From the NCBI GenBank assembly GCA_031261065.1, contig JAISKD010000008.1, positions 1 through 64,000 of the forward strand: 64,000 nt of DNA, given 5' to 3'. The notes beneath the pieces are model-generated. The model had not been told where the DNA came from. It ran no database searches and worked only from the letters and a program-made list of their open reading frames with translations. Source of the stretch: Mycoplasmataceae bacterium. GTDB taxonomy: Bacteria > Bacillota_I > Bacilli_A > Mycoplasmatales > Mycoplasmoidaceae. Position 1 is the stretch's first letter; the number at the start of each line of letters is the position of its first letter. Made by a program: the position numbers and the translations under genes. This document shows positions 1 through 64,000 of this stretch, one piece after another.

Positions 1-105
1 ATATTTTTTACGAAGATTACGAACAAAAAGAATAGGTTTCTTTTCTAACTTGTTGTATTCTTCTATGTCTGAATCTAAGTATTTCTTATGGTTTATTTTT
101 CACAT
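1..105 (-). CDS. ABC transporter ATP-binding protein, N-terminus only
   Basis: Only the first 35 codons lie in the window; the rest runs off the left edge. After ATG-TGA(Trp) the reading ends in PILFVRNLRKKY, which fits the first strand of an ABC ATPase (I-x-V-x-N-L-x-K-x-Y). No Walker motif is visible because the sequence ends first. The ATG lies one base beyond the stop of the upstream permease gene, so the two are almost certainly co-transcribed and form one transporter. The assignment rests on this short match plus the permease neighbour. Confidence 0.6.
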
Positions 106-106
106 A

Positions 107-2473
107 TTATTTGAAGTCCTTTCTGTAATATGAAATAAATGTTGCTGTGCTTAATAAAGTACCCATCGCTAATCAAATAATCATAATGTTATAAAATTGC
201 ATTTTAGGAGTTACTTTAAAATCAAACATTAATGAGTTTCTAACCAACCATGTAGGAACAGTAAATGAATATAAATGACACTGATATTCATTTTGTCGTT
301 CTGGGTTAGCAACATCTGTTGACATATATCCGACATTATCACTACCAAGCGCATAATCAATGAATGCCGACATAAGAGTGTATGGAGATGGCGGATTAAT
401 GTCGTCTCCTCTAATTAACATTTCATTTAGGTTATCAATATAAAAATTATCAGAAGGGTCAGTAAAATTAAAATCAATTGCATTTTCTCCTCGGTGTGCA
501 GCAATGAAATCATCCAGACTTTTGCCGACTAGCCCAGAGCCATCAGACCCAATTGATTCATCATATGTGGCAAAAGGGAGCATTGGACGGATAACACCCA
601 TATCTTTCGTTCTTGAGTCAGTACCAACTACGTCGATCATTGCTGAATTATCAAAACCATCTCATTGCGGGTTTTGGTAAGCATTTTGAAATTGTTCTAA
701 GCTGCCATATGGACATTTATCGGAATCTAAGCCAAATATCTCACCCGTCTTGGTCATACCTTCATTTCAAAGAAAATATCTAAACTTCAATACTGCTTTT
801 TCTAATGAAATATTATCCCCGTCAACAATCCCTAAGGCACTCTTTATATTGGAATCATGGCACAAACAAAAATGTACATAGTCTCAGATATTTGTAATAT
901 TATCCGCTCCCCCTACGAGAGATGCAATCGTTGTATCAGGGTCTCACGGGTCTGTGGCTTGTGCTATGCTTGATACTTGATCTTGTGTAGTGAATCTAAA
1001 CACAGGTTGCATTATATTACTATCCTTCCCGTCATAGGTCAAATAGTTTATTGGGTCTATTTGCGAACCAATACCACTACTGCCTGATTGTTCATATAAC
1101 CCCTGACAAATACGTTTAAAAATAGCTCTCTGCGCATCGTTATATGCTAAGTCTTTAGCTGTTAATTCTTTCATGCCGCCCTTTTTACCGATTCCAGTAG
1201 AAATTGAAGCTATCGGTAATTTCTCTTGTGATATGGTGTTGCCAGATATTCCACTTAATCCAGTAAGCAAAGCATTTGCATAATATGCCTGTTGGCCAAG
1301 ATATCTTGTCGTTTCGCTCATAAGAGCTGCCATTGCATAATAAGAGAACTCCGGTTTAAAAAGGAAAGAATCCGTTGAACATGTGTCAGAAGGAAAATCA
1401 GAAAGACGGGGCATATATGTATAAGAAATTGGAGAATTTTCTGCAAAGCAATTGTTACGTCCAGTAATATCGTAATTTAAAAAATTATCACTGCCAAAGG
1501 GGAAAGATTGGGCATCAACAAAGTCTTTTTGTAACCCAAAGGCATTACTCATGTGTGAAAATTGTTGAGTGGCATTAAATAATTGAAAATTATCTGCAAC
1601 AGAATTTCTCTTTCCAATATCATACATTTTATTTTCATCAGTGATATCTAAGACAACTTTTCCATAATTTACCCCACTTTCACTGTTACCAGTAGGAAGT
1701 TGAATTTGAAAAGGGTAATCGCCATTCATTATATTTTCCATATTATCATCAATTACCTCTTCAATGTTCCTTATCATATCTGTGGTACTTTCACTTATAA
1801 AATATCCTAGATTTCCAACACTTCCGTCCCTATTTTGAACCAATGATGTTGCTACAGCATTTTTATTGTCTCTTAGAACTTCTTGAACTGGAGTATATAC
1901 AGAAAATCTAACTGTTACTGCAAAGATGGTAAAGATTAATGCAACAAAGATATTCATTAAAATTGTTCATACTTTACCAAGTACAAATGAAACCAATGTA
2001 GCAATCATAGCATATATTAACATCAATGCAAAACCAGATGTTATTACTGAAAATAAGAATCCACTTATTTGACTTCCTGAAGCACTTGATGTTAATAATA
2101 AAAGACTAGATATTGAAGCAAATAAAATAGATGAAGTTAGAAGTAATGTTAAACATGCACTAAATTTCATACATACAACTTTAATTCTTGTAAGTGGTTT
2201 AGAAGAAATAATTAACTCAGTTCCATTGTCATTGTATTCTTTAAAAATATAAATTGAAATAAGGGCTGAAAAAATACTTCCAATATAAGTTAAAAACATT
2301 TGTGGGTTAACAACTGTATTTGATCATAAGAGGAATGGGTTTTGTCCAACGATATTGGGAACAATAAGCGTGAACAAAATAATAACAAACAAATACAGCA
2401 TTCCAATTAAGAAGACTGATTTACGTTTGCAAACATTTAACAACAAAAAACTATAGTAACGAAAGCATAGCAT
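107..2473 (-). CDS. ABC-2-type permease with a large extracytoplasmic domain
   Basis: About 788 aa, read through several TGA(Trp) codons. Roughly residues 15-180 hold about five hydrophobic segments (such as YLFVIILFTLIV and IYAMIATLVSFVLG). Then come about 570 hydrophilic residues rich in Ser, Asn, Asp and Tyr, and a last hydrophobic segment just before the C-terminus. This resembles ABC-2 permeases, in which two helices of the membrane unit are separated by a large outer domain. The ATPase gene follows 1 base downstream. The substrate is unknown; export of a lipid, peptide or surface component is possible. The ATG start at 2473 is preceded by TATAAT and no Shine-Dalgarno. The promoter region is shared with the divergent tRNA-Glu. 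Confidence 0.65.
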
Positions 2474-2474
2474 A

Positions 2475-2489
2475 TATAATTATATTATA
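2475..2489. promoter_or_regulatory. Overlapping divergent promoters (permease / tRNA-Glu)
   Basis: The 19-bp gap between the permease ATG (2473, minus) and the tRNA (2493, plus) is almost pure alternating A/T. On the plus strand TATATT at 2481-2486 ends 6 bases before the first tRNA base. On the minus strand TATAAT can be read at 2484-2489 or 2479-2484. Both -10 boxes must therefore share bases, and each -35 region would lie inside the other gene. Confidence 0.6.
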
Positions 2490-2492
2490 TAG

Positions 2493-2569
2493 GGTCTGTT
2501 GGTGAAATGGTTTAACACATTGCCCTCTCAAGGCAACATTCATGGGTTCGAATCCCATACAGATCACCA
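2493..2569 (+). tRNA. tRNA-Glu (CUC)
   Basis: Cloverleaf of 77 nt with encoded CCA. The acceptor stem is GGTCTGT/ACAGATC, the anticodon stem TTGCC/GGCAA with loop CTCTCAA (anticodon CTC), and the T arm ATGGG-TTCGAAT-CCCAT. It resembles the tRNA-Glu(UUC) at 9608-9684 in the D and T arms. Small Mollicute genomes usually manage with one tRNA-Glu (UUC). The next gene starts 13 bases after the CCA end, so it may be co-transcribed. Confidence 0.85.
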
Positions 2570-2581
2570 TTTAATAACATA

Positions 2582-3046
2582 ATGTCTATAAAAAATAGTA
2601 CTAATCCCAATGAGTTTATACTTACAAAGCTTAGAGATGCAAAGATTACTTTGTCAACTTGTGAAGTCATAACAGGTGGTATGATTTCAAGTCAATTAAA
2701 CTCCATTTCATGAGCAAAAGAAGTATTTGTTGGTGGATTAGTAATTAATGATAAAAAAATAATCGAAACTCAATTGAAAGTTAAGGAAAAAACAATTCAA
2801 GATAATACACTTGTTAGTGGAGAAGTTGCTGATGAAATGGCAATTGGCTGTTCACATTTTTTTAATACCGATTGCGCTATTTCATTAACCGATGTACACG
2901 ATGGAATTGTATATGTCGGTATTAAAATTATTGATATTGTAAAGCACTATAAAATAACAACTTTATCCAATGAACGAAATGCCATGAGAGCGGAAATTTG
3001 TGCTGATGCACTAATAAAATTGTATTCTTTACTTAAAGACATGTAA
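2582..3046 (+). CDS. pncC: CinA C-terminal domain protein (nicotinamide-nucleotide amidase type)
   Basis: 154 aa. The segment TCEVITGGMISSQL matches the family signature around (T/C)AESCTGG-x-hydrophobic-(A/S). The later parts SGEVADEMAIG and AISLTDVHDGIVYVGI match the blocks 'VS..vA..MA.G' and 'tG.aGp..G.vyi'. Family members remove the amide from nicotinamide mononucleotide in pyridine-nucleotide salvage. Length is normal for a stand-alone PncC, but several motif residues are changed (Asp-Val-His where Ala-Gly-Pro is usual), so activity is uncertain. It follows tRNA-Glu by 12 bases, has one TGA(Trp), and lies 10 bases before mtaD. Confidence 0.7.
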
Positions 3047-3056
3047 AATATAGATA

Positions 3057-4352
3057 ATGAAGAAGTTATTAATAACACACGCAACACTTATCTCAGTTGA
3101 CCCTGACAGGAGACAAATAGAGAAAGATACCGATATTCTAATTGAAGATGGTAAGATTACCGAAATTGGAAGTGATATCGTTAGTAAGAATGCTAAAAAA
3201 ATTAATGCAGAAGGTAAAATAGTTATACCGGGTTTAATTAATACTCATACTCATGCTTCAATGTCTTTATTTAAAGAGACATGCGATGGATTAAAACTTC
3301 AGGATTGGCTCAATGACTTCATTTATCCAATCGAAGATAAAATGAAAGATGAGGATTTTTACAATTTTGCTTTGCTTAATTTCATTGAATCTCTTAAGGC
3401 TGGAGTTACAACTATCAATGATATGTACTTTAACACAAAGCATATTGTTAAAGCAAAGAAAAAAGCTCTAATAGATGGTGTAACAACTGTTACATTAATG
3501 GACATAGATGGAAGTGACAAAGGGCAACAAAGAATTGATAATTATTTAGAATTTATAAAACAATTCCCTGATGAAAAAACATCTATTTCAATTCATGGTT
3601 TGTATACTGCTAGTCCTGAATACCTTAAAAAAGTAGTTAAATTATCTGAAAAGATTAACAATAATTTATTTCACATTCATTTTTGTGAAAACTCACAAGA
3701 AGTTCTAGACATCAATAAAAAACACAATGTTAAAAATCCATCTGAAGCATTGGTTAAATATTTTAAAGGAATAAAACCAAAATTAATTCTTGCTCATTGT
3801 GTTAAGTTATCACAAGTTGACGTGCTAAATTTAAAGAAACTTAACGCTTCAATTGCTCATTGTCCAGTTAGTAACGCTAAACTTGGATGTGGCATAGCTG
3901 ATCTTAAAACAATTTCAGCAAATGGTATTAATATAACACTTGGTACAGATGGAGAAGGTTCTGGATGCAATGCCTCTATACTTGATGCTGCTAAACTAGC
4001 TTGTTTGCTTCCTAAAGCTGTTAATGAAGACCCAATGCTATTTTCTGCATATGAGGGATTACAAATGGCTACCATCAATGGTGCTCGAGCACTTGGACTA
4101 GAAGATTCAAAGGGAACTGTTTCTGTAGGAAAAGATGCCGATATTGTAATCGTTAATCCAAAATCTGCACAATTGTTTCCTGTGAATCATCTAATAGCTG
4201 ATATCATTAATAACGCAACTGCTCATGACATAGAGACTGTCATTGTTAATGGTCACATTGCTATTAAAAAAGGAAAACACACACAAGTTAATAAAAAGAA
4301 ACTTTATAAAAAATGTTCAAAATCTATTGAAAAATTATTTAAAACTAACTAA
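3057..4352 (+). CDS. mtaD: Amidohydrolase, 5-methylthioadenosine/S-adenosylhomocysteine deaminase type
   Basis: 431 aa, full length for the family. The metal-dependent amidohydrolase set is complete: NTHTHASMSLFK (HxH, about residue 63), HIHFCEN, LAHCV and GTDGEGSG (metal-binding Asp). The stretch LKLQDWLNDFIYPIED is typical of the MtaD/TrzN/guanine-deaminase branch. MtaD converts SAH or methylthioadenosine to the inosyl product. This would relieve product inhibition of the many SAM-dependent RNA methylases encoded here. Related deaminases with other substrates are hard to exclude by eye. The end overlaps convergent folD by 8 bp. Confidence 0.75.
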   Translation: MKKLLITHATLISVDPDRRQIEKDTDILIEDGKITEIGSDIVSKNAKKINAEGKIVIPGLINTHTHASMSLFKETCDGLKLQDWLNDFIYPIEDKMKDEDFYNFALLNFIESLKAGVTTINDMYFNTKHIVKAKKKALIDGVTTVTLMDIDGSDKGQQRIDNYLEFIKQFPDEKTSISIHGLYTASPEYLKKVVKLSEKINNNLFHIHFCENSQEVLDINKKHNVKNPSEALVKYFKGIKPKLILAHCVKLSQVDVLNLKKLNASIAHCPVSNAKLGCGIADLKTISANGINITLGTDGEGSGCNASILDAAKLACLLPKAVNEDPMLFSAYEGLQMATINGARALGLEDSKGTVSVGKDADIVIVNPKSAQLFPVNHLIADIINNATAHDIETVIVNGHIAIKKGKHTQVNKKKLYKKCSKSIEKLFKTN

Positions 4353-5205
4353 TTTTATTTTGAATTTTACAAACAGTAATTAAGTTCTTCATTAACATAA
4401 CTATTGTCATAGGGCCAACGCCACCAGGAACTGGGGAGATAGAATTAACAATATCTTTGATATTCTCAAAATCTGCTCCTCCGCATAGTTTGTTATTTTC
4501 ATCACGGTCCATATCAACATCAATAACATCCATATGCGAACTGACATAATCCTTTGTTATAAATTTTGCTTGTCCAATAGAAATAATTAAAATATCTGCT
4601 TTAGAACAAACTTCTTTAATATTTTGTGTTTTAGAGTGGCAGATAGTTGGTGTTGCATTTTCTAATAAGAATAAAGCAGCCATAGGTTTTCCAACAATAT
4701 TACTTCTTCCTAAGATTACTACGTTTTTTCCTGCTATTTGAATATCAGATCTCTTTAATAGTTCAATAATACCAGCAGGTGTACACGGTAACAAACCATC
4801 ATACTTATTTTTTGCAGTCCAAAGCTTACCAACATTTTCAAGATGAAAACAATCTACATCTTTAATTGGTGATATATGTTCAATGATTTTGTTTTCATCA
4901 ATATGCTTAGGTAATGGTAATTGAACAAGAATTCCATTAACTGTATCATCTTCATTAAGGTTTTTAATTTCTTGAAGTAAATGTTCTTCAGTAACATCTT
5001 CGTCAAAATGTAATAAAGATGTATTGGCGCCTAACTCATTACTTAACTTAATTTTATTTCTAACATATACGTTGCTCGCTTGGTTATTACCAACTTGAAC
5101 TATCACCAATGTTGGAACAATGTCTTTAGTCTTTAGAAAAACAATCTCTTTCTTAAGTTCTTCTTTTATTTCGGATGAGATTTTTTTTCCATCAATCAAC
5201 TTCAT
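4345..5205 (-). CDS. folD: Bifunctional methylenetetrahydrofolate dehydrogenase / cyclohydrolase
   Basis: 286 aa, the usual FolD length. Visible hallmarks are YVRNKIKLSNELG near residue 50 (catalytic Lys region), GILVQLPLPKHID, DVDCFHLENVGKLW, PCTPAGIIELL, VVILGRSNIVGKP (NADP-binding loop) and the C-terminal SPVPGGVGPMTIVMLMKN. FolD interconverts methylene-THF and formyl-THF, the formyl donor used by Fmt (30134-31072) for initiator tRNA. The ATG at 5205 is preceded by TATAAT (minus strand 5212-5217) with a 6-base gap, so the mRNA is probably leaderless. Convergent with mtaD without a terminator. Confidence 0.95.
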   Translation of the reverse strand: MKLIDGKKISSEIKEELKKEIVFLKTKDIVPTLVIVQVGNNQASNVYVRNKIKLSNELGANTSLLHFDEDVTEEHLLQEIKNLNEDDTVNGILVQLPLPKHIDENKIIEHISPIKDVDCFHLENVGKLWTAKNKYDGLLPCTPAGIIELLKRSDIQIAGKNVVILGRSNIVGKPMAALFLLENATPTICHSKTQNIKEVCSKADILIISIGQAKFITKDYVSSHMDVIDVDMDRDENNKLCGGADFENIKDIVNSISPVPGGVGPMTIVMLMKNLITVCKIQNKIS

Positions 5206-5272
5206 ATAAACATTATATATTCCGAATAAATATCATTAAAGAAAGCTAACAATAGATAAATGACTTTTTATA

Positions 5273-5278
5273 TATAAT
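5273..5278 (+). promoter_or_regulatory. -10 box (TATAAT) of the 5286 gene
   Basis: TATAAT ends 7 bases before the ATG at 5286, so the expected transcript start is at or one base before the start codon. No Shine-Dalgarno is present. A mirror-image TATAAT for folD lies at 5212-5217 on the other strand. Confidence 0.6.
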
Positions 5279-5285
5279 ATAAAAT

Positions 5286-6593
5286 ATGAACTTCTTAGAT
5301 TTCCGTGATTCTTTTATGCCTTATTTGGGCTTAATAATCTTCTTATCACTTAATGCAATGTGAATATTGATTGGCTTTTTTTCACATGCACGTAAAAGCA
5401 TTTACTGATCCGCTGGTAACCTTGTTGGTTTATTTGTTGGTTGATTAGTATTGTTTTTAGCTGGTGGAGGAATAGTTAACTTAATTGTTGATAAAATAGA
5501 TTTAGATGCTTTTGATTTAAAAGATTTTGGAGATGTTTTCTTAGGAATAGTTTCAATTGTTTGGTTCTTTGTATTCACATTATTATGAAACTTAATTATT
5601 TTATTACCTAACTACTATATCTGATATAAAAGAGTTGCTAAAATTAAAAACAGTGTTATTACTGATAAAACAATGAAGGGACGACTTACTGGAACTTTAA
5701 TATCAGTAGTATGTTTCTTGCCGATGTCAACAATCGCTGGTGCCGTAGGATCAGATTTAACTACTTCGCAACATTGTCTTAATGCCAAGAATGCTGGTAA
5801 GTTTGATGAAACACTTTCAACAGTAGGTGGTTCTATTTCTTATGTTAAAGACTCTCGTCAACTTATAGATGCAGCCGCTGCAGTTCTTAAAGTTTACGAA
5901 AAAATTCAGGTTTGAGGAGAGAAAATCAACAATGTAATTTCGACTCCGAAGATGGACGACCCAACAGAAGTGGAAGACTGAATAGACGGTGCTGGTGGCG
6001 AGGATGCAAATTTTATTCAGGATGGTGAAACAAATGACTGATATTTAAGCTGTAATGATTATGTTGGTGGTGAAGATCAAGAAACATCTGGTCGTACCCT
6101 TTCTTCATGAATGTCACAAGCATTTCTTCCAAAGAAAATTACAAACACTGCTGGTACTTTTTTAGGTAAAACGTTTATTCCAGATGATGCTTCAGTTTTT
6201 GAATGACGAAAAATCGATACTTATGAAATTTACACCGATCAAAGTAGCGACCCGCTCCCACTTTTCTCGCTAGAGGGCGAAGGCGACGGAGCGTTCCGCC
6301 AAATTTCTTCTCATGATGAAGGATTACAACTTAATTTTGCCCCAGGTCCTAGTTATAATCTACATGCGTTCAAACCAGCTGGTGATGTTGAGGGAATAAC
6401 TGATTCAGTATGATTACAAGGAAGTTCCGCCAAAAGAATTGCTACCGATCTTTCAAAATATTTATTTAGTGATTATAGCGACTTAGATGCTGATGAAAAA
6501 GCTGGTTGTGCAGAAGCTACTCAATACGATCTCCTACCATTATTCTTTAATTTTGCAGGTCTAAGTGCTAAAGATATCTATAAATGGTTCTAA
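5286..6593 (+). CDS. Polytopic membrane protein with C-terminal domain, CvpA-like N-terminus
   Basis: 435 aa, read through about ten TGA(Trp). Roughly residues 10-35, 42-68, 84-110 and 133-152 are hydrophobic, giving four membrane segments. The Gly-rich stretch NLVGLFVGWLVLFLAGGGIV and the basic segment before the fourth helix recall CvpA-family proteins. About 285 acidic residues follow, with no domain that I recognise. It lies 1 base before tsaB, so it probably heads a transcript with tsaB and rimI. Function is unknown; the CvpA link is a weak inference from layout. Confidence 0.55.
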
Positions 6594-6594
6594 T

Positions 6595-7146
6595 ATGTAT
6601 TTATTCATAGATACATCTCAAACAAAATGCAATTTAGCTTTGTTTGACGAAGGAAAGATTATTGAAAGTTTTTCAGTACCAACGCTTAATAATCTTACCG
6701 ATATGGTAGTGGAGGAAATAGATTCTTTGCTTTCCAAGAATGATATTGACAAACAATCAATCTCGAGAATTTATTTAACAACGGGTCCTGGAAGTTTCAC
6801 CGGTGTTCGGGTTGGCTGTTTAGTAGCGAAAGCATGATCTATTGTTCGCAACATTGAAATATATGCTATTGATTCACTACGCTTACAGGTAGTTGGTGAC
6901 GGTATTTCGCTGCTTGATGCTAGGGGACAAAACTTCTATCACGCGGAGTACAAAGGCGAAACTGTCATTGTAGAACCAGAAATGATACCGAAAGATGAAG
7001 CAGATAAACTAATTGCTTCCAAAGCAAAAAAATTCATTGACTATGAGAATGTTGATATTTTTGATAACCTATTAAAAAGCCTGCAGTTATTTAAGAAAAT
7101 TTCGGTTAGCGATTTAAATCCTCTTTATATCAAAGCGCCTGTTTAA
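6595..7146 (+). CDS. tsaB: tRNA threonylcarbamoyladenosine biosynthesis protein TsaB
   Basis: 183 aa, slightly short for TsaB. The actin/HSP70-like start YLFIDTSQTKCNLALFD and the signature TTGPGSFTGVRVGC are diagnostic. TsaB is the scaffold partner of TsaD in making t6A37 on ANN-decoding tRNAs. No tsaD or tsaC is in this window. The ATG begins one base after the stop of the preceding membrane-protein gene and rimI follows 1 base after the stop, a common tsaB-rimI pairing. One TGA(Trp) follows the glycine motif. Confidence 0.92.
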
Positions 7147-7147
7147 T

Positions 7148-7576
7148 ATGAATATAAGAATAGCAAATATAGAAGATTTAAGTTCAATCGGAAAACTAGA
7201 AGATGAAAATTTTCCATCATACGAACACTATTCCTTTGAACAATTAAAAGAAATGATGAACAATGAAAATTATCAAGTAATAGTATCTGTTGAAGACAAA
7301 AAAGTTATCGGTTATTTAATTATCAATAAAACAGGTGACGATTTCGATTTACAAAAAATATGTGTAGACGTTAAACACAGAAATAAAAAAATGGCCACAA
7401 ACATGTTTAATTTCTTTATTAACTCTCACAAAAACTCTAGAATCTTAATTGAAGTTAGAGAATCAAACTCGTCCGCCCTATCCTTCTATACAAAGCTAGG
7501 TTTTGTTAAAATCATCACTAAGAAAAATTATTATCCTAATGAAGATGCCATTTTAATGGAAAAGAAAGTTTTATAA
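7148..7576 (+). CDS. rimI: GNAT acetyltransferase, RimI-like
   Basis: 142 aa, a single GNAT fold. LQKICVDVKHRNKKMATNMF is the acetyl-CoA binding region, here with K-N-K-K where Q/R-x-x-G-x-G/A is usual. The C-terminal SNSSALSFYTKLGFVKI is the classical GNAT motif B. Its position directly after tsaB supports a RimI-type N-terminal acetyltransferase (ribosomal protein S18 in enteric bacteria; substrate unproven here). The weak pyrophosphate loop is unusual. The stop lies one base from the end of convergent miaB, with no terminator between. Confidence 0.75.
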   Translation: MNIRIANIEDLSSIGKLEDENFPSYEHYSFEQLKEMMNNENYQVIVSVEDKKVIGYLIINKTGDDFDLQKICVDVKHRNKKMATNMFNFFINSHKNSRILIEVRESNSSALSFYTKLGFVKIITKKNYYPNEDAILMEKKVL

Positions 7577-7577
7577 T

Positions 7578-8987
7578 TTATAAAGTTTCACCGTTCAATG
7601 AGAAACGAGATGCCGAAGTTATTTTTATTTTAACAATATCTCCTGGTTTCGCAATACCTTTGAAATTAACGACTTTTCATTCCGGTGAATATCCGAATAA
7701 AATGTTTTTATTCTTTTTTGAAGCTCCTTCAACGAGTACGTCAATAGTTCTTCCTATAAATTTTTTACAATTTTCCCAAGCATATTTTTTTACTAGCTTA
7801 TTCAAAGCTTCTAATCTCTTCTCTTTAGTGGCAAGAGGAATCTTGTCTTCAATCAATGCTGCAGGAGTTCCCTCTCTTTTAGAATAAATAAAAGTATATG
7901 CATTATCAAACTTATTTTTTTCATAGAGTTTAATTGTATTTTGAAATTGTTCATCAGTTTCATTAGGAAAACCAACAATTAAATCTGTTGATATAGCACA
8001 ATCAGGAATACGACTTCTAATGTATTCAACTAAATCAATATAATCTTCAATCTTCATGTGTCTATTCATTTTCGCCAATATAGTTTCATCCCCTGATTGT
8101 ATTGGTAAATGCACATAAGGCATAATGTTTTCATATTTAGCAATAACATCAACCAATGACTTAGGAAAGTTTCATGGGTTAGATGTTGCGAATCGTACAC
8201 GTTCAATGCCAGTTTTAGCAACATTCTCTAAGAGCTGTTCAAAATTAACGTCGCCATCATTATATGAGTTTACATTTTGTCCAATTAATGTAACTTCTTT
8301 ATAATTAGCATCACGTAACATCTTAATTTCATTAATGATATCTTCTTGTTTTCTGCTACGAAGCTTTCCTCTTGTATAAGGAACAATGCAATAAGAACAG
8401 AATTTATCACAGCCATATGTAATGTTAACAAATGCTTTGATAGTGCTGTTTCTTACACTTGGTAAGTTTTCAACAATTTCACCAACATATGAATTAACCC
8501 TTATACAAGTTTCGTTACTACTCTTAATTTCATTTAATATCTCAGGCAATTCATATATGTTGTGTGTGCCAAAAGCAAAGTCAATATATTGAATCTTATC
8601 AATTATTTTCTTAATAACACTTTCTTCTTGCGCCATACAACCACATATTCCAAATTTAAAATTATGGTTGCTTTTTTTCATTCTCTTAAGAAATCCTATT
8701 TCCCCGAAAACCTTTAGTTCTGCATTTTCTCTAATAGCACATGTATTAAGGATGACAAGATCAGAATCCTCTATTGTTTCAGCAGGTTTGTATCCAAGAC
8801 TTTCTAGAATACCTGCAATAGTTTCACTATCTCTCACATTTGCTTGACACCCATAGGTACGAATAAAATATTTAAGATTGTCTCCTAGATGTTGATATAA
8901 AGGATTTATATCAAAGACGTTATCACGTATTGAAACTTTATCCAATCTTTTTCTAGCATCAATAGTATTCGGTAATTTCTTTTCCAT
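7578..8987 (-). CDS. miaB: tRNA-2-methylthio-N6-dimethylallyladenosine synthase
   Basis: 469 aa with TGA(Trp) inside. It has the three MiaB parts: the N-terminal UPF0004 domain with three Cys (YGCQANVRDSE, LNTCAIRENAE, GICGCMAQE), the radical-SAM CxxxCxxC (GCDKFCSYCIVPYTRG), and a C-terminal TRAM domain (about the last 65 aa). It methylthiolates i6A37 in tRNAs reading UNN codons. The paralogue MtaB is at 19355-20674, so two methylthiotransferases occur in one window. A 9-bp inverted repeat lies just upstream of its likely -10 (TATATA near 9004-9009). Confidence 0.95.
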
Positions 8988-9010
8988 GTTTAGTTTATGT
9001 TTTATATATA

Positions 9011-9044
9011 GTAGAACAGAAGATTAAATTTTTAACTGTTCTAC
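9011..9044. repeat. Inverted repeat upstream of miaB
   Basis: GTAGAACAG (9011-9019) and CTGTTCTAC (9036-9044) are perfect 9-bp inverted arms with a 16-base A/T loop. It lies between the stop of the small membrane-protein gene and the probable -10 of miaB. It could be a weak terminator for the former or an operator over the miaB -35 region. There is no poly-T tract on the minus strand after it, which argues against a strong terminator. Confidence 0.55.
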
Positions 9045-9101
9045 ACTAAAAGATCTTTATTTAGTTTTTGAAAGACTTTTAAGAACGTATATAGATTAAA
9101 C

Positions 9102-9404
9102 CTATTTAATTGGTTCTGATTCTACGGCGTTAATATATTTCTTTGCTTCGTGTTTAGCTAATAAATATAAGATAGGTGTAATTACCGCAGATAAAGCTGT
9201 TCCAACGATTAATCCTTTTTCTGAACCAGTAAGGGCTTTAGCTGTGTGTAAATCCTCATCAACTATAGCTGTTACGATTAAAGCTACTGTTAAAAATAAA
9301 CATAATGCAGCGAACACATACAAACATATCGTAATAGCTAGATAATGATTTTTGTGTTCGTGTATTTTAAAATTTGATTTTGGTTGGTTTGATATATCGG
9401 CCAT
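9102..9404 (-). CDS. Small two-helix membrane protein
   Basis: 100 aa, family not recognised. The N-terminus is basic and hydrophilic (about 20 aa). A first hydrophobic segment spans about residues 22-48 (LAITICLYVFAALCLFLTVA). A second, about residues 66-84, reads LIVGTALSAVITPILYLLA, with a basic end. The ATG is preceded by TATAAT (minus 9412-9417) with a 7-base gap, so it is probably leaderless and expressed alone or with miaB downstream. Confidence 0.7.
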   Translation of the reverse strand: MADISNQPKSNFKIHEHKNHYLAITICLYVFAALCLFLTVALIVTAIVDEDLHTAKALTGSEKGLIVGTALSAVITPILYLLAKHEAKKYINAVESEPIK

Positions 9405-9513
9405 ACTTTATATTATATCTATTTTAATAAAAACATATTACTGTGATTATGGTATTTATGAATAAAGATTATTAAAACATAACCTTTTAACTTCTAAAAT
9501 CACGCGATTATTG

Positions 9514-9519
9514 TATAAT
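9514..9519 (+). promoter_or_regulatory. -10 box of the tRNA-Asn-Glu-Val cluster
   Basis: TATAAT ends 10 bases before the first base of tRNA-Asn. It is the only obvious promoter for the three tightly packed tRNA genes. No clear TTGACA-type -35 is seen. Confidence 0.6.
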
Positions 9520-9529
9520 TATTAAGAGT

Positions 9530-9604
9530 GGTCACATAGCTCAGCGGTAGAGCAACCGGCTGTTAACCGGTTGGTCGTAGGTTCAATCCCTACTGTGACC
9601 GCCA
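9530..9604 (+). tRNA. tRNA-Asn (GUU)
   Basis: 75 nt with encoded CCA. The acceptor GGTCACA pairs with TGTGACC. The anticodon stem ACCGG/CCGGT carries loop CTGTTAA, anticodon GTT. First of a three-tRNA plus-strand cluster. Confidence 0.95.
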
Positions 9605-9607
9605 TAT

Positions 9608-9684
9608 GGCCCGTTGGTGAAGCGACTTAACACACACGGTTTTCATCCGTGGATTCATGGGTCTGAATCCCGTACGGGTCGCCA
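9608..9684 (+). tRNA. tRNA-Glu (UUC)
   Basis: 77 nt with encoded CCA. The acceptor is GGCCCGT/ACGGGTC. The anticodon stem CACGG/CCGTG has loop TTTTCAT, anticodon TTC. It begins 3 bases after tRNA-Asn. It is the standard Glu tRNA that reads GAA and GAG by wobble, so the CUC species at 2493 is an extra. Confidence 0.95.
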
Positions 9685-9686
9685 TT

Positions 9687-9762
9687 GCGGTGTTAGCTCA
9701 GCCGGGAGAGCATTTGCCTTACAAGCAAGAGGTCGGGGGTTCGAGCCCCTCACACCGCACCA
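9687..9762 (+). tRNA. tRNA-Val (UAC)
   Basis: 76 nt with encoded CCA. The acceptor is GCGGTGT/ACACCGC. The anticodon stem TTTGC/GCAAG has loop CTTACAA, anticodon TAC. It starts 2 bases after tRNA-Glu and is the last gene of the cluster. Confidence 0.95.
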
Positions 9763-9768
9763 TTATTG

Positions 9769-9811
9769 AAAATAAAAGTCTTGTCCTTTGTCGGGACAGG
9801 ACTTTTATTTT
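9769..9811. terminator. Strong bidirectional terminator hairpin
   Basis: AAAATAAAAGTC-TTGTCC (9769-9786) pairs over 18 bases, with one G-T wobble, with GGACAGGAC-TTTTATTTT (9794-9811), around a 7-base loop. A/T arms flank a GC core, so it gives a U-run in both directions. It ends the plus-strand tRNA cluster and covers the last codons and stop of the convergent hydrolase gene. Confidence 0.9.
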
Positions 9812-10689
9812 ATCTTACTTACATAGTCATCTATCAATTTATATAGTTCGTCGTTCTGTGGTTCTTCCATACCAAGAACATGTCAACCTTTTTCCATATA
9901 TTTTAAGTGTGGTGAATTCTTATTCTTGTTATAGAATTTATTTCAATACTTCATTGTTTGCATTCTATCTTCGCCAGATTGAATATATAGAAAATTTAAA
10001 TCGCTGTTATTTACATTTTTATTAAGTATTTTCCAAGACTTAGGGAATGTTCATCATGCAGCACAAGTAACTTTGTTATTACCTGGTTTACCGGCGGTTG
10101 CAAGGTTAACCATTCTGACAAGGAAAGTATTGCTTGATAATTGAGCTGGTACACCTTTTGAAGGTATTCTATCCCAAGTTTGTGCAGATGTTAGAATTGT
10201 TCAGCTCATCTTAAAACCAGCAATAGTCTTATATTTAAAGTTGCTATTACCTACGTCCTTAACATATCGTGGCATGTTTCATGCAAATAGTCCGTTTATT
10301 TTTTTAGGATTTTTATAATAATAAATCATTCCTAAAGCTGCACCCCATGATTCGCCTAATAAAAAGATTCTTTTCTTAGGGAACATCTTTTTAATCTCAT
10401 CGATCACATAACCCAATTCCTTAACGTATTGGTTAGGCATATGGCTAGCAACATTTTTATTTTCTCCATGAGCCATTTTTTCATAAGTTATAAGATATTT
10501 ACCATCGTAGAAATTATGATTCATGATATCTACGAATGGTATGTTTCCTCCATGACCTTGGATGAATAAAAAAATATCCGCCTCTTCTTTATTAACTACG
10601 GGTTCATATATTGCAATGGGTGTTGGGTGTTTAAATTTACCAAGTTTTATGTTGACTATTTTTTTACGTTCGTCTTGAAATTTCTTCAT
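9805..10689 (-). CDS. Alpha/beta-hydrolase, lysophospholipase / monoacylglycerol lipase type
   Basis: 294 aa, read through several TGA(Trp). The nucleophile elbow is LLGESWGAA (Ser near residue 115). A likely acid is in IQSGEDRMQT and the His in GWHVLGM near the C-terminus, giving a full Ser-Asp-His set. An oxyanion-type FIQGHGGN is near residue 45. Mollicutes use such enzymes to break down host or own glycerolipids; the substrate here is not known. No signal peptide, so it is probably cytoplasmic. The stop of the YbhN-type gene directly abuts its ATG, so both are co-transcribed and may act on lipids together. Confidence 0.8.
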
Positions 10690-11844
10690 CTATTTTATTA
10701 TGTACTTTTTAATTGCTTTGCATATATAAAAAATAAGAAAATAAGACAGTCCTATAAATAATGGAATGTATGTTGTGAAGAAACGTCAAATTGTAATTCC
10801 ATTTTTTGTAAACTCTTTAATTTCTCTGTGGTCATTTATACCGCTTATTCCATAACCAGAACTAAATAATGAACTCATCATTCATTGAATTAGTCCTTCT
10901 TCTCCTGGAACAGGCATAAACTTTGTTGCAGTGTTTGATACATTGGAAACATCAAAGACCTTTATGAAAGAAATACTAATACTTTCATCGGCCTTAACTA
11001 ATTCTAAACCACCAGCTAGTAAAGAATATGTGCATATTTCTCAACAAGCATATGCACCTATTACAAACAATGTAATCTTTCAATCCTTGAATAATAATTC
11101 CTTAAATTTATTTTTTATTACTTTATCTTCAAGATATTTCTTTCTTGTTTCTGCTGATGTGCTGTAAGATAAATGCATAATTTTCTTAATCTTATTAGAA
11201 AGTAAAGATATTCATAAATGGATATGGACTGAGAACCCAACAACGAATAAGAAGACAAGAATTACTCAGTCCATAACTATACCACCAACTATGAATCAAT
11301 AACCTACTTCAACCTGACTTGTAAATTCTATATCTTTTGTATAGACTATGTGGTAGGTTATTGTTATAAATGATGATAATGAAATAATCATTTGAATAAG
11401 TTGTCACAATAGAGTATCGACTAATGTTTGTGCTGCAGCTTCAGGAGTTGTAAATCCTCTCTTTTTTAATCACCATATTGTATATGGGGAAGTAATAAAG
11501 TTTGCTGGTGTAAAAGGTATAAGCACAAACATAGTCATCGCAAATATGATCCGGTCTTTAGTTGATATATAAATACCTGCCTTTTTTGCTCTGACGGTGT
11601 AAAGTCAAGATAATATAAAATACTTTAGACCAACATACAAAAGAAATGAAATTATTATGAAGGACGAACGAGTAGCATTTAATTTGACAGCATCTGACAT
11701 GCTGCCAAATAATGTACTTAGGTGAATATGTAGAATAGTCGTAAAACTAAGCACTATTAAAGCGATTGAGATACACGCACCAAAAATAATCAATAAAATT
11801 CGTTTTCGATTCAGAAAATTATTCTCAACCTTTGAATTTATCAT
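10690..11844 (-). CDS. YbhN / lysylphosphatidylglycerol-synthase transmembrane family protein
   Basis: 384 aa with about eight hydrophobic segments and many TGA(Trp). FVPVPGEEGLIQWM near residue 310 fits the family signature P-x-P-G-G-x-G-x-x-E. TPANFITSPYTIWWLKKRGF near residue 115 fits the other conserved block of the LPG-synthase membrane region (UPF0104). Such proteins move or flip lipids; the soluble aminoacyl-transfer domain of MprF is absent. It is followed directly by a lysophospholipase-like gene, which suggests membrane lipid turnover. Long for a membrane protein of this genome, with no signs of decay. Confidence 0.75.
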
Positions 11845-11875
11845 ACTAAATATATTTTAACTTACTTTACAAACT

Positions 11876-11881
11876 TATAAT
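11876..11881 (+). promoter_or_regulatory. -10 box of the 11888 GNAT gene
   Basis: TATAAT ends exactly 6 bases before the ATG at 11888. With normal -10 to +1 spacing the transcript starts at the A of the start codon. Confidence 0.65.
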
Positions 11882-11887
11882 ATAACT

Positions 11888-12328
11888 ATGGAAATAAAAG
11901 AAATAATTTTAGACGAAACTCACAAAGCTGCACTTAATGATATTTGATATAAGTCAGCAAAACATACTCATAACTTTTTATCAACTGCAGATTTTGAAGC
12001 TATTGCTCCAAGAGTTAAATCTATCCTTCAAGGTAAAGAAACAGCTATTTTAGTTTATGAACAAAATAAAATTATTGCTTTTTCTACAATTAAAGCAAAA
12101 CACATTGAATCAATATTCGTTTTACCTGAATATATTCGTCAAGGTATTGGATCAAAAATTGTTGAATATGCAAAACAAAAACATGAAGTTGAAACAGTAG
12201 ATGTTAATAAGCAAAATGAAAATGCAATTAACTTTTATAAAAAACATGGCTTCGTTATTTCTGGTGAAACTGATAAGGATGCATTCGGAAAAGGTTACCC
12301 AATCCTTCACTTACATTTAAAGAAATAA
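11888..12328 (+). CDS. GNAT family N-acetyltransferase
   Basis: 146 aa. IESIFVLPEYIRQGIGSKIVEYA contains the full acetyl-CoA loop (R-Q-G-I-G-S). NKQNENAINFYKKHGF is the standard C-terminal GNAT motif. The closest general type is the YjaB/PhnO-like small-molecule or protein acetyltransferase group; the substrate is unknown. Probably leaderless. A Nudix gene follows after 2 bases, so the two are co-transcribed. Confidence 0.85.
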
Positions 12329-12330
12329 AA

Positions 12331-12873
12331 ATGGCGGGTGCTGATAAATTAAACGAAACGCTACGTGTTCTAAATAGAAACGGAGAGTGAACTGGACGAG
12401 TTGAATCGCGTCAAACCATTCACGCTAAAAGATTGTTCTATGCTAATGCAAAGGTTTGAATTTTGGATATGTCTACCAAATCAGTCTTATTACAAAAGCG
12501 AAGTATCAATAAATTAAATAACCCAGGTAAATGAGCTTTAACTGGTGGTCATATATATAGACACGACACACCTATGCAAACAGCAATTTCTGAAGTCATA
12601 GAAGAATTAGGAATTAAAATAAATGATGCTAATTTTAAATTTGTTATGATTTTGCCCCCACTAAATGGTCATTCTTTTTCATATCAGTTTGTTTATCTAG
12701 CGGATAAAAAAATTAGCAAATTTAACTTGCAAAAAGAAGAAGTAGATACTGTTGAATATTTTAAATTCTCAGATTTAAAAAACGATATGAAAAAACATGA
12801 ACGAGATTATGCAATGAATTATGCGCGATATGAGCCTATGCTTTTGGAAATTGAAAAAATATTTAAGAACTAG
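12331..12873 (+). CDS. Nudix hydrolase
   Basis: 180 aa. The Nudix box is GGHIYRHDTPMQTAISEVIEELGI (positions about 79-102). It fits GX5EX7REUXEEXGU with Thr-Pro in the spacer and S-E-V for the R-E-U part; the metal-binding EE is kept. The N-terminal SRQTIHAKRLFYANAKVWIL resembles the Idi/YfcD-like Nudix layout. It probably removes diphosphate from a nucleotide or sugar-nucleotide; the substrate cannot be read. The TAG stop overlaps the stop of convergent yqeK in a shared CTAG. Confidence 0.85.
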
Positions 12874-13370
12874 TCCTCAAAGGATGATTGGATTTCTCCT
12901 ATCACTCTTTTAAATGCTAGATCTAGGTCCACCTTAGCTAAAGCTATTAGGTTTGTTCTATTTGTAAAAGGTACCAATCGTCCTGGTTCAAGTTTATCAG
13001 CGATGAAAACTATCTTACCCATCTTTGATATATTTTTTGGTGGTATTACATGATCTTTAATTGAACGCAATATATTAGAATCATTAATCTTAAAGTTATT
13101 CCTAATGTATGCGGCACCTGCTAACCCATGCATTGTTTTAATATTAGGAAAATGATCTGTGTTATTATCGCCTACTAATTGCAATATCTTTCATTCTTCA
13201 AATTCTTTTGCAATATCATGGTACATTCCAGCCAGTCAAGCCTTTTCAGGATTAATTTTATTAGCAATAGCAATAGCTTTTGCTAAATCAGCTACCCTAA
13301 GTGAATGGTTGTATCTTTTCGCGGATACTAGATTTTTCACTCTTTTCTTTGCTATTTCCTCTATATCCAT
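12870..13370 (-). CDS. yqeK: HD-domain nucleotide phosphohydrolase YqeK
   Basis: 166 aa. RYNHSLRVADLAKAIA (H), GMYHDIAKEF (HD), HGLAGAAYIRNNF (H) and FIADKLEPGR (D) are the HD metal ligands in the YqeK order. YqeK proteins hydrolyse diadenosine tetraphosphate symmetrically. In many Firmicutes and Mollicutes yqeK is next to or fused with nadD, which is not seen here. The ATG overlaps the parC stop (TAATG), so it is translated after parC. Confidence 0.88.
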
Positions 13371-15841
13371 TATTCAAAGAACCCCTCTTTTTCTTCTACT
13401 ATAGGTTCTTCCTGTTTATCCTCTTCATTCTCTTTTGATAATGAATTAATTGTATTAATCTTTAATATGTGTTTTCCTTTTAATAGACTCACTCGTGTGT
13501 CTATGTCACCAATAGAAATTTGTGAAGCATTTATAACTTCTCACTTATTGGAAGAGTCTAATACTGAAATCTTGTCAGAATTACTAACGGCAAAAGCATT
13601 TATTACAAATAAAGGGTTTGTTTTACTTTGGAGAACAACAGATTTAGGTTGATTTGTTCTTTTGCCGATAGTTATTGAAGATGTTTTTATTCTCTTGGCA
13701 CCTTGTTCACACGCTATAACGACATATTCTTTTGATGATTCATTTAGAAAAATAGCGGCAATTGAATCATTATCTTTTAAATTTAAGTTCTTTACACCGC
13801 TTCCATTTTTACCAATAACAGGTATCTGGTCAATAGGATAAGCAATTGCGTTTCCGTCCTTTGTTACTACTGAAACATTTGTCTCTACTTTATCAGAGCT
13901 TGCTAAAGCAGCAGAAATTAAACGATCATTTTCATCCAATGTCATTACATTTGATACTTTAGGTAACTTAGCAATGCCTAAATCTTTAACTCTTGTTCTT
14001 TTAATTTGTCCATTTTTAGATGCAAGGACCAATGTTCTGCAATCTTCTACATTGTTTTCAAAATTAAAAGCATAGACTATCTTTTCATCAGATGAAAGTG
14101 GAACGATATTATTAACATGTTCGCCAACATCCTTTCATGCACATTCATCAATTTTATAAGTAGGTAATGAAACATAGTTACCCTTAGAAGTAATAAGAAT
14201 TACTTTATCGCGTTGGTTTGAATAAAATTGACCAATTGGTGCATCACCATCTTTTAATTTTAAATCATGGTATTCACTTGCACCAAAACTGCGTTTAGAA
14301 ATATTTTTAACATAACCGTCATTGGTTACAACAATTATATTTTCACGATTTTCTATCGTGTCTTGATGTTCAACAACGATTGTTCCGTTTTCATCGCCAA
14401 TAACAGAACGTCTTGGGTGAGCAAAAATTTTCTTGTATTCTCTTAATTTACTTTTAATATTATTTTGACGGTATATTTTATCGTTTATTAAAAGATTTAA
14501 TTCTGTTATGCTAGCCTCAAGTTCTTTAGCTTCTTCTTTAAGACCTTCAACATCAGCGTTTGACAGTCTATAAAGTCTTAAGTTGACAATTGCATCTGCT
14601 TGAGCTTCGCTGAAAATAAATTTAGTAATTAGATTTTGTTTAGCAGATGCTTTATCACTTGAGTGTCTAATAACATCAATAACATCATCAAGAATTTTGA
14701 TTGCTTTAATTAAACCTTCAACAATTTCTTTTCTTATTTTAGCTTTATTAAGATCATAAACAGAAGTTGAAACAATAATTCCATTAATGTGTTCAATAAA
14801 TGAATCTAACGCTTCAATAATTGGCATTAAGCATGGTTTATGATCTTTGATTGCAATTGTATTGATGGCATATGAAATTTGTAATTGTGTGTTCTTATAA
14901 ATAAAGTTTTTAACAAATTCAAAGTTCTTTCCATCTTTAAGGTCAATTGCAATTGAAATTCCATTCTTATCTGATTCATCTCTTACTTCTTTTATGTTTA
15001 AAACAGGATTGTCTTCAGCTAATTCATTAATCTGTCTTATAATCATCGATTTATTTGTTTCATAAGGAATAGATGTTATATATGCTTGTTTAGATGATTT
15101 TAAATCCAGATTACCTCTAATGCTTATTTTTCCCTTGCCTGTTTCGTATGCACTATTAATTCCATCGCGGCCTAAGATTATTCCGCCTGTAGGGAAATCA
15201 GGTCCAGGCATTACCTTTAGAATAGATGATAACCTGCAATCAGGTGAATCTATACGTGTGATGACCGCATCAATAACTTCACAAGGATTGTATGGAGGAA
15301 TATTGGTTGCATAACCAGCTGCAATTCCTGAAGCACCATTTATTAATAAATTTGGAAGTAAACTAGGTAGAACTGATGGTTCTTGTTCACAATCATCAAA
15401 GTTATTAACGAAAGGCACGCAATCCTTGGCGATGTTTTGAATCATGAGTTGTCCAAATTGAGAAAGTCTACATTCTGTGTAACGCATAGCCGCTGCTCCA
15501 TCTCCGTCAATAGAACCATTGTTACCATGCATATCTATCAATGGAATGTTATTCTTTCAATCTTGTGACATACGAACCATTGCATCGTAAATAGAAGTAT
15601 CACCATGTGGGTGATACTTTCCAATAACTTCTCCAACAGTTCTTGCTGATTTTTTATGTTGCTTATCATAAAACAGCTGCAATGAATTCATTGCATAGAT
15701 AATTCTCCTTTGAACTGGTTTTAATCCGTCTCTAATATCTGGTAATGCACGATCTTGGATAATGTATTTAGCATACCTTCCAAATGAATCAGACATTATA
15801 TCCTCAATCGGTTTTAGGTGGATCGATTTAATATCAGACAT
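13370..15841 (-). CDS. parC: DNA topoisomerase IV subunit A
   Basis: 823 aa. Breakage-reunion domain: [16 protein letters not shown], then [20 protein letters not shown] and [20 protein letters not shown], with the catalytic Tyr in the last. QRR (not HRR) and SQDWK...MHGNNG favour ParC over GyrA. The C-terminal beta-pinwheel lacks a clear GyrA box and ends in a Glu/Lys-rich tail ([17 protein letters not shown]-like). At the position equal to E. coli ParC Ser80 it has Thr, and at Glu84 Asp. parE is not next to it: the upstream neighbour is a divergent GNAT gene. ATG preceded by TATAAT (minus 15851-15856). Confidence 0.93.
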
Positions 15842-15907
15842 ATTTTAAATATTATAATTATTCTTTAAAATACATTTATAAATATACATGTTATTCTTGG
15901 CAACAAC

Positions 15908-15913
15908 TATAAT
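15908..15913 (+). promoter_or_regulatory. -10 box of the 15920 GNAT gene
   Basis: TATAAT ends exactly 6 bases before the ATG at 15920, which predicts a leaderless mRNA. Confidence 0.65.
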
Positions 15914-15919
15914 TAATTT

Positions 15920-16474
15920 ATGAAAATATCATTGGTTGAACCCTCAATAAAATATAAAGATAGTTTTCTGAAAGGGATCAATGAATATTTTAATATGGAT
16001 GAAGATATTGAAGGAACTGGTTTCATACAAAAGAAACTTAAAAACTCTTACACGGATGCGGAGTTCAATAAAGAAATAATCGAGATTTATAAAGAACACA
16101 AAAAAGGTGTTAATCTTCCATCGACAGATTGACCAAGTTATAGCGAGACTTGGATAATAGCTGATGGTGTATTTGTAGGTGCTATTTTTGATAAAGATTA
16201 TTTCCCTACAAAAAATTCAGAGAGTGGTGGAAATATCGGATATTTCACAGTTCCTTCTTTCAGAAGAAAAGGTATTATGAAAAAAGCAATGGAGTTATAT
16301 ATTAAACAAATAAAAAAAGATAAAATCATTGGTTGTGAACCATCAAATATCGGTTCAAGAAAAATAATTGAATATCTTGCAACCAAATTTAAAAATATCA
16401 AGGAAGAAGATGGAATTTTTACATTTGATGATGGTACCAAGATAACTTGTATTCGTTGAAGGTTTATAGCATAA
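15920..16474 (+). CDS. GNAT family N-acetyltransferase
   Basis: 184 aa with two TGA(Trp). NIGYFTVPSFRRKGIMKKAMELY holds the acetyl-CoA loop (R-R-K-G-I-M) preceded by the usual beta-strand (GYFTVPS). The C-terminal motif is altered (GCEPSNIGSRKIIEYLATKF). Members of this shape are often acetyltransferases predicted by annotation only. Single-gene transcript, probably leaderless, flanked by an unrelated membrane-protein gene 73 bases downstream. Confidence 0.8.
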
Positions 16475-16547
16475 TGTTTTCATATTATTGTTGCATCTCG
16501 GTTAATCAAAATTGTAAAGCAAAAAAAACAATAATATAATTAATATA

Positions 16548-17477
16548 ATGAAACCGTTAAAGACTCAGTCTGTATTTGTAAGTCAAACACAAAAAAATAT
16601 TAGCGGAGAAAGTGACACTCATTCTGCTCCTTCTAATACGAGTCAATCTTTGAGTCAAACATTTAAATTACATTTAGAAGAAGATAAGAATGAAATGCGT
16701 ACTACGAAGAAAATTTCTTCGCTTAATCCACACGCTTATGCATTTCCGTCATTCTATAAAAAGGAAATAAAAATATCATTCATAATGTTTATATTTTGGA
16801 TCTGTGTTGAAATTGGAGCAACTGCAGGAATATTGCTTTTATTGTTATTTGTTTCATGATGATTAGCAATAATTCTAGTTCCAACTTTTTTTATCATATC
16901 AGCCAGCTTGATTGTTTATGCTGATAGATTCTATCACTTTAGAAGTGAAGCAAAAACAATCAACTTTAAAGAGTCTAAAGCTTCAACATTGAACATCCAG
17001 AAGCTTTACAAAAGATTAAAAGTAGGACACATCAACGTTAACTGATTGAGTGGATTAACTTATGCTGTGTCTGGTATTGTTTTCTTAGTAGTAGCATTTA
17101 CCTTTGTTGCTGTATATGGTTCATGATCGCAGTTTGGAAAATTCTGAACATACCTTGGAAAATATGGCAATGGAGCTCAATCGTATGACATTACATACTT
17201 TACAATTTCATTAATATGTGCAATTGCTTTCTTTGGTACTATATTACTTCAATTTTCAATGTTAATTTTTAATTACATTAGAACTTCACGTATTGAGAAT
17301 TTTTATGGATTTATGATTATACCACAAGAAGATATCGACAATTTGAAAAAGAAGAAAAACAGAAGGGACTTGATAATCTTCTTATGTATTGTTATTACAG
17401 TTATCTTTGCTGGTTTTGTTATTTATAAACTACTTAAAAGAAAACACAATAAAACAGTTGTACAAGTCCAATCATAG
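16548..17477 (+). CDS. Four-helix membrane protein, function unknown
   Basis: 309 aa. Residues 1-70 are hydrophilic and rich in Ser, Thr and Gln. Two adjacent hydrophobic segments lie at about 80-130 (FIMFIFWICVEIGATAGILL, then a Trp/Ile/Val-rich helix). Two more lie at about 165-190 and 220-245, and a last one near 275-295 precedes a basic C-terminus (KLLKRKHNK). No domain recognised. TATAAT at 16535-16540 ends 7 bases before the ATG; a second TATAAT overlaps the ATG itself. It stands alone, efp follows with its own -10. Confidence 0.65.
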
Positions 17478-17479
17478 AT

Positions 17480-17485
17480 TATAAT
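17480..17485 (+). promoter_or_regulatory. -10 box of efp
   Basis: TATAAT ends exactly 6 bases before the efp ATG at 17492, which predicts transcription starting on the A of the start codon. Confidence 0.65.
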
Positions 17486-17491
17486 ATATGT

Positions 17492-18073
17492 ATGGCAGAA
17501 TTAATAGACGCAATTGATCTTAGACCGGGGATGACCTACTTAGACAACGGAAAAATATACAAAGTTCTTGAGAATACATTTAACAAAACATCAATGGCAA
17601 AAGCCGTTGTTAAATGTAAAGTTAAGAACTTACGCAACGGTTCAATAACTGTTGAAGTAGTATCTGGACAAAAATTTGAAAAAGCTGATCTAAACTCAAC
17701 AGTTCTTTCTTTTTCATATGTAGATGGTACAAATTTAGTTTTCATGGATGGCGAAACTTATGAAACAATTGAAATACCAGAAACTAAATTAGCTGATGAA
17801 AAGAAATATATTTTTGAAGGTTCAACTGTTAAAGCGCTTAAATATGGTGATGAAATTCTTGATATAGTATTACCCGATCAAGTTGTTGTAGAATTGTTTG
17901 ATGCCGAGGATGCTGTTCAAGGAAATAGTGTACAGTCAGCTCAAAAGAAAGCATGATTTAAAGATGCCGCTGGTGGACAACACGAATTATCTGTACCACA
18001 ATTTATTAAAAAAGGTGAGAAAATAATCATTAGCACATCTACTGGCCTATACGTTGGAAGGTCTAAAGAATAA
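17492..18073 (+). CDS. efp: Translation elongation factor P
   Basis: 193 aa, usual length. MAELIDAIDLRPGM, the domain II block FMDGETYETIEIP and the C-terminal VPQFIKKGEKIIISTSTGLYVGR are typical EF-P. EF-P relieves ribosome stalling at polyproline. In the domain I loop the family has K-P-G-K-G with the modified Lys at the tip; here the same stretch reads N-K-T-S-M-A-K, which places Met at the tip. A similar loop is known in M. genitalium EF-P. It heads the classical efp-asp23-nusB group. Confidence 0.95.
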
Positions 18074-18076
18074 AAA

Positions 18077-18361
18077 ATGAACTTTGTAAAAAAAGAAAAA
18101 CATGGTAGTATTACAATTGAAGGTCCAGTTATCGAAAATACCATTAATTCTTTAATTGGCGATATTATTGATTATCAACCTAGTTTCATAAAGATTAAGA
18201 AAGACGAAAATGATGATTACATCGTTTATTTAGAGTTTAAAAGTATTCCTAGTAGCGAGAGTGTAAAATTAATAAATATGTTATCTCTATCTCTACAAAA
18301 AAACATTACTGCCAATTTAGGTATTATTTCACCAAAAATATATTTGGTTGCTACTAGTTAG
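18077..18361 (+). CDS. Asp23/Gls24-like small protein
   Basis: 94 aa. GSITIEGPVIENTINSLIGDI resembles the start of Asp23/Gls24 proteins (G-x-I-x-I-s-x-x-V-I...). The usual 'GV' and the downstream charged part are poorly kept. The strongest support is its position between efp and nusB, where Firmicutes carry the Asp23 gene yqhY. Cytoplasmic by sequence; no membrane segment. Function in Mollicutes is not settled. Confidence 0.6.
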   Translation: MNFVKKEKHGSITIEGPVIENTINSLIGDIIDYQPSFIKIKKDENDDYIVYLEFKSIPSSESVKLINMLSLSLQKNITANLGIISPKIYLVATS

Positions 18362-18365
18362 ATAT

Positions 18366-18752
18366 ATGGAACTGCAAACACAATGGAAAAGAAGAGTAGA
18401 AGTATTTAAATATATTTATGCTATTAGAATGAGCGACATACATGGATCTGTTTTAAAGACTCATGCTTTCGAAAAAAATGAATTTGATGCAGAACAATTA
18501 AAAATTGTTGAATATTTTGCTGATCACGAACAAGAAGTAATTGATAAGATCGAAGGACAAATGGCTGAAGGATGATCTTGAAACAGAATATCAAGTGTTG
18601 ACCAAGCAATTCTTATTGAAGCTTACTGTGAAGTAAAAGCAACAGCAATAGAAAAAAATATTGTCATTGACCAAGCAATTGTAACAACTAAGCACTATTC
18701 TGAAGAAAAATCAGTCCCTTATATTAATGCAATATTAGATAAAATATTATAA
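18366..18752 (+). CDS. nusB: Transcription antitermination / rRNA maturation factor NusB
   Basis: 128 aa. QWKRRVEVFKYIYAIRM at the N-terminus, GWSWNRISSVDQAILIEAYCEV in the middle and VIDQAIVTTKHYSEEKSVPYINAILDKIL at the end match NusB blocks (W-x-x-x-R-l-x-x-v-D-x-a-I-L and E-x-V-x-x-A-K-x-y...F-V-N-g-v-L). With NusE it binds boxA in rRNA leaders. The ATG is 4 bases after the preceding stop. One TGA(Trp) in the conserved W position. Confidence 0.9.
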
Positions 18753-18759
18753 ATGACAT

Positions 18760-19371
18760 ATGGATATTAAGGTGAGTAATAATAAATCAAATGCAATAGA
18801 GTCACCTTTTGGTTGATATATCTTGCTTGCCGCAAACAGTCTTCTTATGCTTGGGATAGCAATAGGATGGATATTAAGCGAAAAAACTAGCAAAATTTCA
18901 AATCAATTCGCTCCAATTGTTTCATGTTTAATTATTTCTACGCTTATTGCTAGTGCATTTTATTGATTCCAAGGTAAAGACTTATATCTTATAAAAAGAC
19001 ATACGAAACAAAAATATGTTAACAATTTTTTCATTAGTATCTTTTTACACGTTCTTAATGTTTTAGTTGCTGCATCATTCCTTATCTGCTTCAATGTTTA
19101 CTTTACAAGTAACAAATATGGCGATTACAATATGATGTTTATAATTGAATTTTCAATTGTTGCTTTAATTTCTATTGTATCTTTATCATTTTATAGAATT
19201 GCTCAATATAAAATTGCTCGAGACTTATCAATCAGGAAGCACGGATTCAATGAAAAAATCAAAGAAGCAATAAAGGAAGAACGAACGAAAGCCCCAGTTG
19301 AGTCTAAAAAGGAAACAAAGAGAGAAGCGTCAGCTTCATTCTTTAGTCAGGAAGATGAATCTAAAAAATAA
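18760..19371 (+). CDS. Four-helix membrane protein, function unknown
   Basis: 203 aa. Hydrophobic segments lie at about 18-40, 50-70, 87-112 and 125-147, separated by short loops. The C-terminus is a long basic/acidic tail with many Lys and Glu (ERTKAPVESKKETKREA...). I recognise no domain. It sits 7 bases after nusB and its end overlaps the mtaB start by 17 bp, so it is in the same transcript as the RNA-modification genes. Confidence 0.65.
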
Positions 19372-20674
19372 AACGTTTTTCATTAAATCGCTTGGCTGCC
19401 GTGTTAATTTATTTGAATCTAATGGTGTGCTAAAGCAACTTTCAGATTTAGGGGCGATATATGTTGATAATGAGAGCAATGCAGAAATAATAGTAATCAA
19501 CACATGCAGCGTTACTAATAAGGCAGATTCAAAGTCAAGATATGAAATCAATAAGGCATGTAATAGCGAAAAATGTGAACTGGTTGTTGTGATAGGCTGC
19601 TATTCACAACTTAATGCAAAAGAAATAGTTAATGATAAAGTAAAAATTATCATTGGTACTGCATATAAATCGGAAGTTGGATCATTAATTAAAGAACTTA
19701 AACCAAAACAAACTATAAAGAAAATAATTAATGTTCGTAAGGAAAATAAATTTGAAGCAGATAAGGAAGCTGACTATCGGCTTAATACTAGAGCATTCGT
19801 TAAGATCCAAGATGGATGTAATTTTATGTGTTCTTACTGTTTAATACCATATGCACGCGGAGTACAACGTTCAATGCCAGATGGGGAGCTTATCGAAACA
19901 ATCAAGAATTTAGTAGCAAACAACTTTAAAGAAATAATACTTACTGGTGTTAATACTGCCGGATATAAATACAAGAACGTTACATTCTATGATATTCTAA
20001 AAAAGATAGATAAGCTCGATGGCGACTTCAGAATAAGAATATCCTCGCTCGAACCTTTCCAAATCAATGCTAAAATTATAAAATTGCTAACTTCAAACAA
20101 AGAAAGATGATGCCAATCGTTTCATCTATGTCTACAATCAGCTGACAACACAGTTCTTAAAGCAATGAATAGAAGATATACATTTGAAAAGTTTTTTAGT
20201 TTGGTCAAATTAATTAGGAAGTATTCCAAAAATGCTTCAATCACCACTGACTATATAGTTGGTTTTCCTACTGAGACACTTAAACAATTTGAGAATTCAG
20301 TTAAAAACCTTAAAACAATTAAATTTTCTGATATGCATATTTTTCCTTATTCACCTCGTAAAGATACAGCTGCTGAGAAATTGGATGATATAGTTGGTTC
20401 TACAGAAAGAACTAAACGTTTTAAAATAATTGATAAGCTAAATATTACGTGTAGAAGAAAATATCTAAAAAGTTTTGTAGGCGAGGATGTTGATGTTTTA
20501 TTTGAAAAACCTAAATCTAGTGGGTTACAAGTTGGGCATTCAAACTTTTTCTTTAAAGTTCAAGTCAATACTAATGAAGATCTAACAAATAGACTATTTA
20601 GAATTAGAATAATTGATATAAAGGATGATGAATTAGTTGGAAATCATTTTTTAATGCATGAAAAAAATATCTAA
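19355..20674 (+). CDS. mtaB: tRNA (N6-threonylcarbamoyladenosine-2-methylthio) transferase MtaB
   Basis: 439 aa. N-terminal Cys residues are in KSLGCRVNLFESNG, INTCSVTNKADSKSR and VVIGCYSQL. The radical-SAM CxxxCxxC is in QDGCNFMCSYCLIPYARG. The 'CRVN' and 'NTCSVT-K-DSKSR' forms are those of MtaB, not MiaB. It converts t6A37 to ms2t6A37, so it works on the product of the TsaB pathway. Its 3' end overlaps trmK by 17 bp and its 5' end overlaps the membrane-protein gene by 17 bp. Confidence 0.92.
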
Positions 20675-21338
20675 ACGATTACAATCCATCATAAGTAAAA
20701 TCACTAAAAAAGATAACGTCATCATAGATGTTGGATGTGATCACTGTCTTACAGCGATTAATGCTTTAAAATATGCAAACACAAAGTTTGCATACAATGT
20801 TGATATTAACAAAAAACCTTTAGATGAAGGAGTAAACAATTTAAAAAAAGAAAATTTAATAGAAAAAACTTGTAATGTGGTCAATGATGGACTTAACAAA
20901 TTAGAAGTTAAACAAAATGTCGATTATTGTATAATTTCTGGACTTGGTGGAAATACCATAGTTAATATTTTATCTAATTCCACCGTAGAGAATATAAATG
21001 AATATATACTCGTACCGAATGATCATCCAGAAGTAGTAAGAAATTATATTAAACAGAATGAACTAAAGATATCATATGAAGAAATGATATATGAATCAGG
21101 TTTCTTTTACTCTCTTATTCAAATATCTAAAACTGGAAAAAAAGTCAAGACATATAATGATATACACTTTGGACCAATTAATATGAAAGAAAAAAGTGAA
21201 ACATATGTCTTGTACTTGACTAATTTATTAAAAAAGACGGAGTATCTATATGAGCATTCAAAAAAGTCTGAGTACGGCGAATTATGTAGTGCTATAAGGT
21301 TGCAACTAAATAATCTTTCTAAAGTTAGAAAGCCCTAA
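20658..21338 (+). CDS. trmK: tRNA (adenine22-N1)-methyltransferase
   Basis: 226 aa. The N-terminal SAM-binding block is VIIDVGCDHCLTAINAL, where TrmK has D-x-G-x-D-H-x-x-L. DYCIISGLGGNTIVNIL corresponds to the signature 'I-a-G-M-G-G-x-x-I-x-x-I-L', and VPNDHPEVVRNYI to 'Q-P...-R-x-x-L'. Length matches B. subtilis YqfN. It modifies A22 in the D arm. It overlaps mtaB, so the two tRNA modification genes are translationally coupled. Confidence 0.88.
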   Translation: MKKISKRLQSIISKITKKDNVIIDVGCDHCLTAINALKYANTKFAYNVDINKKPLDEGVNNLKKENLIEKTCNVVNDGLNKLEVKQNVDYCIISGLGGNTIVNILSNSTVENINEYILVPNDHPEVVRNYIKQNELKISYEEMIYESGFFYSLIQISKTGKKVKTYNDIHFGPINMKEKSETYVLYLTNLLKKTEYLYEHSKKSEYGELCSAIRLQLNNLSKVRKP

Positions 21339-21385
21339 AAGATTATTTACACTCGCCAACAAGATACATATAATAAATATGATTT

Positions 21386-22312
21386 ATGGTGGCTCCTAAA
21401 CAAAATAACTATCTGCAGCACGTTTCGTCTATTTTGTCTGCTGTGACAACTGTTTTTCTTGCATTAGCAGCACCGCTTTTTTTTGCTTCTAGTTTTTTAG
21501 AAAGGTTTGCAAGCGATGGGAGTGACATATGAGTTCTGTCCGCTTTTGGGCTTGAAACAAAATTGCATATAGTTTGTATCTGCCTTCTAGGTGCCGCGGT
21601 TATTACAGGCACTTGAGCAAAAACATTGAAATCAACGTCAAGTTTAAAAAATACCAATACTATCACTAAAATCATTGTCTCCCAAATATTATTTATTTTA
21701 GGAATTGCCTTTGTTATTTCCGAAGTTTATGCAACTTCTTCTGGATCTCCGCTTAATCCTGACACAAGGCTAGTATTTGGAATCATTGCTTCAGTTTTTC
21801 TTTTTCTTTCGTTTTTAATATTCTCACGTTGGATAGCTTCTATATTTGCTATAACGCAAATAGTTTGTATCTCTATTCTTTGAGGCCTAGTGCCGCGTGA
21901 AACAAGCGTTCATAAATTTTGTCTTGAGCTTGGCTGACTTAATTTACTAACAGGCGCATCAGTAATTTTCTTCTTTATTTTATTAGATATAGTATTGAAA
22001 CAAGGAAGCAAAAATAAAGACAGATCTTTATATAGAGAGGGACTTGTAATTGTAAGAATTTTCCTGCCCTTATTCATTTTGCTTTATACTATGACAGCCG
22101 CATCTGGTGCACAACAATTTTTTAAAGCCTCAATCTCAGACTTCACCCCTTCATTATTTGACGGAGCTTTTTCTGAATATACCCATTTAGATTCAGGAAT
22201 TTTTCTAACATTCGTTATTATTGGCGAAGCACTAATTGCAGCAAGCAATATTTCACATAAAAAAATAGACAACGATTCCACAAACAATCTTTCTAAAACT
22301 GGACAGTCTTAA
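21386..22312 (+). CDS. Polytopic membrane protein, tandem paralogue 1
   Basis: 308 aa, with about eight hydrophobic segments and several TGA(Trp). No recognised domain. It is clearly homologous along its length to the next gene. Shared blocks are ASSF-E-FA-G, L-ETKLHI-CI-LLGAA-I-GTWA and KQGSKNKD-SLY-G...LPLF...YT. Unlike the neighbour it ends in a longer Asn/Asp-rich tail. Preceded by TATAAT at 21369-21374, 11 bases before the ATG; an ATG also occurs 8 bases earlier in another frame. Confidence 0.7.
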
Positions 22313-22359
22313 AAAGATTGTTTTGCGTTGATTAAAACCTTATATAATAAATATAACTT

Positions 22360-23334
22360 ATGGGTGCCTCTAAACAAAATAACCTTCGTAATATATCGCA
22401 AATAATTTTGATTGTTGTGACAATCGTTTCTCTTGCAGCGTCAGCCTTGCTATTTTTCGCTTCTAGTTTTATAGAAAAGTTTGCAGATGGTACAAATGGC
22501 ACACGAGTTTTGTCTTCTCTAGGAATTGAAACAAAATTGCATATAGCTTGTATTTATCTCCTAGGTGCTGCAATTATTGCTGGCACTTGAGCAAATTTTT
22601 TAAAATCATCATTAGGTTTTAAAAACATCATTACGATTACCTTGATCATTATCTCCCAAGGGTCACTTATTTTAGGGATTGCCTTCGCTAATGCTGAAGT
22701 TTATCCTATTTCTTCGACATCTCCCGCTGATACTGATGCTAAACTAGCGTACGCAATTATTACTTCAACTCTTCTTTTTGTTGCTTTTTTAATTCTTCTT
22801 ATAGTTAGTGCTAAATATTTTAAAAGTAAAACATTGAAATGTCTTGCACTGGTTATCGTTTTAGCTGCTGCGCAAATCGCTTCTGCTTGTATTCTTTGAG
22901 GCATACTGCCACATGCTACGGGTTCCAAGATACCAGCTCTTTTGTTTGGTGTATTGAATTTAACTATATGTGCGTCAGTTATTGCGTTCTTTAGTTTATT
23001 CAACACGGTAATAAAACAAGGAAGCAAAAATAAAGATGGTTCATTATATAAATCAGGAAGTGTAATCGGAAAAATTTGCTTGCCTTTATTCGTTGTATGT
23101 TATACTATAACAGCAATAACTGGGGCAGTACCATTTTTTATGCTTGCATTAGCATCTGCCACCCCTCCATCATACATTGGTGATATTTCCGATTGAGCCC
23201 ATTTAATTTCAGGAATTTGTCTAGCAGGTGTCATTGCTGGCGAAGCATTAGCTGCATCAAGTGATATTTTTCATAAGAAACAAACAAATAAAGTGGGTGT
23301 ACAAAATACTAAACAAACAACAGATACAAAATAA
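22360..23334 (+). CDS. Polytopic membrane protein, tandem paralogue 2
   Basis: 324 aa, a diverged copy of the preceding gene with the same order of about eight hydrophobic segments. It keeps its own promoter: TATATAATAAATAT (TATAAT 22343-22348), 11 bases before the ATG, the same spacing as copy 1. So promoter and gene were duplicated together. The C-terminus is a short hydrophilic tail with repeated Lys-Gln-Thr. It is followed by a strong terminator. Function unknown; host-surface or transport roles are both possible. Confidence 0.7.
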
Positions 23335-23371
23335 ACAAAAAAGCTCTCGCTTCCAATAATTCGTAACATAA

Positions 23372-23400
23372 AAAAGTAGGCATTACGCCTACTTTTATTA
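23372..23400. terminator. Terminator hairpin between paralogue 2 and the tRNA cluster
   Basis: AAAAGTAGGC (23372-23381) pairs with GCCTACTTTT (23387-23396) over 10 bp around the loop ATTAC, followed by an A/T run. It can act for the plus-strand gene and, read in reverse, for the minus-strand tRNA genes. Confidence 0.9.
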
Positions 23401-23405
23401 TTTTA

Positions 23406-23481
23406 TGGTGCCTCCTACAGGACTCGAACCTATAACCAACCGATTATGAGTCGGGGGCTCTAACCATTGAGCTAAGGGGGC
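23406..23481 (-). tRNA. tRNA with CAU anticodon, probably tRNA-Ile2
   Basis: 76 nt with encoded CCA, anticodon loop CTCATAA (CAT). The loop and the anticodon stem around CCGACTCATAATCGG match bacterial tRNA-Ile whose C34 is changed to lysidine by TilS, not elongator Met. The acceptor starts G1-C72, so it is not the initiator. One acceptor pair is a C-A mismatch (position 4) and the first anticodon-stem pair is C-T. Identity is inferred from loop sequence only. Confidence 0.75.
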
Positions 23482-23485
23482 CTAC

Positions 23486-23562
23486 TGGTAGCAAGGGTGA
23501 GACTTGAACTCACGACACCCCGGGTATGAGCCGAGTCCTCTAACCAACTGAGATACCTTGCC
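23486..23562 (-). tRNA. tRNA-Met (CAU), probably elongator
   Basis: 77 nt with encoded CCA. The acceptor is GGCAAGG/CCTTGCT with a G-T first pair. The anticodon loop is CTCATAC (CAT). It lacks the initiator marks (C1-A72 mismatch and three G-C pairs next to the loop), which favours elongator Met. It lies 4 bases from the CAU tRNA downstream of it. Confidence 0.8.
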
Positions 23563-23567
23563 ATATA

Positions 23568-23644
23568 TGGTCGGGAAGACAGGATTTGAACCTGCGACCC
23601 CTTGGTCCCAAACCAAGTGCTCTACCAAGCTAAGCTACTTCCCG
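23568..23644 (-). tRNA. tRNA-Pro (UGG)
   Basis: 77 nt with encoded CCA. The acceptor is CGGGAAG/CTTCCCG. The anticodon stem CTTGG/CCAAG has loop TTTGGGA, anticodon TGG. First transcribed gene of the three-tRNA minus-strand cluster. Confidence 0.95.
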
Positions 23645-23791
23645 ACTTTTTTGGTATTTTTGTATAAGACTAAGATTAATAGGATCTCATACATCCATAC
23701 CTATACTTATTATATAATTCTAACGATACAAATACAATATTATGAATATATTTAGCAAAATAAGAAACAAAGGTTAGAAAGATTGTTGAAA

Positions 23792-24595
23792 TTATTCTCC
23801 TGTTTTATGTACGTATAGCGATATACTTGTTTCTACACCGTAAATAACAACCTTTATAATAACTGTTTCGTTTCCTACAAGTTCGTGTTCAGACTTGCTT
23901 GCTATACTTATATAAAAGTGTGGTGTGTTTGTTGTTTGTCCTGGTGTTGCATAGATTGCAGGAGAATTTGCGGGTGAAATACTATTAACATAATACTTTG
24001 TGTAAACAAATGGTGGAAGTACAGTGTCACCCGAAACACACAACTTAAATACTAAATTGTTTAATGAAGCACCTTGGTCTATATCTCATGCATTAGTACC
24101 CACTTGTGTTGCAGTTCCATCTTCAAGCAAAGGAACTAATGATGATTGAGCAGGTTTTCAAGGATTTATTATTAGTTGAGCAACAGCAGTGGCACTATAT
24201 GTTGGATTTGTAATTGCAAAAGAAATAATTGAATTTTGTTTAATAAGTGCCGAAGCATCACATTTTTTAATAGTAAATGTTAGTTTATTTCCACTACAGC
24301 TACCAAGTATTACGACATTGGCTGTATTGGCATCCCACGTGGAAGACCCTATAGCAGAGATTTGAAGAGCATCATCATGATCTAAAATATTTTCTGCAGT
24401 TATCGATAGATTAATATCGTTGTTCAAATCTTGCGATACCACGTTACTAATAACCGTTGATGAATCTTCATTGTGAAAAGTATATTTTATGTTGCTTTGT
24501 TTAGTAACTGGTTCAACATTACAACTTGATGCAATAACAGGAACAGCGGCCAACGGAAGCGAAAACAATATAAATTTTTTCGTCTTATGTTTCAT
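23792..24595 (-). CDS. Surface lipoprotein
   Basis: 267 aa. It begins MKHKTKKFILFSLPLAAVPVIASSC: a basic start, a hydrophobic core and a lipobox-like IASS-C, so the Cys at about residue 25 is the likely lipidated residue. The rest is Asn/Ser/Thr-rich with no domain recognised; a beta-rich fold is likely. TATAAT on the minus strand (24602-24607) ends 6 bases before the ATG, so it is probably leaderless. It lies 23 bases downstream of ftsZ but has its own promoter. Confidence 0.8.
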
Positions 24596-24618
24596 AACCT
24601 TATTATATACAGACGTTT

Positions 24619-26109
24619 TTAATTATTTTTTGGGTCTTCTTCGTTGCTAGATCCTAGAATACCTTCGACTGCTTTTGTCATAGCTTCAGAATATTTATCT
24701 TTTTCTTTTGTTTCATCATCGATAAAAGTATCATCTATTAGCCTGCTTTTATCTAATGTGGCTTTCTTAACCTTTAATCCTCGTGTTTTTTCAGTTGGTG
24801 TATCTGCAAATAATTTATAAGGATTTAATTTAGACGTATTATTTCCACTATTTCCAAAACTTATATAATCATTGTTTGGTTTGTTTTCATAATGTGAAGT
24901 ATCCGAAGATGATTGTGTTCCATCACTGTTCCCAGATATTAAAAGTGATATTCTAAGTTTTTCATCAGTTGAATAGTTAATACCATTAACTATCTTGATG
25001 TTTGCTCCCTTTGATATTTGTTTAAAAATATTTGAAATATCAGCAACAATAGAAGGAGGTATTTTATTAGATATCTTTAGGTTAGCAATGATGCTAATGT
25101 TTTGGGAACTTACACTAACGTTAGAGTAAGATTTTTCCAATGCATTTTGGATAAGTTGATATAAACTTTCAGAGTCGTAGTCTCCTTCTGATGAAATTAT
25201 TCTGCTTAAGAAAACAGCATTGCCCTTGAAAAAGTTCTTAACATCATTTAGGTCAACGTTTACATCGCTAGGAACGGTTATTCCTTCAACGATTTCATAA
25301 ACTATCGATGTAACTTCTTCATCAGCTTCCTTAAAAGCTTCCTTGAAAGAAATAATGTTGCCACAAGCTTTGATTATTTTGTCATTGCTTATTGTTGTTA
25401 TTGAGTCACTATTAGCTTTTAGTGATTCAAAGCTCCCCAGTGCGTTTGTGTATACCTCAGTTCCTTCTGCAATGATTGAAGGTAAGTTAACTATAGAAAT
25501 AACCAATATGTTTAATTCTTTAGCAACTTTAGCGATTTCTGGAGATGCACCAGAACCAGTACCCTTTCCTAAACCAGCGATAATAAATAGAACATCAGTT
25601 CCACTTAATATTTCTTTAAGAGTATCTATGTTTTCCTTAACAGCACACTCTCCTATAAGTGGGTCACCGCCTGATCCAGCACCTCTTAGTAAAGTTTTTC
25701 CTAGTAGAATAGTATTAGTCTTGCCTTTTAGTTTTAACAAAGAGTTATAATCCGTATTTAATGCAAATATATCCACTTTCTCGCCTCATTCTCGTGTTGC
25801 AAGCATGTGATTAATAACATTACATCCGGCTCCGCCGACACCTATGATCTTCACGTTAAAACTACCGATACCCTCTTCCAAATCATCAAGGTTGCTATAT
25901 AAATTTTTCTTATTAGAAACATTCACAACAGAAGAAATTGTTTCACTTTTCTTTTCTTCTTCTTTTTTGTCTTCTAATTCGATAGGCGGAACAGGTTCAT
26001 TCTTCTTTTCCTCTTCTAATTTAACAGGAGGTACGGATTCACTTTTCTTTTCCTTTTCTTCTTCACCTTCTAATTTAACATTATTTAAAATGTCGTCTAA
26101 TATTCCCAT
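24619..26109 (-). CDS. ftsZ: Cell division GTPase FtsZ with N-terminal repeat extension
   Basis: 496 aa. The tubulin-type GTPase starts near residue 85 with VKIIGVGGAGCNVINHM. The GTP loop is GLGKGTGSGASP (usual G-G-G-T-G-T-G, so the second Gly is Lys here). The T7 loop VNVDLNDVKNFF keeps Asn and both Asp. FtsZ polymerises at the division site. Residues about 10-60 are an unusual acidic, Lys-rich segment with three copies of a unit like V-K-L-E...K-K-x-E-x-V-P-P. No DIPxFLR-type C-terminal tail is visible. A strong AGGAGG lies just before the ATG, inside the upstream gene, and the stop/start overlap is TAATG. Confidence 0.93.
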
Positions 26110-27122
26110 TATCCTCCTAACTTGGCAGCTCACCTTGTGGTGATTACTCCAATACTTACAAGTATATCATCTTTAATTTGTTTATCAACTTGAATTGAAT
26201 CAATGTAAGGTGTGATGCTGTATTCAATATTGTTGTTTGCAATTTGGTTCATAGTAACAAAGTCATGAGCAAGCAAAATAGTTCCTACATTTGAATTTTC
26301 TAATCCAGTTATATCATTAACCTTGTTGAAAATAAATGCTGAATGTTCACATGTAATCGATAAAAGAACAGTATGAATAAAATCACATGAATAAACACTA
26401 TATTTTATTTTGTTGTTTACTTTCAAGATATTATTAAATAATGCTGAAAAAACAATATTAACTGCTTTTTCAAAAACATCAATGTCAATTTCTGTTAATT
26501 CACAGTATTTGTTGCTGTGTTTATTAATAAATGGTATTTTATCATTAACAAGTTTTAAATTTTGAAGATTATTTATGAAACTTATAACTTCTGCTTCGTG
26601 TCCATCAATTTTCAACATATGCTGAATATTTTCTATGGCTCATTTTGTGCCATAAGGAATAACATGTAAATCAACTGCTTTTGATTCATCGTTGTATTCA
26701 TAGACATATGTTGAATTCGTTCCAATATATGCTTGTCCATTAATACCATCTTCATGTGAGAAATACAAGCTGTTACTAATAATATTAAGTGCAACAATAT
26801 TTGACTCATTAAGAATATTTTTAAGGTTTGTTAAAAATGTAGGATCAGCTTCGGTATTCTTGTTTGTTAATGGAATATTATCAAAATTAACAATATATTT
26901 TTTTATGGTGATACCTAAAAATCTGTCACAGTTTTCTGTAAGATATGAAATTACTTCTTTAATTTTATGAACATTTACAAAATTAAAATCTGCATCAATA
27001 TATTGAATTTTGATGCTGTTAGAATATAGACAGTTTGTTGTTTCATTATTCTCTAAAACCGTTAATGATATTGCATCATCTTGGAATGATAGAGTTGCGT
27101 AAACTTTCTTTAGGTTGTACAT
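26109..27122 (-). CDS. FtsA-like protein in the division cluster (very diverged)
   Basis: 337 aa, joined over TGA(Trp). It occupies the slot between rsmH and ftsZ, where M. genitalium has MG223. No close match is seen, but QAYIGTNSTYVYEY (about residues 128-141) looks like the phosphate-2 loop of actin-fold ATPases (D-I-G-G-G-T-T). VTGLENSNVGTILLAHDFVTM near the end resembles an adenosine-binding loop followed by the 'LAHDF' of FtsA-type proteins. I infer a degenerate FtsA-type tether for FtsZ. It lacks a recognisable amphipathic C-terminal helix. The stop overlaps the ftsZ start. Confidence 0.5.
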
Positions 27123-27125
27123 ATT

Positions 27126-28046
27126 TTAAATCTTTATTATTGTTCTGAGCTTAGCGCTTCTTGACCGATTATTTTTTTCTAATTCGTCAACCGAGGGCTC
27201 AATCGGTTTTTTTGTAAGTGTTTTGTAATTAAGATGTTCATCAATTATTGGTATTTCTTTTGGAATGTTGGATGTTGTAAACTCAGCAAACTTTGTTTTA
27301 ATGATTCTATCTTCCAACGAATGAAATGAAATTATTGAAAGGCGACCTTCTGATTTTAACAGAGATGGTGCCACATCGATAAATTTTTCTAAGTTATTTA
27401 ATTCATCATTAACTTCAATCCTAATAGCTTGAAAATACTTTCTTGCTGGATGCTTTTTTTGAAATAATAACTTCTTATCAATGTTACTTTTTATAATTTC
27501 AACTAGTTGTGATGTAGTTACAATCGGTTTTATCAAACGTTCTTCAACAATTGCATGTGCCACAGAATTTGGCTTTAGAATTTCACCATATGTTTTGAAT
27601 ATTTTACACAAATCGCTTTGTGTATATTCATTAATAACTGTGTATGCGGATTTATCTTGTGATTTATCCATGCGCATATCAAGTTTGGCATCTGAGTGAT
27701 AACTAAATCCTCTTTCTATGTTGTCTAGCTGCGGTGAACTTACTCCTATGTCTGCTAATATTCCATCAACTGTTTCAATATTAAGTGATGATAAAATTTC
27801 TTTTATATTGCTGTAATTATTCTTAATGATCGTCACTCTAACATCATTAAATTTTTCATTAAGGTATGTTATTGCATCTTCATCCATGTCAATGCAAATT
27901 AGTCTTCCATTAGGTCCAAGTTTTTGCAAAATGGCTTCCGAATGTCCACCTCTACCTGCTGTGCAATCAACATAAATTCCATTTGGTTTAATGTTTAGAG
28001 ATTGAATTGCTTCCTTTAAAAGCACGGGTAGGTGTGTATTATTCAT
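27126..28046 (-). CDS. rsmH: 16S rRNA (cytosine1402-N4)-methyltransferase
   Basis: 306 aa, typical length. HLPVLLKEAI at the start, YVDCTAGRGGHSEAIL (SAM loop), GILADIGVSSPQLD and RLSIISFHSLEDRIIK are the conserved RsmH/MraW blocks. It methylates C1402 in the 16S decoding region. Its ATG overlaps the mraZ stop by 8 bp and it ends 3 bases before the FtsA-like gene, so all four division-cluster genes form one operon. Confidence 0.96.
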   Translation of the reverse strand: MNNTHLPVLLKEAIQSLNIKPNGIYVDCTAGRGGHSEAILQKLGPNGRLICIDMDEDAITYLNEKFNDVRVTIIKNNYSNIKEILSSLNIETVDGILADIGVSSPQLDNIERGFSYHSDAKLDMRMDKSQDKSAYTVINEYTQSDLCKIFKTYGEILKPNSVAHAIVEERLIKPIVTTSQLVEIIKSNIDKKLLFQKKHPARKYFQAIRIEVNDELNNLEKFIDVAPSLLKSEGRLSIISFHSLEDRIIKTKFAEFTTSNIPKEIPIIDEHLNYKTLTKKPIEPSVDELEKNNRSRSAKLRTIIKI

Positions 28047-28464
28047 TTAGTTTTTCTGCAATCGCTTCATACGATTTGTCTGTTTCGTTTTTGAACTTGT
28101 TGTAAATTGCTTTATCTCAAAGTTCAATTTTGTTGCCAACACCAATGATGGTAATGTCTTTAGAAATGTTCGCTTCCTTTAACAATGTTAATGGGATTAA
28201 AACTCTCTTTGCCGAATCTATTTCTATATCAGCAGCATTAGCCAATAATTGTCTAATTACAATTCTTGTGTCCTTTTTAGTCTGACTAAGACTCATAAGT
28301 TTTTCAGAATAAAGTGTGAAATCTTTTTCACTTCTACACTCTAAACATCCATCAAAGCCTTTACTTATGATGACTTTTTTTGTAAGGTTGTTAACGAACT
28401 TGCTTGGTAATACTAAACGGTTTTTAGTATCAAGTGCATGTTCGAAGGTTCCTAGAAATATCAT
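28039..28464 (-). CDS. mraZ: Transcriptional regulator MraZ
   Basis: 141 aa. Two SpoVT/AbrB-like halves: FLGTFEHALDTKNRLVLPSKF (about residues 3-23) and ADIEIDSAKRVLIPLTLLKEA (second copy of the D-x-K/Q-x-R-x-x-I/L-P motif). MraZ forms a ring and binds short direct repeats upstream of its own operon. Three such repeats are present right before this ATG. The true C-terminus was recovered by reading a TGA as Trp (about 25 aa after VGNKIEL). Confidence 0.94.
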
Positions 28465-28467
28465 ATT

Positions 28468-28492
28468 CCACTTTCTCCCACTATCTTACACT
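28468..28492 (-). promoter_or_regulatory. MraZ operator: three 10-bp-spaced repeats
   Basis: On the minus strand AGTGT (28492-28488), AGTGG (28482-28478) and AGTGG (28472-28468) recur at exactly 10-base spacing directly before the mraZ ATG at 28464. This is the known MraZ box layout (TGGG / AAAGTG repeats, one helical turn apart). The likely -10 is TATATT at 28501-28496, which puts the start near 28489, so the boxes lie at and just after the transcription start. Confidence 0.85.
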
Positions 28493-28577
28493 TATAATAT
28501 AACATAATATTAGAAAAATGTTAAAAAAAGCATACATTATGTAATAAATGCATGCAATATATGTGTATATAGACTTT

Positions 28578-28721
28578 CTACAGCAAAACTATAACTAAAA
28601 TCATTATTACGAGTGTAACAACAAAAGCTGCGCTTATTCAGATTAAGGCTCTTTTTTGCTTAATGTCTTTAGCACGGCCTTCAGATTTGATCTCAATTAT
28701 TTTTTGGCTATTATTTTCCAT
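28578..28721 (-). CDS. Short single-span membrane protein (47 aa)
   Basis: ATG at 28721, stop TAG at 28578, one TGA(Trp). The first 25 residues are hydrophilic with many Lys, Glu and Ile. The last 22 are hydrophobic (IWISAAFVVTLVIMILVIV). This is the layout of a tail-anchored or single-span small membrane protein. It begins 2 bases after the pepA stop, so it can be translated from the pepA transcript. No family recognised; the reading frame and membrane profile are its only support. Confidence 0.55.
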
Positions 28722-28723
28722 TT

Positions 28724-30100
28724 TTATTTTCCAAATTGTTTAGCAAATTGAATAAATGTTCTTACCATTACTGGTACATAAACGGGAGATGGAGCTCTTC
28801 CTTTGTATTCGCTTGTGAACGCAATGTCTGCGTGTATTAAATGTGAATCACCAATGAAGTATTTTATAAATTCAGCAGCAGTTGAACTTCCTGCAAGACC
28901 AGATAAAGAACAATTGACAATGTCCGCTATGTTTGAAACATTAAGTAGTTTTTGGAAATCAGGATGGAATGGTAATCTTCAAATTTCTTCAGATGCCAAT
29001 GACGAAGCGCTTTTTATTAATTGTCAATTATCTTCGTTTGTTGATCAAATACCAGTGAAAGTTGTACCTAGTGCAAATCTTAGTGCACCAGTTAGGGTAG
29101 CAACAGTGATTATAGTATCAGCTTTAAGATCTTTATTAGCGTATGAAACACCATCAGCTAAAGCTAAACGTCCTTCAGCATCTGTATTAGATATTTCAAC
29201 GGTTTTACCATTATATGCAGTTATTACGTCATTCACTCTGTATGCTTCTGGACCAGTTTCATTTGAAACACAACAAGCTAAACAAACTAAGTTTGTGTTA
29301 ATTTTTAGTTTTGCAGCTACATACATTGTAGCCAATGAAATAGCAGCACCTGCCATATCAGCATGCATTCCTATCATGTGGTTATCAGTCTTAATATTTA
29401 ACCCTCCAGTGTCGAATGTTATACCCTTACCAACTACTGCTAATTTTTTCTTATCTTGTGCGTTGTTGTACTCCGCGATAATAATTCTTGGTTCTTGTTC
29501 TGGAGTAGATTGTTTACCAACAGCAAGAATTAAACCCATCTTTTTGCTCTCTAAATCTTTCTTGTTTAATACTGACAACTTAACTTCAGGAATGCTTGCA
29601 AATTTAGACTTGATTTCAGCTTCGAAGTCATTTGCTGACATCATATTTCCTGGCATTGTAATAAGTTTCTTCGCAAAATTGCAAGCATCAGCTGTTACTT
29701 CTGCAACATATACTTCATCTTTATACTTTGTGATATCAACAACAAAGTTATTAATTCTTTGAATCCCTTTGTCTGTCTTGTAACATGCACTGATATCATT
29801 AAATTGCTCTGATGATGTTATCAAAGTAGTGATTATTTGTTGTGCTTTTTCTGAACCAGCACATTTAATGAAGCTGTCGATATCAACATTAATTCCCGCT
29901 GTTCTTGACTGGAAGAATGCAAATAATGCTTTTTCAAATATACCAGCCGAAAAATCTGCTTGTAATGGCATTATTCAAAAAATGTCGTTTTGATGTTCAA
30001 AAAATGTGTTTGGTTTTCTTTTGTCAATATTCTTTTCGTCGTCATACGACAAAGCGAATAAAGTTCTTGAGTGTTTTGTGTCTGAGTTTATTTTATACAT
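28724..30100 (-). CDS. pepA: Leucyl aminopeptidase, M17 family
   Basis: 458 aa, with TGA(Trp) near residue 43 and in the C-terminal part. GKGITFDTGGLNIK holds the metal-binding Lys and Asp. MHADMAGAA and NTDAEGRLALADGVSYA are the zinc and catalytic signature of M17. It trims peptides to amino acids, a needed nutrient route for Mollicutes with few biosynthetic genes. The -10 TATAAT (minus 30119-30124) predicts a leader of only about 12 nt. fmt lies upstream on the same strand. Confidence 0.95.
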
Positions 30101-30133
30101 AGTGCGCTACCTACTAATATTATAAACATCTAA

Positions 30134-31072
30134 CTACAGAAACATGTCGCCTACTTTAAAAGCATGGTTTCCATTTACCATTTGTTCAACGCTAACAGGT
30201 TTTTTTCCAGCGATCTGGATTTTTGTTAATAACAGATTTAAATCCGTTGTAGAAACCTCAATTCCTTTTTTTGAAACGGAAATAATCGTACCAGGTTTTT
30301 CTTTTGAACCAATACCGGTTAGAACACTTTCAAATAATTTAACAACTTTTCCATTCAACGTTGTATGTGCTAAAGGAATACTATTTAATCCTCTAATTTT
30401 GTTATGTACTCCGCGTGCAGTACCCTCTTTTCAATCAATACTTTCTTCCTCAGGAGTTATAACTTTTGCTTGTGTAACTAGGGCACTATCTTGTTTTTGA
30501 GATTTGACATCTTTTGAAAATAATGAAGAAATGTTTTCCTTGACTAATTTATAGCTTGCTTCAGAAAGCTTTTTGTATAAAGTGTCATAAGTTTCGTTTT
30601 CTTCAATAACAACTTCTTGTTGAAGTATGATGTTTCCAGTGTCAAGACCCTTTTCCATATACATGATTGTTACACCGGTTTTTTCATCACCCGCCATAAT
30701 TGCTCTATGAATTGGTGCTCCACCTCTTCATCTCGGCAAAAGAGATGTGTGTACGTTAATACATCCGAATGTAGGTATAGACAATAGACTGCTTGGAAGA
30801 ATACAACCATAAGCACAAGTTACAATTAAATCTGGTTTTAGTTCTTCAATATTCTTAATAATTTCTTTTGGAGAAGCAGGTTGAAAAATCTCAATATTGC
30901 TTTCAGTAGCCAAACGTTTAACCGCTGAAATAGATATTTCATGTTTCCTTCCCATTGGCTTATCTTGGCGCGTAACCACACCCACGATTTCAACGCCCGA
31001 CTCCAGGAGCGCGTGTAGTACAGAAGCACCGATTTCTGGAGTTCCAAAAAAAATTACACGTTTACTTGGCAT
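30134..31072 (-). CDS. fmt: Methionyl-tRNA formyltransferase
   Basis: 312 aa from the chosen start. [66 protein letters not shown] and [16 protein letters not shown] are the formyl-THF hydrolase/transferase core. The C-terminal domain is intact. It formylates Met-tRNA(fMet) using formyl-THF made by FolD. The start MPSKRV was preferred over an upstream Met at 31096 because the family begins a few residues before the VxFxGTP strand. The start overlaps the end of the previous gene by 11 bp. Confidence 0.95.
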
Positions 31073-31685
31073 ATTTATTTCTTTCTTTGTTTGCATTTTT
31101 TTGAGCCTTAAGTGCAGCTTTTTGTTCTTGCTTTTCTTTCATTTGGTTAGCTTTTCTCATTTTTAGCTCTTCAGCATATTTCATTGGAGCAATTCATTCC
31201 ATTTCTGTATCGTAATCTAATTCGCCATCAATAGCTATTCTACGATCATAGTCTTTTTTACCAATCTTAACGTTTAGAACTTCACATTGGATACAACGTG
31301 GTTTAAATAATTCGTGTGTTTTTGGGTTTTCCTGAGTAAAACACACAACATATAAATCACGAATAACAGGTTTTACATTGTTTTTAACTTGTTTTTCTTG
31401 TCATTTACGAATTTTAATTTCTTCTTTCTTCTTTTTTCTTTCAATTTTTGATAGAGTCGGGATAATGTAATCTGCATTATTTCTCTTAGCAACGTATGAT
31501 TCAAAAATAGAAGTTCCTCGACTTCCCTCTTCTTTTAAAAACTGTTTTATTGTTTTTCAGACTTCATCTTTATTTCTTCTATTACTAGCAAGTGCTTTCT
31601 TCGCTTTGTTTTTCTTCTTTTTAAGATAGATTGGAATACCGATTACTGCCGCAATAAGTAAAAATATAATTATCGGTGATGACAT
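31062..31685 (-). CDS. Lys-rich protein with N-terminal membrane anchor
   Basis: 207 aa with TGA(Trp). Residues 1-20 (MSSPIIIFLLIAAVIGIPIY) form one membrane span. The rest is very basic and charged with long helical, possibly coiled stretches (K-K-K-K-E-E-I, K-M-R-K-A-N-Q-M-K-E-K). A middle part includes CFTQENPKTHELFKPRCIQC. I recognise no domain; it may be a lineage-conserved Mollicute protein. It leads the fmt-pepA group. TATAAT at minus 31695-31700 lies 9 bases before the ATG. Confidence 0.65.
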
Positions 31686-31802
31686 GGTGATTTAATTATA
31701 TATATTATAATTCACATTTACTATATGTGTTGAACTCACCATGTCTGACAATACTTTTTAACTACAATAACACTTATCTTTTATGTGAAGTTAAAAATTA
31801 TA

Positions 31803-31808
31803 TATAAT
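31803..31808 (+). promoter_or_regulatory. -10 box of rpsT
   Basis: TATAAT ends 7 bases before the rpsT ATG at 31816. Expected transcript start is at the start codon or one base before. Confidence 0.65.
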
Positions 31809-31815
31809 AAAACAT

Positions 31816-32094
31816 ATGGCTAATATTAAAGCTAACATAAAAAACATAAGAAAAACTGCTAAACGTACTAAGAGAAACAAAGCTAGCATTTCTTCTCTTA
31901 AAACTACAAACAAAACAGTTAGAAGCGGAAAGAACGATTTATCAGCTATTTACAAGAAAGCAGATATGGTTAAGGCTAAAGGTAGAATTTCAAAAAATAA
32001 AGCTAACAGAATTAAATCAAGAGCAGCAAAAGCTGTAAATAAAAATGCTTTAGCCGCTAAAGCTAACACTGTAGCTCCAGAAGCTAAAATATAA
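31816..32094 (+). CDS. rpsT: Ribosomal protein S20
   Basis: 92 aa, usual length. It begins MANIKANIKNIRKTAKRTKRNKA and has Lys/Ala-rich helices throughout (GRISKNKANRIKSRAAKAVNKNALAA), the classical S20 pattern. S20 binds 16S rRNA early in 30S assembly. Probably leaderless. A lipoprotein gene follows 8 bases after the stop, so S20 and a surface protein are likely co-transcribed, an odd pairing. Confidence 0.95.
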   Translation: MANIKANIKNIRKTAKRTKRNKASISSLKTTNKTVRSGKNDLSAIYKKADMVKAKGRISKNKANRIKSRAAKAVNKNALAAKANTVAPEAKI

Positions 32095-32102
32095 AATTTC
32101 CA

Positions 32103-32699
32103 ATGAAAGCTTCAATTAAAGGTGTTATCGCATTTCTCACACTAGGGGCTGTGGCTGTTGCTGCAATGGTATCAACTAGTTGTACTGATAAAGATCCGTA
32201 TGGTGCAAACTTCGGTTATGGTATGTCTTACCGTATCAGCAATAAAAAAGAAGCTAAATTTATGATCACTCATTGCAAATTTAATACTAGGAAAGTAGAT
32301 GCGACAACAATTGTATATGATCCTTCTACTCAACCTAACCCACTTACTGGTGCATGCAAATTTGAAATGGAGTACGAACAAATACCGGATCAAGAAGTTA
32401 TTTTTTGAGATATTGCTTACACATACGCGGAGAACATTATCAGCGGTGATATATCTTCAGCACATGTCTTATGCGGAATTGGCGATTTAGCACTAAAAAT
32501 TACCTTTGCCGGCGGCACCAACCAATGAGATGTTGAGAACATGACTGTAAGTTATGATAAAGATGCAACTACTTCAGACATTACCGCTTTCTTATATACA
32601 GATAATAACACTAAAATTTACACACAAATAAATACCGATGCAGCAGATGCTACAGGAGCTTCGCTAGTATTCTCTAATTCAACTGCAGTCCAAGAATAA
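32103..32699 (+). CDS. Surface lipoprotein
   Basis: 198 aa, two TGA(Trp). It starts with a basic end and a hydrophobic core, then VSTSC (Cys near residue 27), a lipobox-type cleavage site. The remainder is hydrophilic, with no domain recognised. It lies 8 bases after rpsT and has no promoter of its own, and is closed by the terminator at 32730-32767. The function could be adhesion, nutrient binding or none known. Confidence 0.75.
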
Positions 32700-32729
32700 A
32701 CCAAGTGATTGGCCGATACCATTATGAAG

Positions 32730-32767
32730 AAAAAAGAGTTATAGGGTTTGTCCTATAACTCTTTTTT
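32730..32767. terminator. Bidirectional terminator between lipoprotein and rplT
   Basis: AAAAAAGAGTTATAGG (32730-32745) pairs over 16 bp with CCTATAACTCTTTTTT (32752-32767) around a 6-base loop. Ends with a T-run on the plus strand and, mirrored, on the minus strand, so it serves both the rpsT group and the infC-rpmI-rplT operon. Confidence 0.93.
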
Positions 32768-32787
32768 CATATGTGTATTGTTTCTTA

Positions 32788-33141
32788 TTAAGCTTTTGCG
32801 CCCATTACGTTTTCAACTAATGTTTTGAATTCGTCTGGATTGCTAATTGCCATTTCAGATAACATCTTTCTGTTTATTGAAATATTTTGTTTTGTTAGAT
32901 TAGCCATGAATGTAGAATAGTTGTATCCTAATGCTCTAACTTGAGAATTAATTCTTTGTATTCATAATTTTCTAAAATCACGTTTCTTTTGTTTACGATC
33001 ATCAAAAGCGTATCCTTTTGCACGTATTAATGTTTGTTTTGCAATTTTAAAAGATGTATGCTTAGTTCCTCAAGCTCCTTCTACTTTTCTTTTTAATGCT
33101 TTTCTTCGTTGTCTTGTTGTACTTCCGTTTGTTACTCTCAT
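32788..33141 (-). CDS. rplT: Ribosomal protein L20
   Basis: 117 aa. [28 protein letters not shown], then [27 protein letters not shown], are the L20 signature regions. L20 is needed for early 50S assembly and in other bacteria represses its own operon by binding a leader RNA. A strong Shine-Dalgarno (AAGGAG) lies 9 bases before the ATG. It is the last gene of infC-rpmI-rplT. One TGA(Trp) at the conserved Trp. Confidence 0.97.
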
Positions 33142-33150
33142 ATTTTCTCC

Positions 33151-33351
33151 TTAGTTTGGTATTTGTTGTTCAAGAATTCTATTCGCAGCACGAGATAGAG
33201 TTCTGTTTTTCTTTAAATGTCTTTTTTGTTTAGTTGATTTGAACTTTGCTAAGTGAGCTCTGTTTTGACAACGGTGTTTTAATTTGCCTGTTCCAGTTCT
33301 TTTAAAACGTTTCGCAGCGGCTTTTCTTGTTTTTAATTTAATTTTTCCCAT
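33151..33351 (-). CDS. rpmI: Ribosomal protein L35
   Basis: 66 aa. It begins [25 protein letters not shown] and then has the Arg/His/Lys-rich body ([21 protein letters not shown]), as in L35. Second gene of infC-rpmI-rplT. The gap to infC is 9 bases and that to rplT is 9 bases. Confidence 0.97.
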
Positions 33352-33360
33352 ATGTATTCT

Positions 33361-33876
33361 TTATTTATTCTTAACGATTGAAGCTTCGTATAAAACTGGA
33401 GATAATTTCTTTAGAGGAGTTATTACCTTTCCAGCATCTCCGATCAATTCAACGAACTTATTGTAAGTTTCTTCGATTATTTCTTGTTTTGTTCCAATTC
33501 TTCCAAATGCTTGGATTTTGAATTTAACAACATTACCTTCTTTTAATCACTCAATAGCATTTTTTGCTCTTCAAGTTAAATCATGAATTCCAATTTGTGG
33601 TCTTACCTTAATCTCTTTGGTTTTGCTAACTGATTGATTCTTCTTGCTTGCTTTTTCTTTAGCTTTAAGTTCATATAAGAACTTTCCGTAATCAATTATT
33701 TTAGCAACACCAGAACGATTTTCTGAACCTGGAGCGATCAATACTAGATCTAAGTCTGCTTCATTGGCTTTATTAAGAGCTTCTTGACGAGTCATCTCTC
33801 CAAGTTTTGTTCCATCGCTGGTGATAACTATTAATTTAGATTCGCGAATTTGCTCGTTTATTGGTCTACTATCCAT
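33361..33876 (-). CDS. infC: Translation initiation factor IF-3
   Basis: 171 aa. RPINEQIRESKLIVITSDGTKLGEM (N-domain), LDLVLIAPGSENRSGVAKIIDYGKFLYE (linker with the usual D-Y-G-K-F-x-Y) and KEIKVRPQIGIHDLTWRAKNAIEWLKEGN (C-domain) are clear. IF3 checks initiation at the start codon and keeps subunits apart. In an organism with many leaderless mRNAs its role is of special interest. It is preceded by a leader of about 109 nt. Confidence 0.97.
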
Positions 33877-33985
33877 TCGTTAAGTTTTTATATAAAGAAG
33901 AGTATTGACCTTCTAAAATGATTAAAGCAATTAACCCAAGTCCTTAAAGGCATATCAGGTGAGTGTTCCACTACTTTCTTTATAC
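33877..33985 (-). ncRNA. 5' leader of infC-rpmI-rplT (possible L20-type autoregulation)
   Basis: The -10 is TATAAT on the minus strand at 33992-33997, so the start is near 33985. This leaves an untranslated leader of about 109 nt. In this window most operon-head genes have no leader, so its length is notable. infC leaders regulated by L20 are known in Firmicutes and E. coli. I see short complementary pieces but did not derive a supported fold. Confidence 0.45.
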
Positions 33986-33991
33986 ATACAT

Positions 33992-33997
33992 ATTATA
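33992..33997 (-). promoter_or_regulatory. -10 box of infC operon
   Basis: TATAAT on the minus strand, about 116-121 bases upstream of the infC ATG. It is the only good -10 in the region before infC. Confidence 0.55.
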
Positions 33998-34092
33998 TAC
34001 GCTTTTTAGTATTTTAGACAGAACACATACGTTCGCATCATTTAATTTTATAATTGATTACAAAAATAAAACATAATACATAATAAATAATA

Positions 34093-35082
34093 ATGATAAG
34101 TAAAATAGAAAAAAGTATAAAAGAATACAAAAAGATTGCATTGTTTTTCCACGAAAAACCAGATGTTGATTGCTTAGCTTCTTGCTTTGCATTCATGAAG
34201 TTTATTAAAAATAAATTTCCTCAAAAACATGTTGTAATAATAGGGGTAAAAGATTTCTTAGGAGAAAATAGCGATTTTTATGCTAATAGTTTGTTCGAAA
34301 ACACTTCAATAAAAAATATAGTTAATGATGATGATTTTTTAAAAGATAGTCTTGGAATTATTTTGGATACAGCAAACTCTTCACGCATTTACAATCAAAA
34401 GTATGATGCTTGTGCTCGAATAATTGTTATAGATCACCATCCAATTCCAGAACAAGATCCAACAGTTGGAGCTATAGAATGAAAGAATCCTGTGTACTCC
34501 GCGTGTTGCGAGATGTTAGCAAAATTATTTTTTAAATGGGATAAGCACGCCGTCAGTAAAGATGTCGCTAAATATTTATATGCTGGAATTGTAACTGATA
34601 CAGGAAGGTTCTTATATCCAAATACTACTTCTAAGACTTTGAAGATTGCATCTAAATTGTGCAAAATTAATTTTGACCGTAAATCTGTATATGACAGTCT
34701 TTATTCCGTTAGTGTTAATGATATTGAATTTGATGGATATGTTAAAAGTCTAATTAAATTCAATAAGAGCAAAGATGTTGCATGAGTAAACCTACCTAAG
34801 GGTTCTTTTGAAAAATACAATGTACCTAAAAATACAAATTTTGTGGGCAAACTAGGTAACATTATAGGTGTTGAAGTATGAGCAACACTTTATTATGATG
34901 CAGAAAAAGAAGAATATTCTGGATCTTTACGTAGTAAACAAATCCCAATTAATGGAATTGCGGCAAAATATGACGGTGGAGGTCACGAATTAGCCTCAGG
35001 ATTTAAGATTAAAAATGCTGAAGATTTTGATAAAGTGATTGACGATATTGAAAAAATTGTTAAAGAGAAGAAAACTACTTAA
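34093..35082 (+). CDS. nrnA: DHH-family oligoribonuclease / pAp phosphatase NrnA
   Basis: 329 aa, two TGA(Trp). The DHH ligand set is present: HEKPDVDCLASC (motif I), IILDTANSSR (motif II Asp), VIDHHP (DHH) and GIVTDTGRF (motif IV Asp). The DHHA1 end GGGHELASGFKI is intact. NrnA degrades nanoRNAs and removes phosphate from 3'-phosphoadenosine 5'-phosphate. The end overlaps the convergent nuclease gene by 8 bp. Confidence 0.93.
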
Positions 35083-35929
35083 TATAAGAGTATTGTTCGT
35101 TTAATCATTTTCTATCGGCTTCTGTCATTACTGGTGAAATACCTTTAGTGATATATGTTTCATATCATTTTGTAGCGTAGTCGATATATGTCTTAAAGCT
35201 TTCAAGATCTAAATCTATTTTAACTATTCTCATTTCTCTGTTATTGATGTCAAAATTTTCTGGGTGTGCATAATCTTCCAATTTAAGAAAACCAACACAC
35301 AAACAAGCTTTTGTAGTGTGACGTAAATATAAATATAATCCAACTTGAAATTTATAGTCTTCAGGAATTTTAACATCATTTCCCTCAAATCAAGTTTCTC
35401 TCTTTTTACCCTCTCCGCCTGCTTTAGCTTTTGGCACACCGTCACTATTAAGCACCATAGACATATTACCTTTTTCGAATCTATATTGTATTGTATCAAT
35501 TGATGATGTTTTTATTTCAAGAAGCATTCTGTCATTCGAATAATCAACCGCTCCTTCTTCGTTTACTGGCTCTCCATCAGGTATTCCGCCGAATACTTTG
35601 TTGTCTTTAAACATATCAAATTTACATTTCACGGGGTCGTAGCTGATATATTTTTGTCCTAGTTTTTGCTCAACATAATCTCTGATTTTAGGTTCGATTA
35701 TATTTCCAGCATCCGCAAGGGTTTTATCCATTGTATCCTTGTATAAATTGACCATTCCCATTCAGCAAACAAAAGGAGAGGTATATTTACTTTTCCCAAG
35801 AATAGCTGCAAAACGTGTTCCTGTGATTTTTTTGAAACGGAATGACATTTTTTTAATGTATTCTGGTGACAAAACTATTTGGTCATTTTTAATTGTTGAT
35901 TCTTTACAATGTTCTTTTTCTAAGGGCAT
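35075..35929 (-). CDS. Putative YqaJ-like nuclease, MAGa7180 type
   Basis: 284 aa, read through three TGA(Trp). ITGTRFAAILGKSKYTSPF at the N-terminus is the recombinase-nuclease start (S/T-x-x-x-x-x-L-G-x-S). Then NIIEPKIRDYVE (Glu), FGGIPDGEPV (Asp) and MLLEIKTSS (E-x-K) follow in order, as in PD-(D/E)xK YqaJ/lambda-exonuclease enzymes. The tail has KFQVGLYLYL-type residues. Some Mollicutes carry a family of this layout (MAGa7180 family). Role (repair, nutrient nucleic acid use, or phage remnant) is not known. The minus-strand -10 TATAAT (35936-35941) ends 6 bases before its ATG. Confidence 0.7.
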
Positions 35930-35943
35930 AATTAAATTATATG
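35927..35943. promoter_or_regulatory. Interlocked divergent starts (nuclease / YwaF-like)
   Basis: Only 11 bp separate the two ATGs (minus 35929, plus 35941). The minus-strand TATAAT is at 35936-35941 and takes in the A of the plus-strand ATG. The best plus-strand -10, CATAAT at 35927-35932, covers the minus-strand start codon. Each gene's start codon lies within the other gene's -10. Confidence 0.6.
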
Positions 35944-36747
35944 AATATAAATTCTTGCGGATTAGTTTTATGTCTAATATCGCTTTTCATTGGTTTGATA
36001 CTTGTTGCTGTTTCTCCACTTATAAGACGCTTAACACGAAATTATATATTCTGAGTATTGATTGGTACAGTAATGTTAATTTTGGTTATATACGGTCGTT
36101 TCTATGATGGATGGAAGGACTTCTCTAAATACCATAATGATAATGGTCTTGTAACATCAAGAGCATTCTTACTTGATTTATGCCCCTTCTTAGCCATTTC
36201 TTTACCTTTGTCCTTAATTGTGGACCAGAAGCGTGTAACTTCGCGTATTTTGGCCCCTTTCGCTGTTTTTGGAAGCATAATCACATTGTTCGGCGAAGTT
36301 ATTTTCAATGATACAGGTGATATTAATGCACACTGAAATTTGCACTGAATAGTTTTTGGTGGTAATGTAAACCCTATGTTTTTTTCAATGCATGCACTTA
36401 CATTGATCGTCGGTCTATTTGTTTTAGGAAATAGTGAACCGAAGTTTTTTATTAAAACTATGGCGAATTGTGCCATATTCGCGGTTTCATACTATTCATG
36501 AGTTTCTTTAATTACATTTACGATGCATGTCTCGTGCAATACAAGTGGAATCCGTGAATATGATTGAACATTTGGCGAATGGTCAGGAGTTGCTTCGATC
36601 TTTGGAAATATGTCGTATCCAGCAGTTGCTATATTCGGTTTTATATTCTCGGGAATATTCATTTTATTAATTGCTGTTGCTTTTGATTTTTTACCCAAAA
36701 TAAAATACTTTAGTTTCGAGAAGCCAATAAAGAAACTAGGTAATTAA
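35941..36747 (+). CDS. Polytopic membrane protein, YwaF/TMEM164-like
   Basis: 268 aa with about seven hydrophobic segments and several TGA(Trp). The stretch LLDLCPFLAISLPLSLIVDQKR (L-C-P-x-x) and HWNLHWIVFGGNVNPMFFSMHALTLIVGLFV recall the YwaF/TMEM164 family, with a His in a helix before a long loop. The similarity is by pattern only and Mollicute-specific membrane families are also possible. Function unknown; probably in the cell membrane. It is a single-gene transcript starting inside the interlocked promoter. Confidence 0.5.
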
Positions 36748-36749
36748 AT

Positions 36750-37208
36750 CTAAACAACGGATATTTGAAACTGATCATAAAAATAGTATGGGAAATCTGA
36801 CTCTAAATATCACACAACATCTACATTAACTTTGTCTTTTGAATCAAGAATTTTATAGGTCAACTTTATTTTGTAATTATTGTAATTTGCGGAAAATTTC
36901 GTCATTGAATGTAGTGTAGTTCTCATCACGTTTATAAATTTTGCTTTAAAATTCTTGGAGTCAATTGTCTTTACATAAACATTATTTATTTTTTCTGTAA
37001 CACATAAGGATGCCATATTTGCCGTTGAATTTAATGCATATTTAAGAGATCAGTATTCATAGTTGTTTCCTCTGCCAAGCGGCTTATCAACTACTTGTTC
37101 ACTGTCATATGTATTTGAGTTAGAAATCAGAGTAGAACACACTGCGCAACCAACAGTTACTGAAATACCACCCACACAACATATTAAATTCGCTCTTTTA
37201 ACACTCAT
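36750..37208 (-). CDS. Exported or membrane-anchored protein, unknown
   Basis: 152 aa, two TGA(Trp). Basic start and one hydrophobic segment rich in Cys (ANLICCVGGISVTVGCAVC). The rest is hydrophilic and outward-facing by rule. No domain found. It is the last of three overlapping minus-strand genes (its start overlaps the end of the previous gene by 11 bp), so it is translated with them. Confidence 0.65.
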
Positions 37209-38241
37209 AATATTCGTACCCCTCAATATTACTTATCAATAACTCCTTAACCGTTAGAGCGGGTTGACTGTCCCCTTGCGGCGATATAAAAGAAAAACTG
37301 TTTGTAAATTTAAAAACTTTCAAGTTTTCTTTGTATTGTATTTCTAATTCAAGCTCATATAGTCCTGTTGCACTCTCTGCAATATAAAACCCATCCTCCC
37401 CATTTATCGATTCAACAACTTGTGACGTGCCAGCGTCGTATGTAGTACAATACGTTGTGCGTATGCTCAAAGTCCCTGTCGAATAAATAGGGCTGGATTG
37501 TGTATGTTCAAATGTTTTAATGGAATCCGATCCATCAGTAGAATACAAGAACTTAATTTTGTATTTATTGATTCTATACTGTAGCCCAGATTGAAATTCA
37601 ATTAACTTGTTAATTGGAGTATCAACATCAATATATTCAGGCAGTGCATAATGAACGCCACATTGCTTTTGTATAGAACCGGTTTTGCTATTGATATACA
37701 CTGAATCATTAAGATTTATGTTGCCATGCTGATTTTGTTGATTTGAATTATTAGAATATTCAAAATTAAAGTTCTCTCGTTCATTTTGTACTTCAGAAAT
37801 GAAAGTGTTTAGTTGTTTTTGATCGGCGTCTATTTCTGCATTTGATAGAATATCATTATTTACATTGAAGGTCATTCTTCCCTCAATATTCATCTGGTCA
37901 ATAGGCTCAGTAATTAATCCAGCACTATATGCATCAAAACTTATGTGAGCTGTATATAGAGAACAAATTTCTTTTTGTACTACCCACGCGGGCACAAGTG
38001 TTGATGTTGATAGTGATAAAGCATAATTTTCTACGCTAAACACTGATGTTTCTAGAGATATATTAAATAAATTTAATGGCAGAACACTATTGTGGAGTGT
38101 TCAAACGTTTAAATCAAAATATCACTTATTTCCTTCAAATGAAATATTACCATCTACACAATCAATATAAAAAAACTTATTATTATTGACTGGATTGTTT
38201 TCTATTTCTTTTAATGAATAATAACTAGTTGCAGCCAACAT
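37198..38241 (-). CDS. Unknown protein of the three-gene overlap cassette
   Basis: 347 aa from ATG at 38241 (an ATG at 38247 is also in frame). No signal peptide or membrane span. The sequence is Ser/Thr/Asn-rich with a low-complexity Asn/Gln stretch (SNNSNQQNQHGNIN) near the middle, about six Cys, and looks beta-rich. No homologous family is apparent to me. The start overlaps the end of the helix-turn-helix gene by 17 bp, so it is translationally coupled. A possible reading is a structural or surface protein of a small mobile unit. Confidence 0.65.
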
Positions 38242-38560
38242 AACCATAGTACTCCATAAATTCTTTGTGTGCTACCGCCATCTTTCGGTATAGATATGAT
38301 CTGCTATAACCAATAGCTTCTGCATCCTTGTGTTCGATATAAATGATTTTTAACAAATTTGCACAATTTAAATCAATATTTTGTAGTATGTCATCTATCG
38401 CACCACAGTAATTTGTTATCTCCTTTACTTCAACATCTGGTTTACTTTGACGTGCTTCGCCAATGTATTTAAGTTTTATTTGATTTGCGCAATATCTTTT
38501 AAATACATCTTTAACAGTTTTTGCTTCGTCTTTAAAATTCTTTATTTTAATTTCTCTCAT
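38225..38560 (-). CDS. Small helix-turn-helix protein, sigma-region-4-like
   Basis: 111 aa. The C-terminal half ends in DAEAIGYSRSYLYRKMAVAHKEFMEYYG, which has the shape of a helix-turn-helix ('A-x-x-x-x-x-S-x-x-x-V/L-x-R-x-x-x-x-A-x-x') like sigma-70 region 4 or ArpU-type phage regulators. The first half is charged. M. genitalium has related small sigma-like factors (such as MG428). The start ATG 38560 was chosen over a TTG at 38587 because AAGGA lies 6 bases before it; the -10 TATTAT lies just upstream. First gene of the overlapping three-gene cassette. Confidence 0.5.
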   Translation of the reverse strand: MREIKIKNFKDEAKTVKDVFKRYCANQIKLKYIGEARQSKPDVEVKEITNYCGAIDDILQNIDLNCANLLKIIYIEHKDAEAIGYSRSYLYRKMAVAHKEFMEYYGYVGCN

Positions 38561-38688
38561 ATTATTCCTTACGAGCTTATAATACAATTTTTTCCGGAAA
38601 AAAAGTTATGTGATTTTCTGAGTAATCAGCAAAAATTATAAAAGTTCAAAAATCACTACTTTTTCGTGCATTTTGCTAAAATATTAAT

Positions 38689-39243
38689 ATGCACACACCA
38701 GATAATAATCAAGAAATTTTAAGAGTTATTGATAATAATGGAAAATGAAATGGAAAGTATTTGAGTCGCAAAGAAGCAAGTACAATTCCAGGGATTCTTT
38801 TTAATACAGCTTTTGTATGACTCTATAATAAACAAACAAATTCTGTACTTTTTGAAATTAGAAGTTTAAATAAAAAATATAATCCTGGTAAATATGGTTT
38901 AGTTGGAGGGCACGTTGAAAAAGATGATTCAATTGATGAAACCATATATAAAGAAGTATTTGAAGAAATAGGCATAGATATTAAAGACAAAAAAATAACA
39001 CTACTTGGTATCGCGCAACCGTGCGGAGTATACCGTTCATTCGCTTATAACTACATTTGCTTTTGTGATATGGACATTGAAAAAGTCAAGATTCAAAAAA
39101 ACGAACTTGAAGGTGTTAAGTATATTCCCTATCAACAAGTTAAAGAAGAGGTTTTAAATAATAGCGATAAATATTCGATCACAAAAGAAAGATATTCCGA
39201 TATATTTAAAGAAATCGATAAGGTTTTAAGTAAAAATCAGTAA
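38689..39243 (+). CDS. Nudix hydrolase, divergent Idi/YfcD-type
   Basis: 184 aa, three TGA(Trp). The Nudix box is GGHVEKDDSIDETIYKEVFEEIG (about residues 68-90). The N-terminal segment NGKWNGKYLSRKEASTIPGI matches the layout of the second Nudix gene at 12331 (GEWTGRVESRQTIHA), so the two proteins are probably paralogues. The substrate is unknown. It stands alone between the small cassette and the terminator at 39299-39333. Confidence 0.85.
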
Positions 39244-39298
39244 GTAATTTTTCAAGATATAAGTCAGCTTTAAGAAAATAAAGTTTGTACAGCATAAA

Positions 39299-39333
39299 AA
39301 ATAGATGGCTCAATGAGTTTAAGCTGTCTATTT
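39299..39333. terminator. Bidirectional terminator after Nudix and the 554-aa surface protein
   Basis: AAATAGATGGCT (39299-39310) pairs with AGCTGTCTATTT (39322-39333) over 12 bp, two of them G-T wobbles, with an 11-base loop. It lies between the convergent Nudix gene (ends 39243) and the surface-protein gene (ends 39339). Confidence 0.75.
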
Positions 39334-39338
39334 ATAAA

Positions 39339-41003
39339 CTAAAGACTGTTATATTCGGTGTTGAAATATCAACCAGAATCTCAACTAACGTCAATGTCGG
39401 TCCCAGCGCCTATTCCATTTCCGAGATCATGTATTCCATTAGTGAGTGAATCACTATATTTCGCATTAGCTAAAGAACACGATGGTAAATAAATTGTTTT
39501 CATTGAGTGAGTTATTTTATCGAAACCTCTCATAACTATTCAAGCCTGAGAATAATCTGTTATTCCTTGAGAATCAACATATGAGTAATAGTCTGCTTCA
39601 GCATTATCATTGTGTCCATTTTCCGGTGCATTTCTAACATAATAGTCAACATATATTGGAGTAGCAACACCGTTATCATTGGTTTGCGTAAATCAAACTT
39701 CATCTTTACTACCGTTTGCCTCCACATTCAATATATCAGGGCCCCTTAACATATACCCCTCTCCTTGCGGCATATAATAATCAGTGGATTCTGGATATCA
39801 CCCTAAATTAAAAGGAGTAACCAAATTAGATCCATGCCCGGAACTTGAACCACTGAATCAACTAGATGGGTCTATATCGTTTCGTAAATAGAAAGAGGCG
39901 TCATCGAATCTACAAGACGTTTCTCTTGTAGTGTCTGGGAAGAAAGGAGCAGCTGGATCATCATATGTCTCTTCTTGACTTCAGCAATGTTCCTTATCAT
40001 GCAATCAAAAACCAGGTATTGCATCCGTAGATAATTGGGCATCACCTGTGCTAACAACACTTGCAACACTTCTATTTATATCTAGATACATCATTTGTTT
40101 AAATGAATCGATCTTAACAAAGCCATTGCCAGCATCACTAGTATTTTTACAGAACGTATCAATATAGTCATTGAAAGAAGTATCGCCATCATGAAGTATT
40201 GGACCCGCGTCTACTGGGAAAGTGGTTTTTTTAAGAGCATCGGCTCATTCTTGGTTATCCCAATAATTAGAATAAGCAGTTATGTAATCATTTGCATCTC
40301 CAATATTATCGTAATCTACACTATCATATAAGCTTTCTTCATCGAGTGTAGTTGGAATCACTCTAAGATTATAAGTATCATAAAGATCAGAAGCATATGT
40401 CAATGATGTTGGGAAAAGATCTGAAGGAGTAGTTGGAGAAATTTGGAAATCTCACTTGTCTGCTATATAAATGTAGTTGAAATCAGCGGCACTTCCTTCG
40501 AAATTATACATGATACCGTCAACATCAATATAACCATTTCGTAGATCATAATCAGAAGTAAGTCATTTAGTTGATCAAAAACGTACCTCTATTTGTCCAG
40601 CTTGTTTCTTTATAATGGCATCTGCAAAGCTACCAATCATATCAAAATAAATTTGGTCTCCATCATTATAAATCTTATTATTATTAGCTTGGTTAACAGT
40701 TATATCTTTTGTACCAAAATTAGCATATCTTGGAACATATGTGTGATCTAACCTAGGTTTTACGAAATCAAAAATAGTTTTAGCATTTTTACTTGTTATA
40801 GTAACGGAGTCTCCTGCTCTTATATGGTATGGTTCGTTCTTAGTTGATTGTTCAACTAATGCGCATATACCAGGAGTTGCTGCAGCAACTACGCAAACAC
40901 CAAAGAAAGCATATTTTCATCACGCTTTTGATTGATGAACAACCTGTCGTGAAGTGGTATGTCCTTTTTTTGTTTTTGAAGCTTCTTTTTTAAATTTCGC
41001 CAT
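39339..41003 (-). CDS. Membrane-anchored surface protein, unknown
   Basis: 554 aa, read through about fifteen TGA(Trp), so it is invisible with the standard code. A basic cytoplasmic start (about 30 aa) is followed by one hydrophobic segment (WWKYAFFGVCVVAAATPGICAL). There is no lipobox Cys right after it, so it is probably an uncleaved anchor with the rest outside. The ectodomain is rich in Asp, Tyr, Ser, Asn and Trp. No domain seen. It shares a palindromic promoter with the divergent lipoprotein gene. Confidence 0.7.
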
Positions 41004-41005
41004 AT

Positions 41006-41021
41006 TTGTATTATAATACAA
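41006..41021. promoter_or_regulatory. Palindromic divergent promoter TTGTATTATAATACAA
   Basis: A perfect 16-bp palindrome fills most of the 20-bp gap between two surface-protein ATGs (41003 minus, 41024 plus). It contains TATAAT on both strands (plus 41012-41017, minus 41010-41015), each ending exactly 6 bases before its own ATG. The two -10 boxes share 4 bp. Confidence 0.75.
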
Positions 41022-41023
41022 TT

Positions 41024-42634
41024 ATGAAATTTAAGAAAATATTATTGCTGTTCTCACCATTAATAGTGGCAAGTGCTGCTTTTCCGCTTCTAACATCATG
41101 TTCAAATGCTGATAAAGCAATTAGCATTAGTACTGAATATGAAAACCCAACTTTATCGGCGAGAGGTGACGGAATAATAATGACTGCAAATGTTGCAAAT
41201 GGTTATGCTCATGCCATATCATGAAATGTTAATGCTATTACCAATGTTTTTGGTAAAGATAATGTAACAGTCACTATTATTACCAAAAACATTTTCAATG
41301 ATACGTGTAGAGTTGAAATACAAAAAGGTTACTCTTATAAAGCTAGTACAGTTAAAGTTTATGCAACAAATGGTGAATCTACTGGTAATTGTTCTATTAG
41401 ACTTTCTCCAACTTCTGAATATTATGAAGAATTTTCAATTGACCAAAGTTTTGCCCCAGAGTATTATTTCGAACATTTACAAAATGTTACCCACGAAGAA
41501 TTGTTACCTACAGAATTGAAAAATCAAGATTGTGTTTCATGAAGCAATTGATTAATGGACAAATATCTTGCATCTGGTAGATATCAAACTGAACACATAT
41601 GAACATATTTGGAGTTTGGTATGAATTATTTGTTAACCGGATTAGCTCAACAGCGATTCAGTCGTTCACCGGACGGCACTTTAACTGGTTCAGTTACGCT
41701 TTCACAAGCAGATGACGGTTCAGGTACGTGATTGTTTAGTTATAACGTTGATATCCCGTCGTCTAGTAAAAAAGCAGTGCATTCAACAAATCTAACAGCA
41801 GCACGGAATGACCCTACAGCTAGTCACGGTTGTAATATGATTTTTATGCCGCCACTTTTGACGGATAGCAGCTTTCTTGCTGGAAGTCTTACTGATAAAA
41901 CATCCTGCGCTTTTCTTGCTAGTCTTTTACCATACTACAGCAATTGTGATTACACTAAACGTTCGGTTGAAAAAGTTTCTTCTAACTGACAATCAAGTGG
42001 AGATGAGGTTATCGGCATCTCTCCAAGAGCATCGATTCCGGTTACACAAGAATATACTCCATATAAGGACTTCTTCTATGGAGCAAAGGACGATCTCCCT
42101 ACAGCAACACAGATTAATGTACATGATCAAACAAACTTAAATCTTGCTGATAAAGATGATATGTATATGAGAAACATTGACTCACCTTTTATCGATGGTG
42201 CTAGTGAATTAGCCAATCTTACTGCCGTCTCTACTCTCTCCACCCTTAAAATTAGAGAATTGAAGATAAATCATGAAACTGAAGCATTAAATTATTATTT
42301 TGATTTGTCCACTAGATTCTCTTCAAATTATTTATTCGGGACCGCTAAGAATGTTCAGACCGTTATTGACCTTGTTGATATACAACAATGGAGCACCCAT
42401 GATGATTTAAGATTCAAAACGCGTCCATGAATATTCTTTAGTAGTATATATGTTGATAGAGTTTATGATAATGATGGCCATATGACTATGTTTGTATCAT
42501 ACGACCTTAGCAGAGAATCTAATTTTACATTAGCTGAAGCCATAGACCAATCTTATCCATCAAATTCGCCTTATGGTGAACCAAGTACAGGGACATTTAT
42601 GAGAGGATTCCAATGAACGGGTGATCTCGCATAG
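41024..42634 (+). CDS. Surface lipoprotein
   Basis: 536 aa, several TGA(Trp). It starts MKFKKILLLFSPLIVASAAF and has PLLTSC as a lipobox (Cys near residue 26). The ectodomain is Ser/Thr/Asp/Tyr-rich with no domain recognised. A region near residues 45-95 (Ile/Val/Thr alternation, YATNGESTGNCSIR) could be an Ig-like beta-sandwich. It is divergent from another surface protein of similar size, and both are probably leaderless. Confidence 0.8.
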
Positions 42635-42707
42635 GTAACCCCCTAATCAATTGTTTACTTTAATAACCTATAGACAATAAATTTACAACATTTTTTTAAA
42701 ACTTATA

Positions 42708-42713
42708 TATAAT
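42708..42713 (+). promoter_or_regulatory. -10 box of rpoBC
   Basis: TATAAT within ACTTATATATAATATAA. Transcription should begin near 42720, leaving an untranslated leader of about 72 nt before the rpoB ATG. Confidence 0.65.
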
Positions 42714-42731
42714 ATAACTAACACATCCTTC

Positions 42732-42790
42732 TTAGATACATACATTCCTTGCAAATGTGTGCGTTCGATGTATTAATATTTCTTATCTAA
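42732..42790 (+). ncRNA. Structured leader of rpoB
   Basis: Nested complementary pieces: TTAGATA (42732-42738) with TATCTAA (42784-42790), ATACAT (42736-42741) with ATGTAT (42768-42773), and ACATT (42742-42746) with AATGT (42754-42758). The outer arm ends one base before the rpoB ATG, so the fold would hold the start region. The first two pairings overlap at 42736-42738 and compete, so two alternative folds are possible. Confidence 0.5.
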
Positions 42791-42791
42791 A

Positions 42792-45700
42792 ATGCCAACT
42801 AAATCACATAACACACAAACTTCTAAAACACCAAAACATTCTGCAGATTCATGCATCAATAACATTAAAGAATATTCTGAACTAGTTTCAAGAATTAACT
42901 TTTCTAAGATTAATGTAAACTGTGAACAACCAGACTTATTAGACATTCAAAAAAAGTCTTACGAAAACTTTCTTAAAAATGAAATTGAAAATGTAATAGC
43001 TCCTTATTTCCCAATGTCTCATGCAAAGAACACTAAGTATGAAGTTGTATATAAGGGAATCAACATTGAGAAACCAACAAAAACAGAAGAACAATGTCGT
43101 TTAGATGGAAGCACTTATGCAAGTTCTTTATTTGTTAATTTAGAATTAATTAATAATGATACAGGAGAAATCATCAAAGCTAAAGCTAAAAAAGGTGCAA
43201 AGAATAAAGGAGAACGTGGTGTCTTTTTTGCTGACATTCCTTTAATGACAACAAAAGGAACATTCATTATTAACGGAACTGAAAAAATTGTTATTTCACA
43301 ATTAGTTAGATCGCCAGGAGCATATATTTACAATGCTACAAGGATTAATAAATCAGCATCATCTTGAAAAGCTGGTTACTTCTGTGAACTTTACCCATCA
43401 CGTGGTACTGATGTTAAATTCCAATCTAATGACGAAATCGGTATTGTAGATTGTATAGTTAGAAGTTCAGCAAAAGGAAATACATTCGCTTTTCATGCTA
43501 CTTTATTATTAAAGGCCTTCGGTTTAAATGAAAAAGCTATTCTTGAAATTTACCGTAAAGATACATTTATTGAAAAATCATTAGCTTTTGATGAATTCAC
43601 TCGTGCTAACATTTTAGAGGATGAAGAAGTTAAAAAACTTAGAAATTCTTTATTAAACAAGAAAAATGCTGGTCAAACAATATCAACTGGTTCACCAATT
43701 GAAAATAAACTTAAAAATGCAATCATTAAACACGTTGAGTTAAGTGAAAAACAAAAAACTTCTAATTCAGCTTCTCTTCAAGAACAAATTAATGCATGTT
43801 TAGATGTTATCGTTACTGAAAAGTGTGCTAAGAAATTAGTATCAGAAATCGGAATTTCTACAAAAACAGTTGATTCAATTTTAAAAGCAGATTCAACAGA
43901 AGTTTCTTTCCAAGATTTATTATTAAAGAGATTAATGGATAAAAAATCTTATGATTTAACTTCTGCTGGACGTTATAAAATTGATCACAAATTCAAAATT
44001 AGTGAACGTCTATATGGTAGAATATTAGCTGAAGACATCCACACTAAATCTGGAAGTGTTTTATTTAAAAAAGGAACACTTATTGGACCAGATGAATTAA
44101 AAGCAATAAAAGCAGCTAGTGAAAATAATGAAATAGACTGTTTATTCCCTGTTTCAATATCTTCAAATTCAAAAGTATTTGGAAAACAATCAATGAAAGT
44201 TGAATGTATTAGTGTTTATGTAAACAATGAAAAGCAAGAAAGCGTAGTTCCAGTAATCGGAATCGTTCCTGGTTCAACAACTTCAACTGCTTTGGTTCTT
44301 ACTGACTTTATTGCAGCTATATCTTATACAATTGGTTTACCAGCAGGTATTGGGCAATACGATGACGTAGAACACTTAGCTAATAAGCGTTTACGTTTAA
44401 TACACGAACAATTATTAAACAAGTTGAACGTTGGTATGGCACGTGTTGAAAAATTCGTTAAGGATAAATTAGCATCTATTACTGTTGGTCGTGCAAACGA
44501 AGAACAAGTTAAGAAAATCGAAGCTAAAGCAACATTGAATACAATAGTTAACACTAAGGCTTTTGATATGATTGTTAAACAATTCTTTAACCAACACCAA
44601 TTAACACAATTCGTCGATCAACAAAACCCACTTTCAGAATTAACAAATAAAAGAAGAATTTCTGCGATGGGAGAAGGTGGTATTAGCCGTGACGACCCAA
44701 ACTTGGACGTACGTGATATTCACCCTTCATACTATGGAAGAATTTGTCCGATTGAATCTCCAGAAGGTTTAAACATTGGATTGATACTTTCTCTTGCTTC
44801 ATGAGCTAAAGTTGATAAACACGGTTTCATTACAGCTCCTTATAAGAAAGTTAAAAACGGAGTTATTACTGATGAAATAGAATATTTAACAGCTTCTAAG
44901 GAAGATGATAAATATATTTGTGAAGCAACAGTTAAAACTGATGCACACGGTAAAATTCTTGATAAGAGAGTAACTGCACGTTATAGATTAAACCAAGAAA
45001 TTATTGAACCTAGTCGTGTTGACTATGCAGATATATTACCTAGCCAAATACTTTCAATTTCTACTTCAGCTATTCCATTCATGAACAGTAACGATGGAGT
45101 TCGTTCAATGTATGGTTCTAACATGGAACGTCAAGCATTACCTTTATTACAACCAAAAGCTTCTATCGTTGGTACTGGTGTAGAATATAAAGTAGCTCAC
45201 GATTCTGGTATGGCAGTTGTTGCTGAAGAAAGCGGAGTTGTTGATTACGTTGATGGTAACAAAATCGTTATTAAAAGAGGTAACGCTAAAGATACATATA
45301 AACTTGTTAAGTTTAGACGTTCTAACCAAGACACATGTATTAACCAAACTCCAATTGTTCACTTAGGTCAACAAATAGAAAAAGGTAAAACAATCGCTGA
45401 TGGACCAGCAATGGAAAATGGTGAACTTGCTTTAGGAAGAAATGTTTTAGTTGCCTTCACAACATGAAATGGTTATAACTTCGAGGATGCGATCGTTATT
45501 TCTGATAGATTAGTTCATGAAGATTCATATACTTCTATTTCAATTCAAGAATACGAAGTAGCCGCTGTTAGAACAAAAACAGGAGATGAAGAAATTACTC
45601 GTGATCTACAAAACACAAGTGAAGATGCTAAACGTTACTTAGATGATGATGGTATTATCTTAGTTGGAGCAGAAGTAAAAGAAGGAGATATCTTAGTTGG

Positions 45701-46988
45701 TAAAATTTCTCCAAAAGGTTCAAGTGGTGAAACATCAGAAGAAAAATTATTACGTTCAATCTTTGGTAGCAAGTCTAAAAACTTCAGAGATAGTTCTTTA
45801 AAAGTTCCTCACGGTGGAGAAGGAATTGTTGCTAAAATTGAAAAATTCTCAACTGCAAAGGGTGATCAACTTGAAGATGACGTAATTGAAAAAATTAAAA
45901 TCTATATTGTTCAAAAACGTAAAATCCAAGTTGGTGATAAATTAGCTGGACGTCACGGAAACAAGGGTGTAATTTCTATCGTTGTTCCAGTTGCCGACAT
46001 GCCTCACTTAGCTGATGGAACTCCAATCGACGTTTGTTTAAACCCACAAGGTGTGCCTTCACGTATGAACATCGGTCAGATTTATGAAACATATTTAGGT
46101 GCTGCAATGAGACAAATGGCTAAAAATAAATTATTAGAATATATTTTTGGCAAACACACACCAGCACAAATGATGACTGAGTTCGGAATGATTCCTGCAA
46201 AAGTTGATTGTTTATTAAAATGTGCTAAATCATACATGAAAGATTCAAAGATCTCTTCATATGAAGCCGCTGAGAAGAAAATATCAGACGCCGACCTACA
46301 AGCTATTTTAAAATTAGCTGGTATGACTTTCGAAGATATTTCATTAAAAGCTGCTACACCAGTATTTAGTGGTGCAACAAAAGAAGATGTTATCTGTGCA
46401 CTTTCACAAGCAGGATTCGATACAAAAGATACTGAAAACCTATGTAAAGAAACATTATACGATGGACGTACAGGAGAAGAATATGGTAAGAAAATAACTG
46501 TTGGAGTTATGCATGTTATGAAACTTGACCACATGGTTGACGACAAGGTACATGCCAGAGCAACTGGTCCTTACTCAAAAATTACTCAACAACCACTTGG
46601 AGGAAAATCACAAAATGGTGGACAAAAATTCGGAGAAATGGAAGTATGAGCACTTGAAGCATACGGAGCTGCATACAACCTTCGTGAATGTTTAACAATT
46701 AAATCAGATGATATTACAGGAAGAGAATTAACTTATTCTGCAATCATCAAAGGTCGTCCATTACCAGAAACTAACATTCCTGAATCATTTAAATTAATGA
46801 CAAAGCAATTGCAAGGATTATGTTTATCAGTTGACTTGATACACAACGATGGCACAACGCATGATGCCAATGATATAACAAGTGTTACTGATGAAGAAGA
46901 TGCAAACACAATTGACTCAGATCTAAATACCGGAGTGTTGCCGAAGGTAGAAATAATAGACAGCGACGATGAAGGTGTAAATCAATAA
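42792..46988 (+). CDS. rpoB: DNA-directed RNA polymerase beta subunit
   Basis: 1398 aa. Clear blocks include [74 protein letters not shown] and [11 protein letters not shown]. In the rifampicin region [16 protein letters not shown] has Asn where E. coli has His526 (THKRR); this Asn is the known cause of natural rifampicin resistance in Mollicutes. The C-terminus has an acidic tail of about 45 residues (Asp/Glu/Thr-rich) beyond the usual end. rpoC follows 24 bases later. Confidence 0.98.
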
Positions 46989-47012
46989 AAGAAAAGGAAA
47001 TAAGGAGTAAAT

Positions 47013-50903
<3,891 letters not shown>

Positions 50904-50921
50904 TCTTTACTATCATAGCTT

Positions 50922-52775
50922 ATGAAATCAAACGAGTTTGACGTAATCGTTATTGGCGCAGGACATGCTGGTCTCGAATCTGCTTTTGCCTCGTCAAATA
51001 TCGGACTTAAAACAGCCTTGATCACTCTTAATGAAAAAACAATTGGTATGGCTCCATGTAACCCATCTGTTGGTGGTCCAGCCAAAGGAGTTGTCACAAG
51101 GGAAATAGATGCTTTAGGAGGAATGCAAGGCATTGCTGCAGATGCAAACCAATTGCAAATGAAAATGCTTAATTCTTCTAAGGGTGCTGGTGTAAGAGCG
51201 TTGAGAGCTCAAATAGACAAAGTAACTTATAGTGAGTGATTCATTAACAAAGTTAAAGAACAGAAAAATTTAACATTAGTTATTGATGAAGTTTCTGCAT
51301 TAAATGTTAAAAACGGAGTTATCACTGGTGTTAATACAGTAAAATCTGGCACTATTAACTCAAAAAAGGTGATTATTACCGCTGGAGTTTATATGAAATC
51401 AATAACTCACTGTGGTCTTCAATCGAAAGTAGAAGGACCAATGGGATTAGAAAACTCTCGTACACTTTCCGACTCTCTACGTGAACTAGGTTTCAAGATT
51501 ATCCGTTTAAAAACCGGAACTCCTCCACGTGTTCTTAAAAGCTCAATCGATTTTACAAGAATGAGCAGAGAACCAGGTACAAATAAAAAGTTATCTTTCG
51601 GACACTTTAACCCATTTTACTTACCTTTTAAAAAACAACAACCATGTTTTTTAACATACACAAATTCTAAAACACACGATATTATCAGAAGCAATTTAAA
51701 ATTATCTGCAATGTATTCGGGTAATATAAAAGGCGTTGGACCTCGTTACTGTCCTTCAATTGAAGATAAGGTCGTAAGATTTTCAGATAAAGAAAGACAC
51801 CAAACATTTATGGAACCAGAGTCTATGCAATGAGATTCTATTTACTTGCAAGGTTTATCTACTTCTCTTCCTGCAAACATTCAAGAAGAATTCGTACATA
51901 CAATCAAAGGCTTAGAAAATGCAAAGTTCTTAAAGTATGCCTATGCAATTGAATATGATGCCATTGATCCAACACAATTATACCCCTCATTAGAAACTAA
52001 GGCAATTAAGGGACTTTATTTGGCCGGCCAAGTAAATGGGTCAAGCGGATATGAAGAAGCGGCAGGACAGGGCTTAATGGCGGGAATAAACGCAGCTTTG
52101 GCATGTAAGGGACGTAAACCCTTAATTTTAGGACGTGATGAAGCGTATATCGGCGTCATGATTGACGACCTTGTAACAAAAGGAATAACTGATCCATATC
52201 GTTTACTAACATCACGTGCTGAATATCGATTGCAGTTAAGAGATGATAATGCTGATGATAGATTATGCAAACACGGTTATGAAGCCGGATTATTATCTAA
52301 ATCGAACTATAACCTTTACTTAAAATGAACAAAACAGATTGCTCAAGTTATGACTTATCTAAAAAATAAAGGTTTAAGTTCTGTTCCTACTTTAAGTAAA
52401 AAATATAAAAACTCAGTATGTTCATTGTACGAACTACTGAAAAGACAGACTGTACATCTTAAAGATGTACTACCTGCAGCTAAATTCAAAACATTAACAC
52501 AACCTGTTATCGATAAGATTGAAATAATGATAAAGTTTGAAGGCTATATCAAAAAGCAAGACAAATATATTGATAAATTTAAAAAATGAGAAAAAATTGA
52601 TATATCTTCGATTAGAGATTATAGTGTTATTGAGAATCTTTCACTTGAAGCACGCGATAAATTAAATAAAATTAAACCACAGACTTTAGGACAAGCAGAA
52701 AGAATTCAAGGAATTAACATGCCCGACTTAATTGTTGTAAAATTTTACTTAGAACAACAAAAGAATGATGAATAA
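50922..52775 (+). CDS. mnmG: tRNA uridine-5-carboxymethylaminomethyl(34) synthesis enzyme
   Basis: 617 aa. The FAD-binding start is [18 protein letters not shown], then [33 protein letters not shown] and [25 protein letters not shown]. Length is as in B. subtilis GidA. With MnmE it modifies U34 of several tRNAs. It begins 18 bases after rpoC, and rsmG starts within its last codons (overlap 11 bp), the classical gidA-gidB order. Confidence 0.97.
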
Positions 52776-53472
52776 AAAGGAATTTAAAGAAATTATCACA
52801 ACTCTGTTTCCAAATGTAAACGAACAATTTTTCGCTAAAATTGAGATTTATAAGGAATTTTTACAACAATATAACGAAAATGTTAATCTTACCAACTTAT
52901 GTGATGAGCAAAAAGTGTATGGTGATTACTTTTATGAATCAGTTGTCCCTTATGCTCATATAGATTTCAGTAAGATAATTTCTGTTCTTGATATTGGTTC
53001 AGGAAGCGGTATTCCTGGTGTCGTTTTAAAGCTTCTGTTTAATAATATAGCTTTAACAATAATTGAGTCTAATAATAAAAAAGTTACATTCTTAAAAGCA
53101 TTGTGTGATAAGTTAGATTTAAACGATGTTAAAGTCTTATACACACGTGCGGAGAACATTACGAACAGTCAAAGAGAAAGTTTTGATTTAGTAACTTCAA
53201 GAGCTGTCGCGCCACTAAAACCAATACTAGAAATTTCTATTCCTTATGCTAAAATTAATGGGATAATTCTAGAACCTAAATCTAAGAACTATAAAAATGA
53301 GTCAGTTGGTTTAGAAAAGTTGGTTTCAGAATTAGGCGGCGGCAATATACAAGTAAAGAATTTTGAATCTGTACAAGGCATCGAGCATAATGTTGTAATT
53401 ATTGAAAAAGTCTCATTAACTCCTAATGCATATCCCCGTCAATGATCTAAAATAATAAAGGACGGGAAATAA
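52765..53472 (+). CDS. rsmG: 16S rRNA (guanine527-N7)-methyltransferase
   Basis: 235 aa with one TGA(Trp). VLDIGSGSGIPGVVLKLLF is the SAM loop, FLKALCDKLDLNDVKVLYTRAE and SRAVAPLKPILEISIPYAKINGIILEPK the further conserved blocks. Two adjacent ATG codons (52765, 52768) can serve as start. It modifies G527 in the 530 loop. The next gene begins 1 base after the stop. Confidence 0.96.
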
Positions 53473-53473
53473 A

Positions 53474-54133
53474 ATGAATGTTACACTGATAATTAACAAG
53501 GAGTCTCAATACGAGTTAAATATAATTACAAATATCTTAACTTTCAAAACAAACAAACGAGCAAAAAACTGCTTGATTGTTGATAAAGAGATTTGTACTA
53601 AAATTATCGGCGAACCAAAAAAATCCAAAGTTATTTATAAGCAAAAATTTTATAGTGAAAACGGATTAAATATCTTTTCAATAAACGATTTTAAAGAAGA
53701 TGTTGAAAAAAATGAACATCTTTTAAAATACTTAAAAAAAGAATTTATAAATACAATTTATATTAAAGATAGGAGCAGCGATACAGCAATATCATCTCTT
53801 GGAGTTATTTATGTTGTCTATGATGCTAATTCATTTACAGAAAAAGATGTAATATCTGATTATGCTTCAGTTCGTACTTCCAATAACAAACCAATTAATG
53901 GAATCATAATTTACAATTATACAAATGAAAATTTCTCACATTTAGAGAAAAAATCTAAGATAAGAGAAATGTTAAATAAAACTAAAAAAATATCAGATTC
54001 TACTTCAATAATAACATTACCCGCTAACGAAGCAATGAATACATTTAATAGTAAATCAATTACTTATGTTGCGGACAATAGATGAACAGAATACGCTCTA
54101 ATGTTTGAAGAGATATATAATATATTTGATTAA
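53474..54133 (+). CDS. ParA/Soj-like protein without a P-loop (inferred)
   Basis: 219 aa. Position is that of parA (soj) in the common gidA-gidB-parA-parB order. The C-terminal part (KPINGIIIYNYTNENFSHLEKKSKIREMLN..., then IITLPANEAMNTF and WTEYALMFEEIYNIF) can be laid on ParA (G-V-L-x-T...; V-I-P-x-x-x-x-x-x-E-A; A-Y-x-x-L-x-x-E). At the N-terminus, where ParA has K-G-G-V-G-K-T-T, this protein has N-K-E-S-Q-Y-E-L-N. So if related it cannot bind ATP in the usual way. No parB follows; tyrS is next. The homology is my alignment by eye. Confidence 0.45.
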
Positions 54134-54141
54134 TAAAATTT

Positions 54142-55383
<1,242 letters not shown>

Positions 55384-55388
55384 TAAAT

Positions 55389-55394
55389 TATAAT
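55389..55394 (+). promoter_or_regulatory. -10 box of ffh
   Basis: TATAAT ends exactly 6 bases before the ffh ATG at 55401, immediately after the tyrS stop. Predicts a leaderless ffh transcript. Confidence 0.65.
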
Positions 55395-55400
55395 TAAAGT

Positions 55401-56750
55401 ATGTTTAAGTCAATGATTGGTTCGATTGTAACCAAACACATGAAGAAAAAACTTGATGGTTGAACCATTAAGGAGGATGACATCACAGAAATTCTTAAAG
55501 AAATAAGAATTTCCCTATTGGATTCCGATGTCAATTTGCTTGTTGTTAAAAACTTTATTAAAGCTATCAGACAAAAAGCTGTAGGTTTTGTAATATCTGC
55601 TGGTGAAGAACCTGAAAATGTTTTATTAAAAATTATTAAGGATGAATTAATAGAAATACTTGGTAAGAATCAGAAACCATTAAAGACTGATTCTAAAATC
55701 TCCAAGATTATGATGGTTGGTTTACAAGGTTCTGGTAAAACAACAACTTGTGCTAAGATTGCATACTATTACAAAAATAAACATGCAAAGAAACCGTTAT
55801 TAGTTGGAATCGATATCTATCGTCCAGCCGCCATTGAACAACTTCGTGTTTTGGCTAAAGAAATTGATGTTGATTTCTTTGAAAAAGGAACCCAAAATCC
55901 TGTTAAAACTTGTGATGAAGCAATTGAGTTCGCAAATAAAAATGGTAACGATTTAATTATTTTCGATACAGCAGGTCGTTTACAAACAAATGACGAACTA
56001 ATGGATGAACTTAAAAATGTTCGAAATAAAGTATCTCCAGATGAAATTTTAATGGTTGTTGATGCGATGAGTGGTCAAGACATTGTAAATGTAGCCACTG
56101 TCTTTAATGATGTACTGACTTTAACAGGTTTCGTATTAACAAAACTTGATAATGACGTTCCAGCTGGTGCGGCATTGTCTCTTATCTCTTTACTTAACCT
56201 GCCAATAAAATTAACCGGATCTGGCGAAAAGGTTGGTTCGTTAGATATTTTCTACCCAGAACGTATGGCTGATAGAATTCTAGGATTAGGCGACATAATG
56301 ACTCTTGCTGAAAAAGCAAGTGATGTACTTGATGAATCTAGAACTAAAAAATCAATTGGCAGAATGCTAGCAGGCAAAATGGATTTGGAAGATTTGATGT
56401 ATCAAATGCAACAGATGTCAAAAATGGGTTCACTTGGTTCTGTTATGAAAATGCTTCCTAATGCTCCTAAAATTAATGAATCACAGATCGGAGAAGCCGA
56501 GGACAAAATGAGAAAATGAAATATCATGCTTTCTTCTATGACTTTAAAAGAAAGACGAAACCCTCTTCTTTTTAAAAAAGAACCTAGCAGAAGATTACGT
56601 GTTATAAACGGTTCGGGTAGAAAGCCTGATGAATTCAACAAACTTTTATCTGAATGAGAGAAATCGAAGAAGAGAATGGAAGAAGTTGGTGCTAACATTA
56701 AAAAAGGTAAAAACCCTTTCTCAATGTTCGGCGGAAATAAAATGTTTTAA
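55401..56750 (+). CDS. ffh: Signal recognition particle GTPase Ffh
   Basis: 449 aa. NG domain: VGLQGSGKTTTCAKIA (P-loop), DIYRPAAIEQL, FDTAGRLQ. The M domain has a Met-rich part (MYQMQQMSKMGSLGSVMKM) and the SRP-RNA motif SRRLRVINGSG. Ffh brings membrane proteins to the translocon. Odd: the nearly invariant T-K-L-D-G-D-x-R-G-G-A after G4 is TKLDNDVPAGAAL here, so Gly after Asp is Asn and the R-G is P-A. Three TGA(Trp), one inside the M domain. Confidence 0.96.
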
Positions 56751-56800
56751 TTTTTATAAGTAAAACGGGAATATTTTTAATATTATAGTGTATAGGCCTT

Positions 56801-57097
56801 ATGCAACTACCACCGTTCTTAATTGTAAAAATGATACAGATAAATGATGGCATTAGACCGTTTTACTTTTCTACTACATCAAATTTCTTTGATAAATATA
56901 GTACTGCTCCAAATAAGGATGGCAAAGTTATTGTTGTTGACAAGAGTAATATTTATTGAATTAAGTCAATTTCCTTAGAAGATTTCGCAACATTAGACTT
57001 TGTAATGGAGAATTTTTTTGACGATTCTTCCTATTGTCATAAGGTGTTATGTGATTATTTTTATAATAAAGGTCATGCAATTTATGAAACTCATTAA
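56801..57097 (+). CDS. Small protein of unknown function
   Basis: 98 aa, one TGA(Trp). Begins MQLPPFLIVKMIQIND and is rich in Phe, Tyr, Asp and Ile. No membrane span, signal peptide or domain seen. It lies between ffh and a ribbon-helix-helix gene, 50 bases after the former. The open frame across a TGA, the length and the uncrowded position support a gene, but only weakly. Confidence 0.5.
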
Positions 57098-57120
57098 TTA
57101 CATTACATAATATATATGTT

Positions 57121-57378
57121 ATGGAAAAACACGCTAAACGAGTTAGAAAAATGTATCGTGCAAGTGATGCTAATAAAAAATTGCTTACAACTTTTAGAAT
57201 AACAGCAGGTACATTGTATGCACTAAAACTTGTTGCAACTAAGCACAAGAAAACAGAAACAGATATAGTAGAAGCTTTGATTTATGAATGTGCCAAAAAA
57301 GATGGAATCATTAATTCCGATGGTATTGTAGATAAAAACCTTATTTCTGAACTTCACGAAAAACATAGTGTTAAATAA
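57121..57378 (+). CDS. Ribbon-helix-helix DNA-binding protein (CopG/Arc-like)
   Basis: 85 aa. Basic start (MEKHAKRVRKMYR), then TTFRITAGTLYALKLVATKHKKTETDIVEALIYECAKK. This has the pattern of a short beta-strand (T-T-F-R-I) followed by two helices with a Thr/Lys turn, as in CopG, Arc and MetJ repressors. Such proteins act as dimers on short operators and are often antitoxins. No toxin-like partner is next to it (the 98-aa gene upstream is a candidate only by position). CATAAT lies 9 bases before the ATG. Confidence 0.6.
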   Translation: MEKHAKRVRKMYRASDANKKLLTTFRITAGTLYALKLVATKHKKTETDIVEALIYECAKKDGIINSDGIVDKNLISELHEKHSVK

Positions 57379-57414
57379 TAAATTCAATAATTATTAACTC
57401 GAGTAAATAAAATA

Positions 57415-57420
57415 TATAAT
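57415..57420 (+). promoter_or_regulatory. -10 box of the rpsP operon
   Basis: TATAAT ends exactly 6 bases before the rpsP ATG at 57427. Predicts that transcription starts on the first base of the rpsP start codon. Confidence 0.65.
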
Positions 57421-57426
57421 AAAAAT

Positions 57427-57840
57427 ATGGTAAAAATTAGACTTACACGATTAGGAAAGCACAAATCTCCCTTTTATCGTATAGTTGCGGTTGATTCAAA
57501 ATGTAAAAGAGACGGTGATTTCATCGAGCTTATTGGAACAGTAAATCCAAAGGATGGCGCAATTAAAATTGATGAAAAACTTACACTTGAACTTTTAAAC
57601 AAAGGTGCTCAACCTTCTGAAACAATCAAGAACTTTTTAAAGCAAGAAGGTATTTGAAAAAAATATTTAGACAGCAAGTCTACAGCAACTACTGATAAAA
57701 AGAAACCTGCAGCCGCTAAAAAAGAAGCAACAGCTAAGCGTACTGGAAAAAAATATTTAAAACTTAAAGCTAAGAAAGCAACAAAGAAAGCCGCTCCTGC
57801 TGCTTCAACTGAAGTTTCAACTGAACCTAAAGCTGAATAA
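57427..57840 (+). CDS. rpsP: Ribosomal protein S16 with a long Lys/Ala tail
   Basis: 137 aa. The first 80 residues are standard S16 (MVKIRLTRLGKHKSPFYRIVAVDSK, IGTVNPKDG, QPSETIKNFLKQEGIW). About 50 further residues follow, dominated by Lys, Ala, Thr and Pro (KKPAAAKKEATAKRT, KAKKATKKAAPAAST). B. subtilis S16 ends near residue 90. Head of rpsP-trmD-rplS, probably leaderless. Confidence 0.96.
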
Positions 57841-57845
57841 TTTTA

Positions 57846-58550
57846 ATGAAAATTACTATTCTAACTTTATTTCCTAAAGTGTTTGAAAACTTTTTAGGCG
57901 AATCTGTTATTAAAAAAATAATAACTAAAAATAAAATTAAAATTCAGACTGTTGATTTTCGTAAATTTTCTAAAGAAAAGAATCATAAGGTTGATGATTA
58001 CCAATATGGTGGTGGCGCAGGAATGGTTTTACAATTGCAACCACTTGTTGATGCAATTAAAAAATATCGTACAAAAAATAGTAAGGTCATTTTAATGTCT
58101 CCACAAGGTCAAACATTTAATCAAGAAAAAGCTAGATCATTATCCAAAGCAACTGATTTAATTTTAATATGTGGGCACTATGAAGGCTTTGATGAAAGGA
58201 TTTTAAATTATGTCGACGAGCAAATTTCAATTGGAGATTATATTCTAACTGGTGGAGAGCTAGCTGCAATGGTTATTGTTGATGCCGTCATTAGATTAAC
58301 AAGCGATGGAATATCAAAAGAATCATTAGAATGTGAAACATTTGACAATAATTTACTTGACTACCCTACTTACACTAAACCTGTTATTTATGATGGTTTT
58401 GAGGTGCCAAAAGTATTACTTAGTGGCGATCATAAGAAAATTGAAAACTACCGTAAAGAACAACAAATAATAAAAACAAAAAAACTTCGTCCTGATTTGT
58501 ATAATATATATACAAGCAGTATTACTAAAGACAATGGCAAAAATAAATAA
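57846..58550 (+). CDS. trmD: tRNA (guanine37-N1)-methyltransferase
   Basis: 234 aa. ILTLFPKVFENFLGESV, KVDDYQYGGGAGMVLQLQPL, ILMSPQGQTFNQEKA, LILICGHYEGFDERIL and QISIGDYILTGGELAAMVI show the knotted SPOUT fold with the family residues. It prevents frameshifts by making m1G37. Its end overlaps the rplS start by 17 bp, and it starts 5 bases after rpsP. Confidence 0.97.
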   Translation: MKITILTLFPKVFENFLGESVIKKIITKNKIKIQTVDFRKFSKEKNHKVDDYQYGGGAGMVLQLQPLVDAIKKYRTKNSKVILMSPQGQTFNQEKARSLSKATDLILICGHYEGFDERILNYVDEQISIGDYILTGGELAAMVIVDAVIRLTSDGISKESLECETFDNNLLDYPTYTKPVIYDGFEVPKVLLSGDHKKIENYRKEQQIIKTKKLRPDLYNIYTSSITKDNGKNK

Positions 58551-58908
58551 AGGCGAACTAATTAAAGAAGTTGAATCAACTCAATTAAAGGATAATGTCC
58601 CAGAAGTAAGAACTGGAGATACTGTTTCATTACACATTAATATTACTGAAAACAATAAGTCTCGTATTCAAAAATTCGAAGGTGTTGTTATGAAAACAAC
58701 AGGTAGCGGTTTAACTAAATCAGTTACAGTTAGAAAAGATTCATCAGGTGTTGGTGTTGAACAAACATTCTATTTACATTCTCCATCATTAGTTCACGTT
58801 AATGTAATTAGACATGGTAAAGTTCGTCGTGCATACATTTCATACATGAGAGAACGTTCTGGTAAATCTGCTAAAATTGAACTTAAGAAAACTCATAAGG
58901 TGGCATAA
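58534..58908 (+). CDS. rplS: Ribosomal protein L19
   Basis: 124 aa. FRTGDT-type VRTGDTVSLHINITE, RIQKFEGVVMKT, TVRKDSSGVGVEQTFYLHSPSLVHV and VRRAYISYMRERSGKSAKI are typical L19. It sits at the 30S-50S interface. Overlaps trmD at its start and shares the last base of its stop with the next ATG. Confidence 0.97.
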   Translation: MAKINKGELIKEVESTQLKDNVPEVRTGDTVSLHINITENNKSRIQKFEGVVMKTTGSGLTKSVTVRKDSSGVGVEQTFYLHSPSLVHVNVIRHGKVRRAYISYMRERSGKSAKIELKKTHKVA

Positions 58909-60245
58909 TGCCCAGTGGAAAATCTAATGCTTCTGTTTCTAAAAAAGAAGCTGCAACTAAAAAGGCAAAGCATTTAATATTAAATAATATTACAATTTCT
59001 AATGCTAAAGGCAATTATGTGCCTCGTCGTGATTATATCTCGAGAGTTCATTTCCAAAGTTTTTATCATATTGAAAATTTCACCAAAAGAACAATAATCG
59101 GAGCATTTCTTGGTTTATTGTTTGCTTTAGAACTTATCTTCTTTGTAAAATCTCCGGGAAATTATTCGACTGGTATTGGTGCGATTGTTCAAGGAATCGC
59201 TAGATTAGCTTTTACCATGATGGATAAAAATAATCAAGGTGCTAGTATTAATTGAACAATATACAATTTAATCTACTGGTTACTTTATTTTATTATTAAT
59301 ATTCCTCTATTCATATTTGCATGAAAAAAAGTTGGTAAGCATTTTACAATTTTGTCTATTGTTTTTATGGCATCAAGCTCAGTTTTTGGATTCGGTATAT
59401 CAGTTTTATTTCCAAATATTCAAAACATCTTAGTACTAGGAAACACAATCCCGATGGGTACATATCCTGGAAACGATGTTACACAGTCAACAAATATCTT
59501 TGCACAATATGGAGTAAATTGTGTTCCATTCTGATATGTTCCGCATAATGGCGGCTCATCAATTGATCCTAAGGATATATTTGATGATGATACCGATCCT
59601 TTTAAAGCGTATGGTTTATTTTTCTATTCTGTAGCACATGGACTATGTTGCGGTTTAATTATTTCTGTTCTCTATATAATTGGAGGCAGTGGAGGAGGAA
59701 CAGACTTCATTTCTTTTAATCTTAAAAACAAAGGTAAGAGCCTAGGGAAAGTTATTTTAATAACAAACTTGATTACTACATTTACAGGTTGTACATTAGG
59801 TTCGTATATACCTTGCGGAATTATTAATTCCAATGGATGAAGTTGACAATTCTTATTATCTGCAAATACTGTTGCTTCATTCTTCTCATCAATAATTTTC
59901 GTTATGGTCTTAAATGTTTTCTTTCCAACTAAGAAATTTTTGAGACTTGAAGTTTATTCGGAAAAATCAGTTGATATTGCAAAAGCTTTACTTGCTATAA
60001 AGTATGCTCACTCCGGTACTTTAGAAGATGTACAAGGAATTGATAAATTCCAAAAATATTCAAAGTTATCAACTGTTTGTTCTACTATTGAAGCACCAAA
60101 AGTTATTGAACTAGTGAGAACAATTGATAATGTCGCGCTTATTACAGGTACTCGTGTTGATGAAATTGATGGTTGATACTATGATTACCGTCAAGGCGAC
60201 ACACCAAATAAACCATCAGCTGCTGTTTTAGCATCGGGGAAGTAA
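58908..60245 (+). CDS. YitT-type membrane protein with DUF2179-like C-terminus
   Basis: 445 aa with about six hydrophobic segments and several TGA(Trp). YIIGGSGGGTDFISFNLKNKGKSLGKVILITN near residue 265 matches the YitT core (G-G-S-T-G-G-T-D-I-i...). The C-terminal part (RTIDNVALITGTRVDEIDGW) fits the cytosolic DUF2179 domain. A hydrophilic N-terminus of about 55 aa precedes the first helix. Function of the family is not known. Starts with a 1-base overlap with the rplS stop and is followed 4 bases later by rbgA. Confidence 0.8.
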
Positions 60246-60249
60246 GTAT

Positions 60250-61056
60250 ATGTCTGTTATTAATTGATATCCAGGCCACATGGCCAGAGCCAGCAAAAAG
60301 ATTCAAGACATCAAAACTGTTGATGTAATCATTGAAGTTGTTGATGCACGGGCAATAGAAGCGAGTAGTAACAGTGAAATCGTTGACACCAAGAATAAAA
60401 GTGTAATTAAAATTGCATTAAAATCAGACATAGCTGATACAAGCACTATTACAAATGGCAATTGTCTTATTGGTTCAATAAAAGATAAATCTTTTAGAAA
60501 TATTATTATCTCAACATTAAATACAACAATGAAAGATAAATTTGAACGTGCAAAAGCTAAAGGTATACTTAAACCAAAGTTTTTGGTTTTAGTTGTAGGA
60601 TTGCCAAATGTTGGTAAATCATCATTGATCAACTACTTAGTGGGAAGCTCAAAAGCAGTTGTTCAAAATAAACCAGGTGTAACACGTAGCAATTCATTGG
60701 TAAAAATTAATGACTTTTTCTATTTGTATGATACACCAGGAATAATGTTTAAGAAAATAGACAAAGATGAGACAGGTTTTGTTCTTTGTTTATTGAATTT
60801 AATAAATAAAAATATTATTCCATATGAACAAGTTTTGGAATTTGCTTTTAATTTTTATAAAATTCATTATATGAAGCAACTTACAAATATTGTTGATTTT
60901 CAAAACAGTCCTTCTTTTTCTGAGTTTACAGATTTAGTTGCGAAAAAATATGGTTTCATAACTAAAAATAATGAGATAGATAAAGACAGAACAGAACAGT
61001 TTTTATTTAATGGTTTCGTAAATGGAACCTGATTTAAAGTTAATTATGAGCGTTAA
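60250..61056 (+). CDS. rbgA: Ribosome biogenesis GTPase RbgA (YlqF)
   Basis: 268 aa, three TGA(Trp). It begins with NWYPGHMARASKKI, the family start. The order is permuted: G4 first, then VVGLPNVGKSSLINYL (G1) and LYDTPGI (G3). It helps late 50S assembly. Odd: where RbgA has L-N-K-x-D (G4), this protein has ALKSDIAD, so the guanine-contact Asn is Leu. The upstream run VVDARAIEASSNSEIV is conserved. The rnhB start lies inside its last codons. Confidence 0.93.
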
Positions 61057-61672
61057 GAAGTCAATGTATGAATATGAGGATAAATATTACGGAGAAGGCT
61101 ATAAACTGATAGCTGGAACTGATGAGGCTGGTCGCGGAAGTTGAGCTGGTCCTATAGTTGTTGCTATGGCTATTCTTCCTAAAGGTTACAAGAATGATGC
61201 AATAGATGATTCTAAAAAACTATCAGAAGAAAAAAGAGAAATTCTTTTTGAACAAATCATTAAAGATGCTCTCGACTATAACATAGTGTTTATTGATGCA
61301 AAAGAAGTTGACAAACTTAACCCTAAAAAAGCTAGTATTTTAGGAATGGAGTCTTGTATTGAGTCCATTAAGACCAAGCCAGATATTGTTTTAATCGATG
61401 CAGAACACATAAAATCAAATATAAAAACTGTTTCTATAATTAAGGGCGATGCTAAATCTATAACAATTGCTGCCGCCAGTATTTTAGCCAAAGTATCACG
61501 TGATAGATATATGCGTAGTCTAGACAAAAAATATCCTAATTATTACTTCGCTAAACACAAAGGGTATGGAACAGCATTACACTTAGCGGCTTTGAAGGTT
61601 AATAGTCCAATAGAAGGGTTGCATAGATTTTCTTATGAACCTATTAAAAATTTATTAATGAAGAGAAAGTAA
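61046..61672 (+). CDS. rnhB: Ribonuclease HII
   Basis: 208 aa from ATG 61046; an ATG at 61022 in the same frame would add 8 aa. IAGTDEAGRGSWAGPIV holds the first two active residues (D, E; TGA(Trp) in the loop). DIVLIDAEHI and IAAASILAKVSRDRYM hold the others. It cuts RNA primers and misincorporated ribonucleotides in DNA. Its start overlaps rbgA by 11 bp, the rbgA-rnhB pairing seen in Firmicutes. Confidence 0.93.
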
Positions 61673-61715
61673 GAATTATTTTCTACTCACACATAGCATT
61701 ATATCGTGCCACATA

Positions 61716-61721
61716 TATAAT
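61716..61721 (+). promoter_or_regulatory. -10 box of leuS
   Basis: TATAAT ends 8 bases before the leuS ATG at 61730. Leader of one or two bases at most. Confidence 0.6.
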
Positions 61722-61729
61722 ATTTATAT

Positions 61730-64000
61730 ATGTACAACCATAATTTAATCGAGAAAAAATGAATAGATATTTGAGAGAAGAGCAAAATCAATTTATTTAT
61801 TGAAGATAAAAGCAAACCAAAGTATTTCTTATTAGATGCAATTCCATATCCCTCTGGTGCTGGGCTGCACCTTGGACACATTAAAGCTTTCAGTGCGACT
61901 GAAATGATATCAAGATATAAGAAAATGTGTGGTTTTAATGTACTCCACGCGACCGGGTGAGATGCTTTTGGACTTCCAGCTGAACAATTTGCAATAACAA
62001 ATGGAGCAAGTCCACAAGTTTATAACAAGAAAAATATTTCTTACTTTAAACACCAACTTAAATCTATTGGTTTTGATTATGCTGACAATAGAGAAATAGA
62101 TTCAACAGACTCGAAATATTATGAATGAACACAATGAATCTTTTTAAAGCTATTAGAAAAGGGTTTAGCAGTTAAACAAGAAGTTGAAGTTAATTGGTGT
62201 TCAGGTTTGTCAACTGTATTAGCTAATGATGAAATTGTAGAGAAAGATGGAGTGATGGTTAGTGACCGTGGAGGTTTTCCAGTTGAAAAACGTCTTATGA
62301 ATCAATGAATTCTTAAAATTACAGATTATGCTGATAAGCTAGATGAAAGACTTGCTGACTTAACACAATGACCAGATTCTACTAAAAGCACTGAACATGA
62401 ATGAATTGGTAGATCAAAAGGTGCAACAATTCACTTTAAAACAGATAATGGTGTTAATTTTGATGTTTTCACTACAAGACCAGACACAATATATGGTGTT
62501 ACTTTCATTGCTTTCGCTCCTGAAAACGAACTTGTGAAGCAAATTACTATTCCAAGTAAAGAAGAAGAAATAAAAGCTTATATTAAGCTTGCAAATTCTA
62601 AAACAGAATTACAAAGAAAAGAAGAAACTAAAGATAAAACCGGTGTGTTTACTGGTACATATGCTATTAATCCATTAAATGGTAAAAAAATACCAATCTA
62701 TGTTGCTGATTATGTATTAAACAATTATGCTACAGGTATTGTTATGGGAGTACCTGCCCACGATGAAAGAGACTGAGATTTTGCTAAGAACTATAAATTA
62801 GATATTTCATTCGTTATAAAATCTGATTCAGAAAATGAATGTTATTCAGGTGATGGAGAACACATTAATTCTGATATTATCAATGGATTGAACAAAGAAC
62901 AAGCTATTGATAAAATTATTAAGGTTTTAGAGGAGAAAAACCTTGGTAAGAGTTCAGTTACATACAAACTAAGAAACTGAACTTTTTCACGTCAAAGATA
63001 TTGAGGCGAACCAATTCCTATTCTTTATGATGAGAAAGGACAAATATCTGTTGAAAACGAATTACCAGTCGTGTTGCCTGAAACAGACGATCTTAATTCT
63101 ATTAAGCCATCAGGTGATGGAAGCTCTCCACTTTCAAGTTTTACTGATTGAGTAAATGTTCAAAAAAATGGCAAACATTTAAAACGTGAAACCGACACAA
63201 TGCCAGGTAGTGCGGCCACTTCTTGATTCCCTCTTGCATTTATCACTAAACAAGATGATGGTAGTTACCTTCCTCTTGATTCTAAAGAGGCACAAGAATT
63301 ATTTGCAAGATGAATGCCAGCAGATTACTATGTTTGTGGTTCAGAACACAACACAGGTCACATTTTGTATATGAGATTCTGGTTTATCTTCTTAAAAGAA
63401 ATTGGAATTATCAAAGATAGTACACCGGTTATTAAACTTATAAACCAAGGTTTAATTTTAGGACCAGATGGTAAGAAGATGTCTAAATCAAAAGGTAATA
63501 CAATCGACCCAATGAATGTTGTTGAAACACATGGTGCAGATGCACTTCGTTTATATGCTGCTTTTATGGGACCATATTGCGCAACACTTCCTTGAAGTCC
63601 AAGTGGATTAGACGGTATGAGACGTTGAATTGATAGAGTTTATAGGTTCTATACTGAATTAATTAAAGAAACAACCGATAATGAGAATGAAATTGAACCA
63701 AGCTTAAATATTGCATACAATAAGTTGGTTAGAAATGTAACAAGAAGTCTTGATTCTTCATCATTTAACATTTGTATATCTGAAATGATGATTTATATTA
63801 ATGAATGTTACAAAAATACAAAATTCTATAAAAAACACCTTTTAGGTTTCCTTTCAATTCTTTCTTGTTTTGCACCATTTATTTCTGAGGAAATCAATAT
63901 TGAAGTTCTTAAGAATAAAACACCAATTAGTCAGACAAAGTGACCAACATTTGATGAAGCATTAACAATTGACAAATTATATAATTTACCAATAAGTGAA
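61730..64000 (+). CDS. leuS: Leucyl-tRNA synthetase (3' end beyond the window)
   Basis: The first 757 codons, with many TGA(Trp), are present. [18 protein letters not shown] contains HLGH (HIGH), [16 protein letters not shown] follows, then the editing domain [17 protein letters not shown] and [19 protein letters not shown], then [10 protein letters not shown] (KMSKS) and [14 protein letters not shown]. The editing residue Asp in AHDERD is kept. The gene is intact up to the edge and should end about 30-40 codons further on. Confidence 0.97.

Follow-up and report, generated by a model that had tools for sequence, protein, structure and literature searches.

Bidirectional promoters of bacteria are defined by divergent transcription starts that lie 7-25 bp apart, 18 bp being the usual and optimal separation, and they draw on -10 elements that are inherently near-symmetric (PMC10268837). 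At five such promoters of E. coli, basal transcription was too low for the two directions to compete; competition arose once transcription in one direction had been strongly increased, and cell-to-cell noise then fell (PMC12825309). A second body of work concerns leaderless genes, for which a TA signal about 12 bp upstream of the start codon is on record for Mycoplasma (PMC3160421), and start-site mapping in Mycoplasma gallisepticum places TATAAT 6 nt from the transcription start, rarely 5 or 7 (PMC4245973). The window analysed here, a stretch of 64,000 nucleotides from a Mycoplasmataceae genome, contains a 20-bp gap between two divergent genes at which both arrangements appear to meet. As judged from its sequence, this site is probably a bidirectional promoter of the sigma-70 type that serves the two genes and leaves both of their mRNAs leaderless.

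Direct reading places the start codon of the minus-strand gene (as CAT) at 41001-41003 and the ATG of the plus-strand gene at 41024-41026, and the features between them are collected in Table 1. The first-pass annotation had described a 16-bp palindrome within the 20-bp gap, with two TATAAT boxes that share 4 bp and each stand 6 bases from their own ATG, and this description is exact to the base. The shared bases are TATA at 41012-41015, so that the -10 elements overlap reciprocally, as those of bidirectional promoters do, within a ATTATAAT core at 41010-41017. On each strand the box lies about 12 bp upstream of the start codon with no Shine-Dalgarno sequence, which is the arrangement of TA-led leaderless genes, and no GGAG-type motif was found before either ATG at the gap. 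There is a T at -18 on each strand; an extended -10 (TGn) is absent from both strands of the gap and the -35 matches there are weak. The starts predicted from sequence rather than mapped, 41003 and 41024, are 21 bp apart, which is a caveat to the bidirectional reading given the 18-bp optimum of other bacteria. In-frame TTG codons inside the palindrome would also open both reading frames. If these were used the -10 boxes would fall inside coding sequence, and for the plus-strand gene the TTG is disfavoured because the lipoprotein signal begins at the ATG.

Table 1. Features of the divergent gap and its two genes, with a related double site elsewhere in the same genome
Feature	Position	Strand	Basis or remark
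554-aa protein with N-terminal membrane anchor (predicted; code 4)	39339..41003	-	ORF translation
20-bp intergenic gap ATTTGTATTATAATACAATT, the entire predicted bidirectional promoter core	41004..41023	.	sequence and gene starts
Perfect self-complementary palindrome TTGTATTATAATACAA	41006..41021	.	sequence
TATAAT -10 box of the minus-strand gene, 6 nt upstream of its ATG	41010..41015	-	predicted +1 at 41003
TATAAT -10 box of the plus-strand gene, 6 nt upstream of its ATG	41012..41017	+	predicted +1 is the A at 41024
Predicted lipoprotein of 536 aa (code 4) with signal MKFKKILLLFSPLIVASAAFPLLTSC, lipobox ...LLTSC	41024..42634	+	ORF translation
Gap-22 double site between HisS and a 1132-aa surface-like protein	contig 6 of the same genome, 7626-7653		core ATTATATAAT

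Both reading frames are broken under translation table 11 and run to 554 and 536 aa under table 4, and the organism appears from its sequence to read TGA as tryptophan. The sizes, the membrane anchor and the lipobox signal, the latter two being predictions, agree with the anchored protein and lipoprotein named in the earlier annotation. Pfam and PDB searches with both proteins gave no credible match, the lipoprotein having no Pfam match above the cut-off. The lipoprotein has no homologue among the 35 other genomes of the genus, the anchored protein has distant homologues in two of these 35, its own genome also encodes a distant paralogue of it on contig 5, and the pairing of the two genes is not kept in relatives. 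One of the homologues of the anchored protein (in G033) is preceded by a TATAAT 20 nt upstream and a GGAG motif, that is, it is arranged with a leader. Downstream, the intergenic stretch that separates the lipoprotein gene from rpoB (42635-42791) contains its own TATATAATATAA, and rpoBC therefore need not rely on the shared promoter. A search with RpoB placed the organism, its closest named record being a Mycoplasmataceae MAG at 54% identity. Within the lipoprotein reading frame, at 41243-41293, there is an inverted repeat with 22-nt arms that are 86% complementary and a 7-nt loop, a possible mRNA hairpin.

This genome habitually uses the 6-nt spacing. The pattern TATAAT-N6-ATG has 113 matches in it, against 16 for the reversed control, and of 357 first-ATG gene starts in 445 kb of sampled sequence, 50 have TATAAT at spacer 6, one has it at spacer 5 and 8-10 have it at each of spacers 7-9. 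Only 39 of the 357 genes carry a Shine-Dalgarno-like motif. The spacer-6 genes of the genome have a T at -1 in 88% of cases and show no clear -35 signal. The sampled stretches L116, L170 and L181 were picked for holding sites, and the counts of gaps given below are for this reason drawn from whole-genome pattern searches and not from the sample. Given that the 6-nt spacing of the genome matches the start rule of M. gallisepticum (PMC4245973), both mRNAs are expected to be leaderless, and we infer that transcription of both genes begins at the A of the ATG. Enrichment of the leaderless signal over control is seen in this genome and in only part of the genus: TATAAT-N6-ATG usage varies widely, from 15 matches against 25 control matches in G010 and 11 against 8 in G014 to 130 against 20 in G009, and this variation possibly reflects a recent shift of initiation habit. 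A different spacing is seen elsewhere in the window, at 21386-23334, where two adjacent paralogues of 308 and 324 aa (50% identical) have near-identical upstream stretches in which the distance from TATAAT to ATG is 11 nt.

The length of the gap follows from the letters of the box. When the permitted overlaps of two perfect TATAAT hexamers on opposite strands were worked out by hand, the overlapping letters were found to agree only at start-to-start distances of 21 bp (gap 20, sharing TATA), 23 bp (gap 22, sharing TA) and, with the boxes crossed, 15 bp (gap 14). With TATAAT-N6-ATG on both sides, uncrossed perfect boxes are thus possible at a gap of 20 bp (four bases shared), 22 bp (two shared) or at least 24 bp, and two perfect boxes cannot coexist at a start spacing of 18 bp. 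The 20-bp gap is the tightest uncrossed arrangement, for which eight fixed bases suffice, and compaction explains it, since the 6-nt rule and perfect boxes together permit no tighter uncrossed gap. In 36 genomes of the genus, perfect double sites occur nine times at a gap of 20 bp, three times at 22 bp, never at 24 bp, twice at 26 bp and once at 30 bp, with all controls at 0. One member of the genus, G009, carries several of these sites. No instance of the crossed 14-bp geometry, CAT-N2-TATAATTATA-N2-ATG, came up in 1.4 Mb of sampled sequence. A further divergent pair that is very tightly packed lies at 35929-35941 of the window, with a gap of 11 bp if the ATG at 35929 is the start codon of the minus-strand gene; the TATAAT 6 nt upstream of that gene overlaps the ATG of the plus-strand gene at 35941.

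The nine sites with the layout CAT-N6-ATTATAAT-N6-ATG stand against none for the reversed pattern in the 36 genomes, which argues that the promoter geometry at the gap is not due to chance. In 262 other genomes of the order the layout was counted 13 times against 9 for the control, which is near background, and the clear excess therefore lies in the genus. Seven of the nine sites lie between two reading frames of at least 59 aa, the exceptions being one whose left reading frame has eight codons (G008) and one at a contig end (G032). When products were assigned by Pfam, the pairs beside that of the window's anchored protein and lipoprotein were ribosomal protein S21 and a ferredoxin; an amidohydrolase and an alpha-beta hydrolase; an LspA (signal peptidase II)-TsaB-like product and a membrane protein; a glycosyltransferase and methionyl-tRNA formyltransferase (Fmt); an alpha-beta hydrolase and a pyridine nucleotide-disulphide oxidoreductase; and a DUF31 peptidase lipoprotein and YmdB. 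Of the 22-bp sites, one (Table 1) is in the window's own genome, one separates ribosomal protein L14 from inorganic pyrophosphatase and one lies between two reading frames with no Pfam match. The genes at the other double sites are thus mostly housekeeping genes, unrelated to one another and often essential, and because essential genes would hardly be placed under an either/or switch the layout has the look of a compact promoter for general use, not of a surface device.

Given that -10 elements are near-symmetric by nature, it is conceivable that the promoter drives one gene and that this symmetry incidentally produced the TATAAT on the other strand. However, this is unlikely for two reasons: symmetry alone gives no exact 6-nt spacing to the ATG of a long reading frame on the second strand, and it does not account for the recurrence of the double pattern in the genus against an empty control. 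That an AT-rich gap simply happens to fit two consensus boxes, with the genes transcribed from elsewhere, agrees with the AT-richness of the genome and with palindromes of 16 bp not being rare, but is most improbable in view of the reversed controls for both the double and the single geometry and of the sharp peak of spacer 6 at gene starts. The palindrome itself raises a further alternative, in which a dimeric repressor bound to TTGTATTATAATACAA would silence both genes jointly, and the perfect dyad does sit exactly across both -10 boxes. As such, a palindrome of this length is ordinary, since perfect palindromes of at least 16 bp number 4 in the window, close to the 2.6 +/- 1.6 of Markov simulations (24 occur in 445 kb of the genome). 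The earlier annotation had proposed a search of related genomes for conservation of the palindrome, and this speaks the other way: the 16-mer is present in 0 of 59 relatives, the outer palindrome is not kept at the other double sites, and only the ATTATAAT core recurs. The arms are symmetric at five of six positions in the window and at 29% on average at the eight other gap-20 sites. Among pairs of independent leaderless spacers from the same genome, at least five of six positions agree in 6.6% and a run of at least four from the box occurs in 2.6%, so that one such symmetry over nine sites is unsurprising and the outer arms are, on the sequence comparison, probably coincidental. With arms that differ between sites in a manner compatible with chance, and with one copy of the 16-mer in the genome, a shared operator is disfavoured and must be considered very unlikely.

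The first-pass annotation had gone on to propose that polymerase cannot use both boxes at once and that expression of the two surface proteins could consequently be either/or in individual cells, as a surface-variation device. The former part is upheld to the extent that the overlap of the boxes would allow one orientation at a time; the step from there to an either/or switch is unsupported. It is true that the overlap rules out simultaneous occupancy, that both products are predicted to look surface-exposed and that both genes are orphan or fast-evolving. Against this, the layout and its 22-bp counterpart recur in sister genomes between unrelated housekeeping genes, for which reason the shared promoter is probably no surface-variation switch, and no memory or repeat element is seen at the gap. 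Between 39000 and 43000 there are no tandem or direct repeats, and the gap has no inverted repeat other than the palindrome, so that none of the DNA switch elements by which phase variation is recognised at promoters (a repeat tract, or invertible or recombining repeats) was found. A stochastic simulation in which occupancy was exclusive, feedback absent and the rates assumed, which is an illustration and not a measurement, gave weak or no anticorrelation in four parameter sets (0 to -0.16 for mRNA, about 0 to -0.3 for protein) and at no time point a protein ratio of 9:1, and would therefore yield no exclusive cells. In E. coli, too, the two directions do not compete at basal activity, and where they do compete noise falls (PMC12825309). 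Some competition between the two consensus boxes, whose occupancy is perhaps higher than that of the E. coli promoters, is possible, but a switch between exclusive states is extremely unlikely, and the site does not establish a new mode of surface variation. On contig 3 of the same genome (L098), four tandem lipoprotein genes that are 77-86% identical lie at 5787-13913, every one of them preceded by a TATAAT-N6-ATG promoter of its own and a similar AT-rich upstream stretch, and this array is a likelier seat of recombinational surface variation than the gap at 41004-41023. A second tandem family on that contig, at 3832-5583, comprises three short membrane proteins (63-74% identical) whose similar upstream sequences end in TATAAAATAGACTT-ATG or close to it.

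If the site is a bidirectional promoter, the holoenzyme would bind singly and in either orientation, every initiation firing in one direction, and both mRNAs would lack a 5' UTR as well as a Shine-Dalgarno sequence. Since each initiation would take one direction or the other, both genes would be expressed across the life of a cell, with a mean ratio governed by weak flanking contacts. Without feedback, a shared promoter of this kind predicts co-expression and not two cell types. This raises the more tentative possibility, which is rather doubtful at present, that the 20-bp layout is a favoured module of the genus, being the smallest uncrossed region with two consensus boxes, that it could have arisen repeatedly because a symmetric -10 can yield a second start, and that the choice of orientation would couple the two outputs. 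Should the starts map as predicted, the gap would be a minimal promoter, serving two genes with 20 bp and with no UTR, Shine-Dalgarno sequence or obvious -35 element, and would bring together leaderless genes and bidirectional promoters, each documented separately, in a combination that a search of the open literature did not turn up as judged by title and abstract. The site also offers a natural test of the strength of competition between two perfect overlapping boxes.

In comparison with known systems, the gap resembles the bidirectional promoters of Warman and Grainger (PMC10268837, PMC12825309), where -10 elements overlap on opposite strands and one polymerase at a time gives divergent RNAs, as is predicted here, and it shares with them a predicted start separation within 7-25 bp and a T at -18 on both strands. 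It differs from them in that both boxes are perfect TATAAT with four bases in common, in the 21-bp separation in place of the 18-bp optimum, and in that both predicted starts coincide with start codons, leaving no UTR on either side. Like the TA-led genes, including those of Mycoplasma (PMC3160421), it has its TATAAT boxes some 12 bp ahead of the start codons and no Shine-Dalgarno sequence; that survey classed genes singly and the word 'divergent' is absent from it, whereas here two leaderless genes stand back to back on what is in effect one box. Similarly, the -10-adjacent reading frames of Deinococcus-Thermus (PMC12340547) have a box that abuts the reading frame and a leaderless mRNA, the latter being a prediction here, and divergent or bidirectional use is unmentioned in that paper. 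Mycoplasma surface-antigen systems such as vlhA of M. synoviae likewise concern surface proteins of a mollicute; vlhA varies through recombination into a single expressed locus (PMC2825196), whereas at this gap, where two genes would share one compact promoter, no repeat or recombination site is seen.
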